From contig JASMMA010000010.1 in assembly GCA_030748415.1 (NCBI GenBank), positions 1-64,000 on the forward strand: a stretch of DNA of 64,000 nucleotides, written 5' to 3'. A program made the position numbers and the translations under genes. The notes below the pieces were generated by a model, which saw only the letters and a list, made by a program, of their open reading frames with translations, was not told the origin of the DNA and made no database searches. Below are positions 1 through 64,000 of the stretch, one piece after another; position 1 is the stretch's first letter; each line of letters opens with the position of its first letter. Source of the DNA: Planctomycetota bacterium (GTDB lineage Bacteria > Planctomycetota > UBA1135).

Positions 1-1180
1 AAGGGAAGCTCCAGCCAAACCAAAGTCGTCCCTTACCGAAATGCGAACAGGAACATGTGCACTCGGAAGCGTGGCCCGCCAACCATTCACAAAACCCAGT
101 TCCTGTTGGGGAAAGTTCGGTATCTCCTAACTCCCAACGCAATAGCGGAAGATGTGCCTTTCTCTGGGGATCCAAAGTACCTTGGGCTCTCGTGGTGAGT
201 GACTTCCACCATTCAAGAGGAGAAAACCCAGGACATTCTGAACAAGCCAAGCGAAATTCGCGCATAGGGTCTAGGCTTTCATTTGAAGCCCGGGAGTCGC
301 ATCCCAAGAGAGGAGGTTCTTTCATCACAAGAGAAAAAATAGGCTCCGGGCGTTCGAAATAGTTATGGGTCCCAGGGCACCAAACAACTTTTACTCCTGC
401 TCCCAACAAACGATTCAGTTCACCCTTTTTGAGTTCAGACGCATGTACGGCAAGGACTCCTTCACGAAGCCCTCCTGCTGCCTCAAGCCAATCGACCGGG
501 GAAGTAAATCTTTGCGGAGGTAACATTCGCGACCGCTCTTCAAAAAGGGCTGCCAAAGGACCCGAAGCGTGTGCAAGGAATTCTCTTTCTTCTTGGTGTT
601 CACCCAAGTGAATGGAAACTAAATCGTGCGAAGAGAAAAGTGACGAGGCCACTTCTAAGCTCACTCCAAAGGGAGAGTGAAGCGCGACCGCGGGGTTCGT
701 TTGCAACTCAGCCATTTTGTCAGAAGACAATTTCCCTGTGGGTTCAAATACTTCTGATAAAGCCCACAACATGGGCAATGCTTTGCATTCTTCATGCAAT
801 GAAGAGCGAGCAGAAACTTCCGAAACATGTGAAAGAACTCCACCGCAGCCATAATTTCTAAGTTCCTCCAAGGATGCACTTGCAGATTCTTCAGGAGACA
901 ATCGATTCGTCGATGCCCGCCATTCCAACAAAGAACCCACCCATTCGGAAAAAGACTTGCGAGGCCACTCAGCGCTTGGCGCATCGTAACTTTCTAAATG
1001 TGCGTGAGCCAAGATGGGGGCCTCAGTCCAACATTCATTCTCAAATCGCTCAATTTTTTCAGGCTTAACTTGAGAAGCTTCTTCTATGCACAATCCCCCA
1101 ATTCCGTCAAGAACCGCCACACAATTTCGCGTGAGTTTTCCGTTTATAAATATCGCATCCGGCTGAAGGAAGCGATGCAT
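1..1180 (-). CDS. Amidohydrolase-superfamily metal-dependent hydrolase (ATZ/TRZ, SsnA-like), C-terminus truncated by window edge
   Basis: Open frame read by eye on the minus strand from ATG at 1180 to the window start (absent from ORF track because it has no stop): MHRFLQPDAIFINGKLTRN...APILAHAHLESYD (metal HxH), HLGEHQEERE (HxxE), VVWCPGTHNYF, LLGCDSRASNESLDPMREF (GTDSLASN-like). Confidence 0.8.
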   Translation of the reverse strand, partial: MHRFLQPDAIFINGKLTRNCVAVLDGIGGLCIEEASQVKPEKIERFENECWTEAPILAHAHLESYDAPSAEWPRKSFSEWVGSLLEWRASTNRLSPEESASASLEELRNYGCGGVLSHVSEVSARSSLHEECKALPMLWALSEVFEPTGKLSSDKMAELQTNPAVALHSPFGVSLEVASSLFSSHDLVSIHLGEHQEEREFLAHASGPLAALFEERSRMLPPQRFTSPVDWLEAAGGLREGVLAVHASELKKGELNRLLGAGVKVVWCPGTHNYFERPEPIFSLVMKEPPLLGCDSRASNESLDPMREFRLACSECPGFSPLEWWKSLTTRAQGTLDPQRKAHLPLLRWELGDTELSPTGTGFCEWLAGHASECTCSCSHFGKGRLWFGWSFP

Positions 1181-1191
1181 AGCTGAGGCCG

Positions 1192-4100
1192 TTATTCGCC
1201 GACCCAATCGAAGTGTACTTCGTCCACGCGGAAGAAGGCAGCAGGGTCGGAACCAATAAGGCCAGCAATCAAATCGTGATCGAAAATGATGTTAAAGCGA
1301 ATCATTCGGGCAAGAGCGCTTCGGATTTCGTCTAGGCCATCAGTGAGGGATGCCTGTCCGGGAATGACCCAATCGCCCAAAGAATTGGCATCGGGAGTGC
1401 TAGAGCCTGGCGGAGCCCAGCCGACCTGAAATGAAACCCAAATGGGAGTCACACCGGGTTGTGGATACGAGGTCCCACCACTTTCTAGTACCAGCGTTTG
1501 GTCAGCTCCACCTAAGCCATCGTTGTAAGTACAAGAAATGCTATAGCCAGAAAAATCAACCAACATAAATGTGCTGGAGGGAGCAAACCAAAGACTCCTA
1601 ACGCCGGAAGCGTTCGAGGAGAACCCGCCAACAGAATTGATTCCGCCGAAGCCGCCATCACTTGCCACAACGTTGGGCATGCCTGGGGAGCCAATGGGTG
1701 TTAATTCAACCGATTCGTCGGGAGATACCCAAGTTTGAAGGTTTGCAAGCGTTTCTAGACCTGTTTCAGTTTCAAAGCGGGCGAGACCCGAACCACCGGA
1801 GCCACCATGGTTGCCCGCGGAGCCCAAGCCGCCAGAACCGCCATTCAATTGCAGGGAATTGCTGGAAACATCGATGGTTCCCCCTGCTTGAAGCAGAAGA
1901 CTTCCACCGGAGCCACCACCCCCACCGGCATCTCCCGGAGGCCCAAAGTTGATGGAATCAAAATCCGAATAAGGACGGTTGAGCATAAATTCGCTATCTC
2001 CGCCATCTCCGCCATCCAGGGATACGAGCCCCGTGACAGCGAAACGCCCACCAATATGAAGCTGAAGAGCCCCCCCGCCAGCGCCGCCACCAGCGCCGGA
2101 ACAGGTTCGGAATGTGTCTAGGTAGCCAAGGGTTGAATCTCCTAATCCATGGCCCAGGTCGTGGATGGTGTTTGGGTCTTGGGAGTAAGAGCCGTGTTGG
2201 CTCATTCCAGCACCACCACCGCCACTGCCGCCAAGGAGGAGGCCGGTGGAGGGGTCTAATGTTTCAATGCCCAGTGCCGGGTTGTAATCCCCGCCTGCGG
2301 CATCGGGGACCGAGGATGCCCCTTCTAATCTTGCATCCCAGTTCACATGGTCGTTGAACTCGTAAACCTTGTTGGGTGCGTCAATTTCAGGAATCGCCAA
2401 GGGTTGGTTCAACGGGTTCAGACTATTGGAATCGTAATAGCCACCTTGGACACCTGCCGACCAAAAACCACCACCGCCGCCACCGCGAGAGCGGTGAATC
2501 GAGTAGTTCGTGTACTCACCCTGCGCCGAATCGAAATGAGAGCGAATGCGGGTAGCGGGGCCGCCCAATACAGTGATATCGTCTGGGATTTCATTGGAAG
2601 CAAAGGGCCAAGCCCAACTGCCCATCCCTGAACCGGCGGCCAAATCAGCTGGAATCAGGGCAAAGTTTTGCTCAGGATCCCCAGAGGCGGCGAGGCCTCC
2701 TACCCCATCGCCATTCCGGCCATGAATCGTGGTATAGCGAATGCCATCTTCAAATCGACCAGGGTCGGGCTGACCACTATCAGGATCCACAAAGGGGTCA
2801 ATGTTCGAGTCATCATAATAATTGGGGTCTTGAAGAGTGCCAACTCCATCGAGCAAATACCACGACTTGCCACCCTGCCCCCCTGAACCAGCGGCACAGT
2901 AGCCAATTCCTGGAAGCCCTCCCCCAGCTTCGGATTCAAAAATACCCCCAGTGGATTCTGACCCCAGAACCGTGCCTGTACCTGGGTCAAGGATTTGGAT
3001 GATTTCTGAAAACCGAGGGAAAAATTTTCCAAAATTGGGGGGAGCATTTTGACCCGAAAGATCCAGATGCCCCTCGATCAACATTTGCCCACGACAAATT
3101 AAGCGCAAGGGATTGGTGCCGACTGCAGTTACTCGAACGCCGGAGGGGATGTGGATTTCCTCGAATGGAAAGACACCATCGGTAATGGTGACAAGATCCC
3201 CAGCGACCGTCCGCATGACCATGGAGTTTGTATCGAAAATGAAGTCCTCTGTCGGAGCAAAAACTCCAAGGACTCCGCTACTACCGCCCTCGTGGGCGCC
3301 AGTGGCAGGTTGAAGTCCACTATCGAGGCCTGTTGAAGATGAGGCCCACAAGCCCTCTGTACTGCCGGTAGTATCCTCCATTGAATTGTCGAGGAAACTC
3401 TCGGAAAAGGAGCCTGGAGTACTAAAGGCCTCGGGAAGAGGAATCAAATATTCACCCGGGTTCAGAATGGAATTTCCTGCAAGGTCCTGAACCTGGCTAG
3501 ATATCGCAACCTTAAGCACTCGATCTCCACTGCTGCCGCCAGGAAACGGGGCAAGAGGAGAAAAAACCAAAGTGGAGGTCAAATCGTCTTGGTCAAAGCT
3601 AACATCGAAAGTGCCAGGGATTGAAACATCAATGGCTTGCCCAAGAGTTGAGTCTGCCACAGAAATCGTAATGGATGGACTTAAGCCCGTGGACTCATTT
3701 ACCAATTGGCTCTTTTGAATCAAGTCATTGAAAACCAAAGTAATATCAAAGTCGCTCGAAACAGGCGGAGTCGTCGAATCAGGTGTTACAACAACGGAAG
3801 GGCTTCCGGGTGCTAAGTCAATGATTCCTGATGTGGTAATTCCACAGTTGATACCCGTTAGGTTAGGCCGGTCGATAACCGACCGAATAACATTCCACTC
3901 AGGGTCGGCAAACAAGTTCAAACGATAAGTGGCGCCATCCTCAAATCCAAAAGCAATCCCGGCTTCGGATTCGATGAGAGCTGGACGGAAAATCACCGTC
4001 TCTCCGTTTACGAAAAATGTTCCAGGAGGTGTGGCGCCGGTGACCTCGTTTACAAAAGACATCGTGGCGTAATTAACCGAGGATGCCTTCACATCGTCAT

Positions 4101-4293
4101 TAAAGGTAATGACGATGTCCTGATTGGTCGCAATCTGGTTGACCGAACAGGTGGTCCCGTGGCAACCAAGGGAGCACAGATCCACTTCAAATTTATCCCG
4201 GTGGGTCTCAGCATTGGATGAAGTGGAACCCAGGCAACCCACAAGGAGTGGGAGCAGGCAAAGGAGAGAAGTCTTCCGTAAAATGCTGAGCAT
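1192..4293 (-). CDS. Very large secreted lipoprotein, Big_5/SbsA Ig-like domains, Gly-rich segments (P1)
   Basis: Signal peptide and lipobox MLSILRKTSLLCLLPLLVGCLG; Ig-like IVITFNDDVKASSVNYATMSF and ITLVFNDLIQ; GGGGGGFWSAG, GAGGGAGGGALQLHIGG. The track start at 4335 is TTG; ATG at 4293 fits the signal peptide better. Confidence 0.75.
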   Translation of the reverse strand: MLSILRKTSLLCLLPLLVGCLGSTSSNAETHRDKFEVDLCSLGCHGTTCSVNQIATNQDIVITFNDDVKASSVNYATMSFVNEVTGATPPGTFFVNGETVIFRPALIESEAGIAFGFEDGATYRLNLFADPEWNVIRSVIDRPNLTGINCGITTSGIIDLAPGSPSVVVTPDSTTPPVSSDFDITLVFNDLIQKSQLVNESTGLSPSITISVADSTLGQAIDVSIPGTFDVSFDQDDLTSTLVFSPLAPFPGGSSGDRVLKVAISSQVQDLAGNSILNPGEYLIPLPEAFSTPGSFSESFLDNSMEDTTGSTEGLWASSSTGLDSGLQPATGAHEGGSSGVLGVFAPTEDFIFDTNSMVMRTVAGDLVTITDGVFPFEEIHIPSGVRVTAVGTNPLRLICRGQMLIEGHLDLSGQNAPPNFGKFFPRFSEIIQILDPGTGTVLGSESTGGIFESEAGGGLPGIGYCAAGSGGQGGKSWYLLDGVGTLQDPNYYDDSNIDPFVDPDSGQPDPGRFEDGIRYTTIHGRNGDGVGGLAASGDPEQNFALIPADLAAGSGMGSWAWPFASNEIPDDITVLGGPATRIRSHFDSAQGEYTNYSIHRSRGGGGGGFWSAGVQGGYYDSNSLNPLNQPLAIPEIDAPNKVYEFNDHVNWDARLEGASSVPDAAGGDYNPALGIETLDPSTGLLLGGSGGGGAGMSQHGSYSQDPNTIHDLGHGLGDSTLGYLDTFRTCSGAGGGAGGGALQLHIGGRFAVTGLVSLDGGDGGDSEFMLNRPYSDFDSINFGPPGDAGGGGGSGGSLLLQAGGTIDVSSNSLQLNGGSGGLGSAGNHGGSGGSGLARFETETGLETLANLQTWVSPDESVELTPIGSPGMPNVVASDGGFGGINSVGGFSSNASGVRSLWFAPSSTFMLVDFSGYSISCTYNDGLGGADQTLVLESGGTSYPQPGVTPIWVSFQVGWAPPGSSTPDANSLGDWVIPGQASLTDGLDEIRSALARMIRFNIIFDHDLIAGLIGSDPAAFFRVDEVHFDWVGE

Positions 4294-4422
4294 AAGGATG
4301 CTGGGGCCCGGATTCCTCGCCCGGGTGCGGCTCAACTGCCACAGTTAGTCAGTCTAGCAAATCTACCCCGTCAAGGTCTTTGGGTAACAGGCCTTAGGGG
4401 CACCAGTAGAACTCAGTAGCCC

Positions 4423-5310
4423 ATGATTTTCCCCCTCCGAATCCTCGCGTTCGGCCTTCTGGCCGGGACCCTCCTGTGGTCCCACTCAAGCCCTCCCTCG
4501 GCCCACCTCTGGCCCTTGTTTCCGGTCGAACCCACCGGGAGCACGCATGCCCTTGCAAGTCAGAAAATCGGCCCTGGCGGGGACTGGAGCAAAGCCGCAA
4601 CTCTTGCATTTCAACTGGCTCCTCCCTTTGGCCAAACCGACGCCCCATCGAACCAACGATATAGAAACGCTCTCCTTTGGGTGGCTGCAACTTCTGAACA
4701 GGGCAAGGACCTCCCTTGGGCCGAATGGCTCCTTGAAGAACGGCGCAGTCGTCCGGGATTCGCCGCTGAGCTTTTTAGAGCGGCGCGAATGGCCCTAGGT
4801 GTTGACTTAATCCCAACTGCCGATCAGATGGACAAACGGGACACTCCGACTCCGGTTCGCCTGGCAATCCACCAATTTTGGTGGAGCCTCTCCCCCATCC
4901 ATGGAAGAAACAAGAGTGGAGCACTCCTCCTCAGGGAGACCCCACGTTCAAATGACTTGCATGCACGCTTAATTTCTGAAGTGGTTGCACTCTCTCCTTC
5001 GAGGGAAGCAGAAGAACTCCTTACGGATTTCGTTCTTTACACCAAGGGCGAAGAGCGTGCCAGAAGGATTGCCATCCGTTCCCTTGGAAGCAGAGGTGCT
5101 CGCTCGTCAGTTCCTTTTTTGAGTTCTTTGGTGATGAGCGAAAACCGAAACGCCCTCCTCATTAAAGAGGCAATGCTGGTCATCATGCAGCTATCTCCTG
5201 ATGATGGTCGAAAGTTGCTGATGGAACTCCAAACCGACCCATCCACTCAACCCATGCTCTCATCGTTCCTGCAAACTCTCCGCAAGGCCAATGGCCTGCC
5301 CATTCAATAG
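4423..5310 (+). CDS. Secreted HEAT-repeat-like hypothetical protein
   Basis: N-terminal hydrophobic segment; helical repeats RARRIAIRSLGSRGARSSVPFLSSLVMSENRNALLIKEAMLVIMQL. Confidence 0.55.
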   Translation: MIFPLRILAFGLLAGTLLWSHSSPPSAHLWPLFPVEPTGSTHALASQKIGPGGDWSKAATLAFQLAPPFGQTDAPSNQRYRNALLWVAATSEQGKDLPWAEWLLEERRSRPGFAAELFRAARMALGVDLIPTADQMDKRDTPTPVRLAIHQFWWSLSPIHGRNKSGALLLRETPRSNDLHARLISEVVALSPSREAEELLTDFVLYTKGEERARRIAIRSLGSRGARSSVPFLSSLVMSENRNALLIKEAMLVIMQLSPDDGRKLLMELQTDPSTQPMLSSFLQTLRKANGLPIQ

Positions 5311-6088
5311 CGTGAAACTCTTTGACTCACATTGTCATCTCCAGTGGCACGAAGACCAGGACCCCGTTCCGGCTAGGCTGCAACGCGCAAAAGATGCTGG
5401 AGTTGCTGCATGCATTTGTGTTGGAGTCGATATCCCTTCCTCAAAACGGGCATGCAAACTATCTACTCAACATGAGATGGTTTACTCAAGCGTCGGACTC
5501 CACCCAAACGACTTACCCGAGAACCGAGTTGAGCTTGAAGAACAACTCTCTCTTGTTCAAGAGCTTTCTCAGGACCCCTCTTGCATTGCCATTGGCGAAA
5601 CGGGCTTAGATTTTTTCAGAGACCAAAGCGACCCAGACTTGCAACGCGAATCATTTCGGCGTCACCTAGAAATCGCTTCAGATGTAGATTTACCGGTCAT
5701 CATCCATTGCCGCGATGCGTACCCTGAAGCCGCACAATTACTCGAAAATTTTGGCGCCCCCATCTCGGGTGTGATGCATTGCTGGTCGTCTGGGCCAGAC
5801 CATGTTCAAGCTTTCCTTGATTTAGGTTTGCACATTTCTTTCGCCGGAAATGCAAGTTATCCCAAAAGTGAAGAACTTCGTGAATCGGCGAGAATCGTCC
5901 CCTCTTCTCGAATCTTGATTGAAACGGACGCTCCTTTTCTTTCCCCTCAGCCCAAGCGTGGAAAGCGAAACGAACCGGCTTATATTCGTCATACATTGGA
6001 TTGCCTTGCGGAAACCCGTTCGGTCTCAGCCGAAGAGCTTGCCCAAACAACCTGGACAAATTCGATGTCCTTATTTGGCTTGAAGTAA
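5291..6088 (+). CDS. tatD: TatD family metal-dependent DNase
   Basis: KLFDSHCHLQ, CIAIGETGLDFF, VIIHCRDA, GVMHCWSSG, ILIETDAPFLSPQPKRGKRNEPAYI. Confidence 0.93.
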   Translation: MACPFNSVKLFDSHCHLQWHEDQDPVPARLQRAKDAGVAACICVGVDIPSSKRACKLSTQHEMVYSSVGLHPNDLPENRVELEEQLSLVQELSQDPSCIAIGETGLDFFRDQSDPDLQRESFRRHLEIASDVDLPVIIHCRDAYPEAAQLLENFGAPISGVMHCWSSGPDHVQAFLDLGLHISFAGNASYPKSEELRESARIVPSSRILIETDAPFLSPQPKRGKRNEPAYIRHTLDCLAETRSVSAEELAQTTWTNSMSLFGLK

Positions 6089-6580
6089 ATTCAAATCAGC
6101 TGGCCGAGGTTGGCGGTTAGGCTGAAACTCTTCCCTAATGTATTCATAAACCTGGCCAGTGGAATAATCTAACCAATATTTCTTCTCACCAGAATAGCCG
6201 ACCAATTTTGGGGTAGCCCAGCAGCCTGGCTTTCGAGAGTCTTGCCCAGCGGGCTCTTGGAAAAGGAAACCAGCCCGAGTGACTACGCCGCCATACAAAG
6301 AGAATCCAGCCGGCATTAGCCCCCTCGGGAATGGAGCCGCCTCGGTGGACTCCTGCATTTTCCCAAGTTCCCAAAACGAAGGAGGCTCACCATGGGCTTG
6401 CGCCCAAGCACTCCGAGAAGATTGCATCATTCGCAGAAGGTCCACAGCACATCTTTCATTGAAGACCTTCCGTGGAGCGATTGCCTGAGAAAGCCCGACT
6501 GCTGATAGCGAGGCAAGCACAAAGACAAGGACGGCGAACTCGAGGAGAGTAAAGCCGCTTCTACTCTTCTTCCTTTTCAC
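6071..6580 (-). CDS. Type IV pilin/pseudopilin-like protein
   Basis: Prepilin cleavage/methylation motif RSGFTLLEFAVLVFVLASLSAVG; probable GTG start at 6580 (VKRKKSRSGFTLLEF), overlapping the upstream EF-G-like gene. Confidence 0.75.
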   Translation of the reverse strand: MKRKKSRSGFTLLEFAVLVFVLASLSAVGLSQAIAPRKVFNERCAVDLLRMMQSSRSAWAQAHGEPPSFWELGKMQESTEAAPFPRGLMPAGFSLYGGVVTRAGFLFQEPAGQDSRKPGCWATPKLVGYSGEKKYWLDYSTGQVYEYIREEFQPNRQPRPADLNLLQAK

Positions 6581-8534
6581 CGAGAGCCGCAACAATCTTG
6601 TCTTGAATGTGACTTGGAACCTGGTCGTAATGAGCGAACTCCATGGTGAAGGAACCTTCACCATGTGTCATTGAGCGGAGGGGAGTGCTGTAAGACTGCA
6701 ACTCAGCAAGAGGGGCATTCGCTTCGATTATTTGCATGTCCCCCTTGGAGTCCATTCCCAAAATCTGACCACGACGGTTATTCAGGTCTCCGCTTACATC
6801 TCCAAAGTAACGGGACGGAACTGAAATGGATGCATGCATGACAGGTTCCAGCAAAATGGGCCTCGCACTTTCAAAAGCACCCTTCAATGCGCGGGCGCCT
6901 GCCATTTTGAAGGAGACCTCATCGGAATCCACATCATGATGTTTTCCATCATAAAGTTCGACCACTAAGTCAACGACTTGAGAACCAGCAATGATTCCCT
7001 TCTCCATTTGTTCACGCATTCCCTTCTCGACTGCGGGAATAAATTGACGAGGAATGGAACCACCCACAATCTTGTCTAGGAATTCAAAGCCAGCCCCGCG
7101 GTCATTGGGACGCAAGCGGATGTAACACTCACCAAACTGGCCGGAGCCTCCGGATTGTTTCTTGTGGCGATGGTGTCCGTCGGCATTGCTGGTCACAGTT
7201 TCCTGGTAGGCAATACGAGGAAGGGTTGTCTCGCAATCCACTCCGCGGTGATGGAGCAGCCCCAACATTTCGTTGAGATGCAAATCACTTAAGCCACTAA
7301 CGACCAATTCGTGAGTAACGCTATCGCGGCGAACTGAAAAAGTAGGGTCTTCCTTCGCAATCTTGTGCAATTCTGGACCAATCTTTTGTTCGTCGTCTCG
7401 ACTCTTAGGGCGCACTGCAACGGATGTGTATGGAGTCGGCAATGGGAATTCAAAGTCTTTCCCTTCTCCTTCGCTAACGATTGTGTTTCCGATTTGAAGG
7501 TCGTCAAGGCGTGTTACAGCAACAATTTCACCCGGACCAGCGCTACTAATTGGATGGACATCCTTACCAAAAATCGTCGAGAGTCCGGAGAGCTTAAACG
7601 GCTTTCCACCTTGAGGACTGGGAACCTGCATATCCGATTTCATGGTTCCCTGCAAAACTCTAATATAGCTAATTTGGCCAAGATGCTTGTCGGACATGAC
7701 CTTCCATACTCGAGCGACCAAGCGTTCATCAGGACTGCCTCCCTCAACATTATCGCCTTTTACAACGGAAAGTTGGTTGGCTGCTGTGGGAAATTCTTCA
7801 ACGATGAAGTCCGCTAGCTCGGAAACTCCAATTCCACGAATGGGGTCCACAAAAAAGAGGGGGGCCAGAGTTCCTTTCGCCATGGCGTGGGGCAAGGCTT
7901 TGGCAAGCTCTTCGTCAGAAACATCTCCTTCTTCGAGGTAGCGTTCCATGAGATCATCGTCGGCCTCAACGATGGCGTCCACTAATTGACTTCGATAAGG
8001 ATTCTCGTCAGACGCAACTGTCTTAACGGAAGAAAAACCAGGACCAACTTGATCGGGCAATGTAAATGGAACCACCTGAAAGCCCAGCTTTTCGTGCAAG
8101 TTATCAATAATTGAATTGAGGTCTAAATTCTCGTGGTCAACCTTAGTTAAAACAACGGCGCGGGCTAAGCCTAATTCTCCGGCCATCTCCCACATGCGAA
8201 CCCCGTGGAATGGGAAACCATCGTTCTTGGCAGAAAGAGTGACAACAGCACAACCAGCTGCTCCGAGGGAAGTCACGGCATCCGCCAAAAAGTCAGGATA
8301 CCCGGGGGTATCAATGAGGTTGAGATTTTGCTTGTCCAAGTGAACAACGGCCGCTCCCAAGGAATGCTTTTTCTCTCTTTCAGAATCGTTGAAGTCACAT
8401 ATTGTGTTCCCTTCGTTGATTGTGCCTAAACGAGTGGTAGCGCCGTAGTGATGGGCAAGGGCCTCTACGAGAGAAGTTTTTCCAGCATCGGAGTGGCCAA
8501 TGAAAGTAAGGTTGCGAAGGTCTGAAGCGCTCAT
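6561..8534 (-). CDS. Elongation factor G-like GTPase (EF-G II / FusA2-like)
   Basis: LTFIGHSDAGKTSLVEAL, DTPGYPDF, LTKVD, domain IV HRHKKQSGGSGQFGECYIRLRP, C-terminal SYSTPLRSMTHGEGSFTMEF. Confidence 0.88.
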   Translation of the reverse strand: MSASDLRNLTFIGHSDAGKTSLVEALAHHYGATTRLGTINEGNTICDFNDSEREKKHSLGAAVVHLDKQNLNLIDTPGYPDFLADAVTSLGAAGCAVVTLSAKNDGFPFHGVRMWEMAGELGLARAVVLTKVDHENLDLNSIIDNLHEKLGFQVVPFTLPDQVGPGFSSVKTVASDENPYRSQLVDAIVEADDDLMERYLEEGDVSDEELAKALPHAMAKGTLAPLFFVDPIRGIGVSELADFIVEEFPTAANQLSVVKGDNVEGGSPDERLVARVWKVMSDKHLGQISYIRVLQGTMKSDMQVPSPQGGKPFKLSGLSTIFGKDVHPISSAGPGEIVAVTRLDDLQIGNTIVSEGEGKDFEFPLPTPYTSVAVRPKSRDDEQKIGPELHKIAKEDPTFSVRRDSVTHELVVSGLSDLHLNEMLGLLHHRGVDCETTLPRIAYQETVTSNADGHHRHKKQSGGSGQFGECYIRLRPNDRGAGFEFLDKIVGGSIPRQFIPAVEKGMREQMEKGIIAGSQVVDLVVELYDGKHHDVDSDEVSFKMAGARALKGAFESARPILLEPVMHASISVPSRYFGDVSGDLNNRRGQILGMDSKGDMQIIEANAPLAELQSYSTPLRSMTHGEGSFTMEFAHYDQVPSHIQDKIVAALGEKEEE

Positions 8535-8568
8535 GAGTGCACAGGGGGAAGTGGTCAGGGGAAATGAA

Positions 8569-8603
8569 AGAGGGGCCGAGCAGGATAACCGCTCGGCCCC
8601 TCT
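8569..8603 (-). terminator. Rho-independent-like terminator downstream of the EF-G-like gene start region/upstream flank of OmpA gene end
   Basis: Perfect 13-bp inverted repeat AGAGGGGCCGAGC-(9 nt)-GCTCGGCCCCTCT lying downstream of the OmpA-family stop; minus-strand tail TTTCATTTCC. Confidence 0.75.
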
Positions 8604-8621
8604 TGTGGCAGTCGAAGCCTA

Positions 8622-9314
8622 CTAGAAGATGAGAATTTCGACCCGGCGGTTTGTTGCCTTATTCTTGGTCGAATTGTTCTCAGTCTTTGGAGACCATTCG
8701 CCGTGGCCGGCGATTCGGAACTGCTCGGAAGGGACTTTCAAGTCTTGGGTCATGTAGTTGATAACGGTCATGGCGCGACTAACAGAGAGCTCAAGGTTGC
8801 TCCCCCACTTGTCTTTAGACTTTTTGATTTTGTCGTTGTCGGTGTGGCCTTCAACCCAGAAAACCTTACCTTCGTAATTGGTTCTGAGAATGTCGGCAAC
8901 AGCTTTGAGGCTTTTCCGGCCTTTGGCATTTAATTTCGAAGAACCCGAATTAAAGGTGATGGCGGAGGGGAGGTCCAGGACAAGAATGTCTCCACGCTTG
9001 CTGACCCCAACTCCGGTGCCTGCCAAGCGAGATGTAAGTTCATCCACTTCAAGTTGAGTGGCTTGGTAAGAGGCAGACATGGCTTCGAAGCGGTTTTCGA
9101 TTTCCATGCGGCGCTCTTGCTCAAATGTGTATTGCTCACGCAGTTCTGCGATTTGAGCATCCAAGGTTTCGCGTTCAGCATCAAGCTGGCGCAATGTCAT
9201 TTGGGCGTACTCTAACTGTTGATCCTGGTCGCGAATCGTTTCCGCGAGGGTTTCAGTTTGGCAGGCCGGAAGAAGGAGGAGGGCTGAGAGGAGAGAGAGT
9301 GAGGTAAGCTTCAT
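8622..9314 (-). CDS. OmpA-family peptidoglycan-binding lipoprotein with coiled coil
   Basis: MKLTSLSLLSALLLLPACQT lipobox; coiled coil QLDAERETLDAQIAELREQ; OmpA motif FWVEGHTDNDKI...LSVSRAMTVINYM...GHGEWSPKTEN...NRRVEI; ATG at 9314. Confidence 0.88.
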   Translation of the reverse strand: MKLTSLSLLSALLLLPACQTETLAETIRDQDQQLEYAQMTLRQLDAERETLDAQIAELREQYTFEQERRMEIENRFEAMSASYQATQLEVDELTSRLAGTGVGVSKRGDILVLDLPSAITFNSGSSKLNAKGRKSLKAVADILRTNYEGKVFWVEGHTDNDKIKKSKDKWGSNLELSVSRAMTVINYMTQDLKVPSEQFRIAGHGEWSPKTENNSTKNKATNRRVEILIF

Positions 9315-9342
9315 CAGTATTCGGTACAACGGAGGGGGTGTT

Positions 9343-10329
9343 TCAACGGAGCCAATCTTGCACAAAGTTGGGCCACGATTCAAGGAAGAACCGGCGAACT
9401 GCCTCAGGAAAAGCCAAAAAGAGGGCAGTTCCTGCAATTAAGGGGGGGCCGAAAGGAATTCGGCGGCCTAAGAGCCAGCCCAGGTGGCAACTATTCCAGA
9501 TTGGAAGATTGCGCCCCCTGGCGAGTCGACGGAAATGAACCACAAAGATCATCCTCGGGACATTGGCTAAACCCAGAAAAGCGCCGAGCACAACTCCAAT
9601 GAGGAAAGTCCAAGCCGAGCCTTCCAGCCCAACCAGGGCGCCCACAGCGGCGAGGTATTTCACATCTCCCAAACCGAGGGCTTCTTGTCCTAGAAGATAA
9701 GAAAACAGGGCTCGAATTCCAAATAGCAAAGTGAATGCGCTGCTAGCGCCCAAAATGGAGGCTGCGAGGGAAAGTTTCCATGCTGGGTCTTCTAGAGTCA
9801 ATCCAAGCCAGGAACAGCCCCAGGGCAGGTCCATCGGGGTGCCCATCTGGAACTCAGGGGTGAGCAAGGAAACCAAGAGACCAAATGGAATGCCCCAGAG
9901 TGTGATTTCGTCGGGCAAGATAAAATGTTTCCAATCAATGACTGCAGCAATCCAAAGGCACACCAAAACAAGAAGAAAGATGGCGAAGGGAAAGGGGCCG
10001 GCATCTACAGGCCAGGAGTGGTTGCCCGCCCAAAGGAAAAGGGCACCCAACCCAATCTCATGCCCTAAGTAGGCAAAAGGGATGGGCTGATGGCAACACC
10101 CACTGCGTCCGCGAAGCAGGAGCCAGCCCAATATGGGAATATTGGCTAGGAAAGAGAGGGTCTTCCCACAGGAGGGGCAGAAAGACCGAAGCGGCTGGGT
10201 CATGCTCATCCCTTCTCGTGGAAGACGATAGATTGCTGCGGAGGCAAAAGAGCCAGCCGTGATTCCAAAAAGAATCAGGAAGAGGGGCCAAAGGACTGGC
10301 GCATCACGAAGGAGCTCCCACCATGTCAT
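9343..10329 (-). CDS. Prepilin peptidase (A24 family, PilD/GspO)
   Basis: GITAGSFASAAIYRLPRE, CPSCGKTLSFLANIPILGWLLLRGRSGCC, ILPDEITLWG, GLGDVKYLAAVGA; multiple TM segments. Confidence 0.9.
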   Translation of the reverse strand: MTWWELLRDAPVLWPLFLILFGITAGSFASAAIYRLPREGMSMTQPLRSFCPSCGKTLSFLANIPILGWLLLRGRSGCCHQPIPFAYLGHEIGLGALFLWAGNHSWPVDAGPFPFAIFLLVLVCLWIAAVIDWKHFILPDEITLWGIPFGLLVSLLTPEFQMGTPMDLPWGCSWLGLTLEDPAWKLSLAASILGASSAFTLLFGIRALFSYLLGQEALGLGDVKYLAAVGALVGLEGSAWTFLIGVVLGAFLGLANVPRMIFVVHFRRLARGRNLPIWNSCHLGWLLGRRIPFGPPLIAGTALFLAFPEAVRRFFLESWPNFVQDWLR

Positions 10330-10385
10330 GGTCTGGATTGTGCAGTTTCAGCCAGCAAGTGCCAAATCAGGAATAGACCTCGCCG

Positions 10386-11147
10386 TCACTTTGCCGGCAG
10401 AAGTCGGATTCGGCGGTTGGAATTCCAAAACTCTCTCCCCCCAACCCCTTGAATCGATTTCGGGAACTCGAAATAACCCCAAGGGCCCTTACTGGGTAGT
10501 TTTGCCCGCAAAATCGTGTCGCTGTCTTCATTTTTCAAAACCTGAAATCTGAACTCCGGCCCTTTTTCTTCATGGTTTGCATAGAGCACCGCCATTTCTT
10601 GAAGGCTCCTGGGGTCAACCGGCCCAGTTAGGCGTATCTCAATGATGCCATCCGCACTGGGGCGTACGCGCAAATTGCTGGACGGACCATCAAGGCCAGT
10701 AACTCTCAAATACTGGTCACTTCCCAAGTCCCCCTCCAGAGCTAGTGGATTCTCAAGCCCCATAGTTTGGAAAGGCAAATGAAAGTCTGTCATTAAAAGC
10801 CCTTCTGAACCAGCGGACACCGCATCCAAATGAGGCAACCCGCGAAGAACCAAGGTATGTCGTTCGCCAGGTCGAAGAGAGCCATCCGAAAGAGAGGCAT
10901 TGCAGGGTCGTCGAGGTTTCAGGGTCAGAATGCCACCTTGAACATTCCACTCCCAACCTTCCGTTGAAGCTCCTGCTTGATTCAGAACATCGAATGAGCT
11001 TCGTTTCATCGAAGATTCAACTTGGGCACTAAACTGAACAACAAGGTTCCCATCCAGACTAAGAAGCTCCAACTCCGCCCCAGTCCACTTCACAATTTCC
11101 AGCGCAGGGGGACTTTCAAGTTGCCCACATCCAGCGAGGGCAACCAA
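10386..11147 (-). CDS. Small Ig-like (Big_5-like) lipoprotein; probable true start upstream (non-ATG)
   Basis: LLLVALAGCGQLES lipobox; LDGNLVVQFSAQVESSMKRSSFDVLNQAG resembles the Ig-like segments of neighbouring genes; track start is TTG inside the signal peptide. Confidence 0.55.
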   Translation of the reverse strand: MVALAGCGQLESPPALEIVKWTGAELELLSLDGNLVVQFSAQVESSMKRSSFDVLNQAGASTEGWEWNVQGGILTLKPRRPCNASLSDGSLRPGERHTLVLRGLPHLDAVSAGSEGLLMTDFHLPFQTMGLENPLALEGDLGSDQYLRVTGLDGPSSNLRVRPSADGIIEIRLTGPVDPRSLQEMAVLYANHEEKGPEFRFQVLKNEDSDTILRAKLPSKGPWGYFEFPKSIQGVGGREFWNSNRRIRLLPAK

Positions 11148-11167
11148 AAGTAGGGGAAGAAAGTGCT

Positions 11168-14100
11168 TTACCAGGCGAATGGGATTTTCATGTATTCAAG
11201 AGAAGGTCGCTCGCTTGCAAGCCCAACCCCTGCCTGAGTGGTGTCCATATCAAAAGTAATCTGGTAACGGAAGAAGCGCTTGCCTCGGATTGTGGACAAA
11301 TCTGCGCTCCAACCGGTTGTTGTGAGCAGGTCGTCGGTGCCGTCGAACAAAATCTCAATTCCAGCTCCACTTGGCAGACGATTCTTTGAGCCAGTAGTAC
11401 GGACTCCAAAATAGCGCTCATGAATGGCCCAGCCACCGGCTGCGACACTGGCTAGGGTTCCATCCAAAACAGAGGTGCTCAGGAGTAGGTCGTTTCCTGA
11501 CCATGAAGCATCCGTAATGCGGAAGGTAGAGCTTGTATTGGCAGAGTCCGGCAAGAACTCATACCCTTCCAACAGGGAAGGATTCCGAAGAAGGTCTGCA
11601 GAAAAACCTGCAATGCTCTCCGCACTTATGAGGGTCACCTGGTATCCCTGGGCAGTTGCCTCACTGGTGCTTCCGGACACCGAAACCGGTCCGAGAGAAA
11701 CGACTTCACCCTCTACTGCAACATCCCCACCCCCAGTAGTTCCCGCAAACTGAAGAAGAGCATTTGCGAAATCGGGATAGGTGCCCAAGTTTCCGTTTGG
11801 ATCCAAGTGCAAGAAAGCTAAACCTGTATCAATCCATTCAGATTGAAGTTGGGACTTCGCAGCGAATATCGGAATGAGAGCGTAGGGAGATGGCTCAGCA
11901 ATCAAGTCGAGCATCTCTTCCAGCCGGTCCGTGTCAGCAGGTCCGCCAACAACACTATGACGGATATAGTCACGGATTTGGGTAGCAGTCGCTGTGGGCC
12001 ATGCAATGTCCGAGTTCGGTTCAGGAAGATGGATTTGCACAATGCCATCGCTACCTGCGCCACCGCGACCAACCATGAAATCAGAGTTGCCGTCACCATC
12101 GCCATTACCAAGAGTGAGCAACTCGCTCATAGTCCAACCACGACGACCACCGAGTGCTTGGATGATTTCTGGACGATTTGAGGGGTCCACATTAAAGGGG
12201 TCATTCGTGAAGTCCAAGGCTGAGACATCAAGACCTGTGGCAGAGTGAATCACGATATGCCCACCAGAACCGCCGCCTGAACCGGAAACTTGCTGGGTGA
12301 GTCCCCAAATGGATTCACCGCCCTGACCAATCCCGCCATTCGCCTTAATCTGAGTGCCAGTTCCGAGAATGATGGGGCCAATGGCCAAGATTTGGAGTTG
12401 ACCTCCACCACCACCACCAGCAGCACCTTTGTAGTACTCCTTGGTCCAGCCACTTGGGAAGCTCGTGTCAGGGAAAAAATCAGAGAATGGGTCAAGAAAA
12501 CTATCTGCGTCGGCATCAATACGGTTCACAATGGAGGAATCGCCTGATCCGCCACCACCTGCACCAGCCCATGGGGCGGTGAGTTCCCCAAGAGTCGCTA
12601 CTGCGGTTCCAAAACCGTTGTAGCGGGTACCCCAAAAGTCATCGCTGGTGGAGCTGGTAGAACCCAAAACAGATGTATTGGTAAACCCAGCATCAGGGCC
12701 ATCCGTTGGGTGACCAAAATTGTAAGGGGGAGCTCCCCCACCTGAAGGGGGATTCGTGGTCCATGAGGGGTCAAGGCCATCAGTTTTGTCATTGGCATCC
12801 ATGTCACGAGACACTTCCTCCATGCCATAGCCACCATATTGCCCAGGAATTCCCATGGTGGATGGAGGTTCCGTTGTGTTGGCATCTCGCCAGGCGTTGC
12901 CTCGCATACCGTGCTCACCACCAATGAAGAAGGCAGCTATTTCTGTCATGTCATACCCGCCAAGGCCGTCTTGGAAAACGGTGTGCCTGTCAAAACGGAT
13001 ATCAGGACCTGCATCATCAAAAGTGAGTGGATTCGTTTCAGCAGTCCAGCGCTCCCAAGTAATTGCAGAGGGTGGAGTCAACGCAAATGTTCCACCTGCC
13101 CCCCCACCAGCAATTTTTCCTTCAGGGTCCACTGAGTATGTTGCCATATCGGTGGATTCCCAGGACACGCTACTTTCTCCACCGCCCCCCCCGAGGCCAA
13201 TTCCGAATGCCCCGCCGCCGGATGCGGCACGGGGAGTTTCAGAGGTTGTTGATGAAGAGGCGGAGCCACCATCACCCCCGCCGCAGTGGCCGAGAGCACC
13301 TAGTTCAGGGATTAAGGGATTCGTGATTGCAGGAGGAGAAGCTGCGTTTTCACCACTCACATCTAGGGTGCCCAAAACCGTAACAGTTCCGGTTGCGTAA
13401 ATTATCAAAGGGTTACTTCCTTTCCCGCGCAAAAGAGCATCAGCTTCAATCGTGAAATCATCCACATAAAGGACCCCATCCGTCATACTAAATGGCCGCC
13501 CAGAAGAATCGTCAAAAAAGAATTCACCATCGGTAAGGAGTTCGAGATCCTGGAAGGAACTTAAGATAAAATCTTCGTCTGAAGAAACCTGTTCTCCAGT
13601 GTAACTAAAGCTGGCCGTTACAGACCCAATCTCCCAGTCTGCAGCGGGGAATTCAAGTAGTGGATCATCAGCTATCCAAGAGCTGTCCAAGAAAAAGTCT
13701 TGGAATTCGTCCACGGTTTCCAGATTCCCGCCAGACTCATCAAAAAGAGGTCCGTTAACATAATAATCGGTAAGAGAAGGTGTGGCTTCAGGAATGGTGA
13801 CCTGAGGTTGAGAATTGAATTCACCAGCAATATCCTGGAACAAGGGTGAAACAACCAGCTGGAGGTTTCGATTGGGCGGCATGATCCCTGCAACCTGAAA
13901 GTAAACCGTAGCACCTGTTGTGCTGCAATTCTGATAAAGAAGAAGCTCGCCGGGGAGGGTGTTCATGGCTGGGAAATCCAGCTCGCCAGTATCTCCGACT
14001 TCCCCCTCTGAGTAATAAAGAGTCAAGCGACTTGTATTCAGGTTATCCGGGCTGGCATCGATGGGTTGGTTGAAATGAATCGCAACAATGGGGTCAGGAT

Positions 14101-14695
14101 TTGAGAACAAGTTCAATCCAGATGGCACAGTCATCGGAGTCACTGAATCCAAAAGTGGTGGCCCGGTTACGGTATCAATGAAGAGGGTTTCCACAGGTGG
14201 TGCCGGACTAAAAAAGTGCCGGGTCAAACCAACAGACAAAGAATGCCCGGCAGTATCCCGAAGAGTAGATGCGCCAAAGGTGGCGTTCGTTGGTAGAGTC
14301 AACTCATACTCGTATCCACCCGGAACGAAAGCACCATTTGAATTATCGGCATCGGTGGGACAGCGTGGTCTGAAAATTAAGGTCCGGTCATCCGAGCCGG
14401 CCATAATTTCAAAACTCCCCGTGACAGGATTCCCCGTAACCTCAGGTGACAACGGACGAATCATCACAGTTGTCAAATCAATCGAATCAGGGTCCAATGG
14501 ATGATTGAAGGTCAACACAATCGGTCGATTGAGAGCCCAAACATCGTCCTCTTGGAGATTAACCGTTTCCACTTCAAAGGGACCAATGGAATTAGCCCCC
14601 CCTGATGAATCAACAGAGGATTGGAAGCACCCGGGCAACGCTGTGATGACCAAGATTGCTAGGAGTGAGAATTTTGGAATGGGGGAATTGCTCAT
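11168..14695 (-). CDS. Very large secreted lipoprotein, Big_5 Ig-like plus Gly-rich (P2, paralogue of P1)
   Basis: MSNSPIPKFSLLAILVITALPGCFQSS; LNRPIVLTFNHPLDPDSIDLTTVMI; GAAGGGGGGQLQILAIGPIILGTGTQIKANGGIGQGG. ATG at 14695, 2 bp after the previous stop. Confidence 0.8.
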   Translation of the reverse strand: MSNSPIPKFSLLAILVITALPGCFQSSVDSSGGANSIGPFEVETVNLQEDDVWALNRPIVLTFNHPLDPDSIDLTTVMIRPLSPEVTGNPVTGSFEIMAGSDDRTLIFRPRCPTDADNSNGAFVPGGYEYELTLPTNATFGASTLRDTAGHSLSVGLTRHFFSPAPPVETLFIDTVTGPPLLDSVTPMTVPSGLNLFSNPDPIVAIHFNQPIDASPDNLNTSRLTLYYSEGEVGDTGELDFPAMNTLPGELLLYQNCSTTGATVYFQVAGIMPPNRNLQLVVSPLFQDIAGEFNSQPQVTIPEATPSLTDYYVNGPLFDESGGNLETVDEFQDFFLDSSWIADDPLLEFPAADWEIGSVTASFSYTGEQVSSDEDFILSSFQDLELLTDGEFFFDDSSGRPFSMTDGVLYVDDFTIEADALLRGKGSNPLIIYATGTVTVLGTLDVSGENAASPPAITNPLIPELGALGHCGGGDGGSASSSTTSETPRAASGGGAFGIGLGGGGGESSVSWESTDMATYSVDPEGKIAGGGAGGTFALTPPSAITWERWTAETNPLTFDDAGPDIRFDRHTVFQDGLGGYDMTEIAAFFIGGEHGMRGNAWRDANTTEPPSTMGIPGQYGGYGMEEVSRDMDANDKTDGLDPSWTTNPPSGGGAPPYNFGHPTDGPDAGFTNTSVLGSTSSTSDDFWGTRYNGFGTAVATLGELTAPWAGAGGGGSGDSSIVNRIDADADSFLDPFSDFFPDTSFPSGWTKEYYKGAAGGGGGGQLQILAIGPIILGTGTQIKANGGIGQGGESIWGLTQQVSGSGGGSGGHIVIHSATGLDVSALDFTNDPFNVDPSNRPEIIQALGGRRGWTMSELLTLGNGDGDGNSDFMVGRGGAGSDGIVQIHLPEPNSDIAWPTATATQIRDYIRHSVVGGPADTDRLEEMLDLIAEPSPYALIPIFAAKSQLQSEWIDTGLAFLHLDPNGNLGTYPDFANALLQFAGTTGGGDVAVEGEVVSLGPVSVSGSTSEATAQGYQVTLISAESIAGFSADLLRNPSLLEGYEFLPDSANTSSTFRITDASWSGNDLLLSTSVLDGTLASVAAGGWAIHERYFGVRTTGSKNRLPSGAGIEILFDGTDDLLTTTGWSADLSTIRGKRFFRYQITFDMDTTQAGVGLASERPSLEYMKIPFAW

Positions 14696-14697
14696 GT

Positions 14698-17600
14698 TTA
14701 CTGGACTCCCCAGGCAAAGCCTAGAGCATCCAACTCGGATTCGAGATCCATCTCGATGTTCGAGACGAAGGTCAAGCGGATTTGGAAGAACTTGAAGTGC
14801 TGCCCGCTTGAGTGAGTGAGAAGGGAGGATACATCTGTCCTCCAGGAGGTCGGGGTTGCAATGCTGCCGCATCCACCTCCAGCCGCATCGTATTTGTCGC
14901 CATACAAATCCAAAACATTTGCATCAAGCAAGATGCTTGGATCTGGGCAATTGTTCTCTGAAACGTCTGCTGAGCCACGGAAATCCACTTGAACCGATGT
15001 CCCTGGCAATTGGAACTCTGGGGCGGGCTCTGAAGTCACAGCGCTGATGTAGTTCGGGACTCCCCCGAAAGGGAACCAATGAGTAAAGGCGCGCGAAATG
15101 CGAACAACAAAATCAACTTGCTGCCAATAAAGTTCAGGTCCGTGGTTTTTGGTTTTGAACCCGGACACGGTGTTGTAGCCCCCGTCCGGAATGGTTCCAC
15201 CTGAGCCTGGGTCATCGGGAACCACGAGGTGCCAAGTGCCACCAGAATCACGGCCACCCGCTGAATAAACCCGGTAGGCTGGTTGGGAAGAAGAGCCAAC
15301 CATGATTTGAATCTGGAAACCATTCGCACCATATTGCTGGCCTTTAGGGAAGGCACGGTAGCGGCAAAGAAGAGGGAGAGCAATGGAGCGGTGTTCGTCT
15401 GGACCCCAGACTGGAACTCCGCCGGTTGTTTCCGGGGGAAGGAAACCGCCAGCCTTGCCGCCTAAGAAACCATCCCCATCAAGTGAATCGTATTGCTGAA
15501 TATTGTTATCACGGTAGGTGTAGGTCGAAGCAAAATCGTTCCACGGATACATTTTGTTTCCAGATGTTGCCGTGAACACTTTGGACGCAGAAATAGAGTA
15601 AGAACCTTCGTTCATAATCATTTCGTCAAAGGCAGGATCACCAGGAGGAGATGTCCAACCAAGGATATTCTCATCAAAACTCTTATTGTTTCGCTGCAAA
15701 CCAGAGTTGTTGTACTTCGGATAACCAGAAGCTGGGTCAATGTAATCATCTGGAGTCCTCTCAGAGTGGGAAAGGGCTAAAGAATACTTAGCAAAAATAT
15801 CGTCGAATACCGTTCCACCGAAAGGAGCCCATGCCATACCTTCGACATCCACATTTAGTTCCGAAACAACTAACAAGCCGAAGCCAAGAATATGGTAGGG
15901 CCAACAAGTCATAAGGACCGCGCCCGCAGGAGTTAAAGGGGTCATAATGCCCTGGCCAAATTGAATCCGTTGGGCAACGTAAACATTTGAATTGTCTGCG
16001 ATTCGGGCAAAGCGACTCAAGGAGCGGCCAAATAGCTTCCCGGTTTCATGCCGGAACTGCCCAGTATACTCAGACAGGCCATCGCCATTCTCATCAGTGC
16101 TATTGAAGCGCAGGGAGAAATACCGGTCCGTTGGCCAGGGTCGGAATGAGCCAGGAGTAATCAGTTCATCTTGGCCTTCATTCCCTGCCACAAAGTATTC
16201 CAAATCAAGACGATTGCCAGCCAAGTCCAGGAGACCGTCTTGACCGTCACGAACGGCTAGGGCAAACCTGAGAAGGTTGGACTCGTCATGGGAATCTGAA
16301 AAGCCAACCGAAGGGGCAAGAGTAAAGGACTGGCTGTCAGGTGCGGAAGAAACAGGCCCAAATTTCACGCGTCCGCTACCTGAGCCGGATGTTTGGTAAC
16401 CGATTTGTCGGTCAATGTACTCCCCCACTGTTTCAGAGTTGGGATCAAACTGGCGAGCCGCATAGGCATCGGACTCTTCTTGGGTCGGCGTGCCACCCGG
16501 TACAGGTGGGTCAACTAGGTAGGAAACCGCAACGACCGTTTCCAGAGATTTCACAGTACTACTATCCATGGGCTCGTTAAAGCTCAATGTGACTGTGGAC
16601 ATTGGGTCGATTCCGCGAGCAGGCAAACCATTCTCGGGTTCAGGGTCAAAACGAACCCAACAAAGTTGAAGAGTAGGCTGAGAGGAATCGTAGGCAGTTG
16701 TAATACGACCCCCTAAGGGCGCGGAAGAATAATCCCCCACCGGCAAAGTTGTTAAGCCAGTCAATACGGACCCACGAACTTGGAATGCATTTGGGTCTGC
16801 ATTACTTACCACTCCAGAAACTAAGAAAATCGCATTCCCAATTTCAAAAACATCTCCAACCTTGGGAAGGATAGACCGACAGTTGACTGGATCAATGGAA
16901 TACTGAATCGTTCTCAGGTTGGGGTCAGCATTTGAAATAGATACCGATTGAATAGAGGAATCCAACTCCGCAACAAGTTGCGGAAGACGAAGGTCCTTCA
17001 TAAAACCATTAAATGGGTCATCAGTATTTCCTGAACGAAGGGCCCGAACGACGACAGGGTCGAAGCGATTGGATTCCGGAAAGGAATCCTCAATCGCATC
17101 AGAGGATGTCGGAGTCAGCCCACGATTCCCACCAAGATTCGTCATGATGGTTAATTGGCCGAAGTCTGGATCCACAACGGTCGGAATCCGAATCAAAAGG
17201 TTCGGGTTAATCGAGTCAAAGGACTCGTCATAGCCTGTGCCGTTCTGAGGAATCCCTAAGTTTGCTTCATCGAAACGCGAAACCGTTGGATCGATGATAA
17301 GAACGCCTTTGGGTAGCCCGTCTGCCCCGATGACATCGTTTTTTACGATGTAACGAACTTCCTGGCGTGATATTGGCGGGTCCCCTACCACAACCTGAAC
17401 GGTGTCCCTTGAAATTGAATCTGGGTCAATCAGTTCAGAGAATTGAAGGCGAATACTTCCGTTCCTGGCAACGGCTGAGAATGGAGGAGGATCATCTATT
17501 CCTCGGGTCAAAATCCCAGACAATCCAGCTTTGGCGGAATCCAGCAGATTATTGAATGCAGTGCTTTCACTATCTGCGTGGATGGTTAATGTTTCAGCGC

Positions 17601-17889
17601 CCGTTAAAGAGTTCAAGCCAAGGGTGAAACTGCCAGGGGTGTCCTGAAGAGACTCCTTAATCAAAATGTCCGATTGGACAAGGACACCGGAATCATCAAA
17701 AACGTCAACCAATCGCCCCCAGACCACCGTCTCTAAAAAGAAGGTAGATTGTCCTGAGCCAGCTGAGTTCGAGGGAGTGGTGTCTTGAAAACATGAGGAA
17801 AGAACAACAACGAGCAAAGCAATCCCCGACTTCACAAACCGACCGTAGGTTGACAGAAGAGCGGAATTAGCGTTTGAGTTGTTTTTCAT
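14698..17889 (-). CDS. Very large secreted lipoprotein (P3, paralogue of P4)
   Basis: MKNNSNANSALLSTYGRFVKSGIALLVVVLSSCFQ; IRLQFSELIDPDSISRDTVQV; STVTLSFNEPMDSSTV; shares extended blocks with 17906..21211. Confidence 0.8.
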   Translation of the reverse strand: MKNNSNANSALLSTYGRFVKSGIALLVVVLSSCFQDTTPSNSAGSGQSTFFLETVVWGRLVDVFDDSGVLVQSDILIKESLQDTPGSFTLGLNSLTGAETLTIHADSESTAFNNLLDSAKAGLSGILTRGIDDPPPFSAVARNGSIRLQFSELIDPDSISRDTVQVVVGDPPISRQEVRYIVKNDVIGADGLPKGVLIIDPTVSRFDEANLGIPQNGTGYDESFDSINPNLLIRIPTVVDPDFGQLTIMTNLGGNRGLTPTSSDAIEDSFPESNRFDPVVVRALRSGNTDDPFNGFMKDLRLPQLVAELDSSIQSVSISNADPNLRTIQYSIDPVNCRSILPKVGDVFEIGNAIFLVSGVVSNADPNAFQVRGSVLTGLTTLPVGDYSSAPLGGRITTAYDSSQPTLQLCWVRFDPEPENGLPARGIDPMSTVTLSFNEPMDSSTVKSLETVVAVSYLVDPPVPGGTPTQEESDAYAARQFDPNSETVGEYIDRQIGYQTSGSGSGRVKFGPVSSAPDSQSFTLAPSVGFSDSHDESNLLRFALAVRDGQDGLLDLAGNRLDLEYFVAGNEGQDELITPGSFRPWPTDRYFSLRFNSTDENGDGLSEYTGQFRHETGKLFGRSLSRFARIADNSNVYVAQRIQFGQGIMTPLTPAGAVLMTCWPYHILGFGLLVVSELNVDVEGMAWAPFGGTVFDDIFAKYSLALSHSERTPDDYIDPASGYPKYNNSGLQRNNKSFDENILGWTSPPGDPAFDEMIMNEGSYSISASKVFTATSGNKMYPWNDFASTYTYRDNNIQQYDSLDGDGFLGGKAGGFLPPETTGGVPVWGPDEHRSIALPLLCRYRAFPKGQQYGANGFQIQIMVGSSSQPAYRVYSAGGRDSGGTWHLVVPDDPGSGGTIPDGGYNTVSGFKTKNHGPELYWQQVDFVVRISRAFTHWFPFGGVPNYISAVTSEPAPEFQLPGTSVQVDFRGSADVSENNCPDPSILLDANVLDLYGDKYDAAGGGCGSIATPTSWRTDVSSLLTHSSGQHFKFFQIRLTFVSNIEMDLESELDALGFAWGVQ

Positions 17890-17905
17890 TGCTTTCAAAT
17901 AATGT

Positions 17906-20900
17906 TTAAGGGTTCCATGCGAGTCCGAGCCCATCCATACGCCCTTCAAGACTTTCATCCGTGTTGTTAATGAATGTCAGGCGAATCTGGAAATACCGGT
18001 ACTGCTGGTCTTCAAGATCAGCAAGGTCTTCTGTCCATTCGCTGGGAGTACTTACACCGCCAGCGGCATTGATGTCATACTCACCAAAGTTATCGAAGTC
18101 AGAGGATGCGTCGGTGAGAGGAGATGGCCCTTGAGTTGGATCTCCGCCATGCATTACTTGAATCGCACCTCGGAAGTCAACGATGACACGGGTGCCGACC
18201 TCTTGGTTTGCAGTCTCAGGTTCAAGCTGAACATCAATTGCACCGCCGGAGCTAAGAGCGCTACCAAAATCAAACCAGTGGGTGAAAACACGGGAAACTC
18301 GAACAACAAAATCCACCTCAGACCAGTAAACATACGGATCAAAGGCATCTGTTCGAGCCCCTAGCGAGTTGTACCCGCCAACTGGGGCTGTTCCGCCCGA
18401 ACCTTGGTGATCCGGAATTACCTGGTGCCATGTACCAGAAGCGTCTTGCCCACCAGCAGAATAAATCCGGAAAGCAGGCAATTGGGAAAGGCGAACCATT
18501 TGAGTCACCTGGAAGGTATTAACGCCAATTTTTTCCCCGGTTGGGTAGGTCCGGAAACGAGCCAAAAGAGGAAGCCCAACAGAAGGTACCACTTCTGGTT
18601 CCCAAAGAGGCGCCCCTAGTCCCTGGTCAATCAGCCAAAGCGTTGAAGGTGACCCAATAGACTGAGCAGCCCCACCGACAATCGTCGGTGGAATAGCAGT
18701 GTCGCGCCATGTGTAGGTCGTGAAGAAGTCGGGCCAAGGCAACATGGTGTTCCCGGATTGGGCAACAAAAGTATTTACCTGGCGAAGAGTGTATGGATTG
18801 TCATAAACAACCTTTTCATCGAATAGTGGCTGCCCTAACGGGTCTTTTTCAGAGTAGCCAAGAATGTTTTCATCAAAATTACCCGTAATGTTCAATCCTG
18901 AGGCAGGATAAATCGGCATTCCGGTTAGAGCATTGATGACTTCATCGGGCATAAACTTGGAGTGGGACAGGGCAACACCAAACCGGTTGTAACTTTCGTC
19001 AAAAACAACGCCACCCATTGGCGCCCAGTTCATTCCGGCAATGTCCAAGTCAAACTCCCCCACACTCTTATAACCAAAACCAAGGTCATGGGGACGAAAA
19101 CAAGTCATGGTCACAGACCCTGCAGGGTTCAACGGCTCAAATGGAGCATTGGGCTTGGGCGGGTTTGTAATCGCACTAGGAATTTGAGTTTGTTGGCCAA
19201 TGTATTCGTTGGACGAATCGGCATCGCGGCTAAAACGAGATGCAAGACGACCGGTTAGAACGCCTGGCATGTAGCCAAACTGGCCCGCATATTCAGGGAG
19301 TCCGTCTTGGTTTTCGTCAATTCCCAAGGCACGAAGAGAAAAGGACTTAGTTTGAAGGCTTGCACCGGCACCTCCGCCTCCGAGTGCAGTCATACGCTGT
19401 TCTGGACTGGACAAGCTGGGCGCACCGGCAACAAAACCAGTAAAGTTCAAGCGGTTACCAGCGAGGTCACTGATTCCATCGGCACCGTTTCGAACTGCCA
19501 ACGAGAAACCAAGAAAGGAATCTGCTGCTCCCGGATTCGGCTCCGCCAATCCAGCTGCAGGAGAAAGGGTATATATTCGCCCTTCGGGGCCCGGTTGAAG
19601 AGAACCAAAGAGAACACGACCCCCGCGTTCAGAGGTCGCAATCGTTCCAGCGTTATCCACCTGAAGGTCAAACCCTCGTTGTCGGTCAATGTACTCGGCT
19701 GTGGTCTCCAAAGGATTCGACAGAGATCCATGTCTGAAATAAAGGACATTCTCAGGGTAACTCGCCTGATCCTCCTCAAACGCAGTCAGAACAAGAGAGT
19801 GCATGGAAAGAACGGTCAGCGGATCGACCGGCTCAGAAAAGGTCACTGAGAAAGTCGAAGAGGAAGGTTCAAGCTCAAGGGGTTGACCAGGAACAACAGT
19901 CGGTGCAGGTGAAATGCCCAGGTAGCAAATCTGGAGAGCGACATCGCTTTGGTTATATGCAGTATTCAGAAGACCACCAAGGCCGGTAGGGCTTCCTGTA
20001 ACGGTGCCATCAATTAGGTTGGCTCGCACTTGCGGCGGGGTGAGCCCCAAAACTCCTGTGGTGACCAAAACAGCATCCTGAAATTCAAACACATCACCAA
20101 CTTTGGGAGCGAGCCCTTGGCACCATGAGGCGTCAATCGAATATGTAATATCGAAAACAGAAGAACTCACTGGAAGAAGGCTTGCTGTTACATTCTGGAC
20201 ACCAATTAAACTGGGCTGAACCAGATCCTGCACAAAACCGCTATACAAATCATCTCGATTACCGGTGCGGAATACACGAACAGCAACCGGAGACCCGTCT
20301 GGGGCGATATCAGACGGTTCGTCAGCAAGAACCTTAATGGTGCGAGTCCCTGCAAGGTTGGTCAGCACTTCCGCTTGACCAAAAAGAAGATCCTTCTTCG
20401 TCGGGATTCGAATAAGAAGGTTATCGTTTGAGGAATCGAAAGAGGTTGGGAATCCAATCGGATTCGTCGGCAAGCCTAAAGATGCTGATTCGCGAGAACT
20501 AATAGTGGGATCCAAGAAAACATAGCCTTTATCGTCGTCCGTTCCAGCAGAATCGTTCTGGACAAAGTACCGAACGGTAAATGGCAAAATAGCTGGGTTG
20601 CCTGAAAGCAACTGAATGGAACTTGGCCCTACTGTGTCAGGGTCAACGGGTGCGCTAAATTGAAGTCGAACAACGCCATTCCTGGGAACCAAAGTAAAGG
20701 GTGGCGGGTAGTTGGTAGCTTTGGGGTCAACGACCTCAAGCAAGGATGCGCCCGATGGAAGAGGACCTGTCGCAGCGTCAAGAAGTGCTTGGTAAGTTGC
20801 GGAGCCCCCTGCCGCAAGGATCTGAAGAGTCTCGGCTTGTGTAACAGGATTAACAGACAAGTCGTATAAGATTCGGTCGATTGAAAGCGCTGGATCAATC

Positions 20901-21211
20901 AAAACATCGTTCGCCATTAAGGTGCCTGTTTCGTCGGTTACATCAACAAGTCGGCCCCAAACAACTTCCTCTAGGACAAGGTCCCTATTCACACCGCCAG
21001 CCGAGGCAGAAGGCTGGTCGGAGTTGTAACAACTTGCCAGAAAAATGCTGGCAAGGATGAAAAGTGGTAGGACGAAACGGGGGAGGGAATCGCTTGTTTT
21101 CACGGAAGACGACAGTGGTTCAAATCGCGAGTTGCGACCTGTGACAGATGAATCCGTACCCCCCTCAGGGTTTTTCCTGATGGGTAAGACGGAGTGGGGA
21201 GACTGAGACAT
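17906..21211 (-). CDS. Very large secreted lipoprotein (P4, paralogue of P3)
   Basis: MSQSPHSV...VKTSDSLPRFVLPLFILASIFLASCYNSD lipobox; VVRLQFSAPVDPDTVGPSSIQL. ATG at 21211; GTG at 21103 also possible and gives a canonical signal peptide. Confidence 0.8.
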   Translation of the reverse strand: MSQSPHSVLPIRKNPEGGTDSSVTGRNSRFEPLSSSVKTSDSLPRFVLPLFILASIFLASCYNSDQPSASAGGVNRDLVLEEVVWGRLVDVTDETGTLMANDVLIDPALSIDRILYDLSVNPVTQAETLQILAAGGSATYQALLDAATGPLPSGASLLEVVDPKATNYPPPFTLVPRNGVVRLQFSAPVDPDTVGPSSIQLLSGNPAILPFTVRYFVQNDSAGTDDDKGYVFLDPTISSRESASLGLPTNPIGFPTSFDSSNDNLLIRIPTKKDLLFGQAEVLTNLAGTRTIKVLADEPSDIAPDGSPVAVRVFRTGNRDDLYSGFVQDLVQPSLIGVQNVTASLLPVSSSVFDITYSIDASWCQGLAPKVGDVFEFQDAVLVTTGVLGLTPPQVRANLIDGTVTGSPTGLGGLLNTAYNQSDVALQICYLGISPAPTVVPGQPLELEPSSSTFSVTFSEPVDPLTVLSMHSLVLTAFEEDQASYPENVLYFRHGSLSNPLETTAEYIDRQRGFDLQVDNAGTIATSERGGRVLFGSLQPGPEGRIYTLSPAAGLAEPNPGAADSFLGFSLAVRNGADGISDLAGNRLNFTGFVAGAPSLSSPEQRMTALGGGGAGASLQTKSFSLRALGIDENQDGLPEYAGQFGYMPGVLTGRLASRFSRDADSSNEYIGQQTQIPSAITNPPKPNAPFEPLNPAGSVTMTCFRPHDLGFGYKSVGEFDLDIAGMNWAPMGGVVFDESYNRFGVALSHSKFMPDEVINALTGMPIYPASGLNITGNFDENILGYSEKDPLGQPLFDEKVVYDNPYTLRQVNTFVAQSGNTMLPWPDFFTTYTWRDTAIPPTIVGGAAQSIGSPSTLWLIDQGLGAPLWEPEVVPSVGLPLLARFRTYPTGEKIGVNTFQVTQMVRLSQLPAFRIYSAGGQDASGTWHQVIPDHQGSGGTAPVGGYNSLGARTDAFDPYVYWSEVDFVVRVSRVFTHWFDFGSALSSGGAIDVQLEPETANQEVGTRVIVDFRGAIQVMHGGDPTQGPSPLTDASSDFDNFGEYDINAAGGVSTPSEWTEDLADLEDQQYRYFQIRLTFINNTDESLEGRMDGLGLAWNP

Positions 21212-21347
21212 GTTAGGGCCGCCGAAAGCGAAGCACACACCTCCATTGGCAACTTCTATACCAACCCTAGAGGGGCCGGTTATCGGGCTTCTTTGGAGCA
21301 AATTCGCCCCAACCGTGCGAAATCGCACACGGCCCAGCGGTAAGGAA

Positions 21348-22664
21348 TTAGCCCCCCCACTGATAGCCGTCTTGAAGGGCGTCGTCACGGCTAATAAACG
21401 GGCATAGGTTTTCTGGTCGAATCTTCATAACCTCTTGTGAGTGAATAGGATGCACCCGTTTGCTTGAATGGCATCCTACATATTCCGCCATAAGCTTGGA
21501 ATCGCAGTAAGCACATAGGAAATGCCTGTTTTTCCTCCCGCAGACCCGCCATGGGACCCGAATGCCTTCCTGAAGGGTAATGCACCCCTTATTGGGGCAA
21601 GGCCCGAGGCGGTGTTCGGGGTTCCCTGAGGGCATGGGGGCCAAATCCGGAAGAGGCCAAGAATCGGGGCGAAGCATGCCCAAAAAGAGGGCTTGGCGAA
21701 CTAGCGGGCCCATTCGAGCCTGTTCGAAGTAACGAGCTCGTGGATCTTCGTCCAATTCAACAGGGACCTCAGCCAAACGAGGAAGAGGGTGCAAGACCAG
21801 ACATTCCTCAAGGAGTGGGTCTTTCATTTGCCTCATTCGGATTCCGGGATAGGCCCCCTTGGAAGCCTCAGCACCTCGCTCCACCTGCAAACGAGTCAAG
21901 TAAAGAGCATCAAGGCGGTCAACGCGAGGCACCTGGTCCCTGAAAAGGGAACCTTGCAACAATCCTTTTGGCTCCAAAAGGCGAGCGCGCTCTGAGCCAG
22001 TCCATTCCTTGAAAAGTGGGTGCGCAACTTCGCGGCAGCGCAGGCCGCTTCGCTCCAAGACTCGAGTTTCGAAACCAACTTCCCAATCTAGCCCAGGGGC
22101 GGGAAGCAAAACCACCCGCGCACCAGCAAGAGTGAGTCCCCACAAGAGAGATCGGGCAGTTCGACCATTCCGCAGGTCTCCCATTACACCTACGGTTTTT
22201 CCCTCCAATGAGCCCCATTCCCTATGCAGAGTGTAAAGATCGACAAGAGTCTGAGTTGGGTGCCCTAAGCGTCCATCACCGGCGTTCACAACAGGAATGT
22301 TCGTTGCTTGAGAAATGACTCGGGTTGCACCATCCCTTGGGTGGCGCCAAACAATTAAATCGGCATAACTGCCAACCATTCGGGCTGCATCAAGCAAACT
22401 CTCGCCCTTGGCGTGGCTGGTGGATTTCGAATCGGCTACGGAAATAACCTGAGCCCCAAGCCGGTGAGCAGCGGCCTCGAAGCTGAGGCGAGTCCTCGTA
22501 GATGCCTCTTCAAAAACAGTTGCAATAATCCGACCTTGGAGGGCATTTTCAAATGAAGCGGGATGGGTTTCAATCTCCCGAGCGCGCTCAAAAAATGCGC
22601 CGAGAAAAGCCTTATGAAACGATTCAGCCGAGTGAAGGCCTTCCAAAACGGGGAGGAGCGCCAT
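21348..22664 (-). CDS. pyrB: Aspartate carbamoyltransferase catalytic chain fused to a C-terminal PyrI-like zinc domain
   Basis: FEEASTRTRLSFEAAAHRLGAQV, SKSTSHAKGESLLDAARM, HPTQTLVDLYT, LHPLPRLAEVPVELDEDPRARYF; then CPNKGCITLQEG...FLCAYCDSKL as in PyrI zinc domains. Confidence 0.88.
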   Translation of the reverse strand: MALLPVLEGLHSAESFHKAFLGAFFERAREIETHPASFENALQGRIIATVFEEASTRTRLSFEAAAHRLGAQVISVADSKSTSHAKGESLLDAARMVGSYADLIVWRHPRDGATRVISQATNIPVVNAGDGRLGHPTQTLVDLYTLHREWGSLEGKTVGVMGDLRNGRTARSLLWGLTLAGARVVLLPAPGLDWEVGFETRVLERSGLRCREVAHPLFKEWTGSERARLLEPKGLLQGSLFRDQVPRVDRLDALYLTRLQVERGAEASKGAYPGIRMRQMKDPLLEECLVLHPLPRLAEVPVELDEDPRARYFEQARMGPLVRQALFLGMLRPDSWPLPDLAPMPSGNPEHRLGPCPNKGCITLQEGIRVPWRVCGRKNRHFLCAYCDSKLMAEYVGCHSSKRVHPIHSQEVMKIRPENLCPFISRDDALQDGYQWGG

Positions 22665-22690
22665 CGCGAAGGACAAGGATACCCTGCCCT

Positions 22691-23791
22691 TTAAATATCC
22701 GACAGTCCCCGCTCAAGATTCAACCATTCTTTTTCACTCACAGGAAGTGGAAAGTCTGCTGGAAAGGCCGGTGGTAGAAAAGTGCAAATGCGGGCCTCAA
22801 TCTCTCGAATGAGCTGCTTTGCATCCTTGAAAACACTTCCAACAATCCAGGAATCCTCGTGCGGAACCTCCCAGGCATGGGGAAGGTCCTCTCGATGGGC
22901 CAAGTGAATGCGGTGGCAGATAGCGTCGGGTAGGGCGAGTCCTGCCCCTCTTTCAACTCCAAGGTCCCAAACCTCAATCACACACCACGCACGCTCCAGC
23001 TCACGAAGGCTTGCTTCTTGAGCCAATTGATCCAATTGTTCCTGAGATTCTCCCAATCCAGCCGTATCCACCAATACAACCTCAAGAACTCGGTTCCCTT
23101 CTCCCAACAGAATCGTGGCCTCTATGGAATCTCGAGTGGTCCCAGGGTGCGGTGAAACAGTAACCCGCTCTTTTTGCAACCAAGCATTCAAAATACTTGA
23201 CTTTCCACTATTGGGCGGGCCGGCCAATACAATTCGTGGAGGAGCGAAAAGGAGGTCACTCCAAGGGCGCCAAGCATGCAAGCGTGATTTCCATTTATAT
23301 ACGGATGCAGCTCCTTTTTCTTTCTGTTTCCTTCCCCATTCTTCTGGGGTTTGTCGCAGACGCGCAAGAGCAACTTGTGCAGCCAAAGGCGACCTCGTAC
23401 TTAAGAGTAAAGTTTGGTCGGAAGAGGAAACAGGGTGTTCTTCGACCCATCCCCTGCTGCGAAAGAGTGCTTCCAAACCACGCGCGACTCCAAACCCACC
23501 ATGAAGAAATATTTCCGCTGAACAAACCTCGCTTCCTTCGGTGGGTGCTTTCAAAACAAAAACACCTTCATCCAAAGGGCCCCCATCCGCCGAAGGAACT
23601 TGAAGCCATTGGGGTTGGTCTGGCGTGGGTAATTGCTTGAACCCCATACATCCACACAATTCTTCAGGCTTTGCCTGAAGTGCCCACGCGGATAACGCGC
23701 TTGCCTGAAGCCCGGTCAGTCGGCGGAAGTGGCCTTGAGCGGTTGCCAATGAGCTAAACCCTCCAAAACTAGGTGATTGCAGACCTCCCAT
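22691..23791 (-). CDS. MnmE/TrmE-like GTPase, divergent/truncated
   Basis: AEIFLHGGFGVARGLEALFRSRGW (MnmE N-domain), GPPNSGKSSILNAW, SPHPGTTRDSIEA, VDTAGLGESQEQLDQL; lacks CxGK. Confidence 0.75.
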   Translation of the reverse strand: MGGLQSPSFGGFSSLATAQGHFRRLTGLQASALSAWALQAKPEELCGCMGFKQLPTPDQPQWLQVPSADGGPLDEGVFVLKAPTEGSEVCSAEIFLHGGFGVARGLEALFRSRGWVEEHPVSSSDQTLLLSTRSPLAAQVALARLRQTPEEWGRKQKEKGAASVYKWKSRLHAWRPWSDLLFAPPRIVLAGPPNSGKSSILNAWLQKERVTVSPHPGTTRDSIEATILLGEGNRVLEVVLVDTAGLGESQEQLDQLAQEASLRELERAWCVIEVWDLGVERGAGLALPDAICHRIHLAHREDLPHAWEVPHEDSWIVGSVFKDAKQLIREIEARICTFLPPAFPADFPLPVSEKEWLNLERGLSDI

Positions 23792-24438
23792 CCAGGCAAT
23801 AAATCAATCATGCGAGAAGAATCTCCGCCCGTTAGATAGCGAGCCAGTGGGCCGACTTCTTTTTCAACTTCTCGCACAGAACCTTCCAAAGAGTGCGCCA
23901 AGGCAACCCGGGTCCCCATGGTCAATGCTTCAGGAGTCGTTGTAGGGATTCCTGCAGGAATAGATTCAGACGGTTTGCCAAGGTGAGGGCAGGCATCGAC
24001 AAGAGCAGTCTCTTGAAGGCCTAAGCCTGGCCCGATTGCACCGCCAAGGAAAGAGCCATCTTTTCGAACAAAGTCTAAGGTCCAGGCGGTTCCTAAATCT
24101 GCAACCACGCATGATGATGCACATCGTTTCCACGCAGCAAATCCTGAGATGATTCGATCGCTTCCTGTTCCACGGCTAATCACTTTTAAGGGCTCACACC
24201 CATCAGAAAGGGAAAACATAGGAAGGCCGGAAGGGAGTTGCTCTGAGAGTTTTAGCCAAGCAGTGGGATTCACCGAGCTGTATCGAACTTCGGAAGGAGA
24301 GCAAGCCGCCAAAATGGGTTGAATCTCAGAAAAGGAAGCTTCCGAAATCTTTGCCACAAATTCCCAATCTCCAGGACATTGCGAAAGGCCTACCTTCAAT
24401 TGGTGATTGCCCAGATCCAATAGAAGGGCCATCCCCAT
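23716..24438 (-). CDS. coaX: Type III pantothenate kinase
   Basis: MALLLDLGNHQLKVGLS, GTGSDRIISGFAAW, VVADLGTAWTLDFV, GGAIGPGLGLQETAL, YLTGGDS; start at 24438 or 24432. Confidence 0.85.
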   Translation of the reverse strand: MGMALLLDLGNHQLKVGLSQCPGDWEFVAKISEASFSEIQPILAACSPSEVRYSSVNPTAWLKLSEQLPSGLPMFSLSDGCEPLKVISRGTGSDRIISGFAAWKRCASSCVVADLGTAWTLDFVRKDGSFLGGAIGPGLGLQETALVDACPHLGKPSESIPAGIPTTTPEALTMGTRVALAHSLEGSVREVEKEVGPLARYLTGGDSSRMIDLLPGWEVCNHLVLEGLAHWQPLKATSAD

Positions 24439-24442
24439 CGAC

Positions 24443-25420
24443 TTAACGCTGAGGTAGAGAATATGTGTAAGTACGAATCGCCCCAGCTCTTTCGAGGGTA
24501 ATCGTAATCTCAGACTCATTAGAGGGTTCACGAAGTTGCCTCAATAAACGAGCGCGATCTCCGGCTGGTTTTCCATTTACTTGCAAAACAATGTCGTTGG
24601 CACGAAGCCCTTGCCGAGTAAAGATAGAATCTTCTTTAAGGCGACTGATGCGAAGCCCTCGAACCTTTCCAGAGACTGGGTCAACAACGGGTTTAGTCTG
24701 AACTGCGGCCAAAATCTCGTCCTCGGGCATTTCAGAAATCTCAAGATAATCCTCAGTCCCAATATCCCAGTGATTGGGTGCAACAGGACTCATACGAGTC
24801 TGCTTGGGGAGTCGCCTTCCAGTCGGAAGCCCGGACTCAGACGCCAGAATGGTATTCGTGTCAACATCGTAAACCGCAGTTCGCAAAGTAAACTCACTGT
24901 CATCGCGCCCCTCAACGGTTAAGTCAACTTCATTTTTTCTGATTTCCAGGATGCGCACCTGAACCCCTTGCTTCTTCTCAACAGCAAGCTTGTCCCCAAC
25001 TTGGTAAAGGTCTCCTGGGGTTTTTGCAGCGTCATGTTGAACTTGATCGCGTGGACGAATGTAGGCAAAATTTCGCTGATTCTCCTGGGAAACAAACTGA
25101 ATATAACTCACTTCCAAATCATCTGAGCCAACTAGGGGTTTCACTTCAATAACGGGGGCCGGCCCCTCAACAACAACCTCAGGAAGCTCGCCCGTAACAT
25201 TCATTTGATGAAGGAGGCGGTAGCCATTCCAAGGCTTCAAATGTCCGCCTAAATCGGCTGGCTCCATGGTGCTGGATATTTTCTTTTCGAAGGCTCGCAT
25301 GTCGAAGCTCACCAAATATTGGTCCACATTTCGAGCAAAGTCCGCAACTTGAAGACCTGCGGATATACCTGCCCCCAAGCCAATGGTGGCAAAAAGAAAG
25401 CGGAGGAGGCGGTAGTTCAA
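24443..25420 (-). CDS. Membrane-anchored PDZ-domain protein (GspC-like architecture)
   Basis: N-terminal TM segment; C-terminal PDZ GLRISRLKEDSIFTRQGLRANDIVLQVNGKPAGDRARLLRQL. Confidence 0.65.
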   Translation of the reverse strand: MNYRLLRFLFATIGLGAGISAGLQVADFARNVDQYLVSFDMRAFEKKISSTMEPADLGGHLKPWNGYRLLHQMNVTGELPEVVVEGPAPVIEVKPLVGSDDLEVSYIQFVSQENQRNFAYIRPRDQVQHDAAKTPGDLYQVGDKLAVEKKQGVQVRILEIRKNEVDLTVEGRDDSEFTLRTAVYDVDTNTILASESGLPTGRRLPKQTRMSPVAPNHWDIGTEDYLEISEMPEDEILAAVQTKPVVDPVSGKVRGLRISRLKEDSIFTRQGLRANDIVLQVNGKPAGDRARLLRQLREPSNESEITITLERAGAIRTYTYSLPQR

Positions 25421-25493
25421 GCTAAGGGCGGGGGGCGGTGAGGCCGAATCATTTGGAATGTCCCAAAACCAATGGGGTCTTGTCCAGCATCAT

Positions 25494-26513
25494 TTATGGA
25501 CGCTCTTTCAATTCTGAAACTTCCCCAAGAAGTTGAGCCCGCAGTTCAGCCAATCCGCGGCCGGTCACCGAGGACAAAATCAACCCTTGACGGCCAGATT
25601 CCTCAAAAAGAGCCTCAGCTCGGGCTTCAGAGTCTTCATCCTCAACTTTGGTTGCGGCCAAAATCGTGGGCCGTTCGGCCAAGGCCGAGGAGTAAGCCTC
25701 CAGTTCGGCTCGAATCGCCCGCCAGTCCCCAAGAGGGTCCTCGGCTTCAGCAGAACAATCCACAAGGTGCAATAGGACTCGAGTGCGCTCCACATGCCGC
25801 AAAAATTGATGGCCAAGACCCTTTCCATCAGAAGCTCCTTCAATAAGGCCCGGGATGTCAGCCAACACGAGTTGGGAACCCGAGTTGGATTGAGAATCCC
25901 AAATCCCAAGGCTAGGGCTTAGGGTGGTGAATGGATAATTGGCAATTTTGGGGCGAGCAGCGGTTACTCGAGCTAATAGAGTGGATTTCCCGGCATTGGG
26001 TAATCCCACAAGACCCACATCGGCGACTAATTTTAATTCCAAGCGGAGTTCCCGGCTTTCTCCATCGGTCCCAAGATCAAACCTCCTCGGCGCTTGATTC
26101 GTTGCGGAAGAAAAACGACTATTCCCACGACCGCCTCGCCCTCCTTGAGCAACGAGAAGAGTTTCATCAGGGACCTTGAGGTCAGCTAGTAAGTTCCCGT
26201 GTTGGAGGTCAAAGACTTGAGTACCTACAGGAACGCAAATTTCAACACTCTTCCCTTGAGCACCACTCCGGTTGTTGCCGCCACCCGGCTGTCCATTTCC
26301 TGCTTGAACGATTCGGTTTCTGGAAATCCTATAAAGGGAATTCTCATGAACCACTGCTCGGAGCAGAACACTGCCCCCTTTGCCGCCATCCCCGCCGTCA
26401 GGCCCCCCCATGGATACATATTTCTCCCGGCGAAAGGAACAACAACCATCACCACCTCGTCCGGCGTGAACCGTCAAAGTCGTTTCATCTTGAAACATTC
26501 CATCGCGAGCCAT
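25494..26513 (-). CDS. obg: Obg/CgtA GTPase
   Basis: GRGGDGCCSFRREKYVSMGGPDGGDGGKGGSV, GLVGLPNAGKSTLLARVTAARPKIANYPFTTLSPSLG, LADIPGLIEGASDGKGLGHQFLRHVERT. Confidence 0.97.
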   Translation of the reverse strand: MARDGMFQDETTLTVHAGRGGDGCCSFRREKYVSMGGPDGGDGGKGGSVLLRAVVHENSLYRISRNRIVQAGNGQPGGGNNRSGAQGKSVEICVPVGTQVFDLQHGNLLADLKVPDETLLVAQGGRGGRGNSRFSSATNQAPRRFDLGTDGESRELRLELKLVADVGLVGLPNAGKSTLLARVTAARPKIANYPFTTLSPSLGIWDSQSNSGSQLVLADIPGLIEGASDGKGLGHQFLRHVERTRVLLHLVDCSAEAEDPLGDWRAIRAELEAYSSALAERPTILAATKVEDEDSEARAEALFEESGRQGLILSSVTGRGLAELRAQLLGEVSELKERP

Positions 26514-26540
26514 GGTGAAATCTTAGCGGGGAAACGGAAA

Positions 26541-26562
26541 CGGGAGGCCATGAGGCCTCCCG
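26541..26562 (-). terminator. Hairpin terminator between rpmA and obg
   Basis: CGGGAGGCC-ATGA-GGCCTCCCG perfect 9-bp stem, minus-strand tail TTTCCGTTTCC. Confidence 0.65.
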
Positions 26563-26585
26563 TGGGTTTCGCGATTAAAGGGCAA

Positions 26586-26831
26586 TTAGTCGCGAGGAAC
26601 AATGCTCACGCGGCGACGTGACTGAAATTCAACCACACCCTCGGTGAGAGCAAAAAGAGTGTAGTCCTTGCCAAGCCCAACGCCACGGCCTGGATGGAAC
26701 TTGGTACCACATTGGCGAACAAGAATCTCACCAGCTTTCACAAACTGTCCGCCGTAGCGCTTGATGCCACGGAACTGGGGATTCGAGTCACGGCCGTTAC
26801 GGGTCGACCCACCACCTTTCTTATGTGCCAT
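26586..26831 (-). CDS. rpmA: 50S ribosomal protein L27
   Basis: [48 protein letters not shown]. Confidence 0.98.
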
Positions 26832-26840
26832 TGTTCTTTC

Positions 26841-27158
26841 TTAAGCGTTTCGGATTTCTTTCACCCGAAGGCGAGTGTAAGACTGACGATGCCCATTACG
26901 ATCGCGGCTACTCTTGCGGCGGCGAAAGTGCTGGACATAGATTTTCTTGTCTTTCTCTTCGCCGAGGACTTCAGCAACAACTGATGCACCATCGACCTGA
27001 GGAGTTCCGACAACAACAGAGCCGTCTTCCTGCTTGAGGAGGCTCACATGGTCAAAGACATGCTCAGAGCCAGGCTCAGCAGACAAGGTGTCAACCCACA
27101 ACTCTTGACCAAGGGTCAAAGTTAGGGAACGGGAGCGATCGCGGACAATTGCGTACAA
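26841..27158 (-). CDS. rplU: 50S ribosomal protein L21
   Basis: LYAIVRDRSRSLTLTLGQELWVD...VAEVLGEEKDKKIYVQHFRRRKSSRDRNGHRQSYTRLRVKEI; TTG start at 27158 with upstream GGAGG. Confidence 0.95.
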   Translation of the reverse strand: MYAIVRDRSRSLTLTLGQELWVDTLSAEPGSEHVFDHVSLLKQEDGSVVVGTPQVDGASVVAEVLGEEKDKKIYVQHFRRRKSSRDRNGHRQSYTRLRVKEIRNA

Positions 27159-27218
27159 AAGACTTTCCTCCGAAAAACGGGCCGGACAGTTTAGCGGCAT
27201 GGCCAAATCAACGCAACC

Positions 27219-28697
27219 CTAGACAAAGGCCATTTCCCCGGGGGCCAATTGGGGGTCCGGCTCAAAAGAGAGCGCCCATCCATGGCTCTTAAGCCCCTCA
27301 AGGTGTTCTTTTTCCAAAAGGGTGGCAACACCCGGATGAACCCGGAGGCGGCTCTTTTGAGGCTCCATCGCGCGCAAACGGCGTAAAACACGAAATGCAC
27401 CGGCGTGATGGGGTGCCAGAGTCCCGCTCCCACCACAAAAACCACACCCCTTTTCTGAAGCCCGGGGCAGGCCAGTTCCGAGGCGACGGCGGGTCAAAGT
27501 CATGAGGCCAAAGGAGGCCAACCGGGCAACTTTGAGGCGGGCTCGGTCACGGGAAAGCTCAGCGCGAAACTCAGCTTCCAATTTGCGGCGGTTTTTGGAT
27601 TGCCGCATGTCAATAAAGTCAACGACCACAATTCCACCCAAATCCCGGAGTCGGATTTGGCGGGCGATTTCTTGGGCGGCAGCTAGGTTGGTTGTGAGAG
27701 CGGTTTCTTCCAGACTTCCTCCATCAAGTCGGCCACTGTTGATGTCAATTGCGGTGAGAGCTTCTGTTTCATGAATCACTAGGGAGCCTCCCCCCTCCAT
27801 CGGAACGCGCGACCGAAAAAGAAGTTGGTAACCACGCTCCAGGTCCAACTTTTCAAAGAGGGGCCTACACCCGGTATAGGTTTCCAACTTCGGTCTTTGC
27901 TCTTTTGGAATATTCTCCAAATATTCTCTTATCAAATCAGACGCGTTCTCGGAATCCACCACGACTCTGGAAATATCGGTATTCAACAAATCACGAACAC
28001 CTCGAAGCAAAGGTGAAGTTTCACCGCCCAACAAACATGGGACATCTCCTTCCCCAGCTCGCTTTTGAATTTCAGCCCAACGACTCTGAAGTTGAGAATA
28101 GTCTTGGCGGAATTCTGTTTCAGTGCAACCTGAAGCCGCTGTTCTTGCAATAACGGATTCGTGGTTCTCAGAAGACGACTCCAACAACTCCCGCAGACGG
28201 CCACGCTCCTCTTCATCTTCAATGCGGCGACTCACACCGGACCGAGAAAGCGAGGGCATGAGTACAAGAAGCCTCCCGGCAAGGGATAGGGATGTGGACA
28301 AAGTAGCTCCTTTTCCTCGTACAGGATTCCTTAGAACCTGCGCGATAACTTCTTGGCCCACCTCAAGGAGTTCACCAATAACTAGGGACTTTTCTTGAGC
28401 TTCATTCTCCACTTCGGGAAGGGATGCAACTTCAATTGCTTGAAGTTTTTTATCTTCATATCCTAGGTGTACATGATCAATGTGCAAAAACCCTGCGCGG
28501 CGACCGCCGAAATCTACGAAGGCCGCATCAAGACCAGGTTCGATACGAGTCACAACACCTTTGTAAATATTTCCGACTAGGGAAGTGTCCCCTCCGCCAT
28601 CCCAACGAAGGTCCAAAATTTCATTTCCAGAAACCAAGGCAACCCGGGACTCTTCAGGGTCACGAGCGTGAACCGCCATCAATAGGGATTCGCTCAT
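27219..28697 (-). CDS. rng: Ribonuclease E/G
   Basis: S1 region GNIYKGVVTRIEPGLDAAFVDFGGRRAGFLHIDHV; VIHETEALTAIDINSG, GGIVVVDFIDM, ASFGLMTLTRRRLG, GCGFCGGSG. Confidence 0.95.
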   Translation of the reverse strand: MSESLLMAVHARDPEESRVALVSGNEILDLRWDGGGDTSLVGNIYKGVVTRIEPGLDAAFVDFGGRRAGFLHIDHVHLGYEDKKLQAIEVASLPEVENEAQEKSLVIGELLEVGQEVIAQVLRNPVRGKGATLSTSLSLAGRLLVLMPSLSRSGVSRRIEDEEERGRLRELLESSSENHESVIARTAASGCTETEFRQDYSQLQSRWAEIQKRAGEGDVPCLLGGETSPLLRGVRDLLNTDISRVVVDSENASDLIREYLENIPKEQRPKLETYTGCRPLFEKLDLERGYQLLFRSRVPMEGGGSLVIHETEALTAIDINSGRLDGGSLEETALTTNLAAAQEIARQIRLRDLGGIVVVDFIDMRQSKNRRKLEAEFRAELSRDRARLKVARLASFGLMTLTRRRLGTGLPRASEKGCGFCGGSGTLAPHHAGAFRVLRRLRAMEPQKSRLRVHPGVATLLEKEHLEGLKSHGWALSFEPDPQLAPGEMAFV

Positions 28698-29284
28698 AAA
28701 GAAACCTCCCTTAAACGTAAAACCTGGATTCCTGTGGGAACTTTCCCACCGTTTAACCGCTTCAGTGCTTTTTTAAGCGACACTGGTTCTTCGTTTTTCC
28801 TAGCGGAGCGAATACAAAAAATAGTGGCCATATCTTCGGGCCAAGTCTCAACGCAGGGGAGCCCCGTTTGGGTTTCGCCAAAGCAAAGCAATTCTTCTGT
28901 AGAGTTTTCTTTCAACTGAAGCCCTTGGAGTCGGTAAATCCTCTGAGAAATCATTTCCGTGCGTCGAGCCGCAGGCTGAACACTCAAAACTTTCACGCCA
29001 GGTGGTGCAGTTTTCAGTAAGCGGTTTTTGAGTTCCCGCGCAGAGTATTCAGACTCCAGGTCCACCCACATCCATTCTTGTTCAGACTCCCAGCCCAAGG
29101 GGAGAGCAGACTCGAACCGTATTTTAGGCCGAGGATGGAAGCCACCACTAAAGGCCATGGGGACTCGTGCACGACGAAGGGCAAACTCCATTGCGCGGCT
29201 CAAATCAAGGTGGGACATCCAGCGAGCCTCTCCCCGTTTGGAAAACCCAACTTGGAAAGTAGATAACTCGGCCGCTTGGGTCAT
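28694..29284 (-). CDS. TIGR03936/DUF2344 family radical-SAM-associated protein
   Basis: FQVGFSKRGEARWMSHLDLSRAMEFALRRARVPMAFSGGFHPRPKIRFESALPLGWES. Confidence 0.88.
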   Translation of the reverse strand: MTQAAELSTFQVGFSKRGEARWMSHLDLSRAMEFALRRARVPMAFSGGFHPRPKIRFESALPLGWESEQEWMWVDLESEYSARELKNRLLKTAPPGVKVLSVQPAARRTEMISQRIYRLQGLQLKENSTEELLCFGETQTGLPCVETWPEDMATIFCIRSARKNEEPVSLKKALKRLNGGKVPTGIQVLRLREVSL

Positions 29285-29580
29285 GATCCCTCGTCGAATC
29301 CGCTTTCAAAAAGCTGGACTATGGCGCTTAGAGCCGCTTGGGCATCAGCCCCTTCGGCTTCAATTCGAATCTGGGAACCTGCCGTGGCACCTAAGGTCAT
29401 CACGGACAAAATACTGCCCGCATCTGCTGAACGCCCGTCTAGAGAGAGCCGTATTTGGGCCTCAAACTCGCTGGCCGTTTTCACAAGTGCATGCGAAGGC
29501 CTTGCATGAAGACCTGCTTCATTACAAACCACGACCTCCGCGGTCACAACCACAGAGTTGTTTCTCTCTTCAGAGGCCAA
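29281..29580 (-). CDS. ptsH: HPr family phosphocarrier protein
   Basis: NEAGLHARPSHALVKTASEFEAQI (His15), ADAGSILSVMTLGATAGSQIRIEAEG (Ser46 region). Confidence 0.93.
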   Translation of the reverse strand: MASEERNNSVVVTAEVVVCNEAGLHARPSHALVKTASEFEAQIRLSLDGRSADAGSILSVMTLGATAGSQIRIEAEGADAQAALSAIVQLFESGFDEGS

Positions 29581-29588
29581 GCGACGCT

Positions 29589-30050
29589 TTAGACAGGAGA
29601 AAGTTCAGTCAAGAGGTCAATCACTTGACCCGCTTCGGAAGCTTGGCGAGCAAAGGAAACAAAATCCTGGTGCCCAGCAATTCCGGAAATCCAACGAAGA
29701 ACATCGAGGTGTTCCTCGGCACCTTCTTCAGGACGAATCACTGAAAAGAAAACGTGGACAGGTTCGCCATCGAGTGCATCAAAGTCGAGGCCTTCTTTAT
29801 GGATACCCACGACCATGCTTACCTTGGAAATCCCAGGCAACTTAATGTGCGGAATGCCAACGCCTTGCTGGCCAGTTGAGCCTTGGTCTTCACGGGCAAC
29901 GAGCCCGTTGTAAATGTCATCTCGCCGACTGGCAAGTTCTGGATCGCGCTGGGTTAGCGCGTCCGCCAGTACGCCGAGAACCTGTTCGGAATCGGCGGCC
30001 TGGATATCAAGAATGACCGCATCTGCGGACAAAAAGTCATTGTGAGTCAT
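29589..30050 (-). CDS. ptsN: PTS IIA (EIIA-Ntr/PtsN-like) protein
   Basis: GQQGVGIPHIKLPGISKVSMVVGIHKEGLDFDALDGEPVHVFFSVI. Confidence 0.9.
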   Translation of the reverse strand: MTHNDFLSADAVILDIQAADSEQVLGVLADALTQRDPELASRRDDIYNGLVAREDQGSTGQQGVGIPHIKLPGISKVSMVVGIHKEGLDFDALDGEPVHVFFSVIRPEEGAEEHLDVLRWISGIAGHQDFVSFARQASEAGQVIDLLTELSPV

Positions 30051-30055
30051 GGTGG

Positions 30056-30370
30056 CTATTCTCCCGCGCGGCGGCGGCGTCCTTTGTGTGAATGTTTTTC
30101 TTTAAAGCGAATGAATTGTTTTTCAAGCTTGTTCGCGGCGTCGTCTACAGCGGAGCGACCCTCGCGGTCTTGGCTGGTGGCAATGAAAGGTTCGCCACGA
30201 TGACGGTGCAAAATAACTTCACAAATAAATTCGTCATGCTCTTTTTGGAAAATGATTTCGCTCTTTTCAAATTCTTCACCCAGCCTTTCGATTCCGGCAA
30301 GGCGTTCTTGAGCATATTCACGTAAAGCACTGGGAATGGTGTCGCAACGACTGGTGACTTCGATGTTCAT
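30056..30370 (-). CDS. hpf: Ribosome hibernation promoting factor (short HPF/RaiA)
   Basis: MNIEVTSRCDTIPSALREYAQERLAGIERLGEEFEKSEIIFQKE...DREGRSAVDDAANKLEKQFIRFKEKH. Confidence 0.9.
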   Translation of the reverse strand: MNIEVTSRCDTIPSALREYAQERLAGIERLGEEFEKSEIIFQKEHDEFICEVILHRHRGEPFIATSQDREGRSAVDDAANKLEKQFIRFKEKHSHKGRRRRAGE

Positions 30371-30469
30371 CGAGTGTTTCTTCCTCGTTTATTGGGGATG
30401 GGTATCCCAGAAGGTCTCTGGGGGGGGGTGGCACAGGGCGCCCTCTTCAGAATAGTCCAATTCCCCCAC

Positions 30470-31243
30470 TTACAAAAGGGTAGAAAATGGATCTTGAGAA
30501 TAAAGCGAGCGCCAAAGAACCAGGCCTTCAGGGGCCGCAGTGACTCCTGCGCGGCGGCGGTCTCTGGATTCCAGCACGGTTTCAACCCAAATAGGGGCTC
30601 TGCGGCCTTTCCCCACCTCGACAAGGGAGCCCACGAGGTTTCTCACCATTTTGTAGAGGAATCCACTCCCTTCCACAAAAAAACCAATTCCACCTCGAAT
30701 GGGCCGAATATGGAGGGAACGAAGGCACCGTACACTCGTTTTGGTACTCCTCCCCGCCGCAGCAAAGGCCGCGAAATCGTGCTCCCCAAGCAGGTAGGTC
30801 ACCGCCTCGCGCATGGCAAGAAGGTCCAGATGGGATGTGCGATCCCAGGCCGTGAGGCCCGAGCTCAATACGGGACGAGTTGCCCCAAGGGCAAGTCGAT
30901 AAAAGTACCGCTTACCGCATGAAGAACTACTAGCGTGAAAATCAACAGGCACATCAGCGGCGGCACGAACGACTGCCTTTTCGGGAAGGTGGGCGTTAAA
31001 AGCCGAAACCATATCCTCAGCAGGAATCTTGGAGTCGGTTGAAAAATGAACAACCTGCCCCCAGGCGTGCACCCCACTGTCGGTTCGACCGCTCCCATGC
31101 ATGACCACGCTTTCACTGGTGACCGCCTTCCATGCCGTCTCAAGGCTCTCTTGAACAGTAGGCACAGCAGGCTGGCGTTGGAATCCACAAAAGGCTCCGC
31201 CGTGGTACGCCACTAGTAGAGCGCACTTTCGCAAATCGTTCAT
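30470..31243 (-). CDS. truA: tRNA pseudouridine(38-40) synthase TruA
   Basis: LLVAYHGGAFCGFQRQPAVPTVQESLE, HGSGRTDSGVHAWGQVVHF, FFVEGSGFLYKMVRNLVGSLVEVG; ATGA overlap with recR. Confidence 0.96.
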   Translation of the reverse strand: MNDLRKCALLVAYHGGAFCGFQRQPAVPTVQESLETAWKAVTSESVVMHGSGRTDSGVHAWGQVVHFSTDSKIPAEDMVSAFNAHLPEKAVVRAAADVPVDFHASSSSCGKRYFYRLALGATRPVLSSGLTAWDRTSHLDLLAMREAVTYLLGEHDFAAFAAAGRSTKTSVRCLRSLHIRPIRGGIGFFVEGSGFLYKMVRNLVGSLVEVGKGRRAPIWVETVLESRDRRRAGVTAAPEGLVLWRSLYSQDPFSTLL

Positions 31244-31857
31244 TCCACGGTTGTGTCTTCCTGCCATGGACGACGCTCTCGAAAGGCCTCGGCGAGAATT
31301 TCACCATGAAGATATTCCAGGCGGGTTCCCACAGGAACCCCGCGAGCCAAACGAGTGAGTTTGACGGCACATCCTTCCAAGGCTTCCCGCACAAGTAAGG
31401 CCGCACCTTCACCTTCGCGATCGGGTGCGGTGGCTATGACAATTTCTTGAACACCATCATCTGTTATCCGCCGACGCAAATGTTTCAACGCTCGTGGGTC
31501 GGGTTCAGCACCCTCTCGTGGAGAATACCCTTCAACCAAAACATGGTATAGGCCTTTGTGGGCGCCAGCGGATTCCATTTTCTCCACTTCACGCGGCCCT
31601 TCAACCACACACACAACACTCTGGTCGCGCGTTTCATCGGCACAAATGCGACACGGAGATTGAAGAGTGATGTTCCCGCAGGTTTCGCAGCGAACGGTTT
31701 CCATGCGGGCGTCTCGTAACGCCAGTGCCAAATCTGCAACTTCTTCAGGAGTCGAGCGAAGAACAAAGAGCGCCATGCGTTCTGCGCTTCGAGGACCCAC
31801 ACCGGGGAACCGCTCCAAGGCTCGAATGAGCCGCTCCAGGGGTTCTGGAAAAGCCAC
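31240..31857 (-). CDS. recR: Recombination protein RecR
   Basis: LERFPGVGPRSAERMA, C4 zinc CETCGNITLQSPCRICADETRD, Toprim VVCVVEGPREVEKMESAGAHKGLYHVL. Confidence 0.97.
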   Translation of the reverse strand: MAFPEPLERLIRALERFPGVGPRSAERMALFVLRSTPEEVADLALALRDARMETVRCETCGNITLQSPCRICADETRDQSVVCVVEGPREVEKMESAGAHKGLYHVLVEGYSPREGAEPDPRALKHLRRRITDDGVQEIVIATAPDREGEGAALLVREALEGCAVKLTRLARGVPVGTRLEYLHGEILAEAFRERRPWQEDTTVE

Positions 31858-31862
31858 TTGGG

Positions 31863-32186
31863 CTACATCATGCCAGGAAGACCCATCCCGCCGGAGAGGC
31901 CTTGCATCTCCTGTTGGGAAGTTTCTTCCGCTGCCTTGAGGGCTTCATTGACTGCAGTCAGAACGAGGTCTTCCAAGAGCTCGGCTTCAGAGGGGTCAAC
32001 AGCTTCAGGGTCTATCTTTAATTCAAGAAGTTGGCGCTTGCCTGAAACAACAGCCTTGACGGCGCCGCCGCCAGCCTGCCCATCAAACTTGCGTTTCCCC
32101 AATTCTTCTTGGAGCTCCGCCATTTGCCGTTGCATTTTTTGCGCCTGCCGAAGCAGTCCGCCGAGGTCACCGAGAGATCCAGCCAT
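31863..32186 (-). CDS. ybaB: YbaB/EbfC family nucleoid-associated protein
   Basis: GGLLRQAQKMQRQMAELQEELGKRKFDGQAGGGAVKAVVSGKRQLLELKIDPEAV. Confidence 0.93.
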   Translation of the reverse strand: MAGSLGDLGGLLRQAQKMQRQMAELQEELGKRKFDGQAGGGAVKAVVSGKRQLLELKIDPEAVDPSEAELLEDLVLTAVNEALKAAEETSQQEMQGLSGGMGLPGMM

Positions 32187-32190
32187 GCCT

Positions 32191-33777
32191 CTAGGGTACC
32201 TCCTCCCTGCCTCCAAAGAGGTCACGAAGTTGGTCGCCTAAGGGGTCTTCCTGAATTTCCGGCTTTTCAATCTGGATTTTCCATGGCCCGGGGCTACCGG
32301 GGAGGTTTTCCAAGAACTTCAGAGTGACCGGGTCCTCCAACATGAGGACATCCCGTTCTTGGAGTTCTCCGATGGATATTTCGACACCACTTTCGGTAAG
32401 TTCACCGCGCAAGAAACGAGCTTGAAGCACCTGGCCCAAGGTGGGTTGCCGTTGGCAGGCAAGTTCAAGCAGGGACTCGATGGTGATTGTGGGTTCAGAG
32501 TCAGAGGGTGCTTCTTCTTTCTCAGCGGCTGGTGGTGGAGAAGTAGGCGCGGGTACTGCTGGGGCAGAAGGTGGAGCAGGGGCAGAAGGTGGAGCAGGGG
32601 CGGGTGCCGATGGGGCTACCGTATTCATGGAAGTGGGAGCCTGGCCGCTTTCCATTGATTTCATTAACTCGCCTACACCCAATAGTTCTTGGAGGCGGGC
32701 GGCGCGGAGCAAGGTCCACTCCATAAGTGCGCGGGCGGCAAGAGGGGCTTGGCGAATGCGGCTCTCCAAGGTGAAAAGCATGCCCATCAGGGCCTCCATT
32801 CGATCTCGCCCAAGGGCACGAGCTAGATTCATCATGCGTTCGCGACGGTCTTCGGCAGGTTGGACTCCAAGAGAGTCCTCCCCCAGCAAAGCCAGGTGCA
32901 AAAGATCTCGAATAAAGTCGGTCGCCTGCCCAACGAGTTCGTGTTCCGTTCCCCCTCGTGAAAGGAAGGCCTCCACACTTTTCAAAATTTCTGGCGCATC
33001 ATTCCTTTCAACAGCTTCAAACAAATCCAACCACCGCTCTGGCCGAGCAAGGCCAGCAACCATTTCCAAGTCATCAAGAGTGGGCTCCCCTTCGGCAACT
33101 GCAAGAAGTTGGTCCAACATGGATTCGGCATCGCGCAACCCGCCGCGACAGCCAGAGGAGATTGCAAAAAGTACATCTTTATCCACCGACACCTTTTCGA
33201 GTTCGCAAACTTGTTGAAGTTTGGAGAAAACATCTTCTTCTCTTAGACGACGAAACTCGAAAGTTTGGCATCTCGAGGTAATGGTGTCTGGAATCTTGTG
33301 AGGGTCAGTTGTTGCAAAAAGGAAAATCACATGCCCTGGAGGTTCTTCCAGAGTTTTGAGCAATGCATCGAAGGCGGGTCCCGATAGGCGTTGGACTTCG
33401 TCAATGATGTAAACCTTGGAGCGGTCGCGCAAAGGCCTCGTATGAACTCGATCACGAATTGCCCGGACATCATCCACTCCGTTATTGCTGGCACCGTCAA
33501 TCTCCACGACATCCATGTCTGCACCCACCTCGATTTCTTTACATGCGTGGCATTCCAAGCATGGGGTGACCGTCGGGCCAGTGGTGCAGTTGAGCGACTT
33601 GGCAATTATTCGGGCAGTACTGGTTTTCCCGACCCCTCGGGGACCCACCAAAAGGTAGGCCTGCCCCAGCCGTTCCTTTTCGATGGCCCGAGAAAGGGCA
33701 GTCATGATGTGATCCTGTCCGATGACCTCTGCAAAGGTTCGGGGGCGGTACTTTCGGGCCAGGACGCGATAGGACAT
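32191..33777 (-). CDS. dnaX: DNA polymerase III subunits gamma/tau
   Basis: MSYRVLARKYRPRTFAEVIGQDHIMTAL, LLVGPRGVGKTSTARIIAKSLNC, VVEIDGASNNGVDDVRAIRD, YIIDEVQRLSGPAFDALLKTLEEPP. Confidence 0.97.
   Translation of the reverse strand: MSYRVLARKYRPRTFAEVIGQDHIMTALSRAIEKERLGQAYLLVGPRGVGKTSTARIIAKSLNCTTGPTVTPCLECHACKEIEVGADMDVVEIDGASNNGVDDVRAIRDRVHTRPLRDRSKVYIIDEVQRLSGPAFDALLKTLEEPPGHVIFLFATTDPHKIPDTITSRCQTFEFRRLREEDVFSKLQQVCELEKVSVDKDVLFAISSGCRGGLRDAESMLDQLLAVAEGEPTLDDLEMVAGLARPERWLDLFEAVERNDAPEILKSVEAFLSRGGTEHELVGQATDFIRDLLHLALLGEDSLGVQPAEDRRERMMNLARALGRDRMEALMGMLFTLESRIRQAPLAARALMEWTLLRAARLQELLGVGELMKSMESGQAPTSMNTVAPSAPAPAPPSAPAPPSAPAVPAPTSPPPAAEKEEAPSDSEPTITIESLLELACQRQPTLGQVLQARFLRGELTESGVEISIGELQERDVLMLEDPVTLKFLENLPGSPGPWKIQIEKPEIQEDPLGDQLRDLFGGREEVP
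32561..32596. repeat. 18-bp perfect tandem duplication in the dnaX linker
   Basis: ggggcagaaggtggagca x2; encodes a repeated Pro/Ala/Ser hexapeptide. Confidence 0.85.
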
Positions 33778-33809
33778 GGGACGAGAGGATAGCAGGGCCG
33801 ATGGGTGCC

Positions 33810-33930
33810 CAAGGAGTCGGAGGCCCGGACATTTACGGCACCCGAACAACACCTCTTAGGGCTGCTCCGTTCCCGGCCTGACCCGATTCGTGGTGAGTTC
33901 GCTGCGTAAAGCCGAACCCCCGACTCCTTG
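33810..33930 (-). ncRNA. ffs: Signal recognition particle RNA (4.5S-like)
   Basis: Minus strand GGGTCAGGCCGGGAACGGAGCAGCCCTAAGAGG matches the conserved SRP-RNA apical hairpin; ends pair as CAAGGAGTCGG/CCGACTCCTTG; located between tRNA-Ser and dnaX. Confidence 0.88.
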
Positions 33931-33940
33931 AACACGGTTG

Positions 33941-34029
<89 letters not shown>

Positions 34030-34071
34030 GTATGGGGGCGAATAGGATAACTCTGCCCCTAAAAAATGGAA

Positions 34072-34578
34072 TCAGGAATCTTTAGGCTTTGCCCTCTTGG
34101 CGCGGAAAAACTCTTTCAGCATTTCTGCGGATTCTTCAGCAAGGACCCCTGATTTCCACTCGGGCTTATGATTCGCCTTTTCAAGATCAAAGAGGCTCGC
34201 CAAGGAATGGACCCCGCCAAACTTGGGGTCTGATGCGGCAAAAACCACCCGGCTAACGCGGGCGTGAAGGAGAGCGCCAGCGCATTGCAAACAGGGCTCC
34301 AAGGTGCAAAAAACTTCTGCCCCTTCGAGTCGCTTCTCACCAGCAGCAGCAAAGGCCTGAGTTAGAGCCAACATTTCAGCGTGAGCAGTAGCGTCCACCA
34401 GTTGCTCCACTTGATTCCACCCTCGCCCCAGGATTTCTCCGTTGCGAACCACGAGGGCACCCACGGGAACTTCATCTTCGTCTAGAGCTCGCTGGGCAAG
34501 CTGGAGGGCTTTCCTCATGATGCGGTCGTCCCGCTCATCAAGGTCAGCGGGCTCGCCGAGCGGGAAGAGGATGCTCAT
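34072..34578 (-). CDS. tadA: tRNA-specific adenosine deaminase TadA
   Basis: DEVPVGALVVRNGEILGRGWNQVE, DATAHAEMLAL, CTLEPCLQCAGALLHARVSRVVFAASDPKFG. Confidence 0.95.
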   Translation of the reverse strand: MSILFPLGEPADLDERDDRIMRKALQLAQRALDEDEVPVGALVVRNGEILGRGWNQVEQLVDATAHAEMLALTQAFAAAGEKRLEGAEVFCTLEPCLQCAGALLHARVSRVVFAASDPKFGGVHSLASLFDLEKANHKPEWKSGVLAEESAEMLKEFFRAKRAKPKDS

Positions 34579-34593
34579 GGAGGCCAAGAAGGG

Positions 34594-34670
34594 TGGTGCG
34601 CCTGGGAGGATTCGAACCCCCAACCTTCTGATCCGTAGTCAGATGCTCTATCCAGTTGAGCCACAGGCGC
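34594..34670 (-). tRNA. tRNA-Arg(ACG)
   Basis: GCGCCTG acceptor/CAGGCGC-A-CCA; anticodon loop CTACGGA; T arm GGTTCGAATCC. Confidence 0.96.
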
Positions 34671-34743
34671 GTTCAGGGCGAGATATTCCACAGTCAAACG
34701 GCCTCCGCGTCAAGGGAGAAGTTACATTAAGTTCACATCCCCC

Positions 34744-37700
34744 ATGCAGCCATTCGTCCACCTTCACGTTCACACCGAATATTCGCTTTTAGACGGCGCA
34801 AATCGCATCCCCGACCTCGTCCAGGCCGCAGTTCAGGATAAACACGATTCTTTGGCTATTACGGACCACGGGAACCTGTTTGGGGCAGTTGAGTTCTACA
34901 AAGCTTGTCGCAAAGCCAATATCCGCCCGATTCTTGGTTGTGAGGTTTATGTTGCCCGAGAATCTAGGCACGAGAAGCACAGCCGCCGAGACAATCCTTA
35001 CTCCCACCTGACACTTCTGGCCAGGAATGAGCGCGGTTGGAAAAACCTCATGGAACTTACTACGACCGCCCATTTAGAAGGGCACCATTTCCGCCCCCGC
35101 GTGGACATGAATGACATTTCTGCCCACGCCGATGGCCTGACTTGTTTATCCGGTTGCATGTCTGGTTCGGTTAATAAGTTTCTACGTGAAGGGAAAGAGC
35201 CTGAGGCCATTGCCGAAGCAGGGCGACTTCAAGATATTTTTGGCAAAGAACATTTCTTTTTAGAAGTTATGCGCAATGGGATGGAAGAGCAAGACCGTCT
35301 CACTGAAGCAATGGCAAGGCTCTCACCTCAGCTGAATACTCCGCTTGTCGCAACTAACGACATTCATTACACGCGGCATGAGGATTGCGCAGCACAAGAT
35401 GCCTTACTTTGTTTGCATCAGAACGCCCGCATTGCAGATGACGATCGCTGGAAAATGAGCACGGATACACTTTTCTTCCGTTCGCGGGAACAAATGAATA
35501 GGATTTTTGGCGACCTCCCCGACGCGCTCACGAATACTTTAAAAGTTGCAGAGCAAGTAAATGTCGAGATTGAGCTGGGCAAGCACCGCCTTCCTATCTT
35601 CCGCCCAGATGACAATAGCAACCCCGATGACTTTTTCAGAAAGCTCTGCGAAGATGGATTTGCCCGACTATACCCAGGCAATCCCACCAAAGCTCGTGAG
35701 CGATTGGAATATGAAATGCGCGTCATCCAGGAAATGGGATTCACCTCCTACTTTCTCATCGTTTGGGATTTGATTCGATATGCCGCGGAGAATGGGATTC
35801 CTGTAGGACCTGGCCGGGGGTCAGCAGCAGGCTCTATTGTGGCGTATTCCTTAGGTATTACCCGAATAGACCCCTTAAAATATGACCTCATTTTTGAACG
35901 ATTCCTGAATTCATCTCGAATCTCAATGCCTGATATTGATATCGATTTCTGCAAAGAACGGCGGGAAGACATGCTGACTTATGTTCGCCAGCGTTACGGC
36001 GATGAAAATGTTTGCCAAATTATTACCTTTGGAAAACTAAAGGCGAAGAACGCGCTTCGAGACATGGCTCGGGTTTCTGGAATTTCTCTTCAAGACGCGG
36101 ATAAGGCCGCAAAACTAATCCCTGAAACTTTAGGAATTACTTTGCAAGAAGCTCTTGAAGAAGAGCCAGAGCTTCGCTCTTTTTCAAACAAATCAAAAGA
36201 GAACAAAAGTTGGTTCAAACTGGCTGGCCAAGTTGAAGGGCTTACAAGGAACTCCGGGGTGCATGCCGCTGGTGTAATTATTGCTGACCAACCCTTGCGA
36301 GACATCATGCCCCTTTCTAAACACAACGGTGCAATTACTAGCCAATGGGATATGAAAATTTGCGAGGAGTATGGCCTTCTCAAGATGGACTTCTTGGGCT
36401 TGCGAACGCTCACTATTTTGCACGATGCTGTTAAAAATGTTGAGAAGAGCCACGGAGTTAGCATTGAACTAGACAAGCTCCCACTTGACGACGAAAAAAC
36501 TTTTACGCTCCTTCAGGCCGCAGACACAGAGGGTGTTTTCCAGTTGGAATCTGGCGGAATGAAGCGGTTACTAGCCCAACTCAAACCAGACTGTTACGAA
36601 GACATCATCGCTGTCTTGGCCCTTTTCCGGCCAGGGCCTCTGCGCTCAGGATTTCACGAAACCTACGCTAAAAGAAAGCACGGCGCTGAGCCCGTTCGGT
36701 ATCCCCATCCGATTTTGGAGGATATTCTCCATGAAACTTATGGGGTTCTTATTTATCAAGAACAAATTATGCGGGTTGCACAAATTATGGGTGGGTTCTC
36801 ACTGAACGAAGCGGACACTCTTCGTAAAGCCATGGGGAAAAAGGATTCAAAACTCATGGAACCTTATGAAGGCCCTTTCATGGATGGCTCAGAGGCGAAT
36901 GGAGTGCCCAACCTCGTGGCAAAAGACATCTGGGACATGATGGTTAATTTCGCGGAGTATGGCTTCAACAAAAGCCACTCAGCGGGCTACGCCATGGTGA
37001 CCTATCAGGCAGCCTGGATGAAGGCCCACTACCCCTCAGAGTTTTATGCCTCCACCCTGACCCATGAAGCCTTTGACTCAGACAAACTCCGGCTCCTCAT
37101 TGAGGATGCCCGTAAGCATGAAATACCTGTTCTACCCCCCTGCGCAAATCGTTCCGATGTTTCCTTTACGGTTGGCGAAAAGGGGGTCATCCGTTTTGGC
37201 CTCGAGGCAATTAAGGGAGTTGGCCGCGGAGCGGCTGAAGCAATCGTGGCTCTTCGGGCTTCCGAAGAAACCGGCTACTTTCTGACTCTGGACAAGCTTC
37301 TGGTAGCTGGGATTCCTCAGCGCCTCACCAAAACAACTTTCGAAGGGATGGCAAAATCGGGGGCCTTTGATTGCTTCGGGAAAGCACGCCTTGATGTTCT
37401 TGCAGATATGGAAACTGCACTTCGGAGTGCTCAGGCGCGGGCTAAAGACCATGCTGTTGGACAAGGCGGCCTCTTCGACACACCTGAATCCATTGGTGAG
37501 TCTTCTGAAGGTGGCGTATTTAATCCCAACGAGGAGGAAAGCAAAGCACACCAAGCACCTCGAGAACTTTCCGATGATGAACGGAAAGAAACCTTAGCTT
37601 TAGAAAAAGAGGCCTTGGGTCTTTATCTCACCCGCCACCCACTAGACCCTTACCGCGATCTTCTTGCTGGGGTGTCTCCATGGGATTCGCGAAATGTTTG

Positions 37701-38274
37701 TGAATCAACTGAACGAACCTTGGCCTTCTTGGTCGGAGTTGCGACCTTAGTTGAGGTCAAAGGCACGCGAAAAGACCCCTCGCGCAAATATGCTCGCCTT
37801 AAAATTGAAGACCTTTACGGCTCAACTTCGGCCCTAGCCTGGCCCAGCACCTACGAGGAATACCGAGAAGAGATAACCGAAGATTTCGTTGGGGTTTTCC
37901 ATGGCCAACTGGACCATTCCGGAGAATCCCCCACTCTCCTAATTGATAAAGTAGAGCCCTTGGCCAACCGAGATGCCTTGCGTTTAGATGGAATGTTAGA
38001 GCTGGACCTCTCCATGAGCGCGCCGCCCTTGCAAGAGCTCTCGAAGCTCCTCCAAGCACACCCAGGAAGCTCTGTCGTTCGTTTCTTCTACACCACGCCT
38101 GATGGGCGAAAAGCGGTCGTCCGGGCGGACTCAGACTACTCAGTTAATCTTCATGCTGAACTAATGGATGCTCTCAAGGATTTGCTTGGCCCCGCAAATG
38201 TACGTGTTAAAGCTCAACAAAAGGCCCACAAGAAAGCACCTGCTAAGCGCTGGAAGAAAAAGGCTGCAAAATAA
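34744..38274 (+). CDS. dnaE: DNA polymerase III subunit alpha
   Basis: PHP domain FVHLHVHTEYSLLDGANRI; VGPGRGSAAGSIVAYSLGITRIDPL, MPDIDIDFCKERREDMLTYV, FRPGPLRSGFHETYAKRKHG. Confidence 0.98.
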   Translation: MQPFVHLHVHTEYSLLDGANRIPDLVQAAVQDKHDSLAITDHGNLFGAVEFYKACRKANIRPILGCEVYVARESRHEKHSRRDNPYSHLTLLARNERGWKNLMELTTTAHLEGHHFRPRVDMNDISAHADGLTCLSGCMSGSVNKFLREGKEPEAIAEAGRLQDIFGKEHFFLEVMRNGMEEQDRLTEAMARLSPQLNTPLVATNDIHYTRHEDCAAQDALLCLHQNARIADDDRWKMSTDTLFFRSREQMNRIFGDLPDALTNTLKVAEQVNVEIELGKHRLPIFRPDDNSNPDDFFRKLCEDGFARLYPGNPTKARERLEYEMRVIQEMGFTSYFLIVWDLIRYAAENGIPVGPGRGSAAGSIVAYSLGITRIDPLKYDLIFERFLNSSRISMPDIDIDFCKERREDMLTYVRQRYGDENVCQIITFGKLKAKNALRDMARVSGISLQDADKAAKLIPETLGITLQEALEEEPELRSFSNKSKENKSWFKLAGQVEGLTRNSGVHAAGVIIADQPLRDIMPLSKHNGAITSQWDMKICEEYGLLKMDFLGLRTLTILHDAVKNVEKSHGVSIELDKLPLDDEKTFTLLQAADTEGVFQLESGGMKRLLAQLKPDCYEDIIAVLALFRPGPLRSGFHETYAKRKHGAEPVRYPHPILEDILHETYGVLIYQEQIMRVAQIMGGFSLNEADTLRKAMGKKDSKLMEPYEGPFMDGSEANGVPNLVAKDIWDMMVNFAEYGFNKSHSAGYAMVTYQAAWMKAHYPSEFYASTLTHEAFDSDKLRLLIEDARKHEIPVLPPCANRSDVSFTVGEKGVIRFGLEAIKGVGRGAAEAIVALRASEETGYFLTLDKLLVAGIPQRLTKTTFEGMAKSGAFDCFGKARLDVLADMETALRSAQARAKDHAVGQGGLFDTPESIGESSEGGVFNPNEEESKAHQAPRELSDDERKETLALEKEALGLYLTRHPLDPYRDLLAGVSPWDSRNVCESTERTLAFLVGVATLVEVKGTRKDPSRKYARLKIEDLYGSTSALAWPSTYEEYREEITEDFVGVFHGQLDHSGESPTLLIDKVEPLANRDALRLDGMLELDLSMSAPPLQELSKLLQAHPGSSVVRFFYTTPDGRKAVVRADSDYSVNLHAELMDALKDLLGPANVRVKAQQKAHKKAPAKRWKKKAAK

Positions 38275-38279
38275 AAAGG

Positions 38280-38310
38280 AGGGCCGCCCATTCCAAGAAT
38301 GGGCGGCCCT
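38280..38310 (-). terminator. Strong terminator at end of the ribosomal super-operon (between dnaE and rplQ)
   Basis: Perfect 14-bp stem AGGGCCGCCCATTC-CAA-GAATGGGCGGCCCT; minus-strand tail CCTTTTTATTTT. Confidence 0.9.
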
Positions 38311-38329
38311 GAAAGAGTCTGAATTAAAT

Positions 38330-38740
38330 TTACTCTTCAGTCACTTCAGTCACTTCAGTCACTTCAACCTCTGGCTCACTCCGTTCCACAAACTCAAAGA
38401 TTGCCCGGTCGGCCTTATCGCCTAATCGAGGGGTAGCAAGCTTAAGAATGCGGGTGTAACCACCTGGGCGATCCTTAAACCGAGGCCCAAGGACATTGAA
38501 CAACTTGTTTACCGCATCTTCATGGTTGCCCATGATGGCAAGAGCACGGCGGTAGTTGTGCAAGTTCTTTTCCTTAGCTAGAGTCACCAACTTTTCTACG
38601 AATGGTCGGTGAGCTTTTGCTTTGGTCAAGGTGGTTTCAATGCGCTCATGCTCGATGATTGCACAGGCGAGATTTCGAGCCAACGCCCTACGGTGGGAGC
38701 CAGTTCGAGAGAGGTTATTCGTTGTTACGCGGTGTCGCAT
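38330..38740 (-). CDS. rplQ: 50S ribosomal protein L17 with acidic repeat tail
   Basis: MRHRVTTNNLSRTGSHRRALARNLACAIIEHERIETTLTKAKAHRPFVEKLVTLAKE; tail EVEVTEVTEVTEE. Confidence 0.97.
   Translation of the reverse strand: MRHRVTTNNLSRTGSHRRALARNLACAIIEHERIETTLTKAKAHRPFVEKLVTLAKEKNLHNYRRALAIMGNHEDAVNKLFNVLGPRFKDRPGGYTRILKLATPRLGDKADRAIFEFVERSEPEVEVTEVTEVTEE
38341..38367. repeat. 9-bp tandem repeat (tcacttcag)x3 in the rplQ 3' end
   Basis: tcacttcag tcacttcag tcacttcaa read directly; encodes the TEV repeat. Confidence 0.85.
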
Positions 38741-38745
38741 GGGAT

Positions 38746-39759
38746 TCAGGCGCCGGTGGCGGCCCCTTCTTCGGCAGGCATGCCAATGACGAGGTCCAGT
38801 TCGGCGAGTTTCTGTTCAATCTCAGTGAGAACGGTCTGGCCCAAGTTCTTAATGTGCAACAAATCATCTTTTGACTTGTACACCAAATCACCAAGTACCA
38901 AGATTCCGGAAGAATCCAGGCAATTGCGAGCCCGTGTTGAAAGTTCGAGGCGGTCGATGGACTCCGACATTAGAGCGGCGTGGCGCTCCTTGCGGCGTTC
39001 AGCGGCTGCATCGATTGCTTGAACTTCTTCGGCAACAGGTACACCCATTGAAGGGGTCGTAAACTGGAGGAAGGGGTTTAAGTGTTTCCGGTAAATTTTG
39101 GCTGCTTCAGTCAGCGCCATCTGCGGAGACAAAGTTCCATCAGTCCAGATTTCCAGAACAAGGCGATCGTAGTTGGTGAACTTACCGACACGAGTTGCCT
39201 CGACACCGTATCGCACGCGGCGGACGGGTGAAAAGCCTGCATCCATAGGGATGTGCCCGATTTGGTCCGTTGGCTCACCAGTTTCATCAGAAGCCACAAA
39301 ACCGCGACCACGGCGAGCCGTGAGCTCAGCTTTGAATGGGGTTCCATCGCCTGTCACTTTGCAAATCTCCAATTCAGGATTCACAACAGTGACTCCAGTT
39401 GGACATTCGATATCAGCAGCAGTGACAGTGCAAGGGCCTGACTTGTCAATGGACAGGTTGACGGGGCCATCGCCAGAAAGGTCAACAAGGACATCTTTCA
39501 ATGCGAGGACGATGTCTGTGACATCTTCCACAACACCTTCCATGGTTTTGAACTCGTGCTCTACTCCTTCGATAGCAACACCCGTGACGGATGTGCCCTC
39601 GATTGAGCTCAAGAGAACGCGTCGCAAACCATTTCCAATGGTATGCCCGAAACCTTGTTGAAAAGGTTCCACGAAGAATCGGCCATAGGATTCAGTGGCC
39701 GAAGATTCCTCGAGGGTGACCCCTGAGGGAAGTTCGAAGTCGCGCCAGCGGATACGCAT
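38746..39759 (-). CDS. rpoA: DNA-directed RNA polymerase subunit alpha
   Basis: FFVEPFQQGFGHTIGNGLRRVLLSSIEGTSVTGVAIEGVEHEFKTMEGVVEDVTDIVLALK; ATG at 39759. Confidence 0.97.
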   Translation of the reverse strand: MRIRWRDFELPSGVTLEESSATESYGRFFVEPFQQGFGHTIGNGLRRVLLSSIEGTSVTGVAIEGVEHEFKTMEGVVEDVTDIVLALKDVLVDLSGDGPVNLSIDKSGPCTVTAADIECPTGVTVVNPELEICKVTGDGTPFKAELTARRGRGFVASDETGEPTDQIGHIPMDAGFSPVRRVRYGVEATRVGKFTNYDRLVLEIWTDGTLSPQMALTEAAKIYRKHLNPFLQFTTPSMGVPVAEEVQAIDAAAERRKERHAALMSESIDRLELSTRARNCLDSSGILVLGDLVYKSKDDLLHIKNLGQTVLTEIEQKLAELDLVIGMPAEEGAATGA

Positions 39760-39778
39760 GATGTCTCTGGTTCCTCCT

Positions 39779-40411
39779 TTACTTCGAGCAGAGCTCGACA
39801 ATGAATTGCTCTTGAATGTCCTGGAAGCGGACATCTTCGCGGGATGGGTTATTTACGATCTTTACAGTTTTGGCGTTTGAGTCAACCGCAAGCCAGTTGG
39901 GGATGACTTTCTCGCCAGCTAGAGTGAGACAATCAGCAGTGGCCTGCTGAGAATTCTCACGAGTAGCTGTACCAACAACATCGCCAGGACGGACGAGGTA
40001 GCTGGGCACATCAACCTTTCGACCATTCACAGTGAAGTGGCCGTGATTGATTCGTTGGCGCGCATGAGGGCGGGACATCGCCATGCCAGTTGCGTCCACG
40101 ACATTGTCGAGGCGGCGCTCCAGCAAGGAGAGCAGGTTCGTACCCGTGTTCCCGCGCATTCGTTCCGCCATACGGAAGTAACGCTTGAATTGGCGCTCCA
40201 TGAGGCCATAAATACGCTTTACCTTCTGCTTTTCACGAAGGTGGACTCCGTAATCAGACAGACGGCGAGTGCGGGCGCGCACATTCATCCCAGGAGGGAC
40301 ATTGCGGCGATCCACAGCGCACTTTTCGCTTTCGCAACGGCTGCCCTTGAGGAACAGCTTGTAGCCTTCGCGGCGGCAAAGGCGGCAGACATTTCCGGTG
40401 TAACGTGCCAT
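39779..40411 (-). CDS. rpsD: 30S ribosomal protein S4
   Basis: MARYTGNVCRLCRREGYKLFLKGSRCESEKCAVDRR; RLDNVVDATGMAMSRPHARQRINHGHFTVNGRKVDVPSYLVRPGD. Confidence 0.97.
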   Translation of the reverse strand: MARYTGNVCRLCRREGYKLFLKGSRCESEKCAVDRRNVPPGMNVRARTRRLSDYGVHLREKQKVKRIYGLMERQFKRYFRMAERMRGNTGTNLLSLLERRLDNVVDATGMAMSRPHARQRINHGHFTVNGRKVDVPSYLVRPGDVVGTATRENSQQATADCLTLAGEKVIPNWLAVDSNAKTVKIVNNPSREDVRFQDIQEQFIVELCSK

Positions 40412-40413
40412 AA

Positions 40414-40794
40414 TCAGACTCGACGTTTTTTGGGTGGACGGCAGCCGTTGTGCGGCAGCGGGGTGACATCCTCGATTGAGGAAACGCGAAGACCGCCTTG
40501 AGCAAGGCCACGGATCGCACTTTCGCGACCCGACCCTGTGCCTTTCACGCGAACTTCAACTTCACGCAAACCAGACTTGTAGGCAGCTTCGCCAGCTTTC
40601 CGAGCGGAAGCTTGAGCTGCAAACGGGGTGGACTTTCGTGAACCTTTGTAGCCAACGATCCCAGAAGAGCCCCACCCGATGGTGTTGCCCTTGGTGTCCG
40701 TTAGCGTGGTCAGGGTGTTATTAAAGGTCGAACGTATGTGGGCAATCCCACGAGCCCCGACTCTTCTCTTCTTTTTTGATTTAGCAGCACTCAT
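40414..40794 (-). CDS. rpsK: 30S ribosomal protein S11
   Basis: [46 protein letters not shown]. Confidence 0.97.
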
Positions 40795-40803
40795 TTTTCA
40801 GCT

Positions 40804-41187
40804 CTACTTCATTGCCTTGACTGACTTCTTGCCGGCCACGGTCTTCTTGGGTCCTTTACGGGAACGGGCGTTCGTTTTGGTTCGCTGGCCACGACATGGG
40901 AGCCCGCGACGATGACGGCTTCCCCGGTAGCACTGGATGTCCCTGAGGCGGTTAATGGCCTGGGTGTTGGTACGACGAAGAGCACCTTCAACGAGGTAAT
41001 GATCTTCGAGGTGGGAAGCAATGGATGCAAGCTCTTCATCGCTGAGATCCTTGGCTCGAACATCTGGATTGATGTTCAGGGCTTTACAGGTTTTCTCGGC
41101 GGAGTCAGAACCAACACCAAAGATATATGTCAAAGCAACAACAGTGCGCTTTGCATCAGGAATTTCAACACCTACTAGACGTGCCAT
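40804..41187 (-). CDS. rpsM: 30S ribosomal protein S13
   Basis: [49 protein letters not shown]. Confidence 0.97.
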
Positions 41188-41200
41188 TTTGTATTAGTAC

Positions 41201-41317
41201 TCAACCTTGAACTTGTTTGTGACGGGGGTCCCTTTTGCAGATGACCCGCAATTTTCCATGACGGCGGATGATTCTGCAGTTGTCGCAGATTCGACGAACA
41301 CTTGCGCGAACTTTCAT
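41201..41317 (-). CDS. rpmJ: 50S ribosomal protein L36 (38 aa, below ORF-track cutoff)
   Basis: Read from sequence: [38 protein letters not shown]. Confidence 0.96.
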
Positions 41318-41335
41318 GACGACTCTCGGATTTGG

Positions 41336-41602
41336 TTAGCGACCACGCTTGCGAGCTCCACCCCCCCGGCGGCGGCCGGGTCGGCGTTCGCCCCGGTAAA
41401 CAATCCGGCAGCGAGTGAGGTCGTAAGGTGACATTTCAACTGTGATGGTGTCTCCTGGAACGATGCGGATGTAGTGCATGCGCATTTTTCCGGAGATGTG
41501 GGCAAGGACTTGGTGACCATTGTCGAGTTCCACCTTGAACATTGCATTCGGGAGTGCCTCCCGAACAACAGCGGTCACGGTGATGGGCTCTTCTTTAGCC
41601 AT
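41336..41602 (-). CDS. infA: Translation initiation factor IF-1 with basic C-terminal tail
   Basis: [88 protein letters not shown]. Confidence 0.96.
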
Positions 41603-42176
41603 TCGCTCCTTGTGGGTTAGTAGAAGCCAGCCCGGTACGAATGATTTCAATCGTCTCTGACTGGATGATTTTAATTTCTCGCTCTGCATCAACTTCGCAG
41701 AGAATGCCTAGGTCGCGGTAGAAAGCAACCAATGGTTCTGTAGTCTCGCTGTAAACGGCAAGACGGTGTTCAACGACCTCGCGGGTGTCGTCCGTTCTCC
41801 CTCGGCCAAGAAGGCGGGAGATGAGTGTCTCATCGGAAGCTGTGTAGCAAACAGCTAAACGAATCGAGCCCTCTGGAGCAGCGGCATGCAGGGCTTCCGC
41901 TTGCGCCTTAGTGCGGGGGAAACCATCGAGCAAAAGGACTTCGTTGTTTTCCATGGACTCAACACGAGCGGCAACCATGCCGACCATGACATTGTCAGGA
42001 ACTAAATCCCCGCGGTCCATGTACTCTTTCGCTTTCAAACCAAGATCGGTGCCAGCGGCAACCTCTTGACGAAGCAAATCTCCGGTGGACAAATGGGTCC
42101 AGCCTTGGGACTCTGCAGCTGCTGCCGCTTGTGTTCCTTTGCCTACACCAGGAGCGCCGAGGAAGATTGCAATCAT
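41595..42176 (-). CDS. adk: Adenylate kinase
   Basis: [55 protein letters not shown]. Confidence 0.96.
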
Positions 42177-43486
42177 CCTTTCCTCTTGGCCCAACCAGAG
42201 CCACCGCCTTTCATGAAACCGTCATAGTTTCGCATGAGAAGGTGGGAGTTCAATTTGTCAACAATATCCAATGCAACACCCACAACAATAAGAATGGATG
42301 TCCCACCGAGGAAGTAAGAAATCATCATGGGAACATGCAAACTTGAGGTAACCATAGTCGGAATGACCGCAATGATTGCCAAGAATGATGCGCCAGCAAG
42401 AGTAATCCGGTCCAGAACAAAGCTCAAGTACTCAGCCGTGTGCTTTCCTGGGCGAATCCCGGGGATGAAAGAACCGTGTTCCTTCAAGTTGTTTGCAATT
42501 TCTTCTGGCTGAAACATCAAGCGTACCCAAAAGAAAGAGAAGAAGAAAATCAAAACCGAATACAGGGCGATGTAAACGAAGCCCGCACGGCCAAAAATGT
42601 CGCGCATCCATGTAAGGCCAGGAACGCCGCCAAGGACATTGGGAACGATAAAGAGAGCAGAAGCAAAAATGATGGGCATCACGCCTGCTTGATTAACTTT
42701 TAGTGGGAGATAATGCTTTGCCCCTCCCATTACTTTGCGCCCCCGAGTGAGTTTTGCCTGCTGAATCGGGATGCGCCGTTGTCCACGAGTGATGTACACC
42801 ACAACAAGAACTGTTGCAATCCACATGGCGGAAATCGTGACGGCCATTTGGTGGGAGTTCTCCGACACCGACAAGAAAGACTGTAAAGCTGCCGGAATGT
42901 TCGCGATGATTCCGCACATAATGATGACGGAAACTCCATTTCCGAGCCCATGCTCAGAAATCTGTTCGCCTACCCACATAATGAATACAGTGCCTGCAGT
43001 GAGGGCTAGAACAACCGCAACTCCATAGACCATGGTGACTTCACCCGTCATGAGGCCGTATTGAGGATTCAACACAACACCAAGAAGAATGAAAGTTCCT
43101 TGGAGCAAACAAATCGCAAGTGTTGCCAAGCGCGTGTACTGACTAATCTTTTTCTGGCCGGAGGCTCCTTCTTTGGAAAGGGCTTCCAAAGATGGCACAA
43201 CTTTTACCAGAAGACTGAAAATAATGGATGCCGAAATGTAAGGCATCACTCCAAGGGAGAACAAAGTCGCACTACCGATGCCTGCCCCAGTAAAGGCATT
43301 CATAATTCCAAAAAGGCCGCCCAAAGAACTGCCGGCAATTTTATCAGCGGCAATCTTTACCGTCTCCAAGTTAATCCCGGGCAAGGGAACCTGGAAACCA
43401 AGGCGGTACACAAACAACAAACCAAAGGTCGTCAAAATGCGACGCCTTAGTTCGGGAATGCGTAGAAGGGCGAGTATTTGTTCCAT
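42173..43486 (-). CDS. secY: Protein translocase subunit SecY
   Basis: LRRRILTTFGLLFVYRLGFQVPLPGIN; LGVMPYISASIIFSLL; GLGNGVSVIIMCGI; FIPGIRPGKHTAEYL. Confidence 0.97.
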   Translation of the reverse strand: MEQILALLRIPELRRRILTTFGLLFVYRLGFQVPLPGINLETVKIAADKIAGSSLGGLFGIMNAFTGAGIGSATLFSLGVMPYISASIIFSLLVKVVPSLEALSKEGASGQKKISQYTRLATLAICLLQGTFILLGVVLNPQYGLMTGEVTMVYGVAVVLALTAGTVFIMWVGEQISEHGLGNGVSVIIMCGIIANIPAALQSFLSVSENSHQMAVTISAMWIATVLVVVYITRGQRRIPIQQAKLTRGRKVMGGAKHYLPLKVNQAGVMPIIFASALFIVPNVLGGVPGLTWMRDIFGRAGFVYIALYSVLIFFFSFFWVRLMFQPEEIANNLKEHGSFIPGIRPGKHTAEYLSFVLDRITLAGASFLAIIAVIPTMVTSSLHVPMMISYFLGGTSILIVVGVALDIVDKLNSHLLMRNYDGFMKGGGSGWAKRKG

Positions 43487-43498
43487 GAGCCTTTTGGC

Positions 43499-43945
43499 TT
43501 AGCCGAGAACCTCCACAGTTCCACCTGCAGCTTCAATCTTGTTCTTGGCGGAATCTGAAAACCGGTGAGCTCTCACAGTCAACTTGACTGTGATTTCTCC
43601 TTGACCAAGCACCTTTAACATGCCTCCAGTGCGGCGGGCGAGTCCTCTTTCCAGAACCGAAGTGAGATCCACTTCTGAGCCATCGGAGTACCCATTGAGG
43701 GACTGAACATTTACAAGGGTGTAATGCTTCTTAAAACGAGCATTAGTAAACCCTCGCTTGGGAACCTTTCTAAACAGGGGCATTTGTCCACCCTCAAAAC
43801 CAGGGCGAACACCGCCACCAGAACGAGAGTTTTGGCCTTTATGGCCTCGGCCAGCAGTCTTGCCCCAACCAGAACCCACGCCACGGCCGACGCGCTTTCG
43901 GTTTGGGTACTTGACGCCCTTAGGGGTTACATTGTGGATTTGCAT
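43499..43945 (-). CDS. rplO: 50S ribosomal protein L15
   Basis: RKRVGRGVGSGWGKTAGRGHKGQNSRSGGGVRPGFEGGQMPLFRKVPKRGF. Confidence 0.97.
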   Translation of the reverse strand: MQIHNVTPKGVKYPNRKRVGRGVGSGWGKTAGRGHKGQNSRSGGGVRPGFEGGQMPLFRKVPKRGFTNARFKKHYTLVNVQSLNGYSDGSEVDLTSVLERGLARRTGGMLKVLGQGEITVKLTVRAHRFSDSAKNKIEAAGGTVEVLG

Positions 43946-44463
43946 TAGACTTCAACTCCTCGGGCGGCTGACACTTCTGCCTTGGTCCGAAGCAGGGCCA
44001 AACCAGCAACAGTTGCCTTGACTAGGTTGATGGGGTTTGTGGAGCCATAAGACTTGGTGAGAACATCTTTCACACCTGCAAGTTCCATTACGGCTCGAAC
44101 TGTTCCACCGGCGATGATGCCTGTTCCGGGAGAAGCGGGAATCAAGCGAACACGAGAGGCGCAGAATTCGCCTTCCACCTCATGTGGAATCGTGGTCTCG
44201 ACTCGAGGAACTCGCACCAAATGCTTCCGGCCATCTTTAAAAGCCTTCTGCATCGCCATGGGGATTTCTTTTGCCTTTCCGAAACCGTAACCGACAACAC
44301 CATCTTGGTTGCCAACAACAGTCAAGGCGGAGAAAGCGAAACGGCGGCCACCTTTCACAACCTTGGCTGTGCGGTTGACCTTTACGCGCTCTTCTTTGAG
44401 TTCACCGAGCTTTTCAGCTTCAGCGCGGTCAAGGAATTCAGTTTTTTCTCTGTTCTTGCTCAT
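43945..44463 (-). CDS. rpsE: 30S ribosomal protein S5
   Basis: LKEERVKVNRTAKVVKGGRRFAFSALTVVGNQDGVVGYGFGKAKEIPMAMQKA; ATG at 44463. Confidence 0.97.
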   Translation of the reverse strand: MSKNREKTEFLDRAEAEKLGELKEERVKVNRTAKVVKGGRRFAFSALTVVGNQDGVVGYGFGKAKEIPMAMQKAFKDGRKHLVRVPRVETTIPHEVEGEFCASRVRLIPASPGTGIIAGGTVRAVMELAGVKDVLTKSYGSTNPINLVKATVAGLALLRTKAEVSAARGVEV

Positions 44464-44467
44464 AGCT

Positions 44468-44842
44468 TTAGAACTTAAGGCCGCCCTCCCGAGCGGCATC
44501 AGCGAGGGCTTGGACACGCCCGGTGAAGGAGTAAGGGCCACGGTCAAACATGACTTGTTCAACACCTGCAGCTAAGGCGCGTTCAGCGATTGCGGTTCCC
44601 ACAATGGCGGATCGTTCCGATTTCGTTTTTCCTTTTAGGGCGTCCGCCATGGAAGATTCCATGTCGCCAGCAGCTGCTAGTGTGCGACCTTGAATATCGT
44701 CAATGACTTGCACACAGATGTGCTTGGAGCTTCTGTAAACGGAAAGCCTTGGGTGATCGCCCGACGCACGAAGACGGCGGCGAACTCCAAGGGCCTTACG
44801 AAGGCGCTTCTTTGCTTTTGCTTTTTGTTGCTTATGGTCCAT
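44468..44842 (-). CDS. rplR: 50S ribosomal protein L18
   Basis: RLRASGDHPRLSVYRSSKHICVQVIDDIQGRTLAAA...VMFDRGPYSFTGRVQALADAAREGGLKF. Confidence 0.97.
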   Translation of the reverse strand: MDHKQQKAKAKKRLRKALGVRRRLRASGDHPRLSVYRSSKHICVQVIDDIQGRTLAAAGDMESSMADALKGKTKSERSAIVGTAIAERALAAGVEQVMFDRGPYSFTGRVQALADAAREGGLKF

Positions 44843-44844
44843 AA

Positions 44845-45390
44845 CTATGAAGCGAGGGCTTTACCTGCCTTACGACGAACGACTTCGTCCTTGTAACGAA
44901 TACCCTTGCCCTTATAAGGCTCAGGTGGGCGAACCGCCCGAACATTGGCAGCAAACTGACCAACAGCTTGCTTGTCGGGGCCGGTAATGACGATTTCTGT
45001 TGGGGAGGGCAAGGAAACCTCAACCCCAGCAGGAGGGTCACACTTCACAGTGTGGCAAAATCCGATTTGTAACTCGATTCCCTGACCAGCTGGCTTTGCA
45101 TTCCAACCGGTTCCCTGGATTTCCAATGCTTTTGTAAAGCCTTGAGTCACGCCTTCAACCATGTTTGCGAGATGGGCGCGCACAAGACCATGAAGAGCGC
45201 CCGCGTTTTTGGAGGAGCCCGCACCAGTTTGGGTGACCAATGCGGCATCGCCTTCAATCGCGACTGCAACTTCAGGGAAAAGAGGGAATGACAAATTGCC
45301 CTTCGGCCCTTTAACTTGAACTTCCGATTGGCTGGCTGTCACAGTGACGCCTGCTGGAACTTGAACTGCTTGTTTTCCGATTCGTGACAT
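44845..45390 (-). CDS. rplF: 50S ribosomal protein L6
   Basis: MSRIGKQAVQVPAGVTVTASQSEVQVKGPKGNLS; PPEPYKGKGIRYKDEVVRRKAGKA. Confidence 0.97.
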   Translation of the reverse strand: MSRIGKQAVQVPAGVTVTASQSEVQVKGPKGNLSFPLFPEVAVAIEGDAALVTQTGAGSSKNAGALHGLVRAHLANMVEGVTQGFTKALEIQGTGWNAKPAGQGIELQIGFCHTVKCDPPAGVEVSLPSPTEIVITGPDKQAVGQFAANVRAVRPPEPYKGKGIRYKDEVVRRKAGKALAS

Positions 45391-45394
45391 ATTT

Positions 45395-45796
45395 CTAGAA
45401 AACGGTAAGGAGGATTTCTCCGCCAACTCCAGTTTCTTGAGCTTTCTTGCCGCTCATTATTCCTTTGGGAGTGGACAGAACAGTAGTTCCCAGTCCGCGA
45501 CGCACTTCTGGGATGTCGCCGCAGCTGGAGTAAACGCGACAGCCTGGCTTTGAAACTCGGCTAATCTCTTGAATGACAGGAGCACCATCTTCGTCGTATT
45601 TCAAACTTACACGAAGATCAGAAAATCCCTTGTCGTTAGTAACAGGCTCAACATCGTTGAGGTATCCCTCTTCCTTCAAGGTCAACGCGATGGAGCTCTT
45701 TGTTCTTGAAGATGGGACATCAACAAACCTTTTACGCACCATGAGTCCGTTGCGGATTCTGGTGAGCATGTCGGCGATTGGATCAGTGGTATTCAT
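45395..45796 (-). CDS. rpsH: 30S ribosomal protein S8
   Basis: MNTTDPIADMLTRIRNGLMVRKRFVDVPSSRTKSSIA; GLGTTVLSTPKGIMSGKKAQETGVGGEILLTVF. Confidence 0.97.
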   Translation of the reverse strand: MNTTDPIADMLTRIRNGLMVRKRFVDVPSSRTKSSIALTLKEEGYLNDVEPVTNDKGFSDLRVSLKYDEDGAPVIQEISRVSKPGCRVYSSCGDIPEVRRGLGTTVLSTPKGIMSGKKAQETGVGGEILLTVF

Positions 45797-45807
45797 TTCA
45801 AATCTCC

Positions 45808-46113
45808 TTACCAGGAAGCTTTACGAACCCCGGGAAGGAATCCTTCATGGGCAAGTTCGCGGAAAACAATTCGCGAAACACCAAACTTGCGGTAGTAACC
45901 TCGGGGTCGGCCAGTGATGGAACACCGGTTATGAATGCGGGATGCACTCGCGTCTCGGGGCATGGAAAGAATCTTTTTGTAGGCTGCAGCCTTATCCTCA
46001 AGAGATGCGTTTGGGTCTTTGGTGACCGCAACTAGAGCCGCACGACGCTCAGCAAATTGAGCGACACACTTTTCGCGCTTGAGATTTCGGTTCTTGACGC
46101 TTTTTTTCGCCAT
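45808..46113 (-). CDS. rpsN: 30S ribosomal protein S14
   Basis: [70 protein letters not shown]. Confidence 0.97.
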
Positions 46114-46664
46114 TACTTAATGTCCTCCTTCCGACGGAAAGGAAACCCGAAGCCATCTAAAAGGGCACGGCCTTCCTCGTCGGTGCGGGCACTCGTGACA
46201 ATTGTCACATTCATGCCTTGAGTGAACTCGACTTTGTCCAGTTCGATTTCAGGGAAAAGGGACTGCTCAGCAAGCCCCAAACTGTAGTTGCCTTGTCCAT
46301 CAAATTTATCCTTCATTCCGCGGAAGTCGCGAATACGAGGAAGGACGACAGAAACAAGGCGATCAAAGAATTCATACATGCGTTCGTTTCGCAAGGTCAC
46401 CATGCACCCCACGGGGCTTCCTGCACGAAGGCGGAAATTTGCAACGGACTTACGCGCAACTTTGATTGCAGGCTTTTGGCCGGTCACCTTAGAGAGGTCC
46501 TTGACCGCAACATCCATGCGAGACTTGGTTTCAACCGCGCTCCCCACACCCATGCTCACAACAATCTTTTCAAGACCGGGAACTTGGTGGACATTCTTGT
46601 AGCCAAACTTTTCCTTCAAGGAAGGAAAGATGGTTTCTTTGTAGTAATCGTTTAAGCGGGGCAT
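46113..46664 (-). CDS. rplE: 50S ribosomal protein L5
   Basis: [80 protein letters not shown]. Confidence 0.97.
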
Positions 46665-46668
46665 CGTT

Positions 46669-46977
46669 CTAGTTGAACTTGGTTCCACAGGGGATTCCGA
46701 CACGGGCTTTGGAAGATCCTTCACCTTCCATGCGAGTTCGCACGCCTTTGCCGGCTTTTTCGCTCCAAATGAGCACATTAGAGGCAGCCACGGGGACCTC
46801 ACGATTCACGGTTCCGCCTTGGGGGTTTTGGGGTGTCTTGGGCATCGTTTTAGTGCGAACATTCACACCTTCGACAATCACAAGACGCTCGCTTTCCATG
46901 GTGCGCAGGACTTTGCCCCGCTTACCTTTTTCGTTGCCTGCGAGGACAACGACTTCGTCTCCTTTTTTAACATGCAT
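46669..46977 (-). CDS. rplX: 50S ribosomal protein L24
   Basis: MHVKKGDEVVVLAGNEKGKRGKVLRTMESERLVIVEGVNVRTK. Confidence 0.96.
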   Translation of the reverse strand: MHVKKGDEVVVLAGNEKGKRGKVLRTMESERLVIVEGVNVRTKTMPKTPQNPQGGTVNREVPVAASNVLIWSEKAGKGVRTRMEGEGSSKARVGIPCGTKFN

Positions 46978-46979
46978 GG

Positions 46980-47348
46980 TCACACAACCTCCTGGGCAAG
47001 TGAAACAATCTTCATGTACTTGCGGTCTCTCAGTTCACGGGCAACAGCCCCAAAAATTCGGGTGCCTTGTGGGTTGCCTTCGCCGTCAATCAAAACCAGA
47101 GCATTCGAGTCGAATCGAACATAGCTCCCATCCTTGCGGCGGACTCTTTGCTTGGTGCGAACAACCACACCCTTCACAACTTGGCCTGTTTTGACATCTG
47201 AACCCGGCGCAGCCTTCTTCACAGAGGCGACGATGACATCGCCAACTCCAGCAAAGCGGCGCTTGGACCCGCCCAAAACCTTGATGCACTGGACGATTCG
47301 CGCGCCGCTGTTGTCAGCGACATCGAGTCTTGTTTGCATCTGAATCAT
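46980..47348 (-). CDS. rplN: 50S ribosomal protein L14
   Basis: [49 protein letters not shown]. Confidence 0.98.
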
Positions 47349-47378
47349 CTTTCTTCTCCTTTAATTTTGGCGAGGGGT

Positions 47379-47642
47379 CTAGAGAACCTTGACTAAACGC
47401 CAGCACTTAAGCTTGCTGAGAGGGCGAGTTCCCATGATTTGGACCTTGTCCCCTACTTGGGCAACATTTTCCTCGTCATGGACGTAGAACTTTTTGCGAA
47501 TCCGAACGGTCTTCTTGTAAAGAGGGTGCCGACTCGTGCGCTCCACTTGAACAACAATCGTTTTGTCCGCCTGATTCTTCAGGACGGTTCCAGTCATCAA
47601 CTTACGGGTTCCGCGAGTTTCGGTTGTTTGGGTTTCAGTCAT
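47379..47642 (-). CDS. rpsQ: 30S ribosomal protein S17
   Basis: GTRKLMTGTVLKNQADKTIVVQVERTSRHPLYKKTVRIRKKFYVHDEENVAQVGDKVQIMGTRPLSKLKCWRLVKVL. Confidence 0.97.
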   Translation of the reverse strand: MTETQTTETRGTRKLMTGTVLKNQADKTIVVQVERTSRHPLYKKTVRIRKKFYVHDEENVAQVGDKVQIMGTRPLSKLKCWRLVKVL

Positions 47643-47644
47643 GA

Positions 47645-47857
47645 TTAGCGAGACTCCTGGCCGCGAATGTTCTTCTGGCGTTCCCGCAGCACGGTCTTCA
47701 TGCGGGCAATGTCACGGCGAATAGCGCGAATCCTGGAGGGATTGGCATTGCCTTCAGTAAGGCTGCGAAACTTCAAGTCAAACAGCTCTTTTTCAAGACT
47801 CTCGATATCAAAATCGAGTTCTGTATCTTCTTTTCCACGAACTTCAGCGGGCTTCAT
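47645..47857 (-). CDS. rpmC: 50S ribosomal protein L29
   Basis: MKPAEVRGKEDTELDFDIESLEKELFDLKFRSLTEGNANPSRIRAIRRDIARMKTVLRERQ. Confidence 0.94.
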   Translation of the reverse strand: MKPAEVRGKEDTELDFDIESLEKELFDLKFRSLTEGNANPSRIRAIRRDIARMKTVLRERQKNIRGQESR

Positions 47858-47867
47858 TTCTACAACC

Positions 47868-48374
47868 TTAGATGTGTTTACGAGCGACCATCCGGACGCG
47901 AATGGGGAGTTTGTGAGAGACTCGGTTAAAGGCTGTCCTAGCGATTTCTTCATCAACACCGCCGAGTTCGTAAATGATGGTTCCGGGAAGAATCACGGCA
48001 ACCCAACGATCCACGTCTCCTTTACCTGAACCCATCCGAACCTCTAGCGGTTTAGCAGTGACAGGCTTGTGAGGGAAAACACGAATCCAAAGCTTTGCCT
48101 CGCTCGCGGCTCGACCCGCAGCAACACGACCAGCTTCAATTGTGCGAGCGCTTAACCAGCACCACTCCAAGGCTTGAAGACCAAAATCACCAAAGGCAAC
48201 TCGGTTTCCACGCATGGCCTTGGCGCGACACGGTTTCTTGATTGGGTTTGGGCGAGCTTTACGGTGAAGTTTCTTAGCTCCAGCTCCCTTGCCACCTGCA
48301 AGACCTGATGTGTAGGTTCCTTTAATTTTTCCGCGTTGTGATTTGCGGTACTTGACTCGTTTTGGCATTAACAT
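47868..48374 (-). CDS. rplP: 50S ribosomal protein L16
   Basis: MPKRVKYRKSQRGKIKGTYTSG; GLQALEWCWLSARTIEAGRVAAGR; KPLEVRMGSGKGDVDRWVAVILPGTIIYELGGV. Confidence 0.97.
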   Translation of the reverse strand: MLMPKRVKYRKSQRGKIKGTYTSGLAGGKGAGAKKLHRKARPNPIKKPCRAKAMRGNRVAFGDFGLQALEWCWLSARTIEAGRVAAGRAASEAKLWIRVFPHKPVTAKPLEVRMGSGKGDVDRWVAVILPGTIIYELGGVDEEIARTAFNRVSHKLPIRVRMVARKHI

Positions 48375-48385
48375 TGCAAGAACTC

Positions 48386-49018
48386 CTAAAGGCGAACGGT
48401 CTCACCGCTGTAAACCCAACACTTCACACCCAAGATGCCGTAGGTCGTTTTCGCCTCAGCGAATCCGTAGGCACATTTGGCGGACAATGTTTGAAGAGGA
48501 ATCCGACCTTGGCGCTGAGTTAGACGACGGCTCATTTCAGCACCATCGATTCGACCGCTTACTTGAACCTTAATCCCTTCAGCGCCAGCGTTCATTGAGT
48601 TCTCAATGATTCGCTTCAGTTGGCGACGAGGAGATACGCGGCGCTCAATTGCTGCTGCAAGATTCTCCGCAACGGTTTGGGCATCCAGATCCCAGTGGCG
48701 CACTTCTTGAATGTCCAGCTTGACTTCCATGCCGGTCATCTTTTCAAGGTCCGCTACCAGGGCATCGCGAGTGGCGTAGCCCCGTCCAATAACTTCACCC
48801 TTACGGGTGGTCATGAGGATGATGGTCATTCGACCGGATCGGCGTTGAATCTCTACACTCGAGATAATGCCCATCCGAAAACGATTCTTGATGAGCTTCC
48901 GAACTTTGTAGTCCAAAAGCAATTTGTCACCGTACTCTTCGCCGCGGGCAAACCAGCGGGAGCGCCAAGGCTCACTGATGCCTACGCGAAAGCCGATGGG
49001 GTGGATCTTCTGTCCCAT
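48386..49018 (-). CDS. rpsC: 30S ribosomal protein S3
   Basis: MGQKIHPIGFRVGISEPWRSRWFA; VQVSGRIDGAEMSRRLTQRQGRIPLQTL. Confidence 0.97.
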   Translation of the reverse strand: MGQKIHPIGFRVGISEPWRSRWFARGEEYGDKLLLDYKVRKLIKNRFRMGIISSVEIQRRSGRMTIILMTTRKGEVIGRGYATRDALVADLEKMTGMEVKLDIQEVRHWDLDAQTVAENLAAAIERRVSPRRQLKRIIENSMNAGAEGIKVQVSGRIDGAEMSRRLTQRQGRIPLQTLSAKCAYGFAEAKTTYGILGVKCWVYSGETVRL

Positions 49019-49020
49019 AA

Positions 49021-49383
49021 TCAGCCAGCCTCCCTTTCCGAGAGGACTATTTTGAGGTGCGATGTGCGGCGCCGGATTGGCATGGACCGCCCCATCGAAG
49101 CAGGTCGGTAACGTATCCGACCATTGAGGAGAGGACCTTCGTCAACACGACAATCACGAACATAAAGGTTGTTTACATCCACTGCGTCGTTTTGGCCTGC
49201 ATTGGCCACTGCTGAACGAAGAACTTTAGCCATCAAGAACCCACCTCGAGTTTGGTCAACCGAGAGGAGATTGAGGGCGCGATTAACATCTAAACCGCGA
49301 ATCAAATTCGCAGTTGGCCGAACCTTCTTTGCGGAGATTCGAGCGTAACGATGGCTTGCGGGAAAATTCATGATGGCGCTCAA
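49021..49383 (-). CDS. rplV: 50S ribosomal protein L22
   Basis: [55 protein letters not shown]. Confidence 0.97.
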
Positions 49384-49643
49384 CCTTTCTTGTCGTGGCC
49401 ACGGAATGTCCGCGTTGGGGAAAACTCGCCTAGCCGATGGCCAACCATGTCTTCCGTAACGAAAACTTTCCAGAATGTTTTGCCATTGTGAACCATGAAG
49501 GTGCGACCCACATAGTCAGGCAAAATGGTGGATGCCCGAGCCCAGGTTTTGATGGGCTTGCGATCACCAGCGGCATCGGCCTTAACAACCTTGCGATGGA
49601 GTCGGGGTTCAATCCAGGGACCTTTCTTAATACTTCGTGCCAT
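49380..49643 (-). CDS. rpsS: 30S ribosomal protein S19
   Basis: [19 protein letters not shown]...[53 protein letters not shown]. Confidence 0.98.
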
Positions 49644-49647
49644 AGGA

Positions 49648-50481
49648 CTACCTCACCCCCTTCTTGCGGCGGCGAACGATGAACTTGTTGGTGGTCTTTC
49701 GAACATTTCGAGTTTTGCCACCCTTGGCAGGTTTGCCCCATGGGGAAACTGGGTGCATACCCATGGTCCGACCCTCACCACCACCATGGGGGTGAGCGGC
49801 GGGATACATAGCAACACCACGAACATGTGGGCGGCGCCCCATGTGGCGGCTACGGCCAGCTTTGCCAAGCTTGATGTTTTGGTGGTCAGAATTTCCAACC
49901 TCACCAATGGTGGCGCGACAACGCTCATGGACTTTGCGCAGTTCGCCACTAGGAAGAGAGAGCAATACATAGCCATCCTCGCGAGCGGCCAAACGAGCCG
50001 ATGCGCCAGCGGAGCGGGCCATCTTTGCGCCCTGGCCAGCTCGGAGTTCAACATTATGAACTTCGAGACCAAGAGGCATGTCCTTCATTTCCATGGCACA
50101 GCCAATCTTTGGTTCGGCATCAGGTCCTGAAGAAACCATGTCTCCCTGATTCAAGCCTTTGGGCCAAACGATGTATCGCTTTTCACCATCAACATAGTGA
50201 AGGAGGGCGATGTAGGCTGAGCGGTTCGGGTCGTATTCAATGTGAGCAACACGGGCTGGAACACCATCCTTGTTGCGCTTGAAGTCAATCACGCGATAAC
50301 GGCGTTTCGCGCCACCACCACGATGGCGTGAAGTCACGCGCCCGCGATTATTTCGTCCGCCGGTTTTCTTGAGGGGCTCAAGAAGGCTCTTCTCAGGAGT
50401 CTGGCGAGTCAACTCGGCACGATCCAATACGGACCCGCCACGACGGCCAGGAGAAGTTGGTTTGTAGTACTTAATTCCCAT
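49648..50481 (-). CDS. rplB: 50S ribosomal protein L2
   Basis: [58 protein letters not shown]-type motif ([12 protein letters not shown]). Confidence 0.98.
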
Positions 50482-50493
50482 TATTTCGTGCTC

Positions 50494-50784
50494 CTACAGG
50501 AGGTCGATCTTTTGACCCTCTTGGAGTTGAACCACTGCAATCTTTCTTGCAGAGCCGAGAAAACTATTGAAGCCACGGCGACGCGGTTTTCCAGGCCGAA
50601 CCATGATGTTGACTTTCTTGACTTTGACATCAAAAACAGCCTCAATGGCAGCCCGAACTTCAATCTTGTTTGCACCGCCAGCAACCTCGAAGCGGTACGA
50701 GTTCAATCGCGCCTGCTCCTCGGTGCTCTTCTCAGTAAGAACTGGGCTGAGCAAAATTTGGTAATGAAGAGAGTTTGCAGCCAT
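50494..50784 (-). CDS. rplW: 50S ribosomal protein L23
   Basis: ILLSPVLTEKSTEEQARLNSYRFEVAGGANKIEVRAAIEAVFDVKVKKVNIMVRPGKPRR. Confidence 0.96.
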   Translation of the reverse strand: MAANSLHYQILLSPVLTEKSTEEQARLNSYRFEVAGGANKIEVRAAIEAVFDVKVKKVNIMVRPGKPRRRGFNSFLGSARKIAVVQLQEGQKIDLL

Positions 50785-50787
50785 TTT

Positions 50788-51426
50788 TTAGCCCTCCTTC
50801 CTGGCCGTGAAACGGCTCGTTAGATTGTCAAGAGCACCTTCCTGAACCAAAAGCCACTTACTCGCAAGGAGATCATAGGCATTTGCATCGGAAGCAGTTC
50901 GAACAGTCACATTGGGGAAGTTTCGGAAGGACTTCCACGCAATCGAGTCATGCTCTTTCAAGAGAAGCAAAGTGCTTCCTTTAGGAGCAAGGTCAGCCAA
51001 AATTTTGCGAGCAGCCTTTGAGGAAGGTTCGGAGAGTTGAAGCCCTTGGACTTCTTTCACCTCACCATCCTGGAGCTTTCCAGCAAGGGCGCTCTTTAGA
51101 GCAGCGAGGCGCTGTTTGCGAGGGAGGTGGTAACCCCAATTGCGCTTGTTGAGAGGACCAAAAACAGTTCCCCCACCGCGCCAAATTGGACTCTTCACAT
51201 CGCCAGCACGGGCGCGACCGGTTTTCTTTTGCTTGAACGGTTTCTTGCCGTGGCCTTTTACATTGCCACGAGTCTTCGTGTGGGCATCGCCTTGCCGCCG
51301 ATTGGACTGGTACGAAACAATCGCATCTTTCATGGTGCGATAGAGAATCTTTTCACCAAGATCAGCAGCGAAGTCTCGCTCGCCAATAGTGCCGCTTTCA
51401 AGGTTGTAGGTGGTGATGGTTGCCAT
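50788..51426 (-). CDS. rplD: 50S ribosomal protein L4
   Basis: RRQGDAHTKTRGNVKGHGKKPFKQKKTGRARAGDVKSPIWRGGGTVFGP. Confidence 0.97.
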   Translation of the reverse strand: MATITTYNLESGTIGERDFAADLGEKILYRTMKDAIVSYQSNRRQGDAHTKTRGNVKGHGKKPFKQKKTGRARAGDVKSPIWRGGGTVFGPLNKRNWGYHLPRKQRLAALKSALAGKLQDGEVKEVQGLQLSEPSSKAARKILADLAPKGSTLLLLKEHDSIAWKSFRNFPNVTVRTASDANAYDLLASKWLLVQEGALDNLTSRFTARKEG

Positions 51427-51428
51427 GA

Positions 51429-52067
51429 CTACTTGGTCCCCGTTTTTGCAGTTTTGATTTGAACCAGACCGTTTGGAGGACCGGGTACTCCACCGCGAAC
51501 CAAAACAAGGCCGCGCTCGGAATCTACACTCTCAATGACGCTGTTCTTCACAGTGACTTGCTTGGCGCCGTAATGCCCGGACATCCGAGTTCCTTTAAAA
51601 ACTCGACCGGGGTAAGCGCACTGCCCAATCGCACCAGGACGACGAACATTCATACAACCATGAGTTTCGCTTCCGCGTGAAAAACCGTGGCGCTTAATTG
51701 TTCCAGCAAAACCACGGCCCTTTGAAGTACCAACGACATCAACGATGTCACCGATTTCAAAAAGATCCGCCTTGAGCTCTTGGCCTACCTCGTAAGCCTC
51801 TACTCCAGTGCGGAATTCCTTGAGAACGCGAAAGGGTTTCACCCCAGCTTTCTCAGCGGCTACTTTTTGAGCTTTGTTGACATGCTTTTCCCGTGCGGAA
51901 ATGAAGCCGACCTGAACAGCTTGGTATCCATCTTGGTCGTCGCTTCGCAGGCCAGTGACGGTGCAAGGGCCAGCCTCGAGCACGGTGACAGGAATCACTG
52001 AGCCATCTTCACGGAAGATTTGGGTCATACCCTTCTTCCGGGCGAGCAAAAATTTTGTTTCGGACAT
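51429..52067 (-). CDS. rplC: 50S ribosomal protein L3
   Basis: LLARKKGMTQIFREDGSVIPVTVLEAGPCTVT; KGRGFAGTIKRHGFSRGSETHG; RVFKGTRMSGHYGAKQVTVKN. Confidence 0.97.
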   Translation of the reverse strand: MSETKFLLARKKGMTQIFREDGSVIPVTVLEAGPCTVTGLRSDDQDGYQAVQVGFISAREKHVNKAQKVAAEKAGVKPFRVLKEFRTGVEAYEVGQELKADLFEIGDIVDVVGTSKGRGFAGTIKRHGFSRGSETHGCMNVRRPGAIGQCAYPGRVFKGTRMSGHYGAKQVTVKNSVIESVDSERGLVLVRGGVPGPPNGLVQIKTAKTGTK

Positions 52068-52145
52068 GATGTTTGTTGTGCCGGTTCCAGTTGGCAGAAT
52101 CGCAGAGGTTCATCAGAACATGCGGGAACAAGAAAGGAACGGATG

Positions 52146-52451
52146 TCAGAGTTTGATTCGGACGTCCACTCCTGCGCTCAAAACGAGGCGGTTTAATGCA
52201 TCTACGGTTTGCGGGGTCGGTTCGAGCAAATACATCAATCGCTTATGGGTGCGAATTTCAAATTGTTCACGGGACTTCTTATCAATATGGGGCGAGCGCA
52301 ACACGGTGTACCGTTCAATTCGAGTCGGAAGCGGTACCGGACCAGAAACTGCAACGCCTGTAAGGCGAGCGGCTTCGAGAATGGACTCGGTCGCTTGGTC
52401 GATGGCCTCGTGGTCGTAGGCCTCTAGTCGGATCTGAATTCGGTCAGCCAT
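52146..52451 (-). CDS. rpsJ: 30S ribosomal protein S10
   Basis: [72 protein letters not shown]. Confidence 0.98.
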
Positions 52452-52467
52452 GTCTATGCACACTTGA

Positions 52468-52527
52468 AGCTCCGAATTGCCTTATCCGCCGCGGAATTGC
52501 GGTTAGGTCCAAGTTCAATTCGGAGCT
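52468..52527 (-). promoter_or_regulatory. Candidate S10-leader stem-loop (r-protein operon regulatory element)
   Basis: 12-bp perfect inverted repeat AGCTCCGAATTG...CAATTCGGAGCT with partially paired interior, ending 17 nt upstream of rpsJ ATG. Confidence 0.5.
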
Positions 52528-52611
52528 ATCCCTGAAATGGGCCAAACATCTTACGGCCAGCCAAAAAAGGGGTCAAGAGAAGAAGGCGGAAAACCTGTTC
52601 CTAATCAGGAT

Positions 52612-54675
52612 TTAGGGAGAAAAACCTAATATTTTCTGGGCCCGCTCGGGGGGTATGGCTGCATAGCCATGAGGGGTCATGGAGAAGGCTCCACGCCCTT
52701 GGGTCAGAGAACGGAGATCGGTGGAATACGAGAACATGGCCTGAAGAGGGGCAATAGCGAATATAACCCTTTGCTCATGACCAACTTCCAAATTTCCAAC
52801 TTCAGCACGGCGGGCGCTCAGGTCGCCCAAAACTCCACTCAAAAACTCCTCCGGCACCTCAACCCGGACCGTCATAACAGGCTCTAGGAGTGTCGTATTG
52901 CCCTGGAGGGCGCCTTCCATTGCTTGGGACGTTGCCGCCATGAGAATCTCGCGCGAAACAGGCTCCGTATCAGGGCTCCAGTGGAGTTTGGATATTTCGA
53001 CTTCCAGCTCGGCGAGGGGGAATCCTAAGTCGCCACCGGACTGCAAGAGACCCTCTGCGCCCTCACGAAAAGCGAGGACTGAAGCCTCTTGAAGCAATGT
53101 AACTTCCTCTGAGAAAAGAACTTCGGAGCGTTTGCCTGGTGTCGGCCGGAGCTTCGCTTGAACCTGAACAACTTGCCGCCCCTCCTCGAGGGGCCTCTCA
53201 ATCGTTCCAGAGCCACCTTTGGCAGAAAGCAGGGTTTCCCGATAGGCAACAATTGGATTTCCAGCTCGGGCAGACACCCTGAAATCCCGCTCCAAGCGGT
53301 GGCGGGCAACTTCAAGGTGAAGCTCACCCATCCCTGCCAGAGTTAATTGCCCCGTTTCCTGGTCAGTCACCAGCTTTAGGGTGGGGTCCTCGCGGCATAA
53401 AGCTAACAGAGCATTCTCCAACTTGTCTCGCTCCCCCATGTTCAGGGGTTCCAAGGTCTGGCGAATCACAGGGTCGGGGAAATGGATCGACTCAAGAGCA
53501 ATGGCCTCACCTTGGTGGAAAAGGGTATCGCCCGTGATTGCGTGCTTAAGACCAGGGACCGCCACAATTTCGCCGGGCCCTGCCTCTTTGAGGCGCTCGC
53601 GGTGATCCGCATGCATCCGCCACAGTTGCTGAGCTCGTTCCTTTTTTTTATGGCGCGCATTCAAGAGTACATCTCCTTCCTTCAGCACACCTGAATAAAC
53701 TCTCAAGTAGCACAAATCTCCGTGTGGATCGTGAAAGAGTTTAAAAACGAAACCAGTAAAAGGAGCCGATTTTTCAGGCGCCCGGAGCAAGCGCTCTGTT
53801 TCGTCTTGAGGAGATACGCCTTCCACGGGTGGGCGTTCAAGCGGCGAAGGCAGCAATGCAAGGATGGCGTCTAGAAGGGGTTGAATGCCCAAATTGTGAA
53901 GAGCAGAGCCACAAAAAGCGGGGACCAACTTTCGCTCCATCACGCCCAACTTGAGGCCCTTCAAGAGCTCTTCTTCACTCAGCGATTCGTTATCCAAATA
54001 CTTTTCTAAAAGTTCGTCGGAAAACCCAGCGACAGCTTCGCAAAGTTGGGTTCGAGCAAGTTCAGCGCGCTGGTGTTCCTCATCGCTAAGGTCGGACTCC
54101 TGAACCGTGGCCCCCTTTTCATTCCGATCCCAGCTGAGACGCTTCATTTTGGGGAGGTCCAAGACACCGTCAAAACTATCCCCTTCTCCGACCGGCAACT
54201 GAACAGGAATAGGGTTTACCCCCGTCCGGTCCTTGAGTGATTCCAATGCAGCTGAAAAATCCGCGCCAGGTCGGTCCATTTTGTTCAAAAAGGCTATCCA
54301 AGGAACAGAGTTCTCAGCAACCTGCCGCAGCACCGTTTCGGTTTGTGCTTGCACACCAGCCACCCCACAAAGGACAACGACGGCACCATCTAAAACTCTT
54401 AATGAGCGGCTGACCTCCACGGTAAAGTCCACGTGCCCCGGAGTGTCAATTATTTGAATCACCGAGTCTCTCCATGGGCAACGAGTCGTTGCCGCCATGA
54501 TGGTGATTCCACGCTCTCTTTCTTCGGGCATCCAGTCCATCACGGTATTCCCTTGATGCACTTCCCCCATACGATGCTCAACGCCAGTGTAGAAGAGAAT
54601 CCTCTCCGTTACGGTCGTTTTCCCGGCATCAATGTGGGCAACAATCCCCACATTTCGAAGGTTGGCCAAGTCCAT
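52612..54675 (-). CDS. fusA: Elongation factor G family protein, domain IV resembling mtEF-G2/spdEFG2 (recycling-type)
   Basis: NVGIVAHIDAGKTTVTERILFYTG, ERERGITIMAATT, DTPGHVDFTVEVSRSLRVLDGAV, NKMDRPGADF; domain IV GGSGTIERPLEEGRQVVQVQAKLRPTP lacks the usual HxKQSGGxGQ loop. Confidence 0.93.
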   Translation of the reverse strand: MDLANLRNVGIVAHIDAGKTTVTERILFYTGVEHRMGEVHQGNTVMDWMPEERERGITIMAATTRCPWRDSVIQIIDTPGHVDFTVEVSRSLRVLDGAVVVLCGVAGVQAQTETVLRQVAENSVPWIAFLNKMDRPGADFSAALESLKDRTGVNPIPVQLPVGEGDSFDGVLDLPKMKRLSWDRNEKGATVQESDLSDEEHQRAELARTQLCEAVAGFSDELLEKYLDNESLSEEELLKGLKLGVMERKLVPAFCGSALHNLGIQPLLDAILALLPSPLERPPVEGVSPQDETERLLRAPEKSAPFTGFVFKLFHDPHGDLCYLRVYSGVLKEGDVLLNARHKKKERAQQLWRMHADHRERLKEAGPGEIVAVPGLKHAITGDTLFHQGEAIALESIHFPDPVIRQTLEPLNMGERDKLENALLALCREDPTLKLVTDQETGQLTLAGMGELHLEVARHRLERDFRVSARAGNPIVAYRETLLSAKGGSGTIERPLEEGRQVVQVQAKLRPTPGKRSEVLFSEEVTLLQEASVLAFREGAEGLLQSGGDLGFPLAELEVEISKLHWSPDTEPVSREILMAATSQAMEGALQGNTTLLEPVMTVRVEVPEEFLSGVLGDLSARRAEVGNLEVGHEQRVIFAIAPLQAMFSYSTDLRSLTQGRGAFSMTPHGYAAIPPERAQKILGFSP

Positions 54676-54686
54676 GTCCCTAGATT

Positions 54687-55151
54687 CTAAGCTCCGAGGA
54701 GCTCGGAATTCAGGTCAAGCCACTCCTTTCTCCAGCGATAGCCATCCAAAAGAGAATCATCTCGTTTTCCTAACATGCAAAGTGCTGCATGGAGGGCTTC
54801 AATACTGGCAAGACCATTTTGTGGGTCTTCAAATATTTTTGACTTTCTGGGATAGGCAGTTTGAAGCTCGGGTGGAAGGCTGCGATATCGCAAATCCCCC
54901 TCAACCCAGTGGAGGACTCGAGGCAAATCCCGCCACGAGGAGTCCACCAAAAGCAAAGGTCGGTCTGCATCTTTTGGGGTTAAGGGCTCACCTTCGGGGT
55001 GGAGCAAAGTCACCTCTCCAACGGGAATGGAGTCCCCCAAATCACAATGAAACCACCGAATCCCAGCTCGCCCACTCTCCCTTAAAGGGGTCAAGCTGCA
55101 CTTTTTAGGGTTCTCTTTATTTAAGCGAACAAGGACAAGGTCCAATTCCAT
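54687..55151 (-). CDS. Tsr3-like (DUF367) putative rRNA aminocarboxypropyltransferase
   Basis: NPKKCSLTPLRESG ~ DPKRCSGKKL; LLHPEGEPLTPKD...LLLVDSSW ~ PDD...VVECSW; RSLPPELQTAYPRKS; GLASIEALHAALCMLGKRDDSLLDGYRWRKEWLDLNSELL ~ RLNCVEALAACFAIVGRMDYASELLSHFSWGMGFLELNKELL of yeast Tsr3 (recalled). Confidence 0.78.
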   Translation of the reverse strand: MELDLVLVRLNKENPKKCSLTPLRESGRAGIRWFHCDLGDSIPVGEVTLLHPEGEPLTPKDADRPLLLVDSSWRDLPRVLHWVEGDLRYRSLPPELQTAYPRKSKIFEDPQNGLASIEALHAALCMLGKRDDSLLDGYRWRKEWLDLNSELLGA

Positions 55152-55167
55152 CTTTTTGCTTATCTAT

Positions 55168-55207
55168 TAAAAAAAAGAGCGGGCAACCCCTAAAGGAATT
55201 GCCCGCT
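55168..55207 (-). terminator. Strong intrinsic terminator between rpsG and the Tsr3-like gene
   Basis: 9-bp stem AGCGGGCAA/TTGCCCGCT followed on minus strand by CTTTTTTTTAATAG. Confidence 0.9.
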
Positions 55208-55224
55208 TAGAAAAAGTCCGTTCC

Positions 55225-55701
55225 TTAGAAGGAGGCGAAGTGGCTGAATGCCTTGTTGGCTTCGGCCATCTTGTGGACATTGTCTCTCCACTGGACAGAA
55301 GATCCTGTGTTGTTGCAGGCATCTACAAATTCCATGGAAAGGCGACGAGCCATAGGCATACCCTTTTTCTTCCGAGCATTACCAACCAACCAACGAATAC
55401 CCAATGCTTGAGCCCGCTTAGCGCTGACTTCTCTGGGCACCTGATAGTTGGAGCCACCAACTCGCTTGGAGCGAACTTCAACGGATGGCTTCACATTTTC
55501 TAAAGCGGTCACGAAGACATCTTCTGGTGTGGTATCTTCAAGTTTCTTCGAGGCCATTTCACAGGCTTCATAGAAGATATCCATAGCGGTTGATTTCTTA
55601 CCACCGAGCATGAGCTGGTTGATAAATTTCATCGCCAACTCAGAGCCGAAACGGGGATCTGGCTGTAGATACTTAGCAGTGGACTTGTAGCTTCTTGGCA
55701 T
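55225..55701 (-). CDS. rpsG: 30S ribosomal protein S7
   Basis: LAMKFINQLMLGGKKSTAMDIFYEA; ALENVKPSVEVRSKRVGGSNYQVPREVSAKRAQALGIRWLVGNARKK. Confidence 0.98.
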   Translation of the reverse strand: MPRSYKSTAKYLQPDPRFGSELAMKFINQLMLGGKKSTAMDIFYEACEMASKKLEDTTPEDVFVTALENVKPSVEVRSKRVGGSNYQVPREVSAKRAQALGIRWLVGNARKKKGMPMARRLSMEFVDACNNTGSSVQWRDNVHKMAEANKAFSHFASF

Positions 55702-55703
55702 GA

Positions 55704-56075
55704 CTACTTACCGCGGCGTGTGCCGTACTTGGAGCGGGAACAGGTCCGTCCATCGACACCCGAAGCATCCAATGTGCCTCGGATTACATGGTATCGAACA
55801 CCGGGAAGGTCACGAACTCGACCACCACGAACCAACACGATGGAGTGTTCTTGAAGGTTATGTCCTTCGCCACCAATATAGGCAGTGATTTCCTTTCCAT
55901 TGGAAAGGCGGACACGGGCGACTTTACGAAGTGCCGAGTTCGGCTTCTTCGGGGTCATCGTCTTCACCTGGGTACAAACGCCGCGCTTTTGAGGGCAACG
56001 GTCAAGTACCGGGCTCTTAGACTTTTTCCGCATGGGCTTACGGCCTTTGCGAACGAGCTGATTGATGGTTGGCAT
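55704..56075 (-). CDS. rpsL: 30S ribosomal protein S12
   Basis: [96 protein letters not shown]. Confidence 0.98.
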
Positions 56076-56175
56076 TTTGTGTTTTGGTGCCTTCACACCC
56101 CAAGGGGGGTAGGGGCAAAAGGGTCTAAAAGTCTAGCGATTTAGTCGTTTTGGTCAAGTCTGGGTATTCAGCAGC

Positions 56176-60393
<4,218 letters not shown>

Positions 60394-60404
60394 CTTGATT
60401 CCCC

Positions 60405-63400
60405 TTAGTTCCCTTTTGTTTCGAGCTGAATGTTGAGACCAAGGCCTCGAATCTCGTTCATCAACACCTCAAAACTGACCGGTGTGCCAGGTTCAAGAAT
60501 GTTCTTACCTTTCACCATCGATTCATAAATCTTGGTGCGACCATCTACATCATCCGACTTCACAGTCAGAAGTTCTTGCAACAAGTATGCTGCGCCATAA
60601 GCTTCCAACGCCCAAACTTCCATTTCACCGAATCGCTGGCCACCGAAGCGAGCTTTACCGCCAAGGGGTTGCTGAGTGATGAGGCTGTAGGGACCCGTAG
60701 AGCGAGCATGGACTTTCTCATCCACCAAGTGGTGAAGCTTGAGAACGTACATGTAGCCGACACAAGTCTCTTGCTCGAAGGGAGCGCCGGTCCGACCATC
60801 AAACAGGGGCGCAACCCCTGAGGTTGGGAGGCCTGCTTCCTCTAAAGCCTCTTCGATGTCTGTTTCAGAAGCACCATCAAAGGCGCCTGTAATGGCACGG
60901 AATCCAGCGTTCTTGGCCGCCCATCCAAGGTGGGTTTCCAGAATCTGGCCGACATTCATCCGGCTTGGTACACCAAGGGGGTTCAGAATGATGTCAACAG
61001 GTGTTCCGTCATCAAGGAAAGGCATGTCCTCTTCAGGCAAGACAATCGAAACAACACCCTTGTTTCCGTGACGACCTGCCATCTTGTCACCAACCGACAA
61101 GTTCCTCTTGGTCGCAATGAAAACTTTGACCATTTCCAGAACGCCGTTTGGCAAATCATCGCCCCGGCTGAGCCGGTTGGTCATCTTGACCTTCCACGCC
61201 TCTTTATCTTCGATTCGGTCGAAATGAAGCTGTGCAATCTCTTCGGCCTTACTTCGTGTAGAAGGGTGCTGAACCCCTTCGGCATAGGACTTCAAGTGGG
61301 CAATCAGGCGAGTAAGGTCACCAAACAAGGTGGCTTCGGTAATCGCAATGCCCTTCTTCGTTTCAGGGTCCTTAATTGTTTCTCCGAGATACTCCTGTAA
61401 CTCATTTACAGCAGCTTGGAGTTCTGCGCGGACAACTTCGTCATACTCAGCTTCAATCTTGCGGATTTGTTCGTGAGCCGCACGACGCTCAGCGGGAGTC
61501 ATGTTGACCTTGCGAGTGAAATGTTCAGCGGCAATTACGATTCCACGAACACCGGAGGAAAGTTTCATAGAAACGTTCTTCACATCTTCTCCGGCACGCC
61601 CAAAAATGGCATGAAGGAGTCGCTCCTCTGGGGTTAACTCCGTTTTGGATTTTGGAGCAATCTTCCCAACCAAAATGTCGCTTGGACCAACGCGGGTTCC
61701 GATTCGAACGATTCCCTTCTCATCCAAGTTACGAAGAGCGCGTTCACCTGCATTAGGGATATCTTTTGTGAATTCTTCCTTTCCAAGAGTCGTTTCGCGA
61801 ATCTCCGCGGTGTACTCCTCAATGTGAATGGAAGTAAAGACATCATCTTTCACCAAGCGTTCTGAAACAACGATTGCATCCTCATAGTTGTATCCTTCCC
61901 AGGACATAAAGGCCACGAGGAGGTTCTTTCCTAATGCGAGTTCTCCGTTATGAGTGGCTGCCCCATCGGCAATCAGCTCTCCCTTCTTGACCTTTTGGCC
62001 AGGTTTCACCAATGGCTTCTGGTTCAAACAAGTGCGTTCGTTCAACTTGTGGAACTTGCGCATTTGATAAGGCTTCGGATCACCACTAATCTTGATGTGT
62101 TCACCATCAACGCTTTCGACGGTCCCATTTGATTGTGAGATAACAGCCATACCGGTGTTGTGGGCGATGGCGCGCTCAAGACCCGTGCCGACTAATGGCG
62201 GCTCGGTGCGAATCAATGGCACAGCTTGGCGCTGCATGTTTGAACCCATCAAGGCTCGGTTCGCATCATCGTGCTCCAAGAAAGGAATCAAGGAAGCCGA
62301 AATTCCAACGATTTGGCCAGGGTCAACATCGAGGAATTCCACTTCATCTAGGGTCTTGAGTTGGAATTCACCGTGGTGACGAGTCATCACCAAGCCATGC
62401 TCATCAGGAATGATGGCACCAGTCTTGGGATCTAAGTCTGCATCTGCGGGAGCAAATACGCGTTCGTATTCTTCATCTGCGCGTAAGAAACGAACTTCGT
62501 CGGTTGCTTTACCTTTTTTAACCGTTCTGTAAGGAGAAACCAAAAAGCCGTAATCATCCACAACTCCATAAAGTGCCAACGAAGAAATCAGACCAATGTT
62601 CGCACCTTCGGGCGTTTCAATTGGGCACAATCGGCCATAGTGGCTAATGTGAACATCACGCTCTTGGAAGCCGGCGCGCTTTCGGTTCAAACCGCCTGGC
62701 CCCAATGCGGACAAGCGACGCTCGTGAGCTAATTGAGATAGAGGGTTTGTTTGGTCAACAACCTGACTCAGTTCTCCCCGCGAGAAGAATTGATCCACAG
62801 AGGTTGAGAATGCTTTGGCGTTAATGAGACTTCGAGGAGTCAGGGTTTCGGTGTCTTCCTGTTGAGACATCCGATCAACGGCCCCGCGAGAAACTTTCAG
62901 CAATCCCTTCCGGAATTCTTCAGTTGCAAGTTCGCCAATTGTCCGAACCCGACGAATCCCAAGATGGTCAATATCATCGACTTCACCAATCCCGGAGCGA
63001 AGGCCAAGCAAGTATTTCACTGCATCTAGGAAGTCATCTGGTTGAAGGGTTTCAGGCCCTTTATCAGCTTCTTCGGGCCGACCGAACTTCCGGCTGATGC
63101 GGAATCGACCAACACGACCCAAGCTATAACGCTGAGCATCAAAGAAACGGTCTCTCAGAAGATCACGGGCTTTTTCAAGCTGCACAGGGTTTCCCGGGCG
63201 CAACTTTTGGTAAATCGCAGCCAAGGCTTCTTCGTGTGTCGTTGCAGTGTCTTCCTTTAATGAATCTAGGATGAGAGTGTCTTCGGCATTTCCTAGAATT
63301 TCAACTTCCTTTAAGTCAGAGGCAGCAATCCTTTCTGCGGCTTCTGGTGTAATCTCCTGACCTGGCTCAGCCCAAACTTCCCCAGTTTTCAAGTCTCGAA

Positions 63401-64000
63401 TCTGTCCAAGGGCCTTATTGCCTTCCAATGCCTTTGCAAACTTTGGCTTGGAAAGTTTGGCGCGGGAAATTGTTTCAACTGGGTAGAACAACCGAAGGAT
63501 TTCATCGGTGGTTCCCTCTTTAATGCCCGATGGCTGAAGAGCACGAAGTAAGGTTAGGGCAGAGAACTTGGATTGTTGGTCAATCCGAACCTGCAGCATG
63601 CCTTTACCTGAAACTGAAATTTCAATCCAGGATCCTCTCTCTGGAATAATTCGAGCACTGTGGAGTTTTTTGTCTCCGGTGTGGAAGTCAACGGAAAAGT
63701 CAATTCCAGGAGAACGGTGAAGCTGAGCAACAATACAACGCTCGGAACCGTTCACAATGAACTCCCCTCCACCCATCATGACGGGGATTTCGCCCAAGAA
63801 AATGTCTTCTTCGGTGCGCTCATTGCCGCGGCGCAAAGCAATTCGGGCACGCAATGGGAATGCGTAGCTGTACTTCAGCTTTCGGCATTCGTTGGGCTCG
63901 TATCGTGGCCGCCCAAGGGAATAACCCAAGTACTCCAAAGCCAAGGTCTTGTCCTGGCTTTCAATGGGGAAAACCCCCTGGAAGAGGGCCTCGAGGCCTA
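60405..64000 (-). CDS. rpoB: DNA-directed RNA polymerase subunit beta, N-terminus truncated by window edge
   Basis: Frame continues past the track start (63944 is an internal TTG) through [29 protein letters not shown] to the window end; [38 protein letters not shown]. Confidence 0.98.

What the first reader, a model, noticed from the sequence alone, without database searches (positions are those of the whole stretch)
54687..55151. Bacterial Tsr3-like (rRNA acp-transferase family) gene embedded in the str operon between rpsG and EF-G
The 154-aa product lines up by eye with eukaryotic/archaeal Tsr3 over its full length: NPKKCSLTPL, LLLVDSSW, R-SLP...AYPRKS, and a C-terminal block GLASIEALHAALCMLGKRDDSLLDGYRWRKEWLDLNSELL. 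Established: Tsr3 transfers the aminocarboxypropyl group of SAM to the hypermodified pseudouridine in helix 31 of 18S/archaeal 16S rRNA. I know of no described role in bacteria. Co-location with rpsL/rpsG/EF-G suggests small-subunit rRNA modification or maturation. Inference: a bacterial acp3U/acp-pseudouridine at the position equivalent to E. coli 966.
Basis: partly seen in the sequence, partly recalled or inferred. Interest (0 to 1): 0.86.

Follow-up and report, generated by a model that had tools for sequence, protein, structure and literature searches.

The report
Bacterial Tsr3-like RNA-modifying enzyme gene
A planctomycete carries, between its ribosomal protein S7 and elongation factor G genes, a conserved gene for an enzyme built like the archaeal/eukaryotic rRNA modifier Tsr3; the rRNA letter Tsr3 modifies is not a U in its relatives, so the enzyme must act on another, still unknown, site.

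Summary
The gene is real and correctly placed (54687-55151, minus strand, 154 aa). It passes the Pfam PF04034 cut-off. Its family profile finds only the two solved Tsr3 structures at significant E-values. Its AlphaFold model (pLDDT 91) matches those two and nothing else at E<=0.001. The Tsr3-type catalytic/SAM motif (D70-SS-W73), S19, R90 and E118 are kept. The family is present in 96 of 101 genomes of the same order and patchy elsewhere in the phylum (61 of 244). In several families of the order it lies between rpsG and fusA. A strong intrinsic terminator separates it from rpsG here, so it probably starts a fusA-linked unit.

The proposed target is not supported. 16S position 966 is G in all 35 gene-carrying and all 51 gene-lacking planctomycetes aligned, most carriers have no U in the helix-31 loop, and an RsmD-like gene is present. 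The window's own 16S is not in its assembly.

Bacterial Tsr3 homologues were already described computationally in 2014 (pc1599 family, TDD superfamily, mostly PVC bacteria). I read this as a member of that uncharacterised branch: a SAM-dependent aminocarboxypropyl transferase acting on a U or pseudouridine elsewhere in rRNA, or in tRNA. New here: the synteny and the exclusion of position 966.

The parts
54687..55151 (-). Tsr3-like (TDD superfamily) acp-transferase-like gene, 154 aa
55095..55106 (-). K16-K17-C18-S19: N-terminal motif shared with archaeal Tsr3 (Vd P-R-K-N-T19, Ss D-P-K-R-C-T); C18 invariant in 48 homologues, K17 at least 90%
54933..54944 (-). D70-S-S-W73: D-x-(S/T)-W motif (catalytic base and SAM-binding Trp in Tsr3/TapT); D70 and W73 invariant in 48 homologues
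   Evidence: motif roles from PMC7026641
54882..54884 (-). R90, invariant; aligns with Vulcanisaeta Tsr3 R91
54798..54800 (-). E118, invariant Glu of the penultimate-helix motif of the TDD superfamily
   Evidence: motif definition PMC4275035
55178..55207 (-). Intrinsic-terminator-like hairpin (13 bp stem, U8 tail) between rpsG and the gene; similar hairpins in many relatives
55225..55701 (-). rpsG (S7), upstream neighbour
55704..56096 (-). rpsL (S12), upstream neighbour
52612..54675 (-). fusA (EF-G), downstream neighbour, 11 nt after the gene

Best explanation
[quoted passage not shown] SAM would bind in the Tsr3 manner, with the acp group presented to the RNA and D70 as catalytic base, and acp would go to N3 of a uridine or pseudouridine in a structural RNA of the translation machinery, giving MTA as by-product. 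The target is not the h31 nucleotide 966. The most likely target is another uridine of rRNA, with tRNA the main alternative. Shown here: family, fold, conserved active-site residues, order-wide conservation, synteny with rpsG/fusA, absence of U966 in relatives. Inferred: the acp chemistry, the RNA class, the site.
For: PF04034 over cut-off; only Tsr3 structures hit by profile and by fold at E<=0.001 (5APG 3.4e-8, TMq 0.74; 5AP8 7.2e-7, TMq 0.62; TapT 9KZ5 only 0.14, TMq 0.50); D70, W73, R90 and E118 invariant in 48 homologues and S19 aligned with SAM-binding T19 of Vulcanisaeta Tsr3; D/E and W roles in acp transfer tested in Tsr3 and TapT (PMC7026641); 96 of 101 related genomes carry it; rpsL-rpsG-gene-fusA order kept in families f1, f2, f7 and f8 of the order; Tsr3-like N-terminal K-K-C-S and C-terminal W...FL.LN blocks absent from DTW/TapT proteins.
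Against: No activity has been measured for any close bacterial member that I could find. One basic position of Vulcanisaeta Tsr3 (K22) is not kept (P22) and the N-P motif is replaced by Y100-P-R. Outside the order, and in f5/f6 within it, the gene is not in the str cluster (neighbours gcpE, a PTPS-domain gene, adk). A terminator separates it from rpsG. No rRNA position separates carriers from non-carriers, so the rRNA claim has no direct support.
Confidence: 0.72

Rival explanations
1. It is a tRNA acp3U transferase (for example U47, U20 or U20a/b) that replaces or complements TapT.
For: In bacteria the only proven TDD enzyme found in the papers read, TapT, acts on tRNA (PMC7026641, PMC6895100). 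The window's family f1 has no DTW/TapT protein in the genomes tested, so the tRNA niche could be free. The PDB fold search also lists tRNA methyltransferases weakly, as expected for SPOUT folds.
Against: At least a dozen planctomycetes carry both this gene and a full DTW protein (for example G028, G032, G038, G056, G058, G126, G150, G168, G198, G211, G224, G225, G312), which argues for separate substrates. The N-terminal Cys zinc module of TapT is lacking. Location beside rpsG/fusA.
Confidence: 0.33
2. True Tsr3 function: acp on the helix 31 nucleotide equivalent to E. coli 966.
For: Tsr3 fold and motifs; ribosomal gene neighbourhood.
Against: 966 is G in 35 of 35 carriers and 51 of 51 non-carriers; the loop 963-970 has U only at 965 (3 of 35) or 968 (6 of 35); RsmD-like protein present.
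Confidence: 0.02
3. RNase or non-catalytic assembly factor for ribosome maturation, as first predicted for the TDD superfamily.
For: Original prediction of Burroughs & Aravind 2014 (PMC4275035); conserved acidic residues; ribosomal neighbourhood.
Against: Members of the superfamily have since been shown to be acp transferases (Tsr3, TapT, DTWD1/2), and the SAM-site residues are kept here.
Confidence: 0.06
4. acp modification of a protein, for example EF-G encoded next door (a diphthamide-like idea).
For: Only the 11-nt spacing to fusA and its conservation in the order.
Against: The characterised TDD enzymes act on RNA; diphthamide acp transfer uses a non-standard radical reaction (PMC6302742).
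Confidence: 0.02

Closest known systems
Archaeal/eukaryotic Tsr3 (18S/16S rRNA acp transferase; 5APG, 5AP8)
   Same: Fold over nearly the full length, D-x-(S/T)-W, S/T19, R91 equivalent, KKC(S/T) N-terminal block, C-terminal W...F...N block.
   Different: 22-29% identical in the structural alignments; K22 lost; N-P motif replaced by invariant Y-P-R; separate group in a rough tree; equivalog cut-offs not reached; target nucleotide U966 absent in relatives.
pc1599 family of bacterial TDD proteins (Burroughs & Aravind 2014)
   Same: Bacterial TSR3-like proteins mainly of the PVC superphylum, found from TSR3 searches; no tested function.
   Different: No pc1599 sequence was available to compare directly; the str-cluster synteny was not in the passages read.
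TapT/YfiP and DTWD1/DTWD2 (tRNA acp3U transferases, PF03942)
   Same: Same superfamily, D-x-(S/T)-W core and the conserved helix motif with Glu.
   Different: PF03942 far below cut-off (12.2 against 33.7 bits); no N-terminal zinc module; weaker fold match; separate long branch.
RsmD (m2G966 methyltransferase)
   Different: Different family (TIGR00095), present as a separate gene in these genomes.

Membership tests
Tsr3 (rRNA acp transferase, PF04034) | PF04034 match above curated cut-off | tested here: met
   30.9 against 29.9 bits; 43 of 48 relatives match at E<=0.01
Tsr3 (rRNA acp transferase, PF04034) | Tsr3 fold | tested here: met
   pLDDT 91.4; Foldseek 5APG E 3.4e-8, 5AP8 7.2e-7
Tsr3 (rRNA acp transferase, PF04034) | D-x-(S/T)-W catalytic/SAM motif and S/T19 | tested here: met
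   D70, W73 invariant; S19 aligned with T19
Tsr3 (rRNA acp transferase, PF04034) | Equivalog-level score (NF002621 152 bits, NF053630 300 bits) | tested here: not met
   44.2 and 31.5 bits
Tsr3 (rRNA acp transferase, PF04034) | N-terminal PF04068 (RLI) match | tested here: not met
   No match; the model is argued to be artificial for Tsr3, so of little weight
Tsr3 (rRNA acp transferase, PF04034) | RNA-binding basic residues K17, K22, R91 (Vd numbering; the choice of residues is from memory of Meyer et al. 2016, not held) | tested here: inconclusive
   K17 and R90 kept, K22 replaced by P22
Tsr3 (rRNA acp transferase, PF04034) | Target U/pseudouridine at SSU position 966 | tested here: not met
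   G966 in 35 of 35 carriers; own 16S not in the assembly
Tsr3 (rRNA acp transferase, PF04034) | acp transfer to rRNA | not testable with these tools
   needs biochemistry or mass spectrometry
pc1599 bacterial TDD family | Bacterial TSR3-like, PVC distribution | tested here: met
   96/101 own-order sample, 61/244 phylum sample; other PVC phyla not sampled
pc1599 bacterial TDD family | Closest to Protochlamydia pc1599 in a tree | not tested
   that sequence was not fetched
TDD superfamily | Acidic residue in first loop, DsoW motif, Glu in penultimate helix | tested here: met
   E13, D70-S-S-W73, E118 invariant or nearly so in 48; definition
TapT/DTW (PF03942) | PF03942 above cut-off | tested here: not met
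   12.2 against 33.7 bits
TapT/DTW (PF03942) | N-terminal four-Cys zinc module | tested here: not met
   No N-terminal extension, no CxxC (module described)
TapT/DTW (PF03942) | tRNA U47 substrate | not testable with these tools
   needs biochemistry

The most novel reading that the evidence does not exclude
A core enzyme of a whole order of Planctomycetota puts an acp group on a ribosomal RNA uridine other than position 966, a bacterial rRNA hypermodification not yet described, encoded beside rpsG and fusA.
Probability: 0.42. Interest if true: 0.72.

Novelty: new member of a known kind. Interest (0 to 1): 0.5.

Why it matters
acp modification of rRNA is known for archaea and eukaryotes (helix 31). 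The papers found here describe bacterial acp3U in tRNA only. A Tsr3-fold enzyme kept by nearly all members of a planctomycete order, beside S7 and EF-G genes, but without a U at the Tsr3 site, points to a new acp target in bacterial translation. It can be tested directly by nucleoside mass spectrometry on a carrier strain, with and without the gene.

Tried and rejected
U966 target: rejected from 16S alignments. Search for an rRNA position that is U in carriers and not U in non-carriers: none clean; the best partial ones (16S 955; 23S 519, 740, 757, 2704 and others) are U in 50-75% of non-carriers and may only track phylogeny. Mutual exclusion with TapT: not seen. Phage-borne relatives: none confirmed in viral contigs. 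Simple co-transcription with rpsL-rpsG: made doubtful by the terminator.

Full report
Observation. The ORF at 54687-55151 (-) is intact, starts with ATG and encodes 154 aa. Pfam PF04034 (Ribosome biogenesis protein, C-terminal, the Tsr3 domain) matches at 30.9 bits, just over its curated cut-off of 29.9; the DTW model scores 12.2, below its 33.7 cut-off. NCBIfam DUF367 matches at E=1.6e-11 over residues 4-152, but far under equivalog level. phmmer finds Tsr3 5APG (Vulcanisaeta distributa) at 7.9e-5.

Family. In 41 related genomes PF04034 already rings in 26. A profile built from those hits (A1) finds the gene in 96 of 101 genomes of the same order, and in 61 of 244 genomes spread over the phylum. 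Two relatives in the named collection are Planctomycetes MAGs, 86% and 68% identical. In a 48-sequence alignment E13, C18, L50, D61, D70, W73, R90, Y100, P101, R102, P110, G113, L114, A115, E118, A119, L135 and Y138 are invariant.

Fold and active site. The family profile hits 5APG (4.5e-12) and 5AP8 (3.4e-6), and no other chain significantly. The AlphaFold2 model has pLDDT 91.4 and pTM 0.87; Foldseek gives only the two Tsr3 structures at E<=0.001, with TapT much weaker. D70-S-S-W73 matches the D/E-x-S/T-W motif, whose first residue is the likely catalytic base and whose W binds SAM in Tsr3 and TapT (PMC7026641). S19 aligns with SAM-binding T19 and R90 with R91 of Vulcanisaeta Tsr3; K22 is not kept, and the N-P motif of Tsr3 is replaced by Y-P-R. 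A rough tree separates this group from both archaeal Tsr3 and DTW proteins; with two archaeal sequences it cannot place the root.

Prior knowledge. Burroughs & Aravind 2014 (PMC4275035) recovered bacterial TSR3 homologues, including Planctomyces brasiliensis and Parachlamydia, and named a bacterial pc1599 family mostly of the PVC superphylum. PMC6302742 also mentions Tsr3 homologues in some bacteria. Takakura et al. [quoted passage not shown] Paper searches found no tested function for the bacterial branch, within the library searched.

Neighbourhood. In f1, f2, f7 and f8 of the order the arrangement rpsL-rpsG-gene-fusA is kept in nearly all loci whose contig reaches far enough; in f4 the same genes lie in the same order but further apart; in f5, f6 and outside the order the gene lies elsewhere, for example beside gcpE in f60 and f66, a PTPS-domain gene in f46, and an adenylate kinase in f34. 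In the window a 13-bp hairpin with a U8 tail lies between rpsG and the gene (55207-55178, minus strand; intergenic fold z=-3.55). Hairpins followed by T-runs, matched by at most 1 of 60 shuffles (mononucleotide shuffles, so a mild control), are seen in 13 of 20 f1 loci and three of ten others. The gene is thus likely to be expressed with fusA downstream, with attenuated or separate transcription from rpsG; this is an inference.

Target test. The own assembly has no 16S. 16S sequences of 35 carriers (29 of the own order, 6 outside) and 51 non-carriers, aligned with E. coli, all have G966; C967 is nearly universal; the only U in 963-970 is at 965 in 3 of 35 carriers and at 968 in 6 of 35. RsmD-like proteins are found in the own genome (110 bits, slightly under the family cut-off of 117.5) and strongly in nearly all relatives. 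Hence a 966 acp modification is not supported. No 16S or 23S position is cleanly U in carriers only, which is not evidence against an rRNA target, since a target uridine may be universal. Other carrier lineages could not be checked because their 16S was not found.

tRNA alternative. f1 genomes lack DTW proteins in the sample, whereas several other carriers have both. Co-occurrence argues for distinct substrates, but not conclusively.

Verdict. A well conserved member of a known but uncharacterised bacterial branch of acp transferases. Chemistry likely, target open, position 966 excluded for the relatives tested.

Noticed in passing
window 55178-55207 (-): Strong intrinsic-terminator-like hairpin between rpsG and the Tsr3-like gene; similar hairpins in most loci of the same family. 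Possible attenuation between r-protein and fusA genes.
   Followed up: partly
G023:C18:53872-54328: The gene is split into two frames in one genome of genus g4: frameshift, sequencing error or decay.
   Followed up: no
L219 and L226: In families f66 and f60 the Tsr3-like gene sits next to gcpE (ispG), a second conserved neighbourhood.
   Followed up: partly
genomes of family f30 (e.g. G122, G247, G312): Complete one-contig genomes in which neither the 16S model nor a helix-31 pattern finds a 16S gene, probably withheld sequence or a limit of the first look.
   Followed up: partly
16S of genera g4 and g11 (L031, L032, L040, L044, L051): Helix 31 loop reads GAAGCUACGCG, with U968 in place of A968.
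   Followed up: no
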